Assembly (NCBI GenBank): GCA_001899235.1
Contig: MKVR01000020.1
Location: 71,208-121,057, forward strand
DNA length: 49,850 nt
From: Nitrosospira sp. 56-18
GTDB lineage: Bacteria; Pseudomonadota; Gammaproteobacteria; Burkholderiales; Nitrosomonadaceae
Direction of reading: 5' to 3'
Shown here: positions 1-49,850 of the stretch, in pieces
How the letters are laid out: each line of letters opens with the position of its first letter
Numbering within the stretch: the stretch's first letter is position 1
The notes under the pieces: model-generated
Told to the model about the DNA's origin: nothing
The model's database searches: none
The model's input: only the letters and a program-made list of their open reading frames with translations
Made by a program: the position numbers and the translations under genes

Positions 1-774
1 TCGCATGATGAAAACGTGGCCATCGCCTATGGCATGGGCATTACCGGGGAAAAAGTAGCGGAACGCTGGCAGGTCAGCCGCGAAGCCCAGGACGAATTCG
101 CGGTAACAAGTCATGCTCGAGCGCTTAAGGCGATCGAGGCGGGCGAATTCAGGCAGGAAATCGTGCCTTACACGGTGGAGGAGAAACGCCCGGATCTGGT
201 GGCGCACGAAATTCGTAATGTATCCGTAGTGCGCGACACGGACGAAGGTCCCCGCCCCGGAACCAATATGAAGACACTCGCAACATTGAAATCGGTGTTC
301 GACGCGCACGGCACGGTGACCGCCGGGAACAGTTCCCAGATGTCCGACGGCGCGGCAGCGGTCATCGTCGCGAGCGAAGCAGCGCTGAAGCGGTTCAACC
401 TCACTCCCCTCGCCCGGTTCGTGGGATATGCCGTGGCGGGCGTCCCTCCGGAGATCATGGGCATAGGCCCGATCAAGGCGATACCCAAGGTGCTGGACCA
501 GACAGGCCTGGCGCAGGATGATATCGAGTGGATCGAACTCAATGAAGCCTTCGCAGCGCAAAGCCTGGCCGTCATCAACGATCTGGGATTGGACCGCGCC
601 AAGGTCAACCCGCTTGGCGGGGCCATTGCGCTAGGACATCCCCTGGGAGCGACGGGCGCTATTCGTGTGGCCACGCTGGTGCATGGCTTGCGCCGCCATC
701 GGCAGAAATACGGAATGGTGACAATGTGCGTAGGCACCGGCATGGGCGCGGCGGGGGTATTCGAAGCACTGTGA
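1..774 (+). CDS. Thiolase (acetyl-CoA C-acetyltransferase family), 5' end outside the window
   Basis: This is the C-terminal 257 residues of a thiolase; the reading frame is open from base 1, so the N-terminal part with the acyl-accepting Cys lies upstream. Thiolases make or cleave acetoacetyl-CoA and longer 3-ketoacyl-CoAs in fatty acid or polyhydroxyalkanoate metabolism. Visible family motifs are NEAFA (about residue 181), the catalytic-His segment GGAIALGHPLGATG (about 205-218) and the C-terminal catalytic-Cys segment CVGTGMGAAG. The stop TGA is at 772-774. The sequence alone does not separate a biosynthetic thiolase (phaA/atoB) from a degradative one (fadA), so no symbol is given. The first in-frame start-like codon (GTG at 16) is not the real start. 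Confidence 0.93.
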   Translation, partial: SHDENVAIAYGMGITGEKVAERWQVSREAQDEFAVTSHARALKAIEAGEFRQEIVPYTVEEKRPDLVAHEIRNVSVVRDTDEGPRPGTNMKTLATLKSVFDAHGTVTAGNSSQMSDGAAAVIVASEAALKRFNLTPLARFVGYAVAGVPPEIMGIGPIKAIPKVLDQTGLAQDDIEWIELNEAFAAQSLAVINDLGLDRAKVNPLGGAIALGHPLGATGAIRVATLVHGLRRHRQKYGMVTMCVGTGMGAAGVFEAL

Positions 775-912
775 AGCTCCCTCGCCGCAATAGCGGTTTA
801 CCACGTGATCAGGGCAACAGGAATAGCTCAGCCTGCGGTGTGGGCTCGATGCCCTGCAGATGCAGATGATGGTCCGGAATTATCCCGAGTTATCTCGTAA
901 GGGCTTGAAGAG

Positions 913-1098
913 CTATTTTCCGAAATAGACGTAGCCTTTCTGCGGCACAGCCGATTCCTTGAAGCGCCTGCGCTCTTCCAGGTCCAGCTTCTTGTCCCAC
1001 CATATGGCTCGCGCTTCTTTCTGATCCTCCGCCAGTTTCGGATTTTTCTTGAACAACTCGCGCATGAACTTCGTGTGCTCGGATTCGTACAGTTCCAT
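913..1098 (-). CDS. DUF3460 family small protein
   Basis: The 61-residue product begins MELYESEHTKFMREL and contains the IWWDKK segment, which I recognise as the DUF3460 family, small cytoplasmic proteins found mostly in Betaproteobacteria and of unknown function. The ATG at 1096-1098 is chosen because an AGGAGA ribosome binding site lies just upstream on the minus strand; the longer open frame to 1368 is overlap with the next gene. It is charged (many Lys, Glu, Arg) and ends GYVYFGK, an aromatic tail typical of the family. It lies downstream of the spermidine synthase-like gene on the same strand, 133 bp away, and could be co-transcribed with it. Confidence 0.8.
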   Translation of the reverse strand: MELYESEHTKFMRELFKKNPKLAEDQKEARAIWWDKKLDLEERRRFKESAVPQKGYVYFGK

Positions 1099-1231
1099 CA
1101 GTCTCTCCTTTTTGCTGCTTCTTTCCCAGAGTGCCGCGCGAACTTTACCATAACCGCAACGCTTGCGCATCCTGGGCTTGCGGTTACTCCTCGTTCGCCG
1201 GCACGCGCAATTGCGGCAGAGGACAGGGATA

Positions 1232-1996
1232 TCAGAAGGATTTTCCCTGATGCAACTGCCTGACGTATTCCGGGAAAGACAGGGCAAGCTCTGTTTCGAG
1301 TTTTTTTGCGCGGGATGCCGCCTCTTCCCAGCCCGATCTCCCAAAACGGTGCTTGAAGGCAAAAACAATCAGGTTGCCATGCGGTTTCGCCGTCATCCTC
1401 GCCACACTGCAATCAAAACTGTTTTCGATCCGCTTGAGGCAGTCCTTCGTCACCCTTTCGCTGCTGAGCAGGTTGATCACCAATATACCTTTCGGATTCA
1501 AAGCGGCGCAGGCATCATCATAAAATTCCTGGCTGCATAGTGAGAGCGCCTGGCTGCCATCCTCGAACCCATCCACCATCAGGACATCCGCACAGGCGGG
1601 GTGGGACGCCACAAAAGTACTTCCTTCCGCTGTGATGACCTGCAAGCGCGCGTTATCGAGGGGAAGAAGGAAGTAGTCGCGCGCTGCAGCTACCACCTGC
1701 GGGCTGATTTCTATCACGGTAGTGTTCACCTGCGGCAAGCGGTTATAGACGAACTTCGCCAGCGAACCGCCTCCCAGGCCAATCATCAGGATGTTCCGCA
1801 ACTGGGGATAAAATGGCAGAAAAGCCATCATACAGCGCGTGTAGGCGAGCTCCAGATCATTGGGCGCGGTTAACCTCATGGCGCTCTGCACGCTGCTCGA
1901 ACCCAGGTGCAACATGCGAACACCGCTTTGCTCACTCACCTGGATACCCAGCTCTTCCATCCCTCGCCGCGGGCGCCACTTCGAAAATTCACCCAT
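1232..1996 (-). CDS. Spermidine synthase-like SAM-binding protein
   Basis: The 254-residue protein has the Rossmann methyltransferase core of the polyamine aminopropyltransferase family. It shows the nucleotide-binding loop MIGLGGGSLAKF (about 91-102), an acidic strand end VIEISP, and MVDGF at the position of the family's acidic catalytic region. Classical spermidine synthases (SpeE) use decarboxylated SAM and putrescine. This protein is shorter and lacks a clear N-terminal beta-hairpin domain, so it may be one of the SpeE-like methyltransferase paralogues common in Proteobacteria. The ATG at 1994-1996 is the furthest upstream convincing start. I would not assign spermidine production to it without a check of the putrescine-binding residues. 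Confidence 0.75.
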   Translation of the reverse strand: MGEFSKWRPRRGMEELGIQVSEQSGVRMLHLGSSSVQSAMRLTAPNDLELAYTRCMMAFLPFYPQLRNILMIGLGGGSLAKFVYNRLPQVNTTVIEISPQVVAAARDYFLLPLDNARLQVITAEGSTFVASHPACADVLMVDGFEDGSQALSLCSQEFYDDACAALNPKGILVINLLSSERVTKDCLKRIENSFDCSVARMTAKPHGNLIVFAFKHRFGRSGWEEAASRAKKLETELALSFPEYVRQLHQGKSF

Positions 1997-2226
1997 GAAC
2001 CAGAAGCTCTTGTCTAACTATCATTTCTTGCCTTGCCTGTTTATGAAGATGCTTTACAAGCCGGCGCTATTGGCCTACGTTTACGCCTTTACCTCCACTA
2101 TCCCTTATTGGACTGTCAACAGGAAACGCATGATTGGCAAGCGCGGCATGTCCCGAACCTGCTCGCTCTTTCCGCACTTTCCTCTTGCCGGTTCCCACGA
2201 ATGACGACAGGTACAGGCGGCTGCAT

Positions 2227-2739
2227 ATGGATAGATCATTTGCAAGTTTAATCCTCATTTCATTGACCGGCATTTTGTCCTCGTGTGCAAATATCGGCCT
2301 TAAGGAAGAAACGCAATCTCGTGGAGGGAAATTTGCAGGAAATCATGCCGCGCTAGCGCGTTGCGTGACGGACGGCCTGCGGTCGGATAGCCGATGGATG
2401 ATTCGTGAGCTCCAGTTTGAGGTGCGGCGGTATCCGCAACTTGCGGCAACCGAGATTTACGGGTATACGCTAAGCCACTTTCCCGGCATTTATGCCCGCA
2501 ACTCGCCCAGAAATCCCGACGCCGTGATCAGTTACGCGGCCCCGGTCGCGATAATCAATGGGCGGTATGCTCGGCCCGGCCCCTCCCATGCGGCATCTGT
2601 CCCCGATATTCCTCCCGATTATTCATTTGTTCTGACGCTGAAAAAGACCGACGACGAAACCGTCGTAGCCACGCTGAACGGGACAAAATATGAAGGCGGG
2701 ATAGCGTGGGAGAAGCTGGAAGCCTGCTCGGGCCGGTAG
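2227..2739 (+). CDS. Hypothetical lipoprotein, 170 aa
   Basis: I do not recognise the family. The ATG at 2227 is chosen because it directly precedes a lipoprotein signal: a short hydrophobic stretch SLILISLTGIL ending in the lipobox LSSC with Cys20. The mature part is mixed alpha/beta in composition, rich in Arg, Tyr and Pro, and contains two cysteines (CVTDG and LEACSGR) that could form a disulfide. It is predicted to be anchored in the outer or inner membrane facing the periplasm. An open frame extends upstream to 2134 but adds 31 residues without signal character. It is followed by a 434-bp gap that holds a family-2 repeat. Confidence 0.65.
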   Translation: MDRSFASLILISLTGILSSCANIGLKEETQSRGGKFAGNHAALARCVTDGLRSDSRWMIRELQFEVRRYPQLAATEIYGYTLSHFPGIYARNSPRNPDAVISYAAPVAIINGRYARPGPSHAASVPDIPPDYSFVLTLKKTDDETVVATLNGTKYEGGIAWEKLEACSGR

Positions 2740-3173
2740 AACGCTTCTCCTTCATACTGGGCAGACCAGGAGTTGCAACGCAGTCATGTGTCACTAATTG
2801 CGCAATTCGCCTTGTAGCGAACTCACCACGCAGGTGAACGTCGAGTATCGAGAAAGTCTTTGTGAATCATGACTCTAAACTGAGAAAAAACGGTCAACTG
2901 CCGGATTCCGATTCAGTCGGATGTTGGGCTTTTCTTTCCTTTCCAGGACCGCTCAGGCGTTAAAAAATCCGAACACAACGATTTGAGACGCGGTACGCGA
3001 TAGAATGTCGTTCATTTCCCGCTCATTTACAAAAAACGATCGCGAAACGAAGTGAATCCGGCGATTTCAAAGACAGCCATGCAGCGCTACATCGCGAGAA
3101 ACACCGGGAATAGCATGAAATAATAGCGGTGTATAACGGATGCGGCTTTTTAGCAAAATAATGTGAGTAGGAT
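2740..3173. other. Intergenic region, 434 bp
   Basis: No convincing gene is seen on either strand. The left half (about 2795-2909) is a copy of the 115-bp family-2 repeat. The right half is AT-richer and is probably the leader of the Sel1-repeat gene; it ends in a weak ribosome binding site (GTAGGAT) just before the ATG at 3174. No clear sigma70 promoter pair is visible. Confidence 0.5.
2795..2909 (+). repeat. Family-2 repeat, copy A
   Basis: This copy aligns through most of its length with 42720-42834 (same strand) and with the reverse complement of 16299-16413. Shared blocks are TTGTAGCGA, CTCACCACGCAGGTGAA, GTCGAGTATCG, AAAGTCTTTGTG, ATCATG and the end CAACTGCCGGATTC. The left terminal repeat is degenerate here, so the left boundary is approximate. 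It points the same way as both flanking genes. Confidence 0.75.
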
Positions 3174-4619
3174 ATGCGGTTGTTACCAGTAGCAGGGCTG
3201 GCGTTGTTTTTAATGGCCCTTCCGGTTCTCGCCGGGGATTTCGAAGAGGGAATGAAATTCGTCCTCGGCAAGGATTATGCAAAAGCGGCGGATGCCTTCC
3301 GCCGGGCCGCGGACCAGGGAAACGCGGACGCGCAATTCAACCTGGCCGTGATGTATTCGAAAGGACGAGGCGTACCGCAGAACAACCAGGAGGCGGCCCA
3401 TTGGTATCGCATGGCAGCCGACCAGGGGGATGTTCCCTCTCAATCGATGCTGGGCTTCATGTATCTGCGCGGCCAGGGCGTGACGCAGGATTATCAGCAG
3501 GCGATGCTCTGGTTTTTCAAGGCGGCCGACAAAGGCTACGCCGTAGCACAGCACAACCTGGGCGTCATGTATGCGAAAGGACAAGGGGTGGCGCAAGACT
3601 ACAAGCAGGCGATGGCCTGGTACCTCAAGGCAGCGGAACAGGGCCATGCGCCCGCCCAGGCAATTCTTGGCTACATGTATCTCAAGGGACAGGGAACCGA
3701 TGAAAACGACCAGCAGGCAGCCTCCTGGTATCGCAAGGCGGCCGAGGAAGGATATGCGGATGCACAATACGCGTTAGGCATACTTTATACGAAAGGCCGC
3801 GGGGTAGGGCAAAGTGATGAGGAAGCGCTCGCATGGTATCGCAAGGCGGCCGAACAAGGGAATGCGGATGCGCAATTCAATCTTGGCCTCGCCTATGCCA
3901 TGGGCAGAGGCGTCGCGCAGAACTACCAGGAAGCTGCCAACTGGTATGCAAAATCCGCGGAACAGGACAATGCGCGGGCGCAGTTCAAGCTCGCCGTGGC
4001 GTATGCAAAAGGACGGGGAGTAACTCAGGATGAGCCGGAGGCGGTATCCTGGTACCAAAGAGCGGCCGAACTGGGGAACGCGCCCGCGCAATACAACCTC
4101 GGCACCATGTACGCCAGCGGCAAGGGAGTGCCGAAAGATGATCACCAGGCAGTGTCCTGGTACCGTAAAGCTGCCGAACAGGGCGATCCGGACGCCCAGT
4201 TCAACCTGGGGGTACGCTACGACCACGGCCGGGGCGTGCCGAAAGACGAGCCCCAGGCTGTATCCTGGTATCGCAAGGCGGCGGAGCAGGGCTATGCGAG
4301 GGCTCAGTACGCGCTTGGGGTAAAATATGACAACGGCCAGGGCGTCGCCCAGGACTACGCGCAGGCGCTGGCGTTATACCGGCAGGCGGCGGAACAAGGC
4401 CATGCGGGAGCGCAAACCAATCTCGGCGTGCTTTTCTATAAGGGAAGCGGAATCAAGAAAGACTATGTCGAGGCCGACAAATGGTTCAACATCGCGAGCG
4501 CGGCTGACCATGAGGATGCGAAAGTCAACCGCAACCTGATGGAAAAACTCATGACGCCAGTACAGATTGCGGAGGCACAACGCCAGGCTACCGAGTGGTT
4601 GCAGACACAGCAGAAATGA
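3174..4619 (+). CDS. Secreted Sel1-repeat (TPR-like) protein, 481 aa
   Basis: The protein starts with a signal peptide (hydrophobic stretch to about residue 20, cleavage near VLAG) and then consists of 11 to 12 tandem 36-residue Sel1 repeats. The consensus unit is WYRKAAEQGxADAQxNLG followed by xxYxxGxGVxxD. Residues 36 to about 430 are almost entirely repeat; a short unique tail begins at LMEKLMTPVQI and ends TEWLQTQQK. Sel1 arrays form alpha-solenoids that bind proteins, and periplasmic members often serve envelope or cell-wall complexes, so a periplasmic scaffold role is the best inference. The 108-bp units are similar at DNA level too, which makes the gene prone to repeat gain or loss. 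Confidence 0.88.
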   Translation: MRLLPVAGLALFLMALPVLAGDFEEGMKFVLGKDYAKAADAFRRAADQGNADAQFNLAVMYSKGRGVPQNNQEAAHWYRMAADQGDVPSQSMLGFMYLRGQGVTQDYQQAMLWFFKAADKGYAVAQHNLGVMYAKGQGVAQDYKQAMAWYLKAAEQGHAPAQAILGYMYLKGQGTDENDQQAASWYRKAAEEGYADAQYALGILYTKGRGVGQSDEEALAWYRKAAEQGNADAQFNLGLAYAMGRGVAQNYQEAANWYAKSAEQDNARAQFKLAVAYAKGRGVTQDEPEAVSWYQRAAELGNAPAQYNLGTMYASGKGVPKDDHQAVSWYRKAAEQGDPDAQFNLGVRYDHGRGVPKDEPQAVSWYRKAAEQGYARAQYALGVKYDNGQGVAQDYAQALALYRQAAEQGHAGAQTNLGVLFYKGSGIKKDYVEADKWFNIASAADHEDAKVNRNLMEKLMTPVQIAEAQRQATEWLQTQQK

Positions 4620-4638
4620 TGCGGGGTTCCCGGGTTAT

Positions 4639-4821
4639 TTATTTCGACTGGCTGGTGCTACCCTTCTCCTTGGTAACGGGATTTTGCAGCGTATAGCCGT
4701 CTTCTTTCATCTTATAGCCGCCATAAGCACCAACTCCAGCGGCCGCAAGCAGCCAGCAACCCGAAAGCATGGGCATCATTCCCAGGAGTACAGCCAAGCG
4801 TATTATTTTCTTGATTTTCAT
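4639..4821 (-). CDS. Small lipoprotein, 60 aa
   Basis: The ATG at 4819-4821 gives MKIKKIIRLAVLLGMM, a typical lipoprotein signal ending in the lipobox LSGC with Cys22. The mature part is only about 39 residues, with a small Ala/Gly segment (LLAAAGVGAYGGYK) followed by a polar tail rich in Lys, Ser and Thr. The family is not recognised; small lipoproteins of this kind are common in ammonia-oxidising Betaproteobacteria. It converges on the Sel1-repeat gene with a 19-bp gap. A longer reading from 4908 adds an implausible hydrophobic N-terminus, so the shorter start is preferred. Confidence 0.65.
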   Translation of the reverse strand: MKIKKIIRLAVLLGMMPMLSGCWLLAAAGVGAYGGYKMKEDGYTLQNPVTKEKGSTSQSK

Positions 4822-5027
4822 TTTCAGTTCTTTCAGTAAAAAAAGTAATCCATTTCGTTTCAATAAGGGAAACAAGGAAATGTACGCCGAAAAATGGAAA
4901 AATGTCAATCGGCGCCCCCGTCGTCATGAATCGCCATGGGCTGGGATTACGCATGAGTTCTCCCCTCTCATCCCATCTTGACGTAAACTGGAGCTATCGT
5001 AACAGATTAAATTCGGGGAGTAATATC

Positions 5028-5513
5028 ATGGACGAAGCATCGAATTCCACCGCGCCCGCATGGATGAAGCGCTGTTTGGTTCTGGCGCTGACTGTTCTCC
5101 TGGCCGCGTGCCAATCCGCGGAAACCCGCCGCTTCGGGGCGGTACTCGGCAGTGTTGCAGGCTCCATTGGAGGAGGTTACCTCGGCTCCGCCTTGGGAGG
5201 CGGCACGGCCGGCCGCATTTTGGGGGCCGTTGCAGGCGGAGTCGCGGGATATTACGTGGGCACGACCGTTGGCGGCTATCTCGGAAAGGACGACCAGCAA
5301 AGAATGGCTAGCGCCTCGCAAAGAGCTTTCGAAACCGGCCAGACCCAGACTTTCAGCAGTCCGGATAGCGGAGTGAGAGGCACGGCCGAGGTCTTGCCTG
5401 CAACGCAGACGCAGCAGGCCAGCGGCGAATGCAAGACGATCCGGCAGACCGTGGTGCTCAAGGATGGCAGGACGGCGACCGAGGATGTGCGAAGCTGCAA
5501 AGAGGCGGGATAA
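5028..5513 (+). CDS. Glycine-zipper outer-membrane lipoprotein (17-kDa surface antigen type)
   Basis: The 161-residue product has a hydrophobic signal at about residues 16-26 ending in the lipobox LAAC (Cys28), then a glycine-zipper two-helix segment from about residue 37 to 84 (GAVLGSVAGSIGGG, then AGRILGAVAGGVAGYYVG). This is the pattern of the Rickettsia 17-kDa antigen family. The C-terminal part is hydrophilic with two Cys (GECKT and RSCKEAG) and a block resembling the family's conserved tail. It is predicted to sit in the outer membrane. The ATG at 5028 is preceded by GGGGAG, which decides the start; the upstream extension to 4902 is not credible. Confidence 0.8.
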   Translation: MDEASNSTAPAWMKRCLVLALTVLLAACQSAETRRFGAVLGSVAGSIGGGYLGSALGGGTAGRILGAVAGGVAGYYVGTTVGGYLGKDDQQRMASASQRAFETGQTQTFSSPDSGVRGTAEVLPATQTQQASGECKTIRQTVVLKDGRTATEDVRSCKEAG

Positions 5514-5658
5514 GCATCGCTCGTTTGCTGATCACCATCCTGCAACAAGCTCACTTACCTGCAATAGGCGGATGTGTATCAGTTCTTCCGGGGCTTGGAA
5601 ATTTCCGCGAGAAAATAAAGAAGATGCTTGAGGTTCCGGGTTTGGCCGGTTCCCGGTT

Positions 5659-5883
5659 TTATTTTCTGCGCCATTTGCCACCCTCTTTTTCATATTCTTT
5701 CTTTACCGCTGCCCACGCGACTTTATGCGCGGTTTCTTCGCGTGAAGCGTCTCCCCGCCTTTCGCCGGGGTCTTTATATTCATTCCATGCGCTGTTGAAT
5801 GCTGCACGATATATTTCTTGGGCATGCTTGGGCAATACGTTGATCACATTTTCCGGAAGGCCATCCAAAGTGTCATAAGGCAT
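5659..5883 (-). CDS. chaB: ChaB family protein
   Basis: The 74-residue protein begins MPYDTLDGLPENVINVLPKH, which matches the opening of ChaB (LP..V...LP.HAQ.IY..AFN.AW..Y), and ends in the family's Lys-rich helix KKEYEKEGGKWRRK. ChaB was first described as a putative regulator of the ChaA cation exchanger in Escherichia coli, but that role is poorly supported and chaA is not adjacent here. It is small and cytoplasmic. The start at 5881-5883 has an AGGA ribosome binding site upstream on the minus strand. The open frame extends 17 codons further but lacks a comparable site. Confidence 0.85.
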   Translation of the reverse strand: MPYDTLDGLPENVINVLPKHAQEIYRAAFNSAWNEYKDPGERRGDASREETAHKVAWAAVKKEYEKEGGKWRRK

Positions 5884-6146
5884 AAGGTTTTCCTGGAAGC
5901 TTTTTGAAAACCGTGCGGGCAAAATGAATATCAAACCCCACGGAGTGGGTATAAAAAACCTGATTCACTCAACCGCGAAGCGGCTCTACCTGAAATTGCA
6001 GGAAGGAGGAAGCGAGCCTGAAAGGCCTGCCGATAAGGCGAGGGGGAAAAGTAATTTTTCCACCAAGCCCCCTGTCGAAAACATCGGGCATCGCGGATCA
6101 CCCTTGTTTAGATAGAGCCGCATTTTCCATCTGGTCTGATACGGGA

Positions 6147-6407
6147 TTACTGCTTATACGGTTTCTTATTCATTTCTTCCTGATCCCTGTATTCATATTT
6201 CTCTTTCGGAGATAAATTCTTGGACTCCTTGTTTTCCATTATTTTGGAAGTCGACTCGTCCCCCTTTCCGCCCTTCCCATACTTGTCTTCCCATTTTTTT
6301 TCCTTGGAGTCGCGTGGTGCGTTATCCGAAGTATCGGCAGCAATCGCACCGAAGCTGCAAACAGCCGTGAAAGTGGTCAGAATAACGGTCGATATGAGTT
6401 TGTTCAT
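6147..6407 (-). CDS. Small exported hydrophilic protein, 86 aa
   Basis: I do not recognise the family. The N-terminus MNKLISTVILTTFTAVCSFG followed by AIAAD is a clear Sec signal peptide with an AxA-type cleavage site near residue 24. The mature 62 residues are extremely polar, dominated by Lys, Glu, Asp, Ser and Gly (for example KYGKGGKGDESTSK), and look intrinsically disordered. A periplasmic location is predicted. It stands alone between ChaB and a membrane protein, all on the minus strand but separated by more than 190 bp. Confidence 0.6.
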   Translation of the reverse strand: MNKLISTVILTTFTAVCSFGAIAADTSDNAPRDSKEKKWEDKYGKGGKGDESTSKIMENKESKNLSPKEKYEYRDQEEMNKKPYKQ

Positions 6408-6598
6408 TTCAAGCTCCCATCGTTAGTTGCGGCGGTTGATAAGAAACTGCGTTTCCATCGATAGGCACCTGTGCTGCTCTTGAATAGGATGTTTATTCGG
6501 GAAATCGTGGTGGCGCGGTTTTTTTGCTCGCCACCGCGATCGCGCAGGACAATGCCGTGCGCAAACGATAACCCGCGCGCTGGGAGACTATCGGTGCG

Positions 6599-7180
6599 CT
6601 ACCGCACGATAGGGAAAACGCCGTGCAGCTCCGACCTGACATCATCCCAGAACTTACTCAGCTTGATCTCAAGGGCTACGCGTTTTTCCGCCATCTCCGC
6701 TTCGCTTCGTCCGGCTGGTTGCCGTATTGAAAACTCTTCCAGATAAAGCTTGCGCAAATCTTCGAAACGGCCCCTGCTGGCCCCGCAGGCCAGCCATTCA
6801 TCCAGACAGGCCTCTTCCTCGCGGCGCAGCATTTGCGCCCTCTTGCCTTCATTTCGAAGATCGTACTTGTATGCCATGTATGCCACGGCTCCCAATAGCA
6901 TCATGACCGTGCCAACCTGCAATTCGCCGTAAACACCCTCATAAAAAAAATTGACGGCCAGGCCAGCAATTACCAGAACATAGACCGCAGGCATCAATTT
7001 GCTTTTTTCGAGGAATTTTCTTCTCTCCTCTATTTGCTCGATGCTGATGCATAGCGGTTTCATCTTGTCGCCAATCGCGATCAACTCCGTTTCCCTGCGC
7101 TCATAATCCGCCTTCCCGCTATCCGGCAAGTAATCAGCCGATTCCCTATATGACTCTTCGTTTTCTGTCACTTTTCCCAT
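6599..7180 (-). CDS. Hypothetical membrane protein with two TM helices and flanking coiled-coil regions
   Basis: The family is not recognised. The product has a charged N-terminal helix (about residues 1-60, with ERRKFLEKSK before the membrane), two hydrophobic helices (MPAVYVLVIAGLAVNFFYEG and VGTVMMLLGAVAYMAYKY) separated by a short loop, and a long charged C-terminal helix rich in Glu and Arg. Both long tails are probably cytoplasmic. The start is uncertain: the ATG at 7178-7180 has a GGGGA sequence immediately beside it, whereas a TTG at 7205-7207 has GGGAGG about 12 bases upstream and would add nine residues. Confidence 0.55.
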   Translation of the reverse strand: MGKVTENEESYRESADYLPDSGKADYERRETELIAIGDKMKPLCISIEQIEERRKFLEKSKLMPAVYVLVIAGLAVNFFYEGVYGELQVGTVMMLLGAVAYMAYKYDLRNEGKRAQMLRREEEACLDEWLACGASRGRFEDLRKLYLEEFSIRQPAGRSEAEMAEKRVALEIKLSKFWDDVRSELHGVFPIVR

Positions 7181-7362
7181 TCCCCATTCGCATATGCTAA
7201 TGCCCAAAACATACCTGAACCTCCCGCAAAAATCCCTTGTCTGCGGGACTTGCAGTGCACACTGTAAATTCTGGCAAACGGCTTGCTTTATCTACCAGAT
7301 CACCGGTTGCCAGGATGTAGCCCCGTCATCACTTTACTCCGCGTTCTCTGCTTAAGTAGACT

Positions 7363-7839
7363 TTATTTCTCTATCTCCTTCCCACGAAGCGCAAAGTAAA
7401 GCATAAAAACAACTACCAGGAGATTGAGCGCCAATGCGGCGAGACCCAGCCAGGTAACATGCTCACGCAACTCCAGAAGCTCAAAAGGTATATAAATCGC
7501 TCCGCTTGCCGCCGAAACCCATTGAGCCCACTTTTTGTAATACCAGAGACCATATGCCTCCACGAACCGGACAATGACATACAGGCCGGTACCCGCTGCA
7601 ATCAGGGGGATGTGCGGTTCTGTTATTTGTCTAGTCAGGTCGAGAAAGATACGAGGATACCGGGAGCCGGGGTTCAGATGGGAATGCGTTACTATCTGCT
7701 CGGCAATTCGTTGAGCATCATGATGGGCCAGGGAAAATAGGCCAAAGCCAACCAGCAATACCAGCGCGCCTTTGAAAGCCTCGACAAGCGCGATCGTGCG
7801 CATCGTTTTTGAAGCAGCGTTTGCAATCCGGAATGGCAT
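7363..7839 (-). CDS. DUF2127 family membrane protein
   Basis: The 158-residue protein has the layout of DUF2127 predicted membrane proteins. It has an N-terminal helix starting near AFKGALVLLVGFGLFSL, a periplasmic or cytoplasmic loop, a central segment with ETxxLxxxYKKWAQW-like features (VEAYGLWYYKKWAQWVS), and two further helices near the C-terminus (WLGLAALALNLLVVVFMLYF). The function of the family is unknown. It appears monocistronic: the next minus-strand gene upstream is beyond 8.1 kb, and the gene downstream is separated by about 180 bp. Confidence 0.75.
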   Translation of the reverse strand: MPFRIANAASKTMRTIALVEAFKGALVLLVGFGLFSLAHHDAQRIAEQIVTHSHLNPGSRYPRIFLDLTRQITEPHIPLIAAGTGLYVIVRFVEAYGLWYYKKWAQWVSAASGAIYIPFELLELREHVTWLGLAALALNLLVVVFMLYFALRGKEIEK

Positions 7840-7958
7840 GCAAAGATGGTAACCTGATATTTATTCGTAAATAATATTACCTTTCAGAAGGACAGAGGGG
7901 TTTTCCAAACGTGATGATCGCGGCAGCCAGATAATCCTGCGAGCTTCAGACTACTACC

Positions 7959-8192
7959 ATGATGAACATCCCTATTCCAGACAGCACACAATGGCTGGGT
8001 TTCTCTGCCTGCCTATCCATCTTTCTATTTTGCTCCGGCTGTTCATCGCAACAGCTTTACACTATTGGCCAATCCTGGCAACGCAACAACTGTAATAGAC
8101 TTGTCGATGAGCACGAGCGAACCAGATGCGCCGCAAATGCTGACGTGCCATATGCAATATTCAAGCGCGAGACCGATGAAAGCAAAAAATAG
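7959..8192 (+). CDS. Small cysteine-containing lipoprotein, 77 aa
   Basis: The N-terminal hydrophobic stretch LGFSACLSIFLFCSGC ends in a lipobox-like sequence with Cys28. The mature 50 residues contain two further Cys in NNCNRLVDEHERTRCAANA, a spacing suggesting a small disulfide loop. I have seen similar short lipoproteins (GQSWQRNxCN...ERxRC) in other Betaproteobacteria but know no function. Gene is plus-strand, isolated, and ends just before a degenerate antitoxin fragment and the left end of the tRNA-Arg island. Confidence 0.55.
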   Translation: MMNIPIPDSTQWLGFSACLSIFLFCSGCSSQQLYTIGQSWQRNNCNRLVDEHERTRCAANADVPYAIFKRETDESKK

Positions 8193-8193
8193 C

Positions 8194-8361
8194 CTAAGAA
8201 AGCAGGACCTCCATCTTCCCAGAAACTTCGCCGGCTACCGCTTCTCCTTTATTTAGCTGTTCTTCGCCTACAGCCAGTTTTGCCTGCAACCTTGCGAGTT
8301 TCGTCTGCTGGCATTCCCGCGCTGACATAACCACGGCAACCCTCCGCCCATGTTTTTCAAT
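8194..8361 (-). pseudogene. Remnant of a Phd/YefM-type antitoxin gene
   Basis: On the minus strand the frame ending at the TAG of 8194-8196 reads AIEKHGRRVAVVMSARE and then KLARLQAKLAVGEEQLNKGE. The first block resembles the core of Phd/YefM antitoxins (xxKHGRPVAVVxSxEEY) and the second their C-terminal helix. The conserved Tyr is replaced by Cys, and no start codon or N-terminal DNA-binding part is present upstream before the tRNA fragment at 8403, so the gene is broken. No toxin gene follows. It may be debris of an earlier insertion at the same tRNA. Confidence 0.45.
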
Positions 8362-8402
8362 GGCAGAGCAGAATGAGATCTGGCAGAAATACCGCTTCTC
8401 GA

Positions 8403-8449
8403 TATGGCGCCCTGAACACGAATCGAACGTGTGACCTACCCCTTAGGAG
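8403..8449 (-). repeat. Left attachment repeat: 47-bp copy of the tRNA-Arg(CCU) 3' part
   Basis: These 47 bp are identical to 12992-13038 and correspond to the 3' part of tRNA-Arg(CCU), from the anticodon loop through the T arm to the CCA end, plus two flanking bases. The match ends abruptly at 8450. Such a duplication is the signature of site-specific integration into a tRNA gene, with the functional copy kept at the other end of the element. Confidence 0.9.
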
Positions 8450-8478
8450 TTTCTCAGCCTCATCATTTACCAATATTG

Positions 8479-11394
8479 CTAAACCTTTAAAAACCTATGT
8501 AAATAGCGGGGCTCAGCCGGAATTAACCTTAACAGGGTTATACGAAGTTTGATAGTATTTCTGATGGCCGTAATCCGTTCGGTAGCCAGACTTTGAGCGT
8601 GCTTCCGAGCTACTTCGCCTCGATCATTCAGGGTCGCAATCAATGACTTGGCCTCTGCTTCAGCATTGATGGATAACTGCCTCGTGATCACATCAACGTG
8701 CGGTGCTATAACTGCCTGAACATCCTCTAAGTTGCCAGCAAAGATGTTGGCGTCTTCTGGGCGACTAATTTCCTTCTCTACGACTGTTTCGCCTTCGATA
8801 GACAGCTGACAACGAACCAAACCTTCGTGAAGACGGTTATGTTCAGATCCTAGTAAAACCTGCCGCCCCCAAGCGATGACAGACGGCACCGTTACCTGAG
8901 CAGACTCAGATATGGTCACTCTGTTCAGACCGCTACGGGAAGATTGCGCCCCCCACATCTGAATGCGAAAGGTAGAAATAGCTCGCCGCATAAGCGGGTG
9001 GTCAAGGTGGACGACTCCCACTGCATCGTCTTCTCTCGCTTTAATGCGATTAAATGAGAGGCGCTTTTGCAAGTAGTCTGTACTGACGTAGGCCTTGCAT
9101 TCGGTCCAGGCGGTTGGGACGCGGATTAACGAAAATTCGTCATTGCCGAGATCGCAGATTGCTTCTGGACACCCTTCCAGTCGTAATGCCTGCTTCAGTA
9201 AATCAAGCTGGTTATCATCAGAAATATCAAGCGCGCTACGGGCTCGGTTCAACGCTTCGACCATTTGTGCGACGCTCTCATTCTCTCGTGCTTCAATGGC
9301 CATTTCGTCACGAGCAAGCCTTCTGCGGGCGTCATCATCGATTTCAGCGAGATTCACTGTCTGGCCTAGGGCTTTCTTTCGGACACTGTCCGCGATCAAG
9401 GCTCCAACGCTGCCGAGGTCATTTCTGATGGTTTCAACCTTGTCGACTATATGTTTGAGGAACTCGGAATCCTCTTGGTTTTTATAGACAAAATGATGGA
9501 TGCGAACTTCATTTGCTTTTTGACCATGACGATCAATACGGCCGTTGCGCTGCTCTAAACGGATCGGGTTCCATGGGATTTCATAGTGAATAAGATTGCG
9601 GCAATATTTTTGAAAGTCTGCACCTTCAGACGCAGCATCGGTTGCCAGCAAAATGCGTACATTGGTTTCGCTATTCGGCGATTGGAACTCGTCGTTGATT
9701 TTTTTGCGGTCTGTATCATTCATGCCGCCAATAATTGTTTTTGTCGCATCAAGGAAACCATGCTTTTCCAGGATACGTTCCAGATAGTTGAGCGTGTGTT
9801 TGTACTCGGTAAAAATAATAACGCGCTCACCATTCCACTGATTGCCACTACGTAGGTTGCGGTTAATCCAGGCAATCAGAGCTGCTGCCTTGCTGTCTTC
9901 CTGAATAAAGAAGTGGGATACTTGACGATTAACAATTTCAAACATGCGCTGTAGCATGCTTTTCTCATCATCTGTAAGCTCCGTGATGAGTCTGGATGCG
10001 GCACTGGTAGCTGCCTCCAGATTGGCTTCTTTATCTCCATCATCACTCCAGTCTTCTGATTCCTTTTGCTCGAAGCTCTTAAAAAGAGACTCACCAATAC
10101 CAAGCTCTTCTTTTACACCTGCATTTGTCGTATGAACGATGAGACTCTCTCTCAATGCCAGGGGGGAAGACAGTGCTCGTTTTTTCAAAAGGGTAAGAAT
10201 GAATTGAAGTGGCCGCTCTGAGCGTTTGTCAACGGAAGCCAATCGACTATCCGTATAAGCCTTAAGCAGATTAAATAGACTCTGCTCGTCGCCTTCCAAT
10301 GTGACGTACAAATGTGGATCGCTTGCCTCGTTGCGAGGAAGAATCACTCGTTTAGGGAAGCGTGGCGTTCCATCTGGATTTAGAATTTCTTGCTTTAATC
10401 GCCGAATGGTAACAGCGGAGAGTTGTGTCTTATCAAGGTCAGTGCCGCGCGAAAATCGAAGATTATCCAGAATTTCCAATAGGCCGGTGAAACTTTCCCG
10501 ATAACCATTGTGGGGTGTGGCAGTAAGAAACATCTTGTGCTCGAACTGCTCGGAGATCGCGCGGAGCAATGATGTGCGCTCCGAATCACGAACATACTGC
10601 TTCTTCCCGGAAGGTGCTGCGTTATGAGCTTCGTCGAGAATCAGCAGGTCCCATGGACGATTATTGGGGCTTTCCTCATGCCTGCGCCTAGCGTACTCAT
10701 CAAATAACCGGCGAGGGTGTTCGGTCTTCAGGTAATCAATTGAGGTAACCAAGCGCGGGAAACTGGCCCACGGGTTAATGCTGGTGCCGTACTCTTTTCT
10801 CATTTTAAGAAAAGAGTCTCGGTCAATGATTTTAAACTCGAGGCCGAATTTCTCGGCCATTTCATCAACCCATTTGATCTTTAGGTGTGCCGGGCAGACG
10901 ATCAAAACTCGACTTACCCTGTGGCTATGGATTAGTTCTTGCGCAACAAGGCCAGCTTCAATGGTTTTGCCCAAACCCACATCATCGGCAAGCAAAAGGC
11001 GTACCCTGGGCATATTGGCGGCGCGAATGACGGGGGCTAGCTGATATTCTTCCATTTGCACCCCGCCCCTGAAGGGGGCTTGGAGCATATCGCCTACAGC
11101 TAAGGAGCTGGAACCCCATTGCAGAGACCTGATGAACGCGTCAAAAATCTCTGGCTCATCATGGCCTGTGATGCTTGGTAGTGAGGTAGACTCAACAAAA
11201 TGCGGGGCAATTTCCCGTTCCCAAATAACCTGGATATTTTCGCCAAGAGCATCGTCGCTCAGGCACTCTAAGGCCACCCTATGGATGGCCTGAGTTGACT
11301 GCGTTTTTGTTTTATTAACTGCCGTGACCGCCCATATCTTGTGGCGCAATTTAACAATCTGCCCTTGCTCCGGTGCTGTCCCTTTGGCCGTCAT
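8479..11394 (-). CDS. SNF2-family helicase, DrmD-like (DISARM)
   Basis: The 971-residue protein is a superfamily 2 helicase of the SNF2/RapA type. It shows Walker A DDVGLGKT (137-144), DEAH (254-257), motif III TATP (291-294) and, in the C-terminal helicase lobe, VIIFTEYKHTL, ATDAASEGADFQ and the motif VI block QRNGRIDRHGQ (615-625). The N-terminus (GQIVKLRHKIWAVTAV) and the overall plan match DrmD, the helicase of class 1 DISARM anti-phage systems, where it works with a DNA methyltransferase (DrmMI), DrmA and DrmB. None of those partners is in this window, so it is an orphan or a stand-alone defence helicase. The stop lies 30 bp from the island end, so slight C-terminal truncation is possible. 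No strong ribosome binding site precedes the ATG. Confidence 0.7.
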   Translation of the reverse strand: MTAKGTAPEQGQIVKLRHKIWAVTAVNKTKTQSTQAIHRVALECLSDDALGENIQVIWEREIAPHFVESTSLPSITGHDEPEIFDAFIRSLQWGSSSLAVGDMLQAPFRGGVQMEEYQLAPVIRAANMPRVRLLLADDVGLGKTIEAGLVAQELIHSHRVSRVLIVCPAHLKIKWVDEMAEKFGLEFKIIDRDSFLKMRKEYGTSINPWASFPRLVTSIDYLKTEHPRRLFDEYARRRHEESPNNRPWDLLILDEAHNAAPSGKKQYVRDSERTSLLRAISEQFEHKMFLTATPHNGYRESFTGLLEILDNLRFSRGTDLDKTQLSAVTIRRLKQEILNPDGTPRFPKRVILPRNEASDPHLYVTLEGDEQSLFNLLKAYTDSRLASVDKRSERPLQFILTLLKKRALSSPLALRESLIVHTTNAGVKEELGIGESLFKSFEQKESEDWSDDGDKEANLEAATSAASRLITELTDDEKSMLQRMFEIVNRQVSHFFIQEDSKAAALIAWINRNLRSGNQWNGERVIIFTEYKHTLNYLERILEKHGFLDATKTIIGGMNDTDRKKINDEFQSPNSETNVRILLATDAASEGADFQKYCRNLIHYEIPWNPIRLEQRNGRIDRHGQKANEVRIHHFVYKNQEDSEFLKHIVDKVETIRNDLGSVGALIADSVRKKALGQTVNLAEIDDDARRRLARDEMAIEARENESVAQMVEALNRARSALDISDDNQLDLLKQALRLEGCPEAICDLGNDEFSLIRVPTAWTECKAYVSTDYLQKRLSFNRIKAREDDAVGVVHLDHPLMRRAISTFRIQMWGAQSSRSGLNRVTISESAQVTVPSVIAWGRQVLLGSEHNRLHEGLVRCQLSIEGETVVEKEISRPEDANIFAGNLEDVQAVIAPHVDVITRQLSINAEAEAKSLIATLNDRGEVARKHAQSLATERITAIRNTIKLRITLLRLIPAEPRYLHRFLKV

Positions 11395-11443
11395 ATATTC
11401 TTATTCACTTTTCTGACACAGAATGTTCTTGATTATATCTCTC

Positions 11444-11640
11444 TGAACCGCCCCGGATTTTGAAGAGGCTCCAGCCTCTGAGAAAATGGAGCCATGAAAA
11501 AATTAAACAAGTTTTCCCCTGAGCCGCGTGAGCGTGTGGTACGCATGGCGCTTGAATACCGTGACGAGTATTCCTCCATGCGGGCAACCACCGAGAAACT
11601 CTGCCGAGAATTTCCCAAAAAGCCGAGCTTGAATATTCGA
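11444..11640 (+). pseudogene. Truncated IS3-family insertion sequence, left end and start of orfA
   Basis: An end-like sequence TGAACCGCCCCGG begins at 11444 and is followed by an ATG at 11494 encoding MKKLNKFSPEPRERVVRMAL, the opening of the IS3-family OrfA transposase. Similarity to OrfA fades after about 36 codons (near CREFPKK), and no OrfB or right end follows. The element is therefore a fragment that cannot transpose. The open frame to 11688 runs past the break into unrelated sequence. Confidence 0.7.
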
Positions 11641-11656
11641 CAAGCGGGAGGGGGTT

Positions 11657-11857
11657 ATGCTGCGAGCGTTCCACCTGAATTTCTATAACGGCAAGTATCC
11701 CGCAGACCCAGAATTTGAACCGGATAGTCGCCAGGAGGACACGGTATTCACCCACATTCACATCCCGCTGTCAGCTCTTGCCCCGCCTCCTGTAATAGAT
11801 TGGGAAATGAATCTGGCTGCCACGCAGGGATGTATGAAGGGATCCGCAAAGGACTAG
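11657..11857 (+). CDS. Short orphan ORF, possibly a gene fragment (66 aa)
   Basis: The frame reads MLRAFHLNFYNGKYPADPEF and continues with a Pro-rich stretch (IPLSALAPPPVIDWE). I recognise no family. It begins immediately after the broken IS3 transposase and could be the truncated remainder of a cargo gene. GGGAGGGGG lies just upstream of the ATG and could serve as a ribosome binding site, which is the only support for expression. Confidence 0.25.
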   Translation: MLRAFHLNFYNGKYPADPEFEPDSRQEDTVFTHIHIPLSALAPPPVIDWEMNLAATQGCMKGSAKD

Positions 11858-12159
11858 TCGGGGCTCTGCACCTCCCAGCGTTTAAGAAATGAAGATCACT
11901 CTACGTTTGGGATAACACTCTGCTGGAAATTGACCTTCCCAGAACAAATCTCAAAATGCAGAAATTTTGGAGAGGGGGTTTGATGAAGTTCGTGCTGATA
12001 CGTTTGGAGGTGGGGGAGTGGGGCGAGGCCGTGACAATTTTGTAGAACCAAAGTCAAGCAAGGCTGCTCTTGGTTCTAAGGCGTAGGAGCGCCGTATGCC
12101 ACAGTGAACCGGACAGTTTATCTCAAACCGATCGGTACTGATTGGGCGGGGTTTGGGAG
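11858..12159. other. Non-coding stretch inside the island, 302 bp
   Basis: No credible gene is seen. The stretch includes a G-rich tract near 12010-12025 and an 8-bp inverted repeat, AGAACCAA at 12044-12051 and TTGGTTCT at 12070-12077, with an 18-nt loop. The latter could form a stem-loop RNA or be a decayed IS end. Confidence 0.4.
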
Positions 12160-12750
12160 TTACCGCACATCAATCGGTGTCTTGTTGATCAAGCCCGGTA
12201 GATTGTCCCTAGCCTCAAACGCACCAGCCAGTCGCCGGGGCAGCTCCCCCACCCCGTCATCCGAAATCGACTGAACGTCCTGCTTCGCCTCGCGTGGACC
12301 AAACCTTTCTCGATCCCACTTCTCAGCAGCTTTGAAGCTTGTAGCTACCTGAAGCCTGGCCCACCTGACATCCCGCGAAATCGGGCGGCCTTCTTTGTCG
12401 AGAACAAGCTTGCCGCTCTTGTCCATAACATACTCACTATTCGCATTTTTCAGCGCGGCATGTATCTCCTGATCTGCCCGGACCTTTAACGCTCGCTTGT
12501 AAGCCTGCATCCGATCATGAGAGCCCATGATCCACAGATAAAAAAGCCCATGTGGAATTTGCCAGTCTTTCGCAATCTCCTTCAGAGTTTCGCCATCAGC
12601 AACCCTCTGGACAATCATGCCCATCGTAATCGAGTCTCGCTTCACGAACTCTAGTCGCTGCAGGCAGACAATATTACCCGGCAAATCGACAGTACCGATT
12701 TTTTTCATTTTTTGAGAAATTTTGGAAGAGGGCTTTAATGTGGATTGCAT
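12160..12750 (-). CDS. Phage terminase small subunit-like protein
   Basis: The 196-residue protein has an N-terminal helix-turn-helix-like region with the pattern VQRVADGETLKEIAKDWQIP, followed by LWIMGSHDRMQAYKRALKVR and a later segment RWARLQVATSFKAAEKWDRERFGP. This order (DNA-binding HTH, then residues resembling KxRxxxRKWxAxKxxPKKYG) is typical of Sf6-type terminase small subunits, which recognise phage DNA for packaging. No large terminase or structural gene is nearby, so it is a leftover of a phage or of a phage-dependent satellite. The start is uncertain: the ATG at 12748-12750 is used, but one at 12706-12708 is also possible; neither has a clear ribosome binding site. Confidence 0.5.
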   Translation of the reverse strand: MQSTLKPSSKISQKMKKIGTVDLPGNIVCLQRLEFVKRDSITMGMIVQRVADGETLKEIAKDWQIPHGLFYLWIMGSHDRMQAYKRALKVRADQEIHAALKNANSEYVMDKSGKLVLDKEGRPISRDVRWARLQVATSFKAAEKWDRERFGPREAKQDVQSISDDGVGELPRRLAGAFEARDNLPGLINKTPIDVR

Positions 12751-12872
12751 GCGTGGGTTGGGAAGTGGGGGAGTGGGGGACTGGGAAGTGACGGGTGTTT
12801 AATTCAACCCAATACGATGTTGGAGCACAAACGGGAGAGAAAAAGCATCCGAAAAGGCTAATTCAAAGACAT

Positions 12873-12964
12873 GAATAGCAACAATAGCAATTTTTGCCCG
12901 GAGCAACGAGTACGACGTTACCTCGAAGGTAGCAATATGGTAGCAATGAGAGGCACGCTACCAT
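12873..12964. other. Cluster of TAGCAAT-type repeats, candidate recombinase arm sites
   Basis: Two pairs of short direct repeats occur here: AATAGCAACAATAGCAAT at 12874-12891 and GGTAGCAATATGGTAGCAAT at 12928-12947. An inverted partial copy, GCTACCAT, lies at 12957-12964. A related sequence, TACCAATATTGCTAAACC, lies at the opposite end of the island (8468-8485). Repeats flanking both ends of a tRNA-integrated element resemble arm-type binding sites of tyrosine recombinases. This is inference from pattern. Confidence 0.4.
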
Positions 12965-12991
12965 GATAATCATTTACTAAGTAGCTGATTT

Positions 12992-13038
12992 TATGGCGCC
13001 CTGAACACGAATCGAACGTGTGACCTACCCCTTAGGAG
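12992..13038 (-). repeat. Right attachment repeat (within tRNA-Arg)
   Basis: This is identical over 47 bp to 8403-8449. It lies inside the intact tRNA-Arg gene, so this is the end at which the functional tRNA was preserved. Confidence 0.9.
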
Positions 13039-13069
13039 GGGGTTGCTCTATCCACTGAGCTACCAGGGC
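12994..13069 (-). tRNA. tRNA-Arg (anticodon CCU)
   Basis: The 76-nt minus-strand sequence folds as a complete tRNA. The 7-bp acceptor stem (GCCCTGG with TCAGGGC, one G-U pair) is followed by a D arm (TAGCTCAGTGGATAGAGC), the anticodon arm with loop CTCCTAA (anticodon CCT), a T arm with GTTCGATTC and an encoded CCA end with discriminator G. The CCU isoacceptor reads AGG codons and is a frequent integration target. The island at 8403-13038 uses its 3' part as attachment site. Confidence 0.96.
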
Positions 13070-13099
13070 GATTGCCACATTTTACGCTAATATGCTGGT

Positions 13100-14347
13100 A
13101 TGAATAAACCAGCGGCCAGTCCCGGCAAGAATTCTCCCGCCCGCAAGAAGCTTCCCCGCACGGTCGTGGTTCTCGGGCTTGTCAGTTTCTTCAACGACTT
13201 CGCCTCCGATATCGTCATCCCGCTTATCCCGATATTGCTGGCAACGGTGCTGGCCGCCGGGCCGCTCGCCCTGGGGCTGATCGAGGGCATCGCCGACGCC
13301 GTCGCCAGCCTGCTCAAACTATGGTCGGGAAGGCATTCGGACGCCTTGAGCGGACGGCGCAAGGGCTTGGCGCTCACGGGATATATCCTCTCCAATATCG
13401 CGCGGCCCATGCTGGGCCTGGCTGGTTCCTGGCCCATGGTCTTGCTGCTGCGCAGCATCGACCGGATGGGAAAAGGGTTGCGCAGCGCGCCCCGCGATGC
13501 GCTGGTCGTGGATGCGACCCCCGCGCACATGCGCGGCTACGCATTCGGATTTCACCGCGCACTGGATAATGGCGGGGCCGTGGCGGGAAGCCTCGCTGCG
13601 GCAGCGGCGCTGGCATGGTCCGGCATGAGCCTCGGTGAAGTCATTCTGTGGTCCGCGGCGCCGGGTTTCCTGGCGGTGCTGCTCCTGGGCCTGGGCGTCA
13701 CGGAAAAGACGGATGAGAAAACCGCTGTGGCGTGCGACAGCCCGGCTGCTCCGGCGGCGCTGCCGCCGCTGCGCTGGTCAGTGCTGTCGTTGCCGATGCG
13801 GCGCTATCTTCTGGTGTTGATGCTGTTCACTTTCGCCCGGGCATCGGAAACGTTCATCCTGCTGCTTGGGCACCAACTGGGCGTAGGTGTGGTCGAACTG
13901 CTGTTGCTGTGGTCGGCCTTGAATCTGGCCAAGGCATCCACCTCCACCTGGGGCGGGCAACTCGCGGACAGCATGGGGCGCGGTACGTCGATGCTGATCG
14001 GATGGCTGGCGTTTTCGCTCTCTTTCCTGCTGCTGGCGGCGGTGGATGACGATATCGGGCTATGGACAGTGAGTGTTTTCTATGGCCTTCTTGCCGGGAT
14101 AAGCGAAGGCGCGGAACGCGCCATTATCAGCGATCATGCCCAGCCGCGCGAGCGCGGTACAGCTTTCGGATGGTATCACCTGATGACAGGCATCGCGGCG
14201 ATTCCGGCGGGGCTGCTGTTCGGTTCGATCTGGCAGTTCCAGAGCGCCGCGGCCGCTTTTTTCTTCGCCGGGACGCTGGGCGCAGGCGCGGCGCTGCTGC
14301 TGCGGACATGGGCATGGCCGGCCAGGCAGACGCGGGAGCAGGAATAA
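13100..14347 (+). CDS. MFS transporter, 415 aa
   Basis: This is a 12-helix-type major facilitator: hydrophobic helices are separated by short loops, and after helix 2 there is the MFS motif A-like sequence SGRHSDALSGRRKGL (about residue 75-89). A charged cytoplasmic linker (TEKTDEKTAVACD) divides the two halves near residue 205. The C-terminal half contains GLLAGISEGAERAIISDHAQ, a segment found in a poorly characterised MFS subgroup annotated as efflux or major-facilitator permeases. The substrate is unknown. The gene starts 31 bp after the tRNA on the opposite strand and is probably transcribed alone. Confidence 0.85.
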   Translation: MNKPAASPGKNSPARKKLPRTVVVLGLVSFFNDFASDIVIPLIPILLATVLAAGPLALGLIEGIADAVASLLKLWSGRHSDALSGRRKGLALTGYILSNIARPMLGLAGSWPMVLLLRSIDRMGKGLRSAPRDALVVDATPAHMRGYAFGFHRALDNGGAVAGSLAAAAALAWSGMSLGEVILWSAAPGFLAVLLLGLGVTEKTDEKTAVACDSPAAPAALPPLRWSVLSLPMRRYLLVLMLFTFARASETFILLLGHQLGVGVVELLLLWSALNLAKASTSTWGGQLADSMGRGTSMLIGWLAFSLSFLLLAAVDDDIGLWTVSVFYGLLAGISEGAERAIISDHAQPRERGTAFGWYHLMTGIAAIPAGLLFGSIWQFQSAAAAFFFAGTLGAGAALLLRTWAWPARQTREQE

Positions 14348-14534
14348 GAGCAGGATGGGAAATCTTTGCCGGCTTGCCGGTCCTTATGCGGAATGGCGCA
14401 TCAAGGTATACTGAATGTGTAGTCCGGAGGTCACGCCGAGCATCAGGGGCAAGTGCCCGTCGTTATTTTTTGCAAGGAACATAGCTGAAACAGGCAGTCT
14501 GCCAATTCTGAAAATACCGAAAGGAAAAGATGCC

Positions 14535-15074
14535 ATGAAATCGCTTACCGCTTCCGCCGCATTGCTGGCGATATTTCTGCTTTTTACCGGATCCATCAAC
14601 GTAGTCCGCGCGCAAGAACAGGAGCCGCTCAAGCCGGGGCAGCCCGCGCCGGATTTCAACCTGCCCGACCAGAATGGCAAAAACCACCGGCTCTCCGACT
14701 ATCGCGGCAGATGGCTGGCATTGTATTTCTATGTCAAGGATGACACGCCCGGATGTACCGAGCAGGCATGCAAATTCCGCGACGATATTGGCGAAATCGA
14801 GGATCTGGGTGCCGAGGTAGTGGGGGTAAGCGTGGACGACACCGCCAGCCACGCCAAATTCGCCAGGAAATATAATCTTCCTTTCCCGCTTCTGGCGGAC
14901 AGCAAGGGCGAAATGGCCGCACGCTACGGTTCGCTTAGAAGCGATGGCAGTCTTGCCAAACGCAATACCTTCCTGATCGATCCGGAAGGCAGGATAGCGA
15001 AGATTTATTTGTCGGCCAGCACATCGCGCAACTCGGCAGAGGTGATCGGGGATCTGAAAAAACTGAAGAACTGA
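14535..15074 (+). CDS. Exported peroxiredoxin, BCP/PrxQ type
   Basis: The 179-residue protein belongs to the AhpC/TSA superfamily, BCP subgroup. The peroxidatic Cys74 is in DTPGCTEQACKFRD and the resolving Cys79 is five residues later, the atypical two-Cys arrangement of PrxQ. It reduces hydrogen peroxide and organic peroxides. Unlike Escherichia coli BCP it has an N-terminal signal peptide (MKSLTASAALLAIFLLFTGS, likely cleavage after VRA), so it should act in the periplasm. The ATG at 14535 follows AAGGAAAAG, a good ribosome binding site; an upstream open frame to 14415 is not used. Its electron donor is not evident here. Confidence 0.88.
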   Translation: MKSLTASAALLAIFLLFTGSINVVRAQEQEPLKPGQPAPDFNLPDQNGKNHRLSDYRGRWLALYFYVKDDTPGCTEQACKFRDDIGEIEDLGAEVVGVSVDDTASHAKFARKYNLPFPLLADSKGEMAARYGSLRSDGSLAKRNTFLIDPEGRIAKIYLSASTSRNSAEVIGDLKKLKN

Positions 15075-15195
15075 TCAGGCTGTCTACCACCGTCTGCTGG
15101 CTGGCCGGATTACCGGCGCAGCAATCGGATGATCTAAACTGAATACCGGCGTGATGTTTTCCATAGGCGTGACACTATACTAGAGGAGCAGGATC

Positions 15196-15591
15196 ATGGC
15201 GCAGTTTACCGATGAAGAGCTGGGCCAGCTCAAAGCACGGCTGCAAAAACGTTACCTGGAATTACGGGAAGAAGTCCGCGGCGAACTGGAGCGTTCGGGC
15301 GATCAGCGCTATGTCGACCTCGCCGGCAGCGTGGCTGATCCCGGCGATGACTCGGTCGCCGACATGCTGCTCGACCTGAACGCCGCCATCGTGGATCGGC
15401 AAGTGCGCGAGATGCGCGAGGTGGAAACGACATTGAAACGGCTGGCGGAACTGGATTTTGGAGATTGCATCGAATGCGGGGGAGAAATCGGCTTTGACCG
15501 GCTCATGGCCTATCCTACCGCGCAACGCTGCATACGCTGTCAGGAATTTCACGAAAAGACCTACTCGCGCGAAAACAGCCCGACTCTGTAG
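15196..15591 (+). CDS. DksA/TraR family C4 zinc-finger protein, 131 aa
   Basis: The protein has an N-terminal coiled-coil region (LKARLQKRYLELREEVRGEL) and a C-terminal zinc finger with C-x2-C (CIECG) and C-x2-C (CIRCQ) separated by about 18 residues, the DksA/TraR layout. Full-length DksA (about 150 aa) inserts its coiled-coil into the RNA polymerase secondary channel and acts with ppGpp. This member is shorter and its coiled-coil tip lacks the two Asp of canonical DksA in an obvious position, so it is more likely one of the DksA-like paralogues. The ATG follows AGAGGAGCAGG, a strong ribosome binding site. Confidence 0.85.
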   Translation: MAQFTDEELGQLKARLQKRYLELREEVRGELERSGDQRYVDLAGSVADPGDDSVADMLLDLNAAIVDRQVREMREVETTLKRLAELDFGDCIECGGEIGFDRLMAYPTAQRCIRCQEFHEKTYSRENSPTL

Positions 15592-15670
15592 GCTGTATCC
15601 GGCTGGCCACCTTGGAATGGATCACGCCAGCGAAGGTTTGTGCAGGGCTCCTTGATACCACTTGATACCA

Positions 15671-16273
15671 TCAGGCTGGCTTGGTCCCCTTGAGCAGCAC
15701 CAGTACCGCGCCGCTGCCGCCATCTTCGGGTTTCGCCTGGCAGAAAGCCAGCACTTCGCCGCGTTGCGAAAGCCAGCTTCCTACCCTGGCTCTAAGCACC
15801 GGCTCGCCATTCCTGGAACTGCGGCCTTTGCCATGGATCACCCGTACGCAGCGCAAGCCGTGCCTGACACTCTCGTCGAGAAAGTGCGCCAGTTCCATGC
15901 GCGCTTGATCACGGGTATATCCGTGCAAATCCAGTTGCGCCTCGATGCTCCAGTAGCCGCGCCGCAGCCGCCGCAAGGTCTGGCGCGATATGCCAGGCCG
16001 CATGAATGACCATTCATCTCCAGCCGCAATCTCAAGTGAAATGAAGTCTGAAAGCATGTCGCCATGCCCGGTGGGTGGTTCGCCGGGAGCCTGCCGCGGT
16101 ATGGGAAGCGGGTGGGGCTTGGGAAGAGGACTCATCCTGCCGGAATCCGCCAGTGGCGCCACTCCCCGGATGGCATCGCGAAACAGGACCGCATCGTCAT
16201 TGCCTACACCAGGGGAGGAAACAATGTGATCGGCAGGAAGTTCTGCTGCCGGCTTTCTTTCCCGCTTTTTCAT
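15671..16273 (-). CDS. Smr domain protein
   Basis: The 200-residue protein has a poorly conserved Pro-rich N-terminal half and a C-terminal Smr (small MutS-related) domain from about residue 110. The domain shows the signature LDLHGYTRDQARMELAHFL and RVIHGKGRSS, then LRARVGSWL. Smr domains bind and often nick DNA or RNA, and stand-alone SmrA/SmrB proteins have been tied to ribosome rescue by mRNA cleavage. The LDLH and HGKG motifs are intact, so nuclease activity is plausible. The start at 16271-16273 lies 26 bp after the end of a family-2 repeat. Confidence 0.85.
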   Translation of the reverse strand: MKKRERKPAAELPADHIVSSPGVGNDDAVLFRDAIRGVAPLADSGRMSPLPKPHPLPIPRQAPGEPPTGHGDMLSDFISLEIAAGDEWSFMRPGISRQTLRRLRRGYWSIEAQLDLHGYTRDQARMELAHFLDESVRHGLRCVRVIHGKGRSSRNGEPVLRARVGSWLSQRGEVLAFCQAKPEDGGSGAVLVLLKGTKPA

Positions 16274-16298
16274 ACCTGCCCTTCAATGGGTCATTGAA

Positions 16299-16413
16299 CC
16301 TGAATCCGGTGGTTGACTGCTTTTTTTTGGTTTGGAACCATGATCCACAAAGATTTTCCGCGATGATCGACATTCGCCTGCGTGGTGAGTTCGCTACAAC
16401 TGCCGGATTCAGG
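16299..16413 (-). repeat. Family-2 repeat, copy C (best-preserved ends)
   Basis: The element is bounded by CCTGAATCCGGTGGTTG (16299-16315) and CAACTGCCGGATTCAGG (16397-16413), which are inverted repeats with 15 of 17 positions matching. Read on the minus strand it aligns with copies A and B. It lies between trxB and the smr gene, pointing the same way as both. Confidence 0.8.
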
Positions 16414-16428
16414 TTGAAACGAGGCCGC

Positions 16429-17475
<1,047 letters not shown>

Positions 17476-20085
17476 TCAATTGCCCAACCGCTCCTCCACC
17501 CACCCGGGAACGCTTTCCAGCGCACCGGGCAAATCGTCCGGCCGGGTTCCGCCCGCCTGAGCCATGTCGGCACGCCCGCCGCCCTTGCCGCCAATCTGCA
17601 GCGCAACGAAATTGACCAGCTCGCCCGCTTTTAGTTTCGCCGTCAGGTCGGCTGTCACCCCTGCAATCAGCTTGACCTTGCCATCCTCGATCCCGGCCAG
17701 CACTATCACGCACGACCTGAATTTATCCTTGAATTTATCCAGCGTCGCGCGCAAAGTGCGGGAGTCGGCATCCTCGAGACAGACCGCGAGCACCTTGACG
17801 CCCCTGATTTCGCGCACGTGCTGGGCGAGGTCGTCCCCCAGCGAACTGGCGAGCTTGGACTTCATGCGCGCCAGTTCTTTCTCCAGGTGCCTGACGTTTT
17901 CCACGATCTGCAGGATTTTTTGCACCGCCTCCTGCGGCTGCGCTTTCAACGCGCCTGCAATTTCGGCCAGTTGCACCTCGCGTTCCTGGACATACTCCAG
18001 CGCACTCTCGCCCGTGATGGCCTCTATCCTTCGAATGCCGGCCGCCACCCCGGACTCGGCCACAATTTTGAAGAAGCCGATATCCCCGGTGCGCTTCACA
18101 TGGGTGCCACCGCAGAGCTCCCGCGAACTGCCGATATCCAGGACCCGGACTTCGCTTCCGTATTTTTCGCCGAACAACATCATGGCCCCGGATTTTTTCG
18201 CCTCCTCTATCGTCATCATGCGGGCCCCCGTCGCAGCGTTGGCCACAATCTCAGCGTTAACCAACGCTTCCACCCGGCGGATTTCCGCATCCGTCACCGG
18301 CTGGTTATGCGAGAAGTCAAAACGTGTCTTGGCTGCATCCACCAGCGAGCCTTTCTGCTGCACATGGGACCCCAGCACCTCGCGCAGCGCCTTGTGCATC
18401 AGGTGGGTGACGGAGTGATTGCGCTCGGTCCGGGCACGCGCCAGCGCGTCGACCCGGGAGAGCACCTTGTCCCCGGCAGCCAGCCGCCCGCTGCGCAACA
18501 AACCGTGGTGACCGAACACATTTGCCTGAATCTTCTGAGTATCGGAAACGACGAAGGTGCCGTTCGGAACCAGCAATTCGCCCCTGTCGCCCACCTGTCC
18601 CCCAGACTCGGCATAGAAAGGCGTCTGGTCCAGCACCACCACCGCTTCGTCCCCCGCTTCGACGAACTCGACCCGGCTGCCCTGGCGGTAGATCGCAAGG
18701 ACATGGCCTTCGTGCTCGATGTTTTCATAGCCCCGAAAGGCGGTGGGCGGGCCGCTGTATGCGATGCTATCCTGCATGACGAACTTGCTCGTGGCGCGCG
18801 CCCTCTCGCGCTGGCGTTCCATCGCCTGCTCGAAGCCGCTCTGGTCTATGGCAACGCCGCGCTCCCGCGCGATATCGGCGCTGAGATCCAGCGGAAAACC
18901 AAAAGTATCGTAGAGCCGGAACAGCGTTTCGCCATCCAGGGCGGCCTCTCCCTGATTCTCCCTCAGTTCCTGCATGGCAGCCTCCAGCACCTCCATGCCG
19001 TTTTCCAGGGTCTCGGCAAAGCGCTCCTCCTCCTGCTTCAGCACCGCCGCTACACGCGCCCTGGAAGCGTTCAACTCGGGAAAAGCTTCTCCCATCACGT
19101 TCGCCAAGCTTTCGACGAGCAGATAAAAGAACGGGGAATGCTGACCAAGCTTGTAGCCATGGCGAATGGCGCGCCGGATGATGCGCCGCAGCACATAGCC
19201 GCGCCCCTCGTTGCCCGGGATCACGCCATCGACGATAAGGAAGGCACACGCACGGATGTGATCGGCAATGACCTTGAGAGAGTTGCTGGACAAATCCGTG
19301 GTGTGGGTCGCCTGCGCCGCGGCCCGGATCAGCTCCTGAAAGAGGTCGATTTCGTAATTGCTGTGCACGTGCTGCATCACAGCGGAAATACGCTCCAGTC
19401 CCATGCCGGTATCCACCGAAGGCCGCGGCAGAGGGTGAAGCGTGCCGGCGCTGTCGCGGTTGTATTGCATGAATACCAGATTCCAGATCTCGACGTAGCG
19501 GTCCCCGTCCGCCTCCGGCGTGCCGGGAGGGCCGCCGGGAATTTGCTCGCCATGATCATAGAAAATCTCGGAACAGGGGCCGCAAGGCCCGGTATCTCCC
19601 ATTTGCCAGAAGTTGTCCATGGTGGCAATGCGGGTGAAGCGCGCCGGGTCGATCCCTATCTCGTTGAGCCAGATATCCGCTGCCTCTTCATCTTCCATGT
19701 ATACCGTCACCCATAATCTGCTCGGGGAAATCTCCAGCGTAACGGTGAGGAATTCCCATGCAAACTGGATGGCGTTGCGCTTGAAATAATCGCCGAAGCT
19801 GAAATTGCCCAGCATCTCGAAAAAGGTGTGGTGCCTGGCGGTATACCCGACATTCTCCAGATCGTTATGCTTGCCCCCGGCACGCACGCAGCGCTGGGAA
19901 CTGGCTGCACGCACATACGGCCGCTTATCCTGGCCAAGAAACACATCCTTGAACTGCACCATGCCGGCATTGGTGAAGAGCAGGGTGGGATCGTTTCCGG
20001 GCACGAGCGGACTGGATGGCACGACGGCATGGCCGCGAGACTCGAAATACTCCAGGAACCGCTGCCTTATTTCGCTGCTTTTCAT
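17476..20085 (-). CDS. alaS: Alanine-tRNA ligase
   Basis: The enzyme charges tRNA-Ala. With the start at 20083-20085 ([19 protein letters not shown]) it has 869 residues, close to the usual 870-880. Seen in order: the class II catalytic core ([30 protein letters not shown]), the tRNA recognition part, the editing domain with zinc ligands in [12 protein letters not shown] and [13 protein letters not shown], and the C-Ala domain with a Gly-rich [15 protein letters not shown] segment near the end. An in-frame ATG at 20128-20130 would add 15 residues not seen in typical AlaRS; neither start has a clear ribosome binding site. The gene is last in a recA-recX-lipoprotein-alaS block. Confidence 0.97.
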
Positions 20086-20134
20086 ATCGGTTTTGATAAA
20101 TGGGCTTGGTTCATTCATTGGTGCAGCCATGCGG

Positions 20135-20500
20135 CTAACGCCGCGATATCTCCGTTATCATCGTTCCCAGCGATTCGCCGTTGATAATCGCGATATTCGC
20201 CACTTTCACCTTGACGCTGATTTTCTCGTTCATTTTAGGCAGATCGGCTTGTGTTAGAACGAGGATCTCTCCGCTGTCATCCTTCAATACATAGGATTTG
20301 GTCCCAAGCAGCGGAAGTCGCGTAGGATCTTTTACGATGCCCTGGAGCAGGACTTCCTTGCCGTCGAAATTCACGGGTGAACTATTGATTTCGTTAATGA
20401 GCGTCGGATTGATGCCGCCGCAACCGCTCAAGATGACGGCCAGCGCCAGCGCCGCCATCGCAGGCGACAAGAGGGGCAAGAAGCTAAAGCGCTCCTTCAT
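20135..20500 (-). CDS. Small lipoprotein, possible OB-fold domain
   Basis: The 121-residue product has a hydrophobic signal ([15 protein letters not shown]) with lipobox LSGC. The mature domain of about 95 residues contains [17 protein letters not shown], then [20 protein letters not shown] and KVKVANIAI, a pattern of strands typical of bacterial OB-fold domains. No function is known. It overlaps the end of recX by four bases and lies 49 bp upstream of alaS, so all are probably one transcript. Confidence 0.65.
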
Positions 20501-20955
20501 GCTTCTTCCCTGTCTGGATCACGCAATAGCTGGCTTGCCACTTCAGCGGGAAATCCCCGTGCTGTCAGAAAACGCATTTGCCGGCCGAATTCCTTTGCAT
20601 TGGCGGGGACCACGCCAAACTTTTTTCGCCATACTTCATGCGCGCTTTCCCGCTCCATCTCCCTGAGACCAGGCAATATGCCCGCAATCAAATTCTCTTC
20701 TATGCCTTTTTCCCGCAACTCGTGGACTATTTTCAAGCTGCCAAACCGGTTCTTGCGCTGATGTACGATTTGCTCCATAGCGCGGGTGGCGGATAAAAAA
20801 CCACGCTCTTCGAGCGCATCCAGCACGGACGAAAGTTCCTGGGAAGTAATGGCATGGGGAGCAAGCTTTCTTTGCAGTTCCAGCCGGGAATATTCGCGCC
20901 GGGCCAGGTAACCCAGGGCACGAGTCTTGAGGCTAGGGCCGTTTGCGGCGGTCAT
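20497..20955 (-). CDS. recX: Regulatory protein RecX
   Basis: RecX binds and modulates RecA filaments, usually limiting their extension. The 152-residue product shows the RecX helical repeats: RALGYLARREYSRLELQRKL, then VLDALEERGFLSATRAMEQI and the C-terminal FLTARGFPAEVASQLL. The ATG at 20953-20955 is preferred, although no strong ribosome binding site is visible; an upstream ATG at 20998-21000 would overlap recA. Position directly after recA on the same strand is the usual arrangement, with translation probably coupled. Confidence 0.9.
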   Translation of the reverse strand: MTAANGPSLKTRALGYLARREYSRLELQRKLAPHAITSQELSSVLDALEERGFLSATRAMEQIVHQRKNRFGSLKIVHELREKGIEENLIAGILPGLREMERESAHEVWRKKFGVVPANAKEFGRQMRFLTARGFPAEVASQLLRDPDREEA

Positions 20956-20983
20956 GAGGACATCATGATGGTTGCCCTCGAAA

Positions 20984-22003
20984 CTATTCCGCCGCCGCAA
21001 CCTCGGCCTGGCTGGCTACCCCGACGGCATCCCGGATCTTCGATTCGATTTCCACTGCGAGGTCACGATGCTCTTTCAGATATTCGCGGGCGTTGTCCTT
21101 GCCCTGTCCTATCTTGTCGCCCTTGTAGGCATACCACGCGCCAGATTTTTCGATAAGCTTGTTTTGCACTCCCAGCTCGACGATTTCGCCTTCGCGCGAG
21201 ATGCCTTCGCCGTAGAGAATATCGAATTCGGCCTGCTTGAACGGTGGAGCGACCTTGTTCTTGACCACCTTGACGCGGGTTTCGCTGCCAATGACCTCGT
21301 CGCCTCTTTTGATCGAACCGGTCCGGCGAATGTCCAGGCGAACCGATGCATAGAATTTCAGCGCATTGCCACCCGTGGTGGTTTCGGGGCTGCCAAACAT
21401 GACGCCGATTTTCATGCGGATCTGGTTGATGAATATCACCATGGTATTACTGCGCTTGATGTTGGCGGTCAGCTTGCGCAACGCCTGGGACATCAGCCTG
21501 GCCTGCAAGCCCATCTGCGGCTCCCCCATTTCGCCCTCGATCTCCGCGCGCGGAGTCAGTGCGGCAACCGAATCCACCACCACCACATCGATGGATCCGG
21601 AACGTACCAGCATATCGGCGATTTCCAGTGCCTGCTCGCCGTTGTCCGGCTGGGAAATGAGCAGCTCGGGCACATTGACGCCGATTTTCTGCGCGTACTG
21701 CGGATCCAACGCATGCTCCGCATCGATGAATGCCGCCGTGCCGCCCATTCTCTGCATCTCGGCGATCACCTGCAGCGTCAGCGTGGTTTTGCCGGATGAC
21801 TCCGGGCCGTAGATTTCGATTATCCGGCCGCGCGGCAGCCCGCCCACGCCGAGCGCGATGTCCAGCCCGAGCGAGCCGGTGGAAATCACCTGAACGTCCC
21901 TGGCTACATCGCTGGCGCCCAGGCGCATGATTGAGCCTTTGCCAAATTGCTTCTCGATCTGGGAGAGCGCCGCGGCGAGCGCTTTGCTTCTGTTTTCGTC
22001 CAT
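20984..22003 (-). CDS. recA: Recombinase RecA
   Basis: The 339-residue protein catalyses homologous pairing and strand exchange and triggers the SOS response. Visible motifs are Walker [11 protein letters not shown], the conserved [12 protein letters not shown] segment, Walker [12 protein letters not shown], loop L2 around [20 protein letters not shown], and a short acidic C-tail. The ATG at 22001-22003 is preceded by AAAGGAAAA; the longer frame from 22018 is not used. I see no canonical LexA box (CTGT-N8-ACAG) in the upstream sequence, so SOS control is not obvious. Confidence 0.98.
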
Positions 22004-22181
22004 GGTTTTTCCTTTCAAGAATCGTTCGATTATCGCATATGTGCCAACTCCGCGGGAAGGAGGGACCTAGGAAGCCCTGTGTTCGAAGCTGCTCTCCCGG
22101 CTTCTTGAGCTTTACGGATCCGCAAGGGAAAAGCTTAAAAATTCAATAAGCCCTGCGGACAACGAGCTTATCCAGGTTTTG

Positions 22182-23510
22182 TCATGGAAGAATATAACTA
22201 TTGAAGTAGCTTTCGGCTTTGGCAGGACTGAGCTTCCGCAGTGTCTGGTAGATTTCCCTTACCTTGCGACGCTCTCCCAGCCTGGCATAGGCTACGCCCA
22301 GGTGATGCCAGGCTTCGGCATTGTCCGGCTGAATGCGCACCGTTTGCTGATAGGCCTCGGCCGCTTCGCCATGCAAGCCCAGGTCGTCGTAGGTGACGCC
22401 AAGGTTGTACCAGGCTTTCGGATTTTCAGGCTGTATCCGCAATGCTTTGCTGTAAGCGTCGATTGCGTAAGCATATTGCTTGAGATCGTAGTAGACATTT
22501 CCCAGACCGTACCACGTATCGTCGTTATCGGGTTCTATCAGCAGCGCGTCCCGATAGGCATGGATGGCATGGTCGTATTCCTTGAGGCTGGCGTACGCAT
22601 TGCCCAGATTATGCCAAGCCTCGCCGTAGTCGGCCTGATGGCGTATTGCCTCCCGATAGGCATGCACCGCCTGGTTGTATAATTTCAGGTTCCCCGATGC
22701 CACCCCTACACTGAACCAGGCAACTGCATCCGTCGGATCATGGGTGAGCTGATGTTGCGAGATTTTCAAGAGCTCTATCCAGTCATGCTGCCTCTCCTGC
22801 GCCAGCGCGTGGTTGAGCCAATCCAGCCCGCCGCTCACTTTTCCGGAGGAACCGGCAGACCTTCGATTCTCCAATTCGGCTAGCCATTCGACCGGCAGGG
22901 CAAAAGTGAAATTTTGGCCATCTATGAACCGGAGCGAGAGTATTCCGATCAGACGCCCCTTTTCATCGAACACCCCGCCGCCGCTGAAATGTGCGGGAAT
23001 GGAAGGAGTAAGTTGCATATATTGCGAACCGGCGTAGGGCCGCATGCCGGATACGACGACCTTACTTTGGGCTGGTTCCTGCCTTCCGCGTGCTCCGGCC
23101 GCGAACGCGTATTGCCCGATCTTGACCTTCGTGGCGGTCCCTGCGGCAGCGGCCGCCGCAGGCAGGTGGGGAACATCCAGCTGGCAAAGGTCAAGGTCAG
23201 GCAGGGCGTACTGAAGCGCCGCTTTGAAGGTGGCTCCTGGCTGGGCCACCTCTATATCTTTTGCTTTCTGTATGAGGAAGCAGCTGGTGATCACCTGGTT
23301 TCTTGCAACTACGACACCGCTACCTGCGCCGCTGGGCTTGCCATGCGGATCGAACAAATTCACCGATACCACCGAATGAGACACCGGCGCCGGAAGCTGC
23401 TTGGAAACCTCGGCCGCAGCAAGGACGGAAAATGAGGCTAACAAGAGACCCCCAGCCGTTCTTGACGAACATCGGCCGCCTCGCTCTTTTCCTCGGAGAA
23501 AAGAACTCAT
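22182..23510 (-). CDS. Secreted trypsin-like (inactive?) domain fused to TPR repeats
   Basis: The 442-residue product has a signal-like hydrophobic stretch (GGLLLASFSVLAAAEV), a trypsin-fold region (about 45-215) and about five TPR repeats (about 240-430; for example AWYNLGVTYDDLGLHGEAAEAY). In related proteins the catalytic His lies in TNCHV; here the equivalent is ITSCFLI, so His is replaced by Phe near residue 78. Asp (YALPDLDLCQL) and Ser (AHFSGGG, about 176) remain. It is therefore probably a pseudoprotease working as a periplasmic binding scaffold. The ATG at 23508-23510 is preferred over the GTG at 23519; no strong ribosome binding site is seen. Confidence 0.78.
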   Translation of the reverse strand: MSSFLRGKERGGRCSSRTAGGLLLASFSVLAAAEVSKQLPAPVSHSVVSVNLFDPHGKPSGAGSGVVVARNQVITSCFLIQKAKDIEVAQPGATFKAALQYALPDLDLCQLDVPHLPAAAAAAGTATKVKIGQYAFAAGARGRQEPAQSKVVVSGMRPYAGSQYMQLTPSIPAHFSGGGVFDEKGRLIGILSLRFIDGQNFTFALPVEWLAELENRRSAGSSGKVSGGLDWLNHALAQERQHDWIELLKISQHQLTHDPTDAVAWFSVGVASGNLKLYNQAVHAYREAIRHQADYGEAWHNLGNAYASLKEYDHAIHAYRDALLIEPDNDDTWYGLGNVYYDLKQYAYAIDAYSKALRIQPENPKAWYNLGVTYDDLGLHGEAAEAYQQTVRIQPDNAEAWHHLGVAYARLGERRKVREIYQTLRKLSPAKAESYFNSYILP

Positions 23511-23672
23511 GGGATTCACAAAAGCGCGCTCATCTTGCTATAAATTGTCGCTTCAAAACATACAGCATAGCGCACAGGCGGCATCAGGCTACCGGGGGAG
23601 ACCCGTTCACGGGAATTCCGTTTCCCAAAAAGTGTAAAATGCTATTTATTTTCTTGGACGCAGAGAACGCTA

Positions 23673-24305
23673 ATGCAAAAGAATAAAAGCAATGAAGAAA
23701 CACCCCTTACCAGCGAAAAAATCCAGCCGCTCGCTTACTTTATTTTCACGACCCGCTGGCTGCAGTTGCCGTTATATCTCGGACTCATACTCGCTCAATG
23801 CGTTTACGTCTATCACTTCTGGGTGGAATTGATCGATCTGATCGGCGCGGTGATGGGAAACCAGGCCGCCCTGCAGCACATACTGGATGCAGTCGCCATC
23901 GAAGGCGCGGTGCGGCCAACCAAAATCAACGAAACCACCATCATGCTGGTCGTGCTGGGCCTTATCGACGTGGTGATGATCTCGAACCTGCTTATCATGG
24001 TCATCATCGGCGGCTACGAAACCTTTGTGTCGCGCATGAACCTGGAAGGGCATCCCGATCAGCCCGAATGGCTGTCGCACGTCAACGCCTCCGTGCTGAA
24101 AGTCAAACTGGCCACCGCTATCATCGGTATTTCATCCATTCACTTGCTGAAGACTTTCATCAATGCAAGCGCATATGACGAAAAGACGATAATGGCACAG
24201 ACAGGCATTCATTTCGTTTTCCTGCTTTCCGCCATCGCCATCGCCATCAGCGATCGAATCATGTCCGGTACGAGCGCTCACCGGCAAACCCAGGGATTGC
24301 ATTAA
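23673..24305 (+). CDS. UPF0114 (YqhA-type) membrane protein
   Basis: The 210-residue protein begins with a short polar tail and FTTRWLQLPLYLGLILAQCVY, the conserved opening of the UPF0114/TIGR00645 family, followed by LIDVVMISNLLIMVIIGGYE, a second hallmark with the Gly-Gly-Tyr-Glu motif. Four membrane helices are predicted, including a C-terminal one (GIHFVFLLSAIAIAISD). The function is unknown; inner membrane location is expected. The stop codon TAA at 24303-24305 overlaps the border of a degraded family-1 repeat. Confidence 0.88.
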   Translation: MQKNKSNEETPLTSEKIQPLAYFIFTTRWLQLPLYLGLILAQCVYVYHFWVELIDLIGAVMGNQAALQHILDAVAIEGAVRPTKINETTIMLVVLGLIDVVMISNLLIMVIIGGYETFVSRMNLEGHPDQPEWLSHVNASVLKVKLATAIIGISSIHLLKTFINASAYDEKTIMAQTGIHFVFLLSAIAIAISDRIMSGTSAHRQTQGLH

Positions 24306-24373
24306 GAAGCAACTGAACAAGTCCTCGCCGTACGGCGGCTTTGCGTATGGGATGCCCTAAAGGCGGCGATGCT
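24305..24373 (+). repeat. Family-1 repeat, degraded third copy
   Basis: The sequence AGCAACTGAACAAGTCCTCG followed by GGCTTTGCGTATGGGATG aligns with the first 75 bp of the family-1 element at 47594 (CTGAACAAGTCTCCGC, then GACTTTGCGGGATGGGATG). Only this end is preserved, and similarity stops near 24373. The flanking TA forms the first two bases of the UPF0114 stop codon, the same situation as in the two full copies. A 12-bp palindrome CGCCGTACGGCG lies at 24326-24337. Confidence 0.6.
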
Positions 24374-24376
24374 CGC

Positions 24377-24886
24377 TCAAGCCACGGCAGGGGGAATGCC
24401 GTGCAGCAGATCCAGTATTCCTTGAAGCGCTCCCGCTACTGCCTGGCTTCTTACCATTTCACGGTTACCGCTAAAAAGGCGGGTTTCGGTACGGGCAAGG
24501 CCATCTTTCATGAGCCAGGCAAAACAGATGGTTCCCACGCGCTTCTCCTCCGTGGCGCCGTCGGGGCCGGCAATGCCCGTAATGGAAACCACCACCTGGG
24601 CATGGCTTCGCACCAGCGCTCCTTCGGCCATCTCGTACGCCGTTTCCTCGGAAACCGCGCCATATCGTTCGAGAGTCTTGGCATTCACACCCAGCATTTC
24701 CTGCTTGGCAGCATTCGAGTAGGTGATAAAGCCACGTTCGTACCAGGCGGAACTTCCGGCAACCGATGTGATCGCCTGTCCGAGCCAGCCACCGGTGCAA
24801 GACTCGGCGCTGGCAAGCATCAGCTCCTGTTGACCCAGCGCCGCCCCAACCTTTAGCGATAAATCCTGAAGTGTCTGGTCTTCCAT
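24377..24886 (-). CDS. pncC: Nicotinamide-nucleotide amidohydrolase (CinA C-terminal domain)
   Basis: The 169-residue protein is the stand-alone CinA C-terminal domain, which deamidates nicotinamide mononucleotide to nicotinic acid mononucleotide in pyridine nucleotide recycling. Family motifs are LMLASAESCTGGWLGQAIT, ERGFITYSNAAKQEMLGV, VSEETAYEMAEGAL and SITGIAGPDGATEEKRVGTI. The ATG at 24884-24886 has an excellent ribosome binding site (AAAGGAGG). It lies about 110 bp downstream of pgpA and may belong to the same transcript; it converges on the UPF0114 gene across the degraded repeat. Confidence 0.95.
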   Translation of the reverse strand: MEDQTLQDLSLKVGAALGQQELMLASAESCTGGWLGQAITSVAGSSAWYERGFITYSNAAKQEMLGVNAKTLERYGAVSEETAYEMAEGALVRSHAQVVVSITGIAGPDGATEEKRVGTICFAWLMKDGLARTETRLFSGNREMVRSQAVAGALQGILDLLHGIPPAVA

Positions 24887-24999
24887 GGCATCGGAACCTC
24901 CTTTAGGAAAGGGAAAGCGCGCTTGATGGAACTTATAATCAGGCTATAAGCCGCGTGGATACCGGGTTTCATATATTTCAATTAGTGTGCAGCGCTTCC

Positions 25000-25584
25000 C
25001 TAGAATATCCCCGATGGTATTACAAATGCTTTCCATATGGCGAGGCAAAGCAGTGTCATGAAAGCGGCCAGCAGATCATCGAACATCACCCCGAAACCAC
25101 CTCGCAATTTTCGGTCATAGTATCCGATGGGCGGGGGCTTGATGATATCGAACAAGCGGAACAACAGGAAACCGAACGCCTGCCAGATCAGGGTCTTTGG
25201 CGTAAACAACAGCACCAGCAGGAAGGCGGTCATTTCATCCAGCACCATTCCTCCGTGGTCGTGGTTGCCCAGCGCTCTGCCCGTCACCCCGCAAGCCCAG
25301 ATCCCAACGACGAACAGGAGATCGATGAACAGCAGAAATTCGAGCCCAGTCAGAAAATAGTCCAGCACCCAGAACAATGGAAACATCGCCAGCGTCCCCA
25401 TGGTTCCGGGAGCCACGCGGCTCAGGCCTATGCCCCCGCCGAAAGCAAGAAAATGGGCAGGATGGGCCCGCAAAAACGCTTTACCGGCACGCGGCGATTC
25501 GGGCGGAGAGACAAATTCCGGCACGCCCGGCGGATCGGAAGCCGGATGGGCTGGCGGCGGCGTATCAGGTGCGGAAGTGGTCAT
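25000..25584 (-). CDS. pgpA: Phosphatidylglycerophosphatase A
   Basis: PgpA removes the phosphate from phosphatidylglycerophosphate to give phosphatidylglycerol in the inner membrane. The 194-residue product has a Pro-rich N-terminal extension (about 40 residues) before the family core, which shows GGGIGLSRVAPGTMGTL, the acidic HDHGGMVLDEM, FRLFDIIKPPPIGYYD and GFGVMFDDLLAA motifs. Four hydrophobic helices are visible. The start at 25582-25584 overlaps the end of thiL by 20 bp, which indicates translational coupling. Confidence 0.93.
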   Translation of the reverse strand: MTTSAPDTPPPAHPASDPPGVPEFVSPPESPRAGKAFLRAHPAHFLAFGGGIGLSRVAPGTMGTLAMFPLFWVLDYFLTGLEFLLFIDLLFVVGIWACGVTGRALGNHDHGGMVLDEMTAFLLVLLFTPKTLIWQAFGFLLFRLFDIIKPPPIGYYDRKLRGGFGVMFDDLLAAFMTLLCLAIWKAFVIPSGIF

Positions 25585-26539
25585 ATCCTTGGATATCCAG
25601 CGGCATGGCTCTCCCTGCCGCATCCAGCACGGCCAGCCCGGTTCCCTCCGTGATTTCGCCGATGCGCGTCACGGAAGCTTGCTGTATCCGGGAGAGCGTT
25701 TCAATTTCCTGGCGTCTGGCTCGTGGCGCCGTAAAGCAGAGTTCGTAATCATCCCCTCCCGCCAGCAGACAGGTTACCGCGAAAGGCTGCGGAAGATATT
25801 TCCTCAAGCATGCCGGACAGCTTATCTCGGCCATTCTGACCACTCCGGCCACTTTCGAACAGTCCAGGATATGTCCCAGGTCAGCCAGAAGACCATCCGA
25901 GATATCGATGGCGCTGTTCGCAAGTCCTGGCAAATGCTGCCCCAGGCCCACCCGGGCAACCGGAGTTTCCAGGGCAGGCAGGCAGGCGGCGAGCTCATCA
26001 GGTTGCAGGGTAATCTGTCCCAACTGATGCGCCAGCGCCAGAGCCGCGCCCCCCAATTGACCAGATATCCAGATGTCATCTCCCGGCCAGGCGCCGCTAC
26101 GGCGCAAGGCTGCTCCCGCCGCTATCTCTCCGATAATGGTTACACAGACGGCGAGCGGCCCGCGTGTGGTATCGCCGCCAATCAAATTCACCTCGTAAGC
26201 ATCGGCAAGTTCGAAAAACCCGGCGGCGAATTGCTCCAGCCACTTTTCATCCGCTTGCAGCATCGAGGCCGGCAGCGCCAGGGCAAGCATGGCCCAGCGC
26301 GGGCTCGCGCCCATGGCCGCCATATCGGAAAGGTTGACGGCAAGCGACTTGTACCCCAGCTTGCGCGGATCGACACCGGGAAAAAAATGCGTGCCTGACA
26401 CCAGCATATCCGTGGAGACCACCAGTTCCGACCCTGCCGACGGCCTGATCAGTGCAGCGTCATCACCAATACCCAATATCGCGCCGGGAGCTGCGCGGGT
26501 AAAATAACGCCGGATGATTTCGAATTCGGAAAGCACCAT
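25565..26539 (-). CDS. thiL: Thiamine-monophosphate kinase
   Basis: ThiL phosphorylates thiamine phosphate to the active cofactor thiamine diphosphate. The 324-residue protein shows the family's opening SEFEIIRRYF, GIGDDAALI, VVSTDMLVSGTHF, KSLAVNLSDMAAMGA and GGDTTRGPL, with the conserved Asp cluster for magnesium and ATP binding, and AIDISDGLLADLGHI further on. It is cytoplasmic. The ATG at 26537-26539 is used (a TTG lies just upstream). Gap to nusB is 15 bp. The order ribH-nusB-thiL-pgpA is widely conserved in Proteobacteria. Confidence 0.97.
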   Translation of the reverse strand: MVLSEFEIIRRYFTRAAPGAILGIGDDAALIRPSAGSELVVSTDMLVSGTHFFPGVDPRKLGYKSLAVNLSDMAAMGASPRWAMLALALPASMLQADEKWLEQFAAGFFELADAYEVNLIGGDTTRGPLAVCVTIIGEIAAGAALRRSGAWPGDDIWISGQLGGAALALAHQLGQITLQPDELAACLPALETPVARVGLGQHLPGLANSAIDISDGLLADLGHILDCSKVAGVVRMAEISCPACLRKYLPQPFAVTCLLAGGDDYELCFTAPRARRQEIETLSRIQQASVTRIGEITEGTGLAVLDAAGRAMPLDIQGYDHFRT

Positions 26540-26554
26540 CAATGAGCAAGAACG

Positions 26555-27025
26555 TCAAGCCTGTGCATTGATCTCTATCGTGCGCAGCTTGCCTGCCAGC
26601 TTGTCCAGCACGCCGTTCACGTACTTATGCCCATCTATGCCCCCATAGGTTTTGGCCAGCTCCACCGCTTCGTTTATCACGACGCGATAGGGCATTTCGG
26701 GACGGCTCGCGAGTTCGTGGGCCGCCAGCAACAGGATGGAAATTTCCACCGGACTGAGCTCCCTGACGGGCCGGTCGAGATACGGCTGAAGGTGCCTTTC
26801 GAGTTCCGGCATATCTGCCAGGACGCCTCGCAGCAACCCCGACAAGTATTCCTTGTCGGCTCTGTCATATTGCTCGGATTCATGCAGCTGCGCCTCGATG
26901 GCCTCGGCGGGGCCTCCAGCGACGCGCCATTGATAAATACCCTGTAGCGCCAGTTCCCGGGAACGATGACGCCGGGTTTTGGAACCGGGGCGGGAACGCG
27001 GCTTTATCGCCGGTTTCGACTGCAT
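26555..27025 (-). CDS. nusB: Transcription antitermination factor NusB
   Basis: NusB joins NusE (S10) at boxA RNA during antitermination of ribosomal RNA operons. The 156-residue protein has the all-helical NusB pattern: RSRELALQGIYQWRVAG, the central DRPVRELSPVEISILLLAAHEL, and PYRVVINEAVELAKTYGGID ending GHKYVNGVLDKLAGKLR. The N-terminus is extended and strongly basic, consistent with RNA binding. Its ATG overlaps the ribH stop by one base (TGATG), indicating translational coupling. Confidence 0.97.
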   Translation of the reverse strand: MQSKPAIKPRSRPGSKTRRHRSRELALQGIYQWRVAGGPAEAIEAQLHESEQYDRADKEYLSGLLRGVLADMPELERHLQPYLDRPVRELSPVEISILLLAAHELASRPEMPYRVVINEAVELAKTYGGIDGHKYVNGVLDKLAGKLRTIEINAQA

Positions 27026-27507
27026 CACTCCGCCACTTCGTCGAGCTGGCTGAGCAGATTTGCCATTTCCAGCGCGACCTGCGCTGCTTCCGCGCCTTTC
27101 CGGCTCATGCGTGCCAGCGCCTGGTCCTCGGTATCCGTGGTAAGCACGCCGTTGGCAATGGGGATGCCGGTATCGAGCTGCACGGCGGCGATGCCGCTCG
27201 CCGATTGATTGGCCACGACCTCAAAATGATGGGTTTCCCCGCGTATTACCGCACCCAATGCCACGAGTGCGTCGAATTGGTCGGTCAGCGCCATTTTTTG
27301 CAATGCCAGGGGAATTTCCAGTGCGCCGGAAACGGTAACCAGCAGTATGTTGGATTCCTGCACCCCTTGCTTGCTCAGTTCCGCGGTGCAGGCACCCAAC
27401 AAACCTTCGCCGATATCGATGTTGAAACGGCTCATCACGATGCCTATGCGCAAATCCCCACCGTTGAGATCGGGCTCGATTTCAAGAATATCGTCATGTC
27501 TTGCCAT
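27025..27507 (-). CDS. ribH: 6,7-dimethyl-8-ribityllumazine synthase
   Basis: RibH condenses the pyrimidinedione and dihydroxybutanone phosphate precursors to lumazine, the penultimate step of riboflavin synthesis. The 160-residue protein shows [21 protein letters not shown] near its N-terminus, [35 protein letters not shown] with the catalytic His, and [18 protein letters not shown]. Length and motifs are typical of the icosahedral lumazine synthase. It lies 21 bp after ribBA and overlaps nusB. Confidence 0.98.
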
Positions 27508-27528
27508 GTGTATGCTCCCGTAACAAAT

Positions 27529-28650
27529 TTAGTAAACCTGCCCTTGCCGGTTTTTATCTTCAGGCTTCAAATACCCGGTCACTTCAAGACCGAAACCCGC
27601 CATGCTTGGCATTTTCCGGGGAATGGCAAGCAAGCGCATTTTTCCCACGTTCAGGTTTTTGAGTATCTGGGCGCCAATTCCGTAGTCGCGCAGGTCGCTG
27701 ACGGCGGCGGGGCGCGTGGGCGCAGGTGTGAAGGAGACCCGCTCGAGCAGTTCCGCCGGATTTTCCCTTCGATGAAGCAGCACGATCACGCCGGAACCCG
27801 CCTCGGCTATCGTCCGGAGGGCATCGTTCAGGCTCCAGGAATGGGTATTGTCTTCCACATCGAGCAGATCGATAACGGAGAGCGGCTCATGCACCCGCAC
27901 CAGAGTTTCGGTATCCGGGTCTATTTTTCCCTTGACCAGGGCCAGATGGGTAGCGTTGACAGTTTTATCCAGATAAGCCAGCAGCCGGAATTCGCCATGA
28001 GCAGTACGAATTATTCGTTCACCCATGCGCTTCACCAGGCTTTCGGTACGGCTGCGGTAGTGAATGAGATCCGCTATGGCGCCGATCTTGAGCCGGTGCC
28101 GGGTGGCAAATTCAATCAGATCCGGCAGGCGGGCCATGCTGCCATCTTCATTGAGAATTTCACAGATCACCGATGCCGGGCTCAACCCCGCCAGCGCTGC
28201 CAGGTCGCATCCCGCTTCGGTATGTCCGGCGCGAACCAGCACCCCACCGTTTTGTGCCATCAGGGGGAAAATGTGCCCCGGCTGGATGATATCCTCCGGT
28301 TTCGCCGAGAGGTTTACCGCCGCGCGCACGGTGCAGGCGCGATCGGCAGCAGATATGCCCGTCGTCACCCCGCTGGCGGCTTCGATGGAAACGGTGAAAT
28401 TGGTACCCAGCGGGGAACGGTTTGCGGACACCATTAGCGGCAGGTTGAGGTGGCGGCAGCGGCTTTCCGTCAGCGTCAGGCAGATCAGGCCCCGCCCGTG
28501 CGTCGCCATGAAATTGATCGCTTCAGGCGTGACGAAATCCGCTGCGAGAATGAGATCCCCTTCATTCTCGCGATTTTCCTCATCCACGAGGATAACCATT
28601 TTGCCTGCCCTGATTTCGGCAATGACCTCCTGGATGGTATCGATAGTCAT
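27529..28650 (-). CDS. ribB: 3,4-dihydroxy-2-butanone 4-phosphate synthase with degenerate GTP cyclohydrolase II-like domain
   Basis: The N-terminal domain (about 1-205) is an intact RibB, with VDEENRENEGDLI, FMATHGRGLICL and TEAGCDLAALAG, which makes the four-carbon precursor of riboflavin from ribulose 5-phosphate. The C-terminal domain (about 210-373) is RibA-like (LVRVHEPLSVIDLLDVE, then TIAEAGSGVIVLLHRREN, DYGIGAQILKNLNVGKMRLL) but lacks the three zinc-binding cysteines and the RNIGL segment of active GTP cyclohydrolase II. This is the RibBX form known in Proteobacteria, and a separate ribA should exist elsewhere in the genome. Confidence 0.95.
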   Translation of the reverse strand: MTIDTIQEVIAEIRAGKMVILVDEENRENEGDLILAADFVTPEAINFMATHGRGLICLTLTESRCRHLNLPLMVSANRSPLGTNFTVSIEAASGVTTGISAADRACTVRAAVNLSAKPEDIIQPGHIFPLMAQNGGVLVRAGHTEAGCDLAALAGLSPASVICEILNEDGSMARLPDLIEFATRHRLKIGAIADLIHYRSRTESLVKRMGERIIRTAHGEFRLLAYLDKTVNATHLALVKGKIDPDTETLVRVHEPLSVIDLLDVEDNTHSWSLNDALRTIAEAGSGVIVLLHRRENPAELLERVSFTPAPTRPAAVSDLRDYGIGAQILKNLNVGKMRLLAIPRKMPSMAGFGLEVTGYLKPEDKNRQGQVY

Positions 28651-28665
28651 GACAATTCCATGTGT

Positions 28666-29259
28666 TTAGCCTTCCGTGGCGATGAGCCGCTCGACATAGC
28701 GCGCCAGCATATCGACTTCCAGGTTGACCTTGCTGCCGGGTTTGAGCTCGCGCAGGGTGGTTTTTTCCAGGGTGTGGGGAATGAGATTCACTTCGAACTC
28801 CTTTCCAGCTATTCGATTTACCGTCAAACTGACGCCATTGAGCGTGATGGACCCCTTTCTGGCAATATACTTCGCCAGTGTCGCGGGGGCCCTTATTGCC
28901 AGCAAGCAACTCCCGCCTACCGGCTCAAGCGTAATGACCTCGCCCAGCCCATCCACATGCCCGCTCACGAGATGGCCGCCGAGCCGGTCATCGAAGCGCA
29001 TCGCTTTTTCCAGATTGACCCTGCCGCCCGGTTGATCCAGGCCCTGGGTGCAGAGCAACGTTTCCCGCGATACATCGACATGAATGCTGCGGCCGCTGAC
29101 AGAAGTCACGGTAAGGCATGTTCCATTGACCGCGATGCTATCCCCTTTCTTGACATCCGACAAATCCAGCGGACCGGCCGCAATGCACAGGCTAACCCCG
29201 CCCTCCACTGGAATGGCGTGCGTTATCTCGCCTATCGCCTCTATGATGCCAGTAAACAT
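28666..29259 (-). CDS. ribE: Riboflavin synthase, alpha chain
   Basis: RibE dismutates two lumazines to riboflavin and the pyrimidine precursor. The 197-residue protein begins MFTGIIEAIGEI, the invariant start of the family, and contains the two homologous halves: DSIAVNGTCLTVTS with VSGHVDGLG, and GSITLNGVSLTVNR with VNLIPHTLEKTTL. The ATG at 29257-29259 is clearly correct because the longer open frame (to 29364) precedes the conserved start. It is the first minus-strand gene of the ribE-ribB-ribH-nusB-thiL-pgpA run, divergent from regB. I see no FMN riboswitch upstream. Confidence 0.97.
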   Translation of the reverse strand: MFTGIIEAIGEITHAIPVEGGVSLCIAAGPLDLSDVKKGDSIAVNGTCLTVTSVSGRSIHVDVSRETLLCTQGLDQPGGRVNLEKAMRFDDRLGGHLVSGHVDGLGEVITLEPVGGSCLLAIRAPATLAKYIARKGSITLNGVSLTVNRIAGKEFEVNLIPHTLEKTTLRELKPGSKVNLEVDMLARYVERLIATEG

Positions 29260-29430
29260 CGGATATTTTCCATCTTCGGATAAAATGTGCCAAATGTGCC
29301 TATTGTATGCGCCTATCGCCTTCTGGATAAGGGGATGTGCGGCAAGTGCGGCAATTTGACGCATGGCCGTAAAGGTAAAGATGGGTTAATGTCGGGTTCC
29401 GGTATTCCCGAAGGCGGGAAATACCGAGGA

Positions 29431-30696
29431 ATGATGATGTTCAGCGATCTCAGCCAATCACCGCTAAGCAAGAATCTGCAGCGCTTGTTCCTGCTCAGGA
29501 ATATCGTCATCGTTGCCCAGTGCTTGACTTTTGCGCTGGCGCACTGGGCGCTTGAAATGGACTTGCCCTGGTCGCAAATGGTTGCGGTAACCGTGCTGCT
29601 CGGAGTACTGAACCTCGCGACCTGGCTACGCCTGCGTCGCCATCTTCCGGTGTCGAGCATCGAGTTTTTTGCTCAATTGGTGGCGGATGTGTTTGCGCTG
29701 AGCGCACTGCTGTATTTCAGCGGAGGTTCGACCAATCCATTTATTTCGCTGTACCTGCTGCCGTTGACGATAGCTGCGGCCGCGCTACCGTGGGCTTACA
29801 CTTGGGTGATGGCGGCGATTACGATCAGCTGCTACACGCTGCTGCTGTTTTATTACGTGCCATTGCCGCACGATCATGAAGAACACAACAGCGAGTTCAA
29901 CCTGCATGTGTCCGGAATGTGGCTGGCCTTCGTGCTCAGCACAGTGCTGATCGCCTGGTTCGTGGTAAAGATGGGCATCTCCATACGGGAACGCGATAAG
30001 GATCTCGCCCTGGCGCGGGAGCAGGCGCTGCGCAATGAACAGATCATCGCGTTGGGCACGCTTGCCGCTGGCGCCGCCCATGAGCTGGGGACGCCGCTTG
30101 CCACCATGGCGATAGTGGCGGGAGAATTGCAAGGAGAATACCTCGAAGATAGCGAATTCCAGAACAATGTCGTCATATTGCGCGACCAGATCACCCATTG
30201 CAAGCATACCCTCACCCAGATGCTGGCGGATGCGGGCCAGGCCCGGGCTGAAGACGGCAGCGGCCAAGCCGTGGATTACTTTCTCCGGCAGGTACTTGAT
30301 AAATGGCAGCTCATGCGGCCCGCTGTCAAGTTCACCTATGAATGCAGCGGCGTGGAACCGGTTCCGCAAGTCCTGAATACGCAGCTGCTGAGCCAATCCA
30401 TACTGAACCTGCTGAACAATGCGGCGGATGCATCCTTGAAGCATGTCGAAATCAAGGGGACCTGGAATTTCGAGCAACTGAATCTGGAAATACTCGATTA
30501 TGGTGAAGGATTGAGCAGAGAAGCCATACAGCGCGCAGGCCAGGCTTTTTTCACCACCAAGGCGCCAGGAAAAGGCTTCGGTATCGGTTTATTCCTGGCA
30601 AATGCGAATATCGAACGCTGTGGCGGCAGTGTTCGCCTGACGAACCGCGAGGGCGGCGCCTGCACTCAAGTTACTTTACCCCTGATACGGCAATAG
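29431..30696 (+). CDS. regB: Redox-responsive sensor histidine kinase RegB/PrrB
   Basis: This sensor kinase responds to respiratory redox state and controls carbon fixation, respiration and nitrogen genes in Proteobacteria. It has six predicted transmembrane helices (about residues 20-180), including the ubiquinone-associated GGSTNPF segment; the H-box LAAGAAHELGTPLAT, which is the RegB hallmark; a Cys in RDQITHCKHTL, a candidate equivalent of the redox Cys of RegB; and the N, G1 and G2 boxes (LNLLNNAADAS, LDYGEGLS, GKGFGIGLFLAN). Three consecutive ATGs start at 29431; GAGGA lies directly before the first, so the third (29437) has the best spacing. It is coupled to regA two bases downstream. 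Confidence 0.92.
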   Translation: MMMFSDLSQSPLSKNLQRLFLLRNIVIVAQCLTFALAHWALEMDLPWSQMVAVTVLLGVLNLATWLRLRRHLPVSSIEFFAQLVADVFALSALLYFSGGSTNPFISLYLLPLTIAAAALPWAYTWVMAAITISCYTLLLFYYVPLPHDHEEHNSEFNLHVSGMWLAFVLSTVLIAWFVVKMGISIRERDKDLALAREQALRNEQIIALGTLAAGAAHELGTPLATMAIVAGELQGEYLEDSEFQNNVVILRDQITHCKHTLTQMLADAGQARAEDGSGQAVDYFLRQVLDKWQLMRPAVKFTYECSGVEPVPQVLNTQLLSQSILNLLNNAADASLKHVEIKGTWNFEQLNLEILDYGEGLSREAIQRAGQAFFTTKAPGKGFGIGLFLANANIERCGGSVRLTNREGGACTQVTLPLIRQ

Positions 30697-30698
30697 AT

Positions 30699-31265
30699 AT
30701 GACCACAGACCCTGCGACAGAAGCGGAGGTGGACGATCGCCCGGTTTTGCTGATCGTTGACGATGACCTGACATTTTGCGCCGTGCTGGCGAAGGCGATG
30801 GGCAAGCGGGGATTCAATGTCACCTGCGCGCATACCGTCGAGCAGGCCACGGAATACGCCGAAGCCTGCATGCCGGAATATGCCGTGGTCGATCTGAGGC
30901 TGCCCGGAATTTCGGGGCTGGCGCTGGTCGAGAAGCTGAAGGCGCTGGACCCGGGCACCCGCATTGTCATGTTGACCGGGTACGCCAGTATCGCCACCGC
31001 CGTGGAGGCGATCAAGCTCGGTGCCACCCACTACCTCGCAAAGCCGGTGGATGTGGATGAGATTATGGCTGCTTTCGAACGAACGTCGGGGGATGCCGAG
31101 GTGCAGATCAGCGCTCATCCGCTGTCGGTGGGCAGGCTGGAATGGGAATATATCCAGCGCGTGCTGAATGAAAATAAGGGAAACATTTCCGTGACGGCAA
31201 GAATTCTCAATATGCATCGCCGCACGCTGCAGCGCAAGCTGACCAAGTATCCAGTCAAAAGCTAG
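30699..31265 (+). CDS. regA: Response regulator RegA/PrrA/ActR
   Basis: The 188-residue regulator has a receiver domain (VDDDLTFCAVL; phospho-acceptor Asp in VVDLRLPG; LTGYASIATAVEAIKLGATHYLAKPVD) and, after a linker, a C-terminal Fis-type helix-turn-helix, ISVTARILNMHRRTLQRKL, almost invariant in RegA/PrrA/ActR proteins. Phosphorylated RegA activates or represses redox-controlled promoters. It is separated from regB by two bases and followed by a 94-bp spacer and a family-1 repeat, beyond which ribD is convergent. In a nitrifier it is a plausible regulator of carbon fixation and respiration, which is inference. Confidence 0.94.
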   Translation: MTTDPATEAEVDDRPVLLIVDDDLTFCAVLAKAMGKRGFNVTCAHTVEQATEYAEACMPEYAVVDLRLPGISGLALVEKLKALDPGTRIVMLTGYASIATAVEAIKLGATHYLAKPVDVDEIMAAFERTSGDAEVQISAHPLSVGRLEWEYIQRVLNENKGNISVTARILNMHRRTLQRKLTKYPVKS

Positions 31266-31633
31266 CGCTTGTTAACACCTGTTTTCCCATCGTTGCTCGC
31301 CGCTTGCAGAGCCTGCTCCGCGACCGTCGCCGGCGCAAAACAAATGTTAACAGGTCTTAGGGAAACGCTGAACAAATCCTCGCTGAGCGCGTTGCTGGTA
31401 AAATCGGGATGATCATAAGGCGCGCGACGAAGGTCGTAGCCGGGACTACGATGCCAAGGAGCGCAACGCAGTGAGCGCCCGATTTTACCGCAACCCTTAT
31501 GGGGCGGGGTTTTGCGGGCGGTCTGCCTTGTCAGGCTCCTGGCGAAGGGGGTCAACCATTCGCGTCGTCGCCTTTCGCGCATCCCATCCCGCAAAGCCAC
31601 CGCCGCGCCAGCGGAGATTTATTCAGCGCTTCC
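31266..31633. other. Intergenic region regA-ribD (368 bp)
   Basis: The region holds no gene of its own. Two copies of the 8-bp palindrome TGTTAACA occur at 31270-31277 and 31345-31352. The rest (31360-31634) is a full family-1 repeat, which contains a short minus-strand open frame. Confidence 0.7.
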
Positions 31634-31634
31634 C
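31360..31634 (-). repeat. Family-1 repeat, full copy 1 (275 bp, MITE-like)
   Basis: The element has terminal inverted repeats: left GGGAAACGCTGAACAAATC, right (reverse complement) GGGAAGCGCTGAATAAATC. It is flanked on both sides by TA (31358-31359 and 31635-31636). It is about 85 to 90 percent similar by eye, over its whole length and in inverted orientation, to 47594-47867. Internal inverted repeats GGTAAAATCGGG and CCCGATTTTACC flank a GC-rich hairpin region. The right TA with the next base forms the ribD stop TAG on the minus strand. No transposase is encoded. Confidence 0.85.
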
Positions 31635-32752
31635 TAAGAGATTCCCGGCTTCTCAGGGCCGGCGGAAATACGGATATCCACCCCTATTGAACGGATATCG
31701 TGAATGATCAGCGCGCGCTTTTCCTGGAGAGTTGCCAGTTCCGGGAGTTCCACCATGCCGCGTGCCGCGTGTCCGATCAGGCAAGGGGCGAGGTAAATCA
31801 CCAGCTCATCCACCAGCCCGGCCTGCATGAGCGCGCCATTCAACCTGGGTCCCGCTTCGACCAGCAGCTCGTTTATCTCCAGGCCGGCAAGTGCCTGCAT
31901 CATTTTTCCGAGATCGACTTTCCCGTCCGTGCCGGGAAGCGGGATCACGTTCGCTCCCATGCCGCGCAGCACGGCGATTTTTTCTTCGTCCGCGCCGGCG
32001 GTAAAAATCAATGCCCGCCCCTCTCGTAGCACTCTGGAATCCAGGGGAATATGCAGGCCGCTGTCCAGAACAACCCGCAGAGGCTGCCTGGGTGTCTCCA
32101 CGTAACGGACGTTGAGCTCAGGGTTGTCTGCCAGCACGGTGCCGATGCCTGTGAGCACGGCGCAGGAGCGCGCGCGCAACCGATGGCCGTCACGCCGCGC
32201 CGGCTCGCTCGTTATCCACTGGCTGGCGCCGTTATTGAGGGCTGTCCTGCCGTCGAGGCTGGCGGCGATTTTCATCCGTACCCATGGGCGCTGCCGCGTC
32301 ATCCGCGAGACAAAACCTGCATTGAGCGCTTTTGCCTGCGTTTCCATCAAACCGGCAACGACCTCGATTCCCGCCTGCCGCAGCAACGCTGCGCCTTTGC
32401 CTGCCACCAGGGGATTGGGATCCTCCATGGCCATAATCACTCGCGTGATGCCGGCCGCTATCAGCGCCTCGGCGCAGGGAGGCGTTCTGCCATGATGGCT
32501 GCACGGCTCCAGGGTGACATAAGCGGCAGCGCCCCGTGCCGCGCGGCCTGCGGCGGCGAGCGCGTTGATTTCGGCATGAGGGCCGCCGGCGAACTGATGC
32601 CAGCCGCTGCCTGCCATGACGCCGTCACGCGCGATCACGCAGCCTACTCGCGGGTTGGGGCTGGTACTATACAAGCCTTTTTCAGCAAGCCGCAAGGCAC
32701 GAGCCATGCAGGCATGATCGTCCGGCGAAAACGGGGTGGAAGACTGGTTCAT
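31634..32752 (-). CDS. ribD: Bifunctional pyrimidine deaminase/reductase RibD
   Basis: RibD carries out two steps of riboflavin synthesis: deamination of the pyrimidine intermediate and reduction of its ribose. The 372-residue protein has the zinc deaminase domain at the N-terminus (PHAEINALAAAG with the catalytic His and Glu; PCSHHGRTPPC zinc cysteines) and the reductase domain from about residue 150 (KIAASLDGRTAL, ARSCAVLTGIGTVLADNP, LLVEAGPRLNGAL). The TAG stop is made of the TA at the family-1 repeat border plus the first base of the repeat. ribD is separated from ribE by the regBA pair; it lies 73 bp after nrdR. Confidence 0.97.
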   Translation of the reverse strand: MNQSSTPFSPDDHACMARALRLAEKGLYSTSPNPRVGCVIARDGVMAGSGWHQFAGGPHAEINALAAAGRAARGAAAYVTLEPCSHHGRTPPCAEALIAAGITRVIMAMEDPNPLVAGKGAALLRQAGIEVVAGLMETQAKALNAGFVSRMTRQRPWVRMKIAASLDGRTALNNGASQWITSEPARRDGHRLRARSCAVLTGIGTVLADNPELNVRYVETPRQPLRVVLDSGLHIPLDSRVLREGRALIFTAGADEEKIAVLRGMGANVIPLPGTDGKVDLGKMMQALAGLEINELLVEAGPRLNGALMQAGLVDELVIYLAPCLIGHAARGMVELPELATLQEKRALIIHDIRSIGVDIRISAGPEKPGIS

Positions 32753-32824
32753 CGCGAACCTTTGCCTGGGAACAAGGTCTTTGCCCAGCGTCCCGGCATG
32801 GAGTTGGACAATAGTGGATCGGAA

Positions 32825-33340
32825 TCAGGTTTTTTTTACCACCGCCTGCCGTGGCGGCCTGGGAATCTTCGGGATCTTGGGAACCCTTTGCACCTTTTGC
32901 ACTTCCTTGATCGCGTCATGAAAATCGTCCGCATCCTGGAAACTTCGATAAACGGAAGCAAAACGGATGTAGGCCACCTTGTCCAGCCTGTAGAGTTCCT
33001 GCATGACCATTTCCCCAATCGTGCGCGAGGGGACCTCCCTTTCTCCCAGGCTCAAGAGTTTCTGGATGATACGGTCCACGGCTGCATCCACATATTCCGT
33101 CGGAACCGGCCTTTTATGCAGGGCTCGCATGAAACTGGTGAGCATTTTATCGCGGCTGAATTCCGAGCGATTGCCATCCTGCTTTACTATCTGAGGAAGC
33201 CGCAGCTCCACGGTTTCATAGGTGGTGAAGCGTTTGTCGCATACAGGGCAGCGGCGGCGGCGGCGTATGCGATCTCCTTCTTCGCTGACGCGCGAATCAA
33301 TGACGCTGGTGTCGCCCGCATTGCAGAAAGGACACTTCAT
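32825..33340 (-). CDS. nrdR: Transcriptional repressor NrdR
   Basis: NrdR represses ribonucleotide reductase genes when dATP is high. The 171-residue protein begins [20 protein letters not shown] with the first Cys pair, followed by the second pair in [14 protein letters not shown], forming the zinc ribbon. The ATP-cone domain follows ([16 protein letters not shown], then [27 protein letters not shown]-like ending). The ATG at 33338-33340 is required because the family invariably starts with MKCPFC. The C-terminal tail is extended and basic-Pro-rich ([18 protein letters not shown]). Gene lies between glyA and ribD on the same strand. Confidence 0.97.
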
Positions 33341-33413
33341 GAGCCAAAGCTGGCGCAGATAAGCCGGGCAGCCGTGACTCGCGCCACTTGCAGGTATCCG
33401 GCTGATGCTATTT

Positions 33414-34673
33414 TCAAGCGGAAAATTCCTGGTAAACCGGAAATCCTGCGCATAACGCCTTTGCCTGCGCTGCAACGCCCAGGATCACGGCGCGGTCTTC
33501 CGGCGCATCCAGCACATCGGCGATCAGGTTTGCGAGCTGTTCCGCTTCGATCTCGGTAAAGCCACGCGTGGTTATGGCAGGCGTGCCTATGCGGATGCCG
33601 CTGGTGACGAAAGGCTTTTGCGGGTCGTTGGGGATGGCGTTCTTGTTGACGGTGATGTGGGCGAACTCCAGCGATTGCGCCGCCTGCTTGCCCGTGAGGT
33701 TCTTCGGGCGAAGATCCACCAGAAACATATGGCAGTCCGTGCGGCCGGAAACGATGCGCAATCCGCGTTCCTGCAATACCTTCGCCATTACCCTGGCATT
33801 GTCGATGACCTGCTCCTGGTAATCCCTGAACGCGCCGCTGGCGGCTTCCTTGAAAGCGACGGCTTTGGCCGCTATCACATGCATCAGCGGACCGCCTTGA
33901 GTTTGCGGGAAAACCGCCGAGTTCAGCACTTTTTCGTGCTCGGGCCTGGCCATGATGAAGCCGCCGCGCGGGCCCCGCAGCGTCTTGTGTGTGGTACTGG
34001 TGACAAAATCGGCGATGCCCACCGGATTGGGATAGAATCCCGCCGCCACGAGGCCGGCATAATGCGCCATGTCCACGAAGAGATAAGCTCCCACCTCATC
34101 GGCGATCTTGCGAAAACGCTTCCAGTCTATCACCAGCGAGTAGGCGGAAGCCCCAGCGACGATCATTTTCGGCCGGTGTTCCTTTGCCAGGCGCGCAACT
34201 TCGTCATAATCCAGTTCCTCGGTTTCCGGCTTGAGCCCATAGGCAACCGAATTGAAAATTTTTCCGCTGAGATTGACCGATGCGCCGTGGGTCAAATGTC
34301 CTCCATGCGCGAGCGACATGCCGAGGAGCGTATCGCCCGGTTTCAACGCTGCAAGATACACCGCGGCATTTGCCTGGGAACCGGAGTGAGGCTGGACATT
34401 GACATACTCCGCGTCGAACAGTGACTTGACGCGGTCTATCGCGAGCTGCTCCACGATGTCCACATACTCGCAGCCGCCGTAATAGCGCTTGCCGGGATAA
34501 CCCTCCGCATACTTGTTAGTAAGTACTGACCCCTGTGCCTGCATGACCGCAGGGCTGGCATAGTTCTCCGAGGCGATCAGCTCGATATATTCTTCCTGGC
34601 GTTGCACCTCGCCCCGGATGGCCTGCCACAATTCCGGGTCGACGTTTTCCAATGTCAGCTTAGGGGACAACAT
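33414..34673 (-). CDS. glyA: Serine hydroxymethyltransferase
   Basis: GlyA interconverts serine and glycine with tetrahydrofolate, supplying one-carbon units. The 419-residue PLP enzyme shows the typical motifs: [38 protein letters not shown], and the PLP-lysine segment [14 protein letters not shown]. Length matches the Escherichia coli enzyme (417). AAGGACTGAAGCC before the ATG provides a ribosome binding site. glyA-nrdR-ribD is a conserved gene order in Betaproteobacteria. A 107-bp spacer separates glyA from gyrB on the same strand. Confidence 0.98.
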
Positions 34674-34780
34674 GAGGCTTCAGTCCTTTCGAAATAAGAA
34701 AATTATATTTGTATTTATCCTGGCAGCAGCCGAGAAGCATAGCTAGCTTACATTGATAACAGGAAACCTGGACAGATTTT

Positions 34781-37237
<2,457 letters not shown>

Positions 37238-37309
37238 TCACTGGGTTTTTCCGGGAGAAATCAACGCGAAACGGGCGGTATGCCGTTTTATAGTTGCATG
37301 GGCTGCAGC

Positions 37310-38419
37310 CTATATTCTCATGGGCATGACCACATACTTGAAATGATCGTCGCCCGGAATCTGGATAAGCGCGCTGCTGTTCGCATCGCCAAAGGAGCAT
37401 TGCACCGTTTCGCTGTCCAGATTCGTCAGAGCATCGAGGAGATAGGTGATGTTGAAACCTATGTCCAGCGCGTCTCCATCATACTCGAGCTCCAGATCTT
37501 CCTGCGCTTCCTCCTGCTCGCTGTTGCTGCAAACGATGCGAAGATTGTCCGAAGTCAAGATCAACCGCGCACCACGGAATTTTTCGTTGGACAGAATCGA
37601 TGCGCGCTGCAGTGTCTGCAACAGTAACGCCCGGTTTACGTTGAACTGTTTCTGGTATCCGGCCGGTATCACCCGATTGTAATCTGGAAACTTTCCGTCG
37701 ACGACCTTGGAAACCAGCACGACATTGGAAAAGGTGAAGCGGATCTGGTTCTGAAGAAGCTCCACTGTGACGGGTTCGTCGTTTTCCGCCAGCAGCTTGG
37801 CCAGTTCCAGCACCACCTTTCGCGGCAGGATCACCTCGCGCTTGTCCTGCCAAGTATCCAGCGGCATGAGGGCAAAAGCAAGGCGATGACCATCGGTGGC
37901 AACCACCTTCAGATGATTTTCTTCGATTAGCAATAGCAAGCCATTGAGATAATACCGAATGTCCTGCTGAGCCATCGCGTATTGAACCAGGGATAGCAGG
38001 TGCTTCAATTCCTTTTGCCTGACGGTTATTTTCGCCTCCGATTCCAGGTTTTCCGGAAACTTCGGGAAGTCTTCCACAGGAAGGGTTTGCAGGGTGAAAC
38101 GGCTCTTGCCTGCTTTGGCGAAAAGCCGATTTTCATCGGTTTCCAGCGTTACCTGGACGCTATCGGGCAGAGCACGCAGAATGTCCTGGAGCTTTTTCGC
38201 GGCTACGGTAACCGCTTGTGCCGAGTCTTTTTCAATTCCCTCATTTGCCGTGGTGGTTATCTGAATTTCAAGATCGGTTGCTACGAAGGAAATTTCTTCA
38301 TTCGTTGTCTGGACAAGCACGTTTGAAAGGATAGGCAGGGTGTGGCGCCGTTCGACGATGCCGGTCACGATCTGTAGCGGCTTAAGTAATGTATCCCTTT
38401 TCGTTTGTATCAATTTCAT
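37310..38419 (-). CDS. dnaN: DNA polymerase III sliding clamp (beta subunit)
   Basis: DnaN forms the ring-shaped processivity clamp. The 369-residue protein has the three homologous domains: the first opens with KRDTLLKPLQIVTGIVERRHTLPILSN split here by the motif HTLPILSNVLVQ; the middle contains YYLNGLLLLIEENHLKVVATDGHRLAF-type sequence (YLNGLLLLIEE, then VATDGHRLAF); the C-terminal end is DHFKYVVMPMRI, the usual VMPMRL-type terminus. It lies directly downstream of dnaA on the same strand with a 198-bp spacer that may contain part of oriC. Confidence 0.98.
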   Translation of the reverse strand: MKLIQTKRDTLLKPLQIVTGIVERRHTLPILSNVLVQTTNEEISFVATDLEIQITTTANEGIEKDSAQAVTVAAKKLQDILRALPDSVQVTLETDENRLFAKAGKSRFTLQTLPVEDFPKFPENLESEAKITVRQKELKHLLSLVQYAMAQQDIRYYLNGLLLLIEENHLKVVATDGHRLAFALMPLDTWQDKREVILPRKVVLELAKLLAENDEPVTVELLQNQIRFTFSNVVLVSKVVDGKFPDYNRVIPAGYQKQFNVNRALLLQTLQRASILSNEKFRGARLILTSDNLRIVCSNSEQEEAQEDLELEYDGDALDIGFNITYLLDALTNLDSETVQCSFGDANSSALIQIPGDDHFKYVVMPMRI

Positions 38420-38617
38420 TTATTTAAATCCAGATAATCGTTAATAAATAGCTGGAAACTTCGTTATAAGTATTAAATTCCTTGTTACATCAGGGGACTG
38501 CCTCTATTTTTCAGCAGGTATTGCCAAGGTATCGACTGTGGATGTTTTGGGGATATAAATGTCCTTGCGGCAAAATTCCCTGGTTATCCACAATCCACTC
38601 AATCCTATCCGGTTGAG
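38420..38617. other. dnaA-dnaN spacer, candidate oriC with DnaA boxes
   Basis: The spacer contains an AT-rich stretch (about 38420-38475, with GTTAATAAATAGC) and a perfect DnaA box TTATCCACA at 38584-38592. A weaker box in reverse orientation, TGTGGATGT, lies at 38537-38545, and TTATCCTCT overlaps the dnaA 3' end at 38618. An unwinding region next to boxes fits an origin, but a second perfect box lies on the other side of dnaA, so the exact site is not settled. Confidence 0.45.
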
Positions 38618-39994
38618 TTATCCTCTGAGGATGTGGAGCAGCGTATTAAAATCCCGATTGATCGCCGGATCGGAAGCGCGTAACTCGGCAATTTTGCGGT
38701 ACCCGTGCAAAACAGTCGTGTGATCTCTTCCGCCAAAGGCTTCGCCTATATCCGGGAGGCTAAGCGGAGTCAGCTCCTTGGAGATGGCCATGGCCATCTG
38801 GCGCGGCCTGGCGACGATGCGGGAGCGTTTTTTCGAATACATTTCAGCTACCTTGATTTTATAGTAGTCAGCCACGGTCTTCTGGATATTTTCAATGGAG
38901 ATTTGCCGGTTTTGCACTGCCAGCAAGTCTTTCAGCGCTTCCCTCGCCAGGTCCAGCGACAAACCGTGGCCGGTAAACCGGGAATAGGCGAGCACCCGCT
39001 TCAGGGCGCCTTCCAGTTCGCGCACGTTGGAGCGGATATGCTTGGCAATGAAGAAGGCGACGTTTTCATCCAGCACAATATTTTCAATCAAGGCTTTTTT
39101 CAACAGGATGGCGACGCGCATTTCCAGCTCCGGCGGTTCTACCGCAACAGTCAGGCCCCACCCGAAACGTGAAATCAGCCGTTCCTCCATTCCCGAAATT
39201 TCCTTCGGATAGGAGTCGCAGGTAATGATCACCTGCTTGTGCGCTTCTATCAGGGCATTGAATGCGTAGAAAAACTCTTCCTGCGTGCGGTTCTTCCCCC
39301 CGAAAAACTGGATATCGTCGATCAGCAATAAATCCAGCGAATGATAGTATCGTTTGAACTCGTCGAAGGCCTTATGTTGGTAAGCGCGCACTACGTCTGA
39401 AACGTACTGTTCTGAATGGATGTACCGGACCTTGGCTTTGCTGTTCTGCTCCAGAACGAGGTTACCTATAGCCTGGATCAGGTGCGTTTTCCCCAGTCCG
39501 ACCCCACCGTAAATGAAAAAAGGGTTATAGGCAGTGCCGGGCCGCTCTGCTACCTGGATTGCGCCTGCCCGGGCCAACTGGTTCGCTTTTCCGGTAACGA
39601 AGCTGTTGAATGTGAAGGCCGGGTTGAGCCGGCTGGGGTTGCTTCCCCCGGAAACTTTTTGCGCCGGCTTTGCGGTATGCTTCTCGACAGCGATGACCGC
39701 TTTGGCATGGTTCATTCCTGGCGGACAAGCTTTCGCGGGAGATTGGTGCGCAAGCCTCAATTGGAAATTAACTGCCTGCGAAAAATGCTGTTCCGCCATC
39801 TCGTCGATAAGCGGCAGGAAGTTGTCCTTGACCCATTGCAGGACAAACCGGTTGGGCGCGATAAGCGTGGGTTCGGCCGTGTCGGATGCACTGTCTAGGC
39901 GCAGCGGTTTGATCCAGGTGTTGAACTGCTGGGAGCTCAATTCCTTCTCAAAATACGCGAGACAGAATAGCCAGAAGGATTCCATTGCGGGCAT
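38618..39994 (-). CDS. dnaA: Chromosomal replication initiator DnaA
   Basis: DnaA binds DnaA boxes at oriC and opens the duplex. The 458-residue protein has domain I ([20 protein letters not shown]), a variable linker (about 85-130), the AAA+ domain III with [14 protein letters not shown], Walker [13 protein letters not shown], Walker [14 protein letters not shown] and the arginine-finger region ISRFGWGL, and domain IV with the DNA-binding signature [16 protein letters not shown]. An alternative ATG lies three codons downstream (MESFW). A DnaA box in the upstream spacer suggests autoregulation. Confidence 0.98.
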
Positions 39995-40072
39995 GATTCT
40001 TGTACTGTGCGGGAAAAATAAGCGGGGGGCTCAAAGCGGGAGAATCGATTATTCTAGTCTGTTCCCACTCAC

Positions 40073-40081
40073 TTATCCACA
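40073..40081 (+). promoter_or_regulatory. DnaA box TTATCCACA in the dnaA-rpmH spacer
   Basis: A perfect consensus DnaA box lies between the divergent dnaA and rpmH genes, about 80 bp upstream of the dnaA start. It could serve in dnaA autoregulation or in oriC. Confidence 0.75.
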
Positions 40082-40101
40082 GGCCGGGGGAAAAATATAG
40101 G

Positions 40102-40130
40102 TTGACTAGGATTGGCTAAAGAGTTGTAAT
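40102..40130 (+). promoter_or_regulatory. Sigma70-type promoter for rpmH-rnpA-yidD-yidC
   Basis: A -35 box TTGACT (40102-40107) and a -10 box TGTAAT (40125-40130) are separated by exactly 17 bp. The spacing and the position 42 bp upstream of rpmH fit a strong housekeeping promoter. Confidence 0.65.
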
Positions 40131-40171
40131 GCGAAGTTTTATTTAGCAAGCTTAGGGGAGAAGGAAGAGCA

Positions 40172-40306
40172 ATGAAACGCACTTATCAGCCGTCCGTGAC
40201 GCGCAGGAAGCGGACGCACGGGTTCCGGGTCCGGATGAAAACCACTGGCGGAGCGCTTGTCATCCGAGCCCGTCGTGCCAAGGGGCGAGCACGCCTGGCG
40301 GTATGA
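40172..40306 (+). CDS. rpmH: 50S ribosomal protein L34
   Basis: The 44-residue protein, [18 protein letters not shown] at its start and [12 protein letters not shown] at its end, is unmistakably L34, a small, highly basic protein of the large ribosomal subunit. It is preceded by GGGGAGAAGGAAGAGC, giving a strong ribosome binding site, and by a good promoter. It is the first gene of the plus-strand block rpmH-rnpA-yidD-yidC, which is universal next to dnaA in many bacteria. Confidence 0.97.
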
Positions 40307-40684
40307 TTGCATCGCATCGCTAGCTTGAGCCGGGATTTTATTAATCGCTTTCCGAAAAGTCACCGGCTTCACGATGCAGAAGAATTCTCCGCAGTTATCC
40401 GGTTTCGCTGTTCTGTGAGCAGTGAATTCCTTCAGGCTTTTGCAAAACCGAATGATCGGGCGCACCCCCGCCTGGGATTGATTGTCGCCCGGAAAATCGA
40501 GCGCTTGGCAGTCAACCGGAACAGGATCAAACGTGAGTTGAGGGAAGCGTTTCGTGCACAACAGGGGCAGATGGCTGGCCTGGATCTCGTGTTGCGCTTG
40601 CGCCGCCCCTTGCGGCAGGCAGGCTCCGGGCTGGCGGAAGAGGCGGGCAAGCTCATGATGCAATTACAGCGATGTCGCGGATAA
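40307..40684 (+). CDS. rnpA: Ribonuclease P protein component
   Basis: RnpA assists the RNase P RNA in maturing the 5' ends of tRNAs. The protein shows FPKSHRLHDAEEFSAVIRFRCSV and the RNP motif RLGLIVARKIERLAVNRNRIKRELREAFR split here by its core NRNRIKRELREAFR. It starts immediately after the rpmH stop: either TTG at 40307 (125 aa) or TTG at 40325, which gives the more usual opening SRDFINRFPKSHRL. No ATG or GTG start is available. It overlaps yidD by 13 bp. Confidence 0.93.
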   Translation: MHRIASLSRDFINRFPKSHRLHDAEEFSAVIRFRCSVSSEFLQAFAKPNDRAHPRLGLIVARKIERLAVNRNRIKRELREAFRAQQGQMAGLDLVLRLRRPLRQAGSGLAEEAGKLMMQLQRCRG

Positions 40685-40881
40685 TCATTGGTTTCATCAA
40701 GATATATCAATATTGTCTGAGTCCGTTTTTCGGTCCTTCGTGCCGTTTCAGCCCTTCCTGTTCGCATTATGCGTGCGAGGCGCTGGACAGACACGGATTT
40801 TTTCGGGGAACATGCCTTGCTGCATGGAGGATATTGCGCTGCAATCCGTGGGGACGGGGCGGACATGATCCTGTTCCCTAG
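40672..40881 (+). CDS. yidD: Membrane protein insertion efficiency factor YidD
   Basis: YidD is a small inner-membrane-associated protein that helps YidC-dependent insertion. The 69-residue product shows the family signature IYQYCLSPFFGPSCRFSPSC followed by SHYACEALDRHGFFRG and CNPWGRGGHDPVP, including the conserved Cys residues. It overlaps the end of rnpA and lies 78 bp before yidC, the standard arrangement. Confidence 0.96.
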   Translation: MSRIIIGFIKIYQYCLSPFFGPSCRFSPSCSHYACEALDRHGFFRGTCLAAWRILRCNPWGRGGHDPVP

Positions 40882-40959
40882 GCGCTGTTTGCGCTATCGT
40901 GGGTCGCCGAATTCGAGGAGTCCTTTAATCGTAGTGAAAATAATAAGACAGTAAGCAAG

Positions 40960-42675
40960 ATGGATACCCAAAAACTCGTACTTTTCCTGATTTTTTCAAC
41001 TTCGCTGCTATTTCTTTGGGATGCCTGGCAAAAGGAGCGCCTGGCTCCACCCCCTGCTTCGGTAGCCACACAGGGGGCGACTGGAGAGGCCGGCGCGCCT
41101 CATCAGGAAGACATGCCCATACCGGGGGAAAAGCTCGCTACGGCACAGGCTGGCTCGGGACCTTCGAGCTCGGACGGCACGGTTCCGGTGAAAGCTGGCA
41201 ATCTCCCTGTGGGGGAAAAGATCACCGTCAAGACAGATCTCGTCACCGCGGAAATCGATACAGCGGGAGGGGACCTGCGCCGTTTGGAGCTGCTCCAGCA
41301 CCCGGACAAGGAAGACAGGAGCAAGCCGTTCGCGTTGCTGCAAGCTCGGCAGGGGCATGTTTACATAGCTCAATCCGGGCTCATAGGGGACAGCCTTCCC
41401 AATCACAAGACCCGTTATACCGCGGACTCGGAAAGCTATGTGCTGCAGGCGGGGGAGGATAAAGTGGAGGTGCGGCTGGCTGGTCCGGAAGTGGATGACG
41501 TGCGCGTCACAAAAATCTACACTTTCCGTCGGGGCAGTTATGTCATCGATGTGAGCTTCGAAGTGGCCAATGGCGGGGCCGCGACAATCCAGCCTTTTTC
41601 CTATTTCCAGATGCTTCGCGATAGTCCACCGCCGGTGGGATCGTTTTTCATGGTTCCAACCTATACCGGCGCTGCGCTCTATACCGAGCAGGAAAAATTC
41701 AAGAAAATCGAATTTTCCGCCCTGGATAAAGGCACGGCAAGCTATCCCAAGAATGCGGATAACGGATGGATAGCCATGCTGCAGCACTACTTCCTTACAG
41801 CCTGGTTGCCCAAGGAAAAGACGCAGCGTGAATTTTATGCCAAGCGGCTAGCCGATAATGAATATACGGCGGGCGTGATCGTTCCGGTAGGGGTGATAGA
41901 GCCAGGCAGCACAGCGCGTGTCACCGTTCCGCTGTATGCTGGTCCGGAAGAGCAGAGCAAGCTCGCGGAAGTGGCGCCCGGACTGGATCTGGCGGTCGAT
42001 TACGGGTGGCTGACGGTAATAGGTGCGCCGTTATTCTGGTTGTTGTCGTTGTTTCAGTCCTGGACCGGGAACTGGGGGGTGGCAATCATCCTGTTGACGA
42101 TGTCGGTGAAGCTGGCTTTTTTCCCCTTGTCCGCCGCGGGATACCGTTCCATGGCCAAGTTGCGGCTGGTCACGCCGAAACTTCAGCGGCTGCGCGAACA
42201 GCATGGGAACGATCGCGAGCGGATGCATCAGGCCATGATGGAATTTTATAAAACGGAAAAGATCAATCCGATGGGGGGTTGCCTGCCGATATTGGTTCAG
42301 ATTCCGGTGTTCATCTCGCTTTACTGGGTATTGCTCGCGAGCGTGGAGCTCCGGTACGCGCCGTTCGCGTTATGGATAGAAGATTTATCTTCGCCCGATC
42401 CTTATTACGTCCTGCCCGTGATGATGGCGATCTCCATGTTCTTCCAGACCAAGCTCAGCCCTCCCGCGACCGATCCCATACAGCAGAAGGTCATGCAGAT
42501 CATGCCCTTTGCCTTTGCTGTTTTCTTTTTCTTCTTTCCAGCGGGCTTGGTGCTTTACTCTCTCGTGAACAATGTGCTTTCCATTGCTCAGCAATGGCAG
42601 ATCACACGCATGATCGAGCGTAGTGCAGGGACTTCAGGCGCTGCTGGCAAAAAGAAGGATACTCTCAAAAGCTGA
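40960..42675 (+). CDS. yidC: Membrane protein insertase YidC
   Basis: YidC inserts and folds inner-membrane proteins, alone or with SecYEG. The 571-residue protein has the N-terminal TM helix (VLFLIFSTSLLFLWDAW), a large periplasmic domain (about 60-360) typical of Gram-negative YidC, and the conserved C-terminal five-helix core starting near WLTVIGAPLFWLLSLFQSW, with GGCLPILVQIPVFISLYWVL and the hydrophilic-groove Arg in AAGYRSMAKLR. The C-terminal tail is basic (AAGKKKDTLKS). A large palindrome follows the stop and may terminate transcription. Confidence 0.97.
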   Translation: MDTQKLVLFLIFSTSLLFLWDAWQKERLAPPPASVATQGATGEAGAPHQEDMPIPGEKLATAQAGSGPSSSDGTVPVKAGNLPVGEKITVKTDLVTAEIDTAGGDLRRLELLQHPDKEDRSKPFALLQARQGHVYIAQSGLIGDSLPNHKTRYTADSESYVLQAGEDKVEVRLAGPEVDDVRVTKIYTFRRGSYVIDVSFEVANGGAATIQPFSYFQMLRDSPPPVGSFFMVPTYTGAALYTEQEKFKKIEFSALDKGTASYPKNADNGWIAMLQHYFLTAWLPKEKTQREFYAKRLADNEYTAGVIVPVGVIEPGSTARVTVPLYAGPEEQSKLAEVAPGLDLAVDYGWLTVIGAPLFWLLSLFQSWTGNWGVAIILLTMSVKLAFFPLSAAGYRSMAKLRLVTPKLQRLREQHGNDRERMHQAMMEFYKTEKINPMGGCLPILVQIPVFISLYWVLLASVELRYAPFALWIEDLSSPDPYYVLPVMMAISMFFQTKLSPPATDPIQQKVMQIMPFAFAVFFFFFPAGLVLYSLVNNVLSIAQQWQITRMIERSAGTSGAAGKKKDTLKS

Positions 42676-42682
42676 TCTGACC

Positions 42683-42722
42683 CATGCTCAGGCAGGGGGC
42701 GGCCGCCCCCCGCGTGAGCATG
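42683..42722. terminator. Large palindrome after yidC, possible terminator
   Basis: The sequence CATGCTCA (42683-42690) pairs with TGAGCATG (42715-42722), and inside is the perfect 16-bp palindrome GGGGGCGGCCGCCCCC (42695-42710). The result is an unusually stable hairpin without a downstream T tract. It lies 8 bp after the yidC stop and abuts a family-2 repeat. Confidence 0.5.
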
Positions 42723-42834
42723 CCGGCACGGCCTTGTAGCGAGCCCACCATATAGCTGAACGTCGAGTACTGCGGAAAGTCTTGGCGTGTCATAGCTTCA
42801 AAACGGAAATGAACGGTTAACTGCCGGATTCAGG
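42720..42834 (+). repeat. Family-2 repeat, copy B
   Basis: This aligns with copy A (2795-2909) and with the reverse complement of copy C (16299-16413). Shared blocks are CCTTGTAGCGA, CTGAACGTCGAGTA, GCGGAAAGTCTT, GTCATAG and GGTTAACTGCCGGATTCAGG at the right end. The left terminal repeat is weak. The right end lies 22 bp before the mnmE start codon. Confidence 0.75.
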
Positions 42835-42855
42835 ATCATATTCACTCGTAAGTAA

Positions 42856-44241
42856 GTGATCACTTCTGATATCATCGCCGCCATTGCTACACCACCCGGA
42901 AGGGGCGGGATCGGCGTGGTGCGGGTTTCAGGACCAAACCTCCATGGGCTGGTCTTGAAGATGGTCGGAAGTATGCTCCAGCCGCGTCGTGCCACTTTTT
43001 GCAAGTTTCTTGATGAGAACGGCTCGGCGATCGACCAGGGCATCGCGCTCTATTTCCCCTCCCCCCAATCCTACACAGGCGAAGATGTATTGGAATTGCA
43101 GGGTCACGGCGGCACAGCGGTAACCGGCCTGGTGCTGTCGAGTTGCCTTCGCGCCGGCGCTCGCCTGGCCCAGCCGGGGGAATTCACGCTACGCGCATTT
43201 TTTAACGACAAGATTGATCTGGCGCAAGCGGAAAGCGTGGCTGATATTGTCAATGCCCGGACCGGAGAGGCGGTCCGGTGCGCATTGCGGTCCTTGCAAG
43301 GCGAATTTTCCACGGCGATACACGACATGGTGCGCGCGCTGACAGAATTGAGGACCATGGTAGAGGCCGGTCTGGATTTTCCAGAGGAATATGCGGCGGA
43401 TGCCGAGCATGGGGAGAGTCCTCGCTTTGCTGCCGATGCCCGGATCGAGGAGAGACTGGAGGAGCTTCAGTCGCGGCTTTCCCGGGTGCTCGCCGCGGCC
43501 CGTCAGGGAAGCCTTCTGCGGGAGGGCATGAGCATCGTCATCGCCGGGCAGCCTAACGTCGGGAAGTCGAGTTTGCTGAACAGGCTTGCGGGAGAAGAGG
43601 TGGCCATCGTCACTGATGTTCCGGGGACGACGCGCGACACCATCAGCCAGAGCATCGAGGTGGAGGGAATACCCTTGCACGTGACGGATACGGCCGGACT
43701 GCGGGAGACGGTGGATGCCGTGGAAAGGGAGGGCATTGGGCGGGCGCGTGGGGCCTTGAGCAAGGCGGATCTGGCACTGATGCTGATGGATTGTCGCAGC
43801 GGCATGACTGCCGCAGACCGGGCCATACTGGACAGTTTTCCGCGCGAGCTGCCGGTGCTTCATGTATATAACAAGACGGATCTCGCAGCCGGGATGGTGC
43901 CCAACGGCGTGGGGGATGCCGACGGGCAGGAAATTTACCTTTCAGCGAGAACTGGCTTGGGTATCGAGCTGTTGCGCCGGAAGCTGGCGGATCTCGCCGG
44001 CCGCAAATCCGGCACGGAAGCCGAAGGCATGTTCATGGCGCGCCAGCGGCATTTGCAGGACTTGGCGCGGGGAGGCACGCATATTCAGCAGGCGCTGGGC
44101 TTGGTTGGCGATCCTGGCCAGGCGGTTTTTGTCGCGGAAGAGCTACGTCTGGCACAGCAATCCCTTTCCTCCATCACGGGTGAATTCACCGCTGATGATT
44201 TGTTGGGCGAGATATTTTCACACTTCTGCATCGGCAAATAG
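42856..44241 (+). CDS. mnmE: tRNA modification GTPase MnmE (TrmE)
   Basis: MnmE works with MnmG to modify U34 of certain tRNAs (carboxymethylaminomethyl group). The 461-residue protein has the formyl-THF-binding N-terminal domain (AIATPPGRGGIGVVRVSGP, GQVLELQGHGG-like GEDVLELQGHGG), a helical domain, a G domain with GQPNVGKSSLLN, TRDTISQ, DTAGLRE and NKTD, and the C-terminal CIGK with the catalytic Cys. The first codon is GTG at 42856 and no good ribosome binding site is visible; an ATG is not available before the conserved ITSDIIAAIATPP. It follows copy B of the family-2 repeat. Confidence 0.97.
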   Translation: MITSDIIAAIATPPGRGGIGVVRVSGPNLHGLVLKMVGSMLQPRRATFCKFLDENGSAIDQGIALYFPSPQSYTGEDVLELQGHGGTAVTGLVLSSCLRAGARLAQPGEFTLRAFFNDKIDLAQAESVADIVNARTGEAVRCALRSLQGEFSTAIHDMVRALTELRTMVEAGLDFPEEYAADAEHGESPRFAADARIEERLEELQSRLSRVLAAARQGSLLREGMSIVIAGQPNVGKSSLLNRLAGEEVAIVTDVPGTTRDTISQSIEVEGIPLHVTDTAGLRETVDAVEREGIGRARGALSKADLALMLMDCRSGMTAADRAILDSFPRELPVLHVYNKTDLAAGMVPNGVGDADGQEIYLSARTGLGIELLRRKLADLAGRKSGTEAEGMFMARQRHLQDLARGGTHIQQALGLVGDPGQAVFVAEELRLAQQSLSSITGEFTADDLLGEIFSHFCIGK

Positions 44242-44284
44242 CCACTTGGCGCTGCACGCACCAGTCGCCTGCGGTCCACTCAAC

Positions 44285-44860
44285 AACCACCAGCTTTAGC
44301 TGGTGGGTTGAGGCTGCGGACTGAAAGTCCGGATACGCGTCGCCCGAACGACGCGTCCTAATCGGGTTCCATTCTGAAATCATCGTCAGGCCTCGGCTCA
44401 AAATGATGCTCCAGATATTGCTCAATCATCTCCTCCGTCATTTGACCTGCCGTCGCACAAAAGTACCCTCTCGCCCAAAAATGCTTTCCCGATACTTCTT
44501 TTTCAGGTGCGGATGCTCTTCAAACAGCTTGCTCGATGTGCGACCCTTGATCCGCCTCATGATCTTGCTTGGCGCCAACGCCGGCAGACACTGGTCAGAA
44601 TGTGCACGTGATCCTCCCTCACCACACCTTTCACTGTTCTGATCTCAAAGGCTTCACAGGTCTCTCGCACCAGCTCTCGAATTTGCTCCGCTACTTCCTC
44701 TTTCAGTATCTTGTACCGGTACTTCGTTACCCATACAAAATGATACTCAATCTGGTATACAGTATGACTGCCGCATCTGTGTTCCATGCAACCCCTCGCC
44801 TCTTCGTGCATCATATTGTCGCAGCTAAAGCTGACCGGCTAAAGCCGGTGGTTCTAACCT
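44285..44860 (-). mobile_element. IS200/IS605-type element, inactive
   Basis: The region carries an IS200-type transposase relic between two imperfect hairpins characteristic of this group: CCACCAGCTTTAGCTGGTGG at 44287-44306 (left) and ACCGGCTAAAGCCGGT at 44834-44849 (right). IS200 elements have no terminal inverted repeats and no target duplication, and use end hairpins for single-strand transposition. Both frameshifts in the transposase make it inactive; hairpins may still be recognised in trans. Outer borders are approximate. It sits between mnmE and parS. Confidence 0.75.
44358..44787 (-). pseudogene. tnpA: IS200-family transposase TnpA, two frameshifts
   Basis: Three reading frames together give an IS200-type Y1 transposase of about 143 residues. 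The first part (44787 down to about 44595) reads MEHRCGSHTVYQIEYHFVWV then EDHVHILTSV with the HxH (HVH) motif; one base is lost near 44595 and the frame continues LPALAPSKIMRRIKGRTSSK; a second base is lost near 44488, and the last part reads HFWARGYFCATAGQMTEEMI to a TAG at 44358-44360. The second frame would carry the catalytic Tyr in FCATAGQ-adjacent sequence in intact copies. The gene cannot be translated as one protein. Confidence 0.8.
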
Positions 44861-44892
44861 CGGAATGGAAAATAACCGTCTGCAGCCTGTGC

Positions 44893-44914
44893 TTATGTTT
44901 CACGTGAAACATAA
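44893..44914. promoter_or_regulatory. parS: parS centromere site
   Basis: The perfect 16-bp palindrome TGTTTCACGTGAAACA (44896-44911) matches the consensus parS sequence bound by ParB; symmetry extends to 22 bp (44893-44914). It lies about 3.9 kb before parB, upstream of mnmG, and next to the IS200 relic. ParB loads here as a CTPase clamp and spreads to organise chromosome origin segregation. This is the only parS I found in the window. Confidence 0.95.
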
Positions 44915-45045
44915 AGTTCTGCAACCAGAAGAAAACTCATGAGCTGATTATCCATGGCGTGCGCTACCCGCTGCTTACCCTGTCCTCCATTTTGCCGTAA
45001 AATGATCGTCAGTAAGGAAGCTTTGTCCTGTTGACATCAATCCAA

Positions 45046-46962
45046 ATGCATTTTCCCCAGCAATTCGATGTAATCGTAATAGGAGGGGGCCACGCCGGCA
45101 CCGAGGCGGCACTGGCTGCTGCGCGCATGAGCCAGAAAACCCTGCTGCTCACCCACAATATCGAAACGATAGGGCAGATGTCCTGCAACCCATCGATCGG
45201 CGGCATCGGAAAAGGCCATCTAGTAAAAGAGGTAGATGCGTTGGGCGGGGCCATGGCCGTGGCTGCCGACGAAGCCGGGATTCAGTTTCGCACGCTCAAT
45301 TCTAGCAAGGGTCCGGCGGTGCGGGCTACGCGAGCCCAGGCTGACCGCCAGATTTATCGCCAGGCGATTCGCAAGCGAGTCGAAAATCAGACCAATCTCT
45401 GGCTTTTCCAGCAGGGAGTGGATGATCTGATCCTCGAGGGCGAGCGCGTGGCGGGTGTGGTGACGCAGTTGGGGATAAGCATTGCGGCGCGCGTAGTCGT
45501 GCTGACCGCAGGCACCTTCCTGGCCGGCTTGGCGCATGCGGGTTCGGTCAGCTTCAAGGCGGGGCGCGCAGGCGATCCCCCTTCGATCAGTCTGGCGGCT
45601 CGCCTACGCGAGTTGCAACTGGCGGTAGGGCGCCTCAAAACCGGGACGCCGCCGCGCATCGATGGCCGCAGCATCGATTACTCTGCTATGCTCGAACAAC
45701 CCGGCGATACTCCCCTTCCCATTTTTTCCTTTCTGGGTTCTCCCGCCGTGCGTCCCCGGCAGTTGCCTTGCTGGATCACCCATACTAATGCTGAAACCCA
45801 CGACATCATCCGCGGGGGCCTGGACCGCTCTCCCTTGTTCACGGGCATGATCGAAGGCGTTGGTCCGCGGTATTGCCCGTCGATCGAAGACAAGGTGGTG
45901 CGTTTCGCGGGCAAGGATGCTCACCAGATCTTTCTTGAGCCCGAAGGGCTTTCCACCAACGAGGTCTATCCTAACGGGATCTCCACGAGCTTGCCATTCG
46001 ATCTGCAGGCGAGGCTGGTGCGTTCCATAAAAGGACTGGAACAGGCGCATATCACGCGACCGGGTTATGCGATCGAGTATGATTACTTCGATCCGAGGGG
46101 GCTGAAACGCTCGTTGGAAACAAAAAAAATAGAAGGGCTATTCTTTGCCGGACAGATCAACGGCACTACGGGCTACGAGGAAGCCGCAGCCCAGGGCCTG
46201 CTGGCGGGGATCAACGCCGCGCTCAAGAACCAGGAAAGGGATGCGTGGTGTCCGCGCCGGGACGAGGCATATCTTGGCGTGCTGGTCGATGATCTCATCA
46301 CCCGGGGGGTGACGGAACCTTATCGCATGTTCACCAGCCGCGCCGAATATCGCTTGCAATTGCGCGAAGACAACGCCGATTTACGGCTGACTGACGCAGG
46401 GCGGAGGATGGGCGTGGTGGATGATGCGCGCTGGGCAGCGTTCGATGCCAAGCGGGAAGCTATTGCGCGGGAGCAGCAGAGATTGAAAGCGATGTGGTTC
46501 GGTCCCAGGGGGTGCGCCAACGCCTTGCCCGAGGCTGATGCGTTGCGCGTTCTCGGCAAGACGCTGGATCGTGATTGTTCGTTGTATGAGCTGCTGCGGC
46601 GTCCCGATGTGTCCTATGCTTCCTTGATGACGCTACCCGGATGCGGGGAAGGTGCTGCCGATCCACAGGCTGCCGAACAAGTCGAGATCCAGGCGAAGTA
46701 TGATGGATATATTTCCCGCCAGAAGGAGGAAATGGAGCGAAATTCACATTACGAGGAAATCCCATTGCCGCAGGACCTGGATTATGCAGCCGTAAGGGGC
46801 CTTTCCCGTGAGGTCCAGCAAAAACTCAACCAGCACAAGCCGGAAACAGCCGGCCAAGCCGCCCGGATTTCCGGCATCACCCCTGCGGCAATTTCATTAT
46901 TGCTGGTGCACGTGAAGCGCGGATTTTCAGGCCGGGGCGTGAAGAAAAAGAAAAGCGCATGA
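45046..46962 (+). CDS. mnmG: tRNA uridine-5-carboxymethylaminomethyl modification enzyme MnmG (GidA)
   Basis: MnmG is the FAD-dependent partner of MnmE in modifying U34 of tRNA. The product shows the FAD-binding [36 protein letters not shown]-type sequence ([15 protein letters not shown]), [15 protein letters not shown], the Cys residues of the CWITHTN region, and the C-terminal tRNA-binding helical domain. The ATG at 45046 ([15 protein letters not shown]) is preferred; a TTG at 45031 with AAGGA 12 bases upstream would add five residues. Its stop overlaps the rsmG start by ATGA. Confidence 0.97.
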
Positions 46963-47594
46963 ACTTGCCTGCATTGCTGGCAGCGGGAATCGCGACGCTC
47001 GGTCTTGATATTTCCCCTGAAGCCCGGCTTCGACTGCTCGAACATTTGGCGTTGGTGCAGAAGTGGAATCGCGTGCATAATCTTACCGCGATGCGCGACC
47101 CGGAGATGATGCTGACAGGCCACGTTCTCGACAGCCTTGCGGTTGTGCCTTGCATTACCGGTCCCCGTATCGTCGATATTGGCGCCGGTGGGGGTTTTCC
47201 CGGCATTCCCCTGGCGCTGTCGCACCCCGGCTGGCATGTTACCCTGGTCGAAAGCAGCCATAAAAAGGCTGCGTTTCTCCAGCAGGCGCGTATCGACCTG
47301 CAATTGAAGAACGTCGAGGTAGTGAATAGCCGTGCTGAAGAATTTCAGGCAATGGAGGGCTTCGATACGGTTATTTCCCGTGCTTTTGCCAGCTTGGCCG
47401 ACTTTGCCGGTCTGGCAGGACACCTCGCTCTTCACCCGGGTGGCAGGCTGGTGGCCATGAAAGGCGTGTATCCTCACGAGGAACTGCTCCACCTGCCGGC
47501 TCGTTTTGCTGTCGAGAGCATCCTGCCCATCACGGTTCCCGGTCTTGCGGCGGAACGGCATCTGGTGATAATCAAGGCGCCAGGGCTTTCGTAG
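46959..47594 (+). CDS. rsmG: 16S rRNA m7G527 methyltransferase RsmG (GidB)
   Basis: RsmG methylates G527 of 16S rRNA; loss gives low-level streptomycin resistance in other bacteria. The 211-residue protein has [19 protein letters not shown], the SAM-binding [30 protein letters not shown] and [17 protein letters not shown]. Its start overlaps mnmG (ATGA), so translation is coupled. The TAG stop at 47592-47594 is made of the TA at the border of a family-1 repeat plus the first G of the repeat; C-terminus otherwise has normal length. Confidence 0.97.
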
Positions 47595-47867
47595 GGCAGC
47601 CCTGAACAAGTCTCCGCTGGCGCGACGGGACTTTGCGGGATGGGATGCGCGAAAGGCGACGACGCGAATGGTTGATCCCCTTCGCTAGGAGCCTGGCAAG
47701 AAAGACCGCCCGCAAAGCCCTGTCCCATTCGGGTTGCGGTAAAATCGGGCGCTCATGGCGTTGCGCTCCTTGGCATCGTAGTCCGGGCTACGACCATTGT
47801 CGCGCGCCTTATGATCATCCCGATTTTACCAGCAACGCGCGTAGTGAGGACTTACTCAGGGCTTCCC
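47594..47867 (+). repeat. Family-1 repeat, full copy 2 (274 bp, MITE-like)
   Basis: The left end is GGGCAGCCCTGAACAAGTC and the right end (reverse complement) GGGAAGCCCTGAGTAAGTC. Flanking TA lies at 47592-47593 and 47868-47869. It is inverted relative to 31360-31634 and similar throughout. A frame of about 76 codons (MRDGMRERRRREW, then GCGKIGRSWRCAPWHRSPG) is open in both copies with conserved sequence; in this copy it continues in frame into parA. It fills most of the rsmG-parA gap. Confidence 0.85.
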
Positions 47868-47932
47868 TAGGATCGGAACAAGGCGTATTGCTTCAGTGTT
47901 CAGTATTGCAACAAGACCAGCGAGTGGGACAG

Positions 47933-48778
47933 ATGGCGAAAATTCTGGCGATAACGAATCAAAAAGGCGGAGTCGGTAAAACCACCACCAGCGTCAATCT
48001 TGCAGCCAGTCTTGCCGCGGCGAAACGCCGCGTGCTGCTGGTTGACCTGGATCCCCAAGGGAATGCGACGATGGGAAGCGGCGTGGATAAGGGCATCCTT
48101 GAACATACCGTTTACCAAGTACTATTGGGTAGCAAGTCGATTTCGGAGGTGCGGATCGTTTCGACCGCGGGTAAATATGACCTTGTTCCCGCAAATCGCG
48201 AGCTGGCGGGCGCCGAAATCGAAATGGTGGACCTGGCCCAGCGGGAAACGCGTTTCAAAGAAGCGCTCCAGGAAGTGGAGCACCAGTATGATTTCATTTT
48301 GATCGATTGCCCGCCCGCGCTCAGCCTTCTCACGCTCAACGGGCTGTGCGCGGCTTCCGCGGTCATGATCCCCATGCAATGCGAGTATTATGCGCTGGAG
48401 GGCCTAAGCGATCTACTCAACACCATAAAAAAGGTACGCGCCAATCTGAATCCCTCGCTGGAAATAGAAGGATTGCTGAGGACAATGTTCGATCCACGCA
48501 ACAGTCTGGCGCAACAGGTTTCCGATCAATTGCAGGAGCATTTCGGCAACAAGGTTTACCGTACGGTGATTCCTCGCAACGTGCGCCTGGCCGAAGCGCC
48601 GAGCTTCGGTATTCCGGCGCTCTACCACGATAAACTGTCCAAGGGCACGCAGGCTTATCTGGCACTCGCCGGGGAGCTTCTCAACCGGTATTCAGAGGAT
48701 TCTTCCCTGCCCGTAGAGTTGCCATCATCCCAAATCGAGATACAGGAATTATCTAATGAAATCAATAAGATTAGGTAG
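47933..48778 (+). CDS. parA: Chromosome partitioning ATPase ParA (Soj)
   Basis: ParA is the ATPase that moves ParB-parS complexes toward opposite cell halves over the nucleoid. The 281-residue protein starts MAKILAITNQKGGVGKTTTS with the deviant Walker A KGGVGKTT, then LVDLDPQGNATMG, FILIDCPPALSLLTLNGL (Walker B) and a C-terminal RNVRLAEAPSFGIPALYHD. The ATG at 47933 is used because the family motif follows at once; the frame stays open 100 codons upstream through the family-1 repeat, which is not part of normal ParA. It overlaps parB by 23 bp. Confidence 0.96.
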   Translation: MAKILAITNQKGGVGKTTTSVNLAASLAAAKRRVLLVDLDPQGNATMGSGVDKGILEHTVYQVLLGSKSISEVRIVSTAGKYDLVPANRELAGAEIEMVDLAQRETRFKEALQEVEHQYDFILIDCPPALSLLTLNGLCAASAVMIPMQCEYYALEGLSDLLNTIKKVRANLNPSLEIEGLLRTMFDPRNSLAQQVSDQLQEHFGNKVYRTVIPRNVRLAEAPSFGIPALYHDKLSKGTQAYLALAGELLNRYSEDSSLPVELPSSQIEIQELSNEINKIR

Positions 48779-49619
48779 AGGTCTAGACGCGCTGCTGGCT
48801 GGAGATAATGACAACGTCAAATCTGGAGATTCGCTGCGAAACCTGGATGTGTCGTTGCTGCAGCCGGGAAAATACCAGCCCCGCACGCGCATGGACCAGG
48901 AGTCCTTGGCCGAACTTGCCGAATCCGTTAAAGCACAGGGCATCATGCAGCCGGTTCTGGTTCGAGCCGTTTCCGCCGGGCGTTTCGAAATCATAGCCGG
49001 AGAACGGCGATGGCGAGCGGCGCAGCTCGCCGGGCTTTCCGAAGTGCCTGCCCTGGTTCGCGAGGTTGCGGACGATGCTGCGCTGGCGATGTCGCTGATC
49101 GAGAACATTCAGCGCGAAGATCTCAACCCACTGGAAGAGGCGCTGGGTATCCAGCGGCTTATCAAGGAATTTGGAATGACTCACCAGGATGCCAGCCAGA
49201 CGCTGGGCAATTCCCGGAGTGCCATTTCCAATCTTTTACGCTTGCTCAACCTTTCCGCTCCAGTCCAGGATTTGCTGATGCAGGGGAAGATCGACATGGG
49301 GCATGGACGTGCCCTGCTCCCGCTTTCTCCAGCCAGCCAGATAGAAACGGCCAATCTGGTGGTGCATAAGCAGCTTTCGGTGCGCGAAACGGAAAGGCTG
49401 GTGCAGCGGATGGAGCATTCGGCGTCGAAGCCGATTCCCAAGCCGGACCGCGATCTGCTGCGTTTACAGGAAGAGGTTTCCGCGAAGCTCGGCGCGGAAG
49501 TCGTGATAAAACCTGGAAAAAAGGGCAAAGGCGCCATCCTTATCCATTACAGCAATCTCGACCATCTGGACGGAATACTGGCACGGTTTCAGGCGGGAAC
49601 AACCGGCGTAAATGGGTAG
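48756..49619 (+). CDS. parB: Chromosome partitioning protein ParB (Spo0J)
   Basis: ParB binds parS, loads as a CTP-dependent clamp and stimulates ParA. The 287-residue protein starts MKSIRLGRGLDALLAGD, the conserved ParA-interacting N-terminus. It has the CTPase region around YQPRTRMDQESLAELAESV and GERRWRAAQLAGL, the ENIQREDLNPLEEA motif, a helix-turn-helix (TLGNSRSAISNLLRLLNL) and a C-terminal dimerisation domain ending near LDGILARFQ. It overlaps parA, so both are translated together; the parS target is at 44896-44911. Confidence 0.97.
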   Translation: MKSIRLGRGLDALLAGDNDNVKSGDSLRNLDVSLLQPGKYQPRTRMDQESLAELAESVKAQGIMQPVLVRAVSAGRFEIIAGERRWRAAQLAGLSEVPALVREVADDAALAMSLIENIQREDLNPLEEALGIQRLIKEFGMTHQDASQTLGNSRSAISNLLRLLNLSAPVQDLLMQGKIDMGHGRALLPLSPASQIETANLVVHKQLSVRETERLVQRMEHSASKPIPKPDRDLLRLQEEVSAKLGAEVVIKPGKKGKGAILIHYSNLDHLDGILARFQAGTTGVNG

Positions 49620-49722
49620 CAACAGGTGCGGTTCGATAGCAAAACCGGGTTTTCATTCGAGCATTTTTCATTAAAGGTCAAAAGCGAATCTACAGAGGAT
49701 CCCAGGCCTGATCCCAAACTGC

Positions 49723-49751
49723 TTGACTTGGAAGATCTTCGCGGATAGTCT
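49723..49751 (+). promoter_or_regulatory. Possible promoter downstream of parB
   Basis: A -35-like TTGACT (49723-49728) and a weak -10 TAGTCT (49746-49751) are 17 bp apart. The 231 bp after parB have no gene; a gene beyond the window, possibly the atp operon that often follows parAB, could be served. The -10 matches only three of six consensus positions. Confidence 0.3.
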
Positions 49752-49850
49752 TTACGGGGTTGTGGGTATGTAAAGTATCTGTAAGGACGGGTGGACGGCA
49801 GGGACAGGCGGGATCGGGATATCTGGGAAGGGAAGATATTTTGGATTGTG

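Follow-up and report, generated by a model that had tools for sequence, protein, structure and literature searches.

A putative IS5-type MITE family of Nitrosospira with a YTAR target duplication and an excess of insertions at gene stops

IS5 of Escherichia coli is an autonomous element of about 1.2 kb, with an end that begins GGAAGG. Correia elements of Neisseria are small, non-autonomous and present in many copies, as is the repeat family of Nitrosospira sp. 56-18 presented here. REP/BIME are, like this family, intergenic palindromes near gene ends; they differ from it in sequence and, to our knowledge, are without terminal inverted repeats with target duplication.

In the available excerpts of the literature, YTAR (C/T-T-A-A/G) is given as the conserved duplication of IS5, the same 4-bp target motif as that of the Nitrosospira family (PMC10359306), and CTAG is cited for IS5 together with a report of an unusual 8-bp repeat (PMC10379815). 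For Correia-like small elements, among which the Correia elements of Neisseria are named, TA termini are described as the rule (excerpts of PMC2229807), whereas the Nitrosospira family has a 4-bp YTAR duplication. The closest described relative is MITEPsy1 of Pseudomonas syringae, which duplicates CTAG or YTAA and was caught transposing (excerpts of PMC3189936). Its left end, GGAAGGTCTGAAAAAGCC, is similar to that of the Nitrosospira MITE, GGAAGCGCTGAAYAAATC, the duplication is likewise of 4 nt and coding sequence is absent; the authors attribute the element to the IS5-family ISPsy2. MITEPsy1 differs in being 100 bp long with six copies in strain 1448A, whereas the Nitrosospira MITE measures 45-423 bp (mostly about 100-420 bp), is modular and has well over a hundred ends. 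In the same excerpts a stop-codon bias is not mentioned. No bias of MITEs to stop codons was found among the titles and abstract openings listed from the openly licensed literature, which is weak evidence of absence, and "stop codon" occurs 0 times in the main text of a MITE review (PMC10969869).

Repeat copies in the window and their target duplication

The window, that is, the whole stretch of 49,850 nucleotides that was analysed, is part of a 3.29-Mb genome in 54 contigs. It contains two full copies of the repeat, 89% identical to each other, and one remnant, and the features concerned are the following.

23673..24305, plus strand: UPF0114 gene (Pfam PF03350)
24302..24305: 4-bp flank TTAA, containing the UPF0114 stop TAA (24303-24305)
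24306..24372 (end approximate), plus strand: truncated, degenerate remnant of end A of the MITE family
31357..31360: 4-bp flank TTAG on the far side of the ribD copy, a degenerate target duplication
31361..31633, minus strand: MITE copy of 273 bp, GGAAGCGCTGAATAAATC...GATTTGTTCAGCGTTTCC, end A toward ribD
31634..31637: 4-bp flank CTAA on the gene side, equal to TTAG on the ribD strand and containing the ribD stop TAG (31636-31634)
31634..32638, minus strand: called part of ribD (Pfam RibD_C and TIGR00326); the ORF extends further upstream, 396 aa
46974..47594, plus strand: rsmG (TIGR00138, Pfam GidB)
47591..47594: 4-bp flank GTAG on the gene side, containing the rsmG stop TAG (47592-47594)
47595..47866, plus strand: MITE copy of 272 bp, end A toward rsmG
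47867..47870: 4-bp flank CTAG on the far side of the rsmG copy

Thirteen full copies were aligned and all end pairs were then tabulated, and the element proper reads GGAA...TTCC in both full copies. On the minus strand, ribD ends in ...ATC TCT TAG with the repeat immediately after it, and rsmG ends in ...TCG TAG immediately before the second full copy; that the repeat ends exactly at these two stops, as the preliminary description had it, is confirmed. The UPF0114 gene ends in ...CAT TAA, and a repeat-like stretch does follow directly; the third copy proposed there, however, reduces to one truncated, degenerate end of ~70 bp, with a 41-bp stretch at 83% identity (E=2e-5). Its best local alignment scores 96.5, and none of 300 base shuffles exceeded 77; its reverse complement scores 83 too, the element being palindromic, and a second end was not seen.

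In many copies of the genome the same four bases flank both sides, and the target duplication is therefore 4 bp long and reads YTAR. With patterns blind to the flank bases, 97 of 127 perfect-core ends have a YTAR flank, and in the flank-independent subset 25 of the 53 copies with two ends carry identical 4-bp flanks, compared with 16% expected when flanks of different copies are paired. All 25 identical pairs are YTAR (13 TTAA, 8 CTAG, 3 CTAA and 1 TTAG), and beyond this motif no strong flank consensus was observed among 129 YTAR ends. A TA-only duplication was rejected because the flanks match over four bases, which also sets the family apart from a Correia-type dinucleotide duplication. Neither full copy in the window has identical flanks (TTAG/CTAA at ribD and GTAG/CTAG at rsmG), and these represent decayed duplications. 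The four-base target also corrects the suggestion that the ribD stop is made of a TA and the first G of the element, with the GGG end supplying the third base: that base belongs to the host target, which is duplicated, and the whole TAR is host DNA.

From its ends and duplication, the repeat is classified as a MITE family of IS5 type, putatively non-coding and non-autonomous. By eye, the copies of the own genome are modular and fall into classes of ~106, 145-192, 273, 345 and 422 bp, which differ by hairpin-forming inner blocks; the blocks recur in varied combinations, which would fit recombination among copies with the ends kept constant. Read as RNA, the copy at ribD (31362-31634) folds on either strand into a terminal stem and two long arms (z -7.6 and -6.4). 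In several copies the two flanks read as each other's reverse complement and not as a direct repeat (TTAG...CTAA in three loci, TTGA...TCAA in one), the pattern that a change of the two outer C bases of CTAG to T would give.

Other repeats were also observed close to the copies and elsewhere in the window. The stretch 31262-31356, which separates the upstream gene (ending at 31265) from the MITE, has inverted ends of the TGTTAACA type, like the ~820-bp PF01609 elements in L031, L034 and L036, and is possibly another decayed mobile element. An apparent second repeat family (TAGCGAACTCACC...) is found at 2812-2855 and 16356-16399 of the window, downstream of ribD in L181, and in the left flank of L098, a MITE copy which appears to lie next to or inside a copy of this second family. 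Identical 47-nt copies lie 4.6 kb apart (8403-8449 and 12992-13038); the second is within a tRNA-Arg(CCT) gene (12994-13069), no tRNA gene was found at the first, and the two are possibly attachment sites of an integrated island.

Candidate transposase and distribution in relatives

An insertion sequence of a congener (L168:771-1929) is 1,159 bp long and has CTAG on both sides. Both of its ends match all 14 fixed positions of the end core perfectly, and this core, GGAANCNCTGAANAANTC, is common to the MITE and the insertion sequence at both ends, as an inverted repeat of IS5 type. The encoded transposase has 321 aa and scores 319.8 bits with the NCBIfam IS5-family model (cut-off 140); matches to it are present in six of the 23 genomes of the genus. 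This element thus shares ends and CTAG flanks with the MITE, and differs in the species and in that its transposase was not found in the genome of the window.

In the own draft genome there was no match to the L168 transposase or to PF05598; an autonomous insertion sequence with the same ends was found in the congener and not in this draft. Seven PF01609 matches exist, none of their loci having a convincing pair of MITE-type ends. Three of the five loci searched for inverted repeats (L031, L034 and L036) have ends of another, TTAACAC type, and the PF01609 transposases were rejected as drivers of the family. Since no matching transposase was found in the own genome, we infer from the shared ends that an enzyme of the L168 type would have moved the copies. 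An own-genome insertion sequence may be missing from the 54-contig draft, several contigs of which start at copies. Seven contigs have a MITE copy no further than about 500 bases from their start, and therefore the repeat probably breaks assemblies. Plasmid records had no match to it.

The repeat is present (E up to 1e-8) in 22 of the 23 genomes of the genus (own included); elsewhere in the family it was detected in 5 of 14 genomes, and in the order in 1 of 24. With the strict end pattern, 94 ends were counted in the own genome, 8 in the genome that follows and none in the remaining 21 of the genus. Of 52 elements taken from relatives, 15 carry the same 4-bp flank on both sides and 14 abut the stop of an ORF that is 80 codons or longer; this set comes without its own background, at least one of its loci is likely a duplicate, and one end entered it twice. 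One of these elements (L323) is bordered on each side by the end of an ORF.

At the three orthologous sites, the 500 bp that follow the stop were searched for end cores, three mismatches being allowed, and no clear copy was found at the ribD, rsmG or UPF0114 stops among 20-22 relatives of the genus. At ribD no core was found in 21 of 22 relatives, and the remaining one has, at a distance of 139 bp, a core with three mismatches. At UPF0114 none was found in 19 of 20, with a three-mismatch core 191 bp away in the other. The rsmG site was without core in 20 of 21 relatives; the last (L213) has an ATAA stop followed immediately by a core with three mismatches, which may be a relic or chance. These empty sites, which had been proposed as a check, give indirect support to a transposition of the MITE; with 60-73% protein identity for ribD and rsmG, however, the relatives are too far removed for the pre-insertion bases to be read from them. 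For UPF0114 the stop is TGA in 18 of 20 relatives, and therefore a change from TGA to TAA probably preceded the insertion at TTAA.

Insertions at gene stops

Ninety-two stretches around ends were taken, and 119 insertions were scored (59 two-ended and 60 one-ended) among the matches listed, 244 ends being counted with a TA-requiring pattern and 100 of 106 being listed with a flank-free one; chance may account for some of the end pairs that are short or contain mismatches. Genes were called by in-house codon and Markov models, in the same way for insertions and background. The background consists of the YTAR sites in the window and in 20 stretches of 15 kb, each placed at random on a different one of 20 contigs of known length out of the 54 (350 kb in total, 78% called coding). 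Its sites were read on both strands, while 60 of the 119 insertions were read on one flank, so that stops, and stops nearby, on the unseen side were missed. For 23 insertions no end could be found by flank-free patterns; these came from TA-requiring lists, repeat matches or looser matching, which partly favour TAR, and the tests were repeated on the flank-independent subset of 96. By another count, 23 of the 119 lack YTAR at every scored end (20 intergenic, 2 into a gene and 1 at a stop); these were left out of the odds ratios, as were two YTAR insertions running into a gene.

Thirty-four of the 119 insertions adjoin a gene stop (29 with a cruder gene caller; 24 of 96 in the flank-independent subset). 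A Pfam domain is present in 31 of these 34 genes and in none of the other three. They include the genes of IF-3, phenylalanyl-tRNA synthetase beta chain, SecA, acetolactate synthase small subunit, dephospho-CoA kinase and P-II protein. The YTAR insertions divide into 33 at stops, 61 intergenic and 2 into a gene, and the 788 background YTAR sites into 56, 409 and 323 (coding), respectively. Measured against non-coding YTAR sites, stops are over-represented 3-4-fold among the insertions, and the excess is real (33:61 vs 56:409, OR 3.95, p=3e-7). The odds ratio is 6.3 (p=9e-11) when the background is taken from the flanking stretches (39 sites at stops, 453 intergenic), 3.3 (p=1.3e-5) when stratified by tetramer and 3.1 (p=1.7e-4) in the flank-independent subset (23:54). 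Coding DNA is nearly free of the MITE (2 of 96 YTAR insertions vs 323 of 788 background sites). Among the tetramers, CTAG received 34 insertions per 60 non-coding background sites, TTAA 37 per 197 and CTAA or TTAG 25 per 208, the two insertions running into a gene being included.

The coincidence with stops noted in the preliminary description exceeds chance. That description had held that a majority of copies away from stops would speak against stop targeting, and such a majority was found in part: 85 of the 119 were not seen at a stop, with one flank scored in 60 of the 119, and the excess stays 3-4-fold. The same end, A, faces the gene in the three cases of the window, as described, but not genome-wide, where the 34 stop junctions have 11 times end A, 11 times end B and 12 times an untyped end.

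The proposed specificity for the TA of stop codons gives way to the four-base target. The stops used are YTAR in 32 of 34 cases, compared with 62 of 282 background gene stops (binomial p=3e-19), and in 23 of 24 cases of the flank-independent subset. TGA accounts for 133 of the 282 background stops and RTAR for 87, and each was used once, the RTAR case being rsmG, with CTAG as its other flank.

The use of YTAR sites falls with the distance from the stop. Per background YTAR site, the insertions are 33/56 at the stop, 17/46 at 1-50 bp past it, 14/88 at 51-200 bp, 30/275 further away or without a stop and 2/323 in genes. With two backgrounds, the stop compared with the next 1-50 bp gives OR 1.6 (p=0.22) or 1.9 (p=0.10), and 1.35 (p=0.56) in the flank-independent subset; compared with YTAR sites within 30-50 bp, the ratios of 1.35-2.2 are all non-significant. 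When sites up to 100 bp away are included the ratios are 2.1-2.9, and with sites up to 200 bp away 2.5-3.5 (p from 0.02 down to 6e-5); the flank-independent subset gives 1.7 (p=0.16) and 2.0 (p=0.04), respectively. The comparison with 1-200 bp is significant (OR 2.5, p=0.002; OR 3.5, p=6e-5, for the two backgrounds), as the gradient implies. A recognition of stop codons as such is not supported; a stop-sparing target is supported, and a small extra preference for stops over nearby YTAR sites is compatible with the ratios.

Origin and meaning of the stop excess

The stop excess is very probably explained by YTAR targeting combined with survival at harmless gene ends. A transposase of the IS5 family, cutting at YTAR and duplicating this motif, would mobilise the MITE in trans. 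The motif is degenerately self-reverse-complementary and holds a TAR stop codon on both strands. Where the target is formed by the last sense base and a TAG or TAA stop, the duplication would rebuild the stop on the gene side, and because either strand of the motif carries TAR and all four bases are duplicated, the protein would remain unchanged in either orientation of the element. The earlier idea that host genes survive the insertion is thus kept, since the target already holds the stop. Insertions inside genes would be lost by selection, and therefore survivors would accumulate at and just beyond the 3' ends of genes; about a quarter of them coincide with a stop. We infer that selection, and not target choice, makes the 3'-end bias. 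Against this explanation stand the lack of a transposase with MITE ends in the own 54-contig draft genome, the point estimates at stops, which stay above those of nearby YTAR sites, the imperfect duplications of both full window copies and the 8-bp IS5 duplication reported in excerpts of one paper (PMC10379815).

Alternatively, the element may seek gene ends, for instance through terminators, RNA polymerase pausing or supercoiling, with YTAR fixing the exact base only and stops being favoured beyond their harmlessness. The excess over all non-coding YTAR sites (OR 3.95), the fall of use over about 200 bp and the estimates at the stop above those of the next 50 bp would all agree with this, but selection predicts the same gradient, the near absence from genes shows strong selection or avoidance, and the difference between the stop and the following 50 bp is not significant. 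Selection against promoter damage would also predict a shortage of insertions between divergent genes, and no significant shortage was found among insertions away from stops (18 of 61 vs 146 of 383 background sites, p=0.25). An apparent one (18 of 94 vs 146 of 383, p=4e-4) was discarded, as it counted stop insertions on one side only; the lack of a significant shortage is a point against a simple harm filter and in favour of gene-end seeking. On balance, gene-end seeking is considered unlikely.

The strong folding of the ribD copy on both strands could also suggest that the element is kept at stops for a function there, such as a 3' hairpin stabilising the mRNA or ending transcription. Palindromic MITEs, however, fold by construction, a search of 31300-31700 against Rfam gave no match, and the orthologous sites in relatives do without the element; such a role seems highly improbable. 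Finally, a transposase recognising the TA of stops, or a GGG end supplying the third stop base, accounts for three of three cases in the window and for 34 of 119 in the genome, and is almost certainly wrong in view of a 4-bp duplication that includes the third stop base, the 85 of 119 copies not seen at a stop, the non-YTAR stops that make up 220 of 282 stops and 2 of the 34 used, and the finding of both ends facing genes.

Under YTAR targeting with survival at gene ends, the elements likely represent a new IS5-type MITE family with a target that happens to contain a stop codon. A bolder reading, tentative and rather doubtful, is that the YTAR of IS5-type elements is a built-in safe harbour with stop codons as lossless landing sites, the transposases being perhaps kept at a host-sparing target while also favouring gene ends to a modest degree. 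If that were true, convergent genes with stops overlapping in one CTAG could each keep their stop, and L323 may be such a case.

For Nitrosospira, the results describe an abundant, modular MITE family located at many gene ends. An element that appeared to seek stop codons is replaced by a simpler rule, one testable on any IS5-type element: where the target holds a stop on both strands and exactly that motif is duplicated, gene ends would become lossless landing sites.
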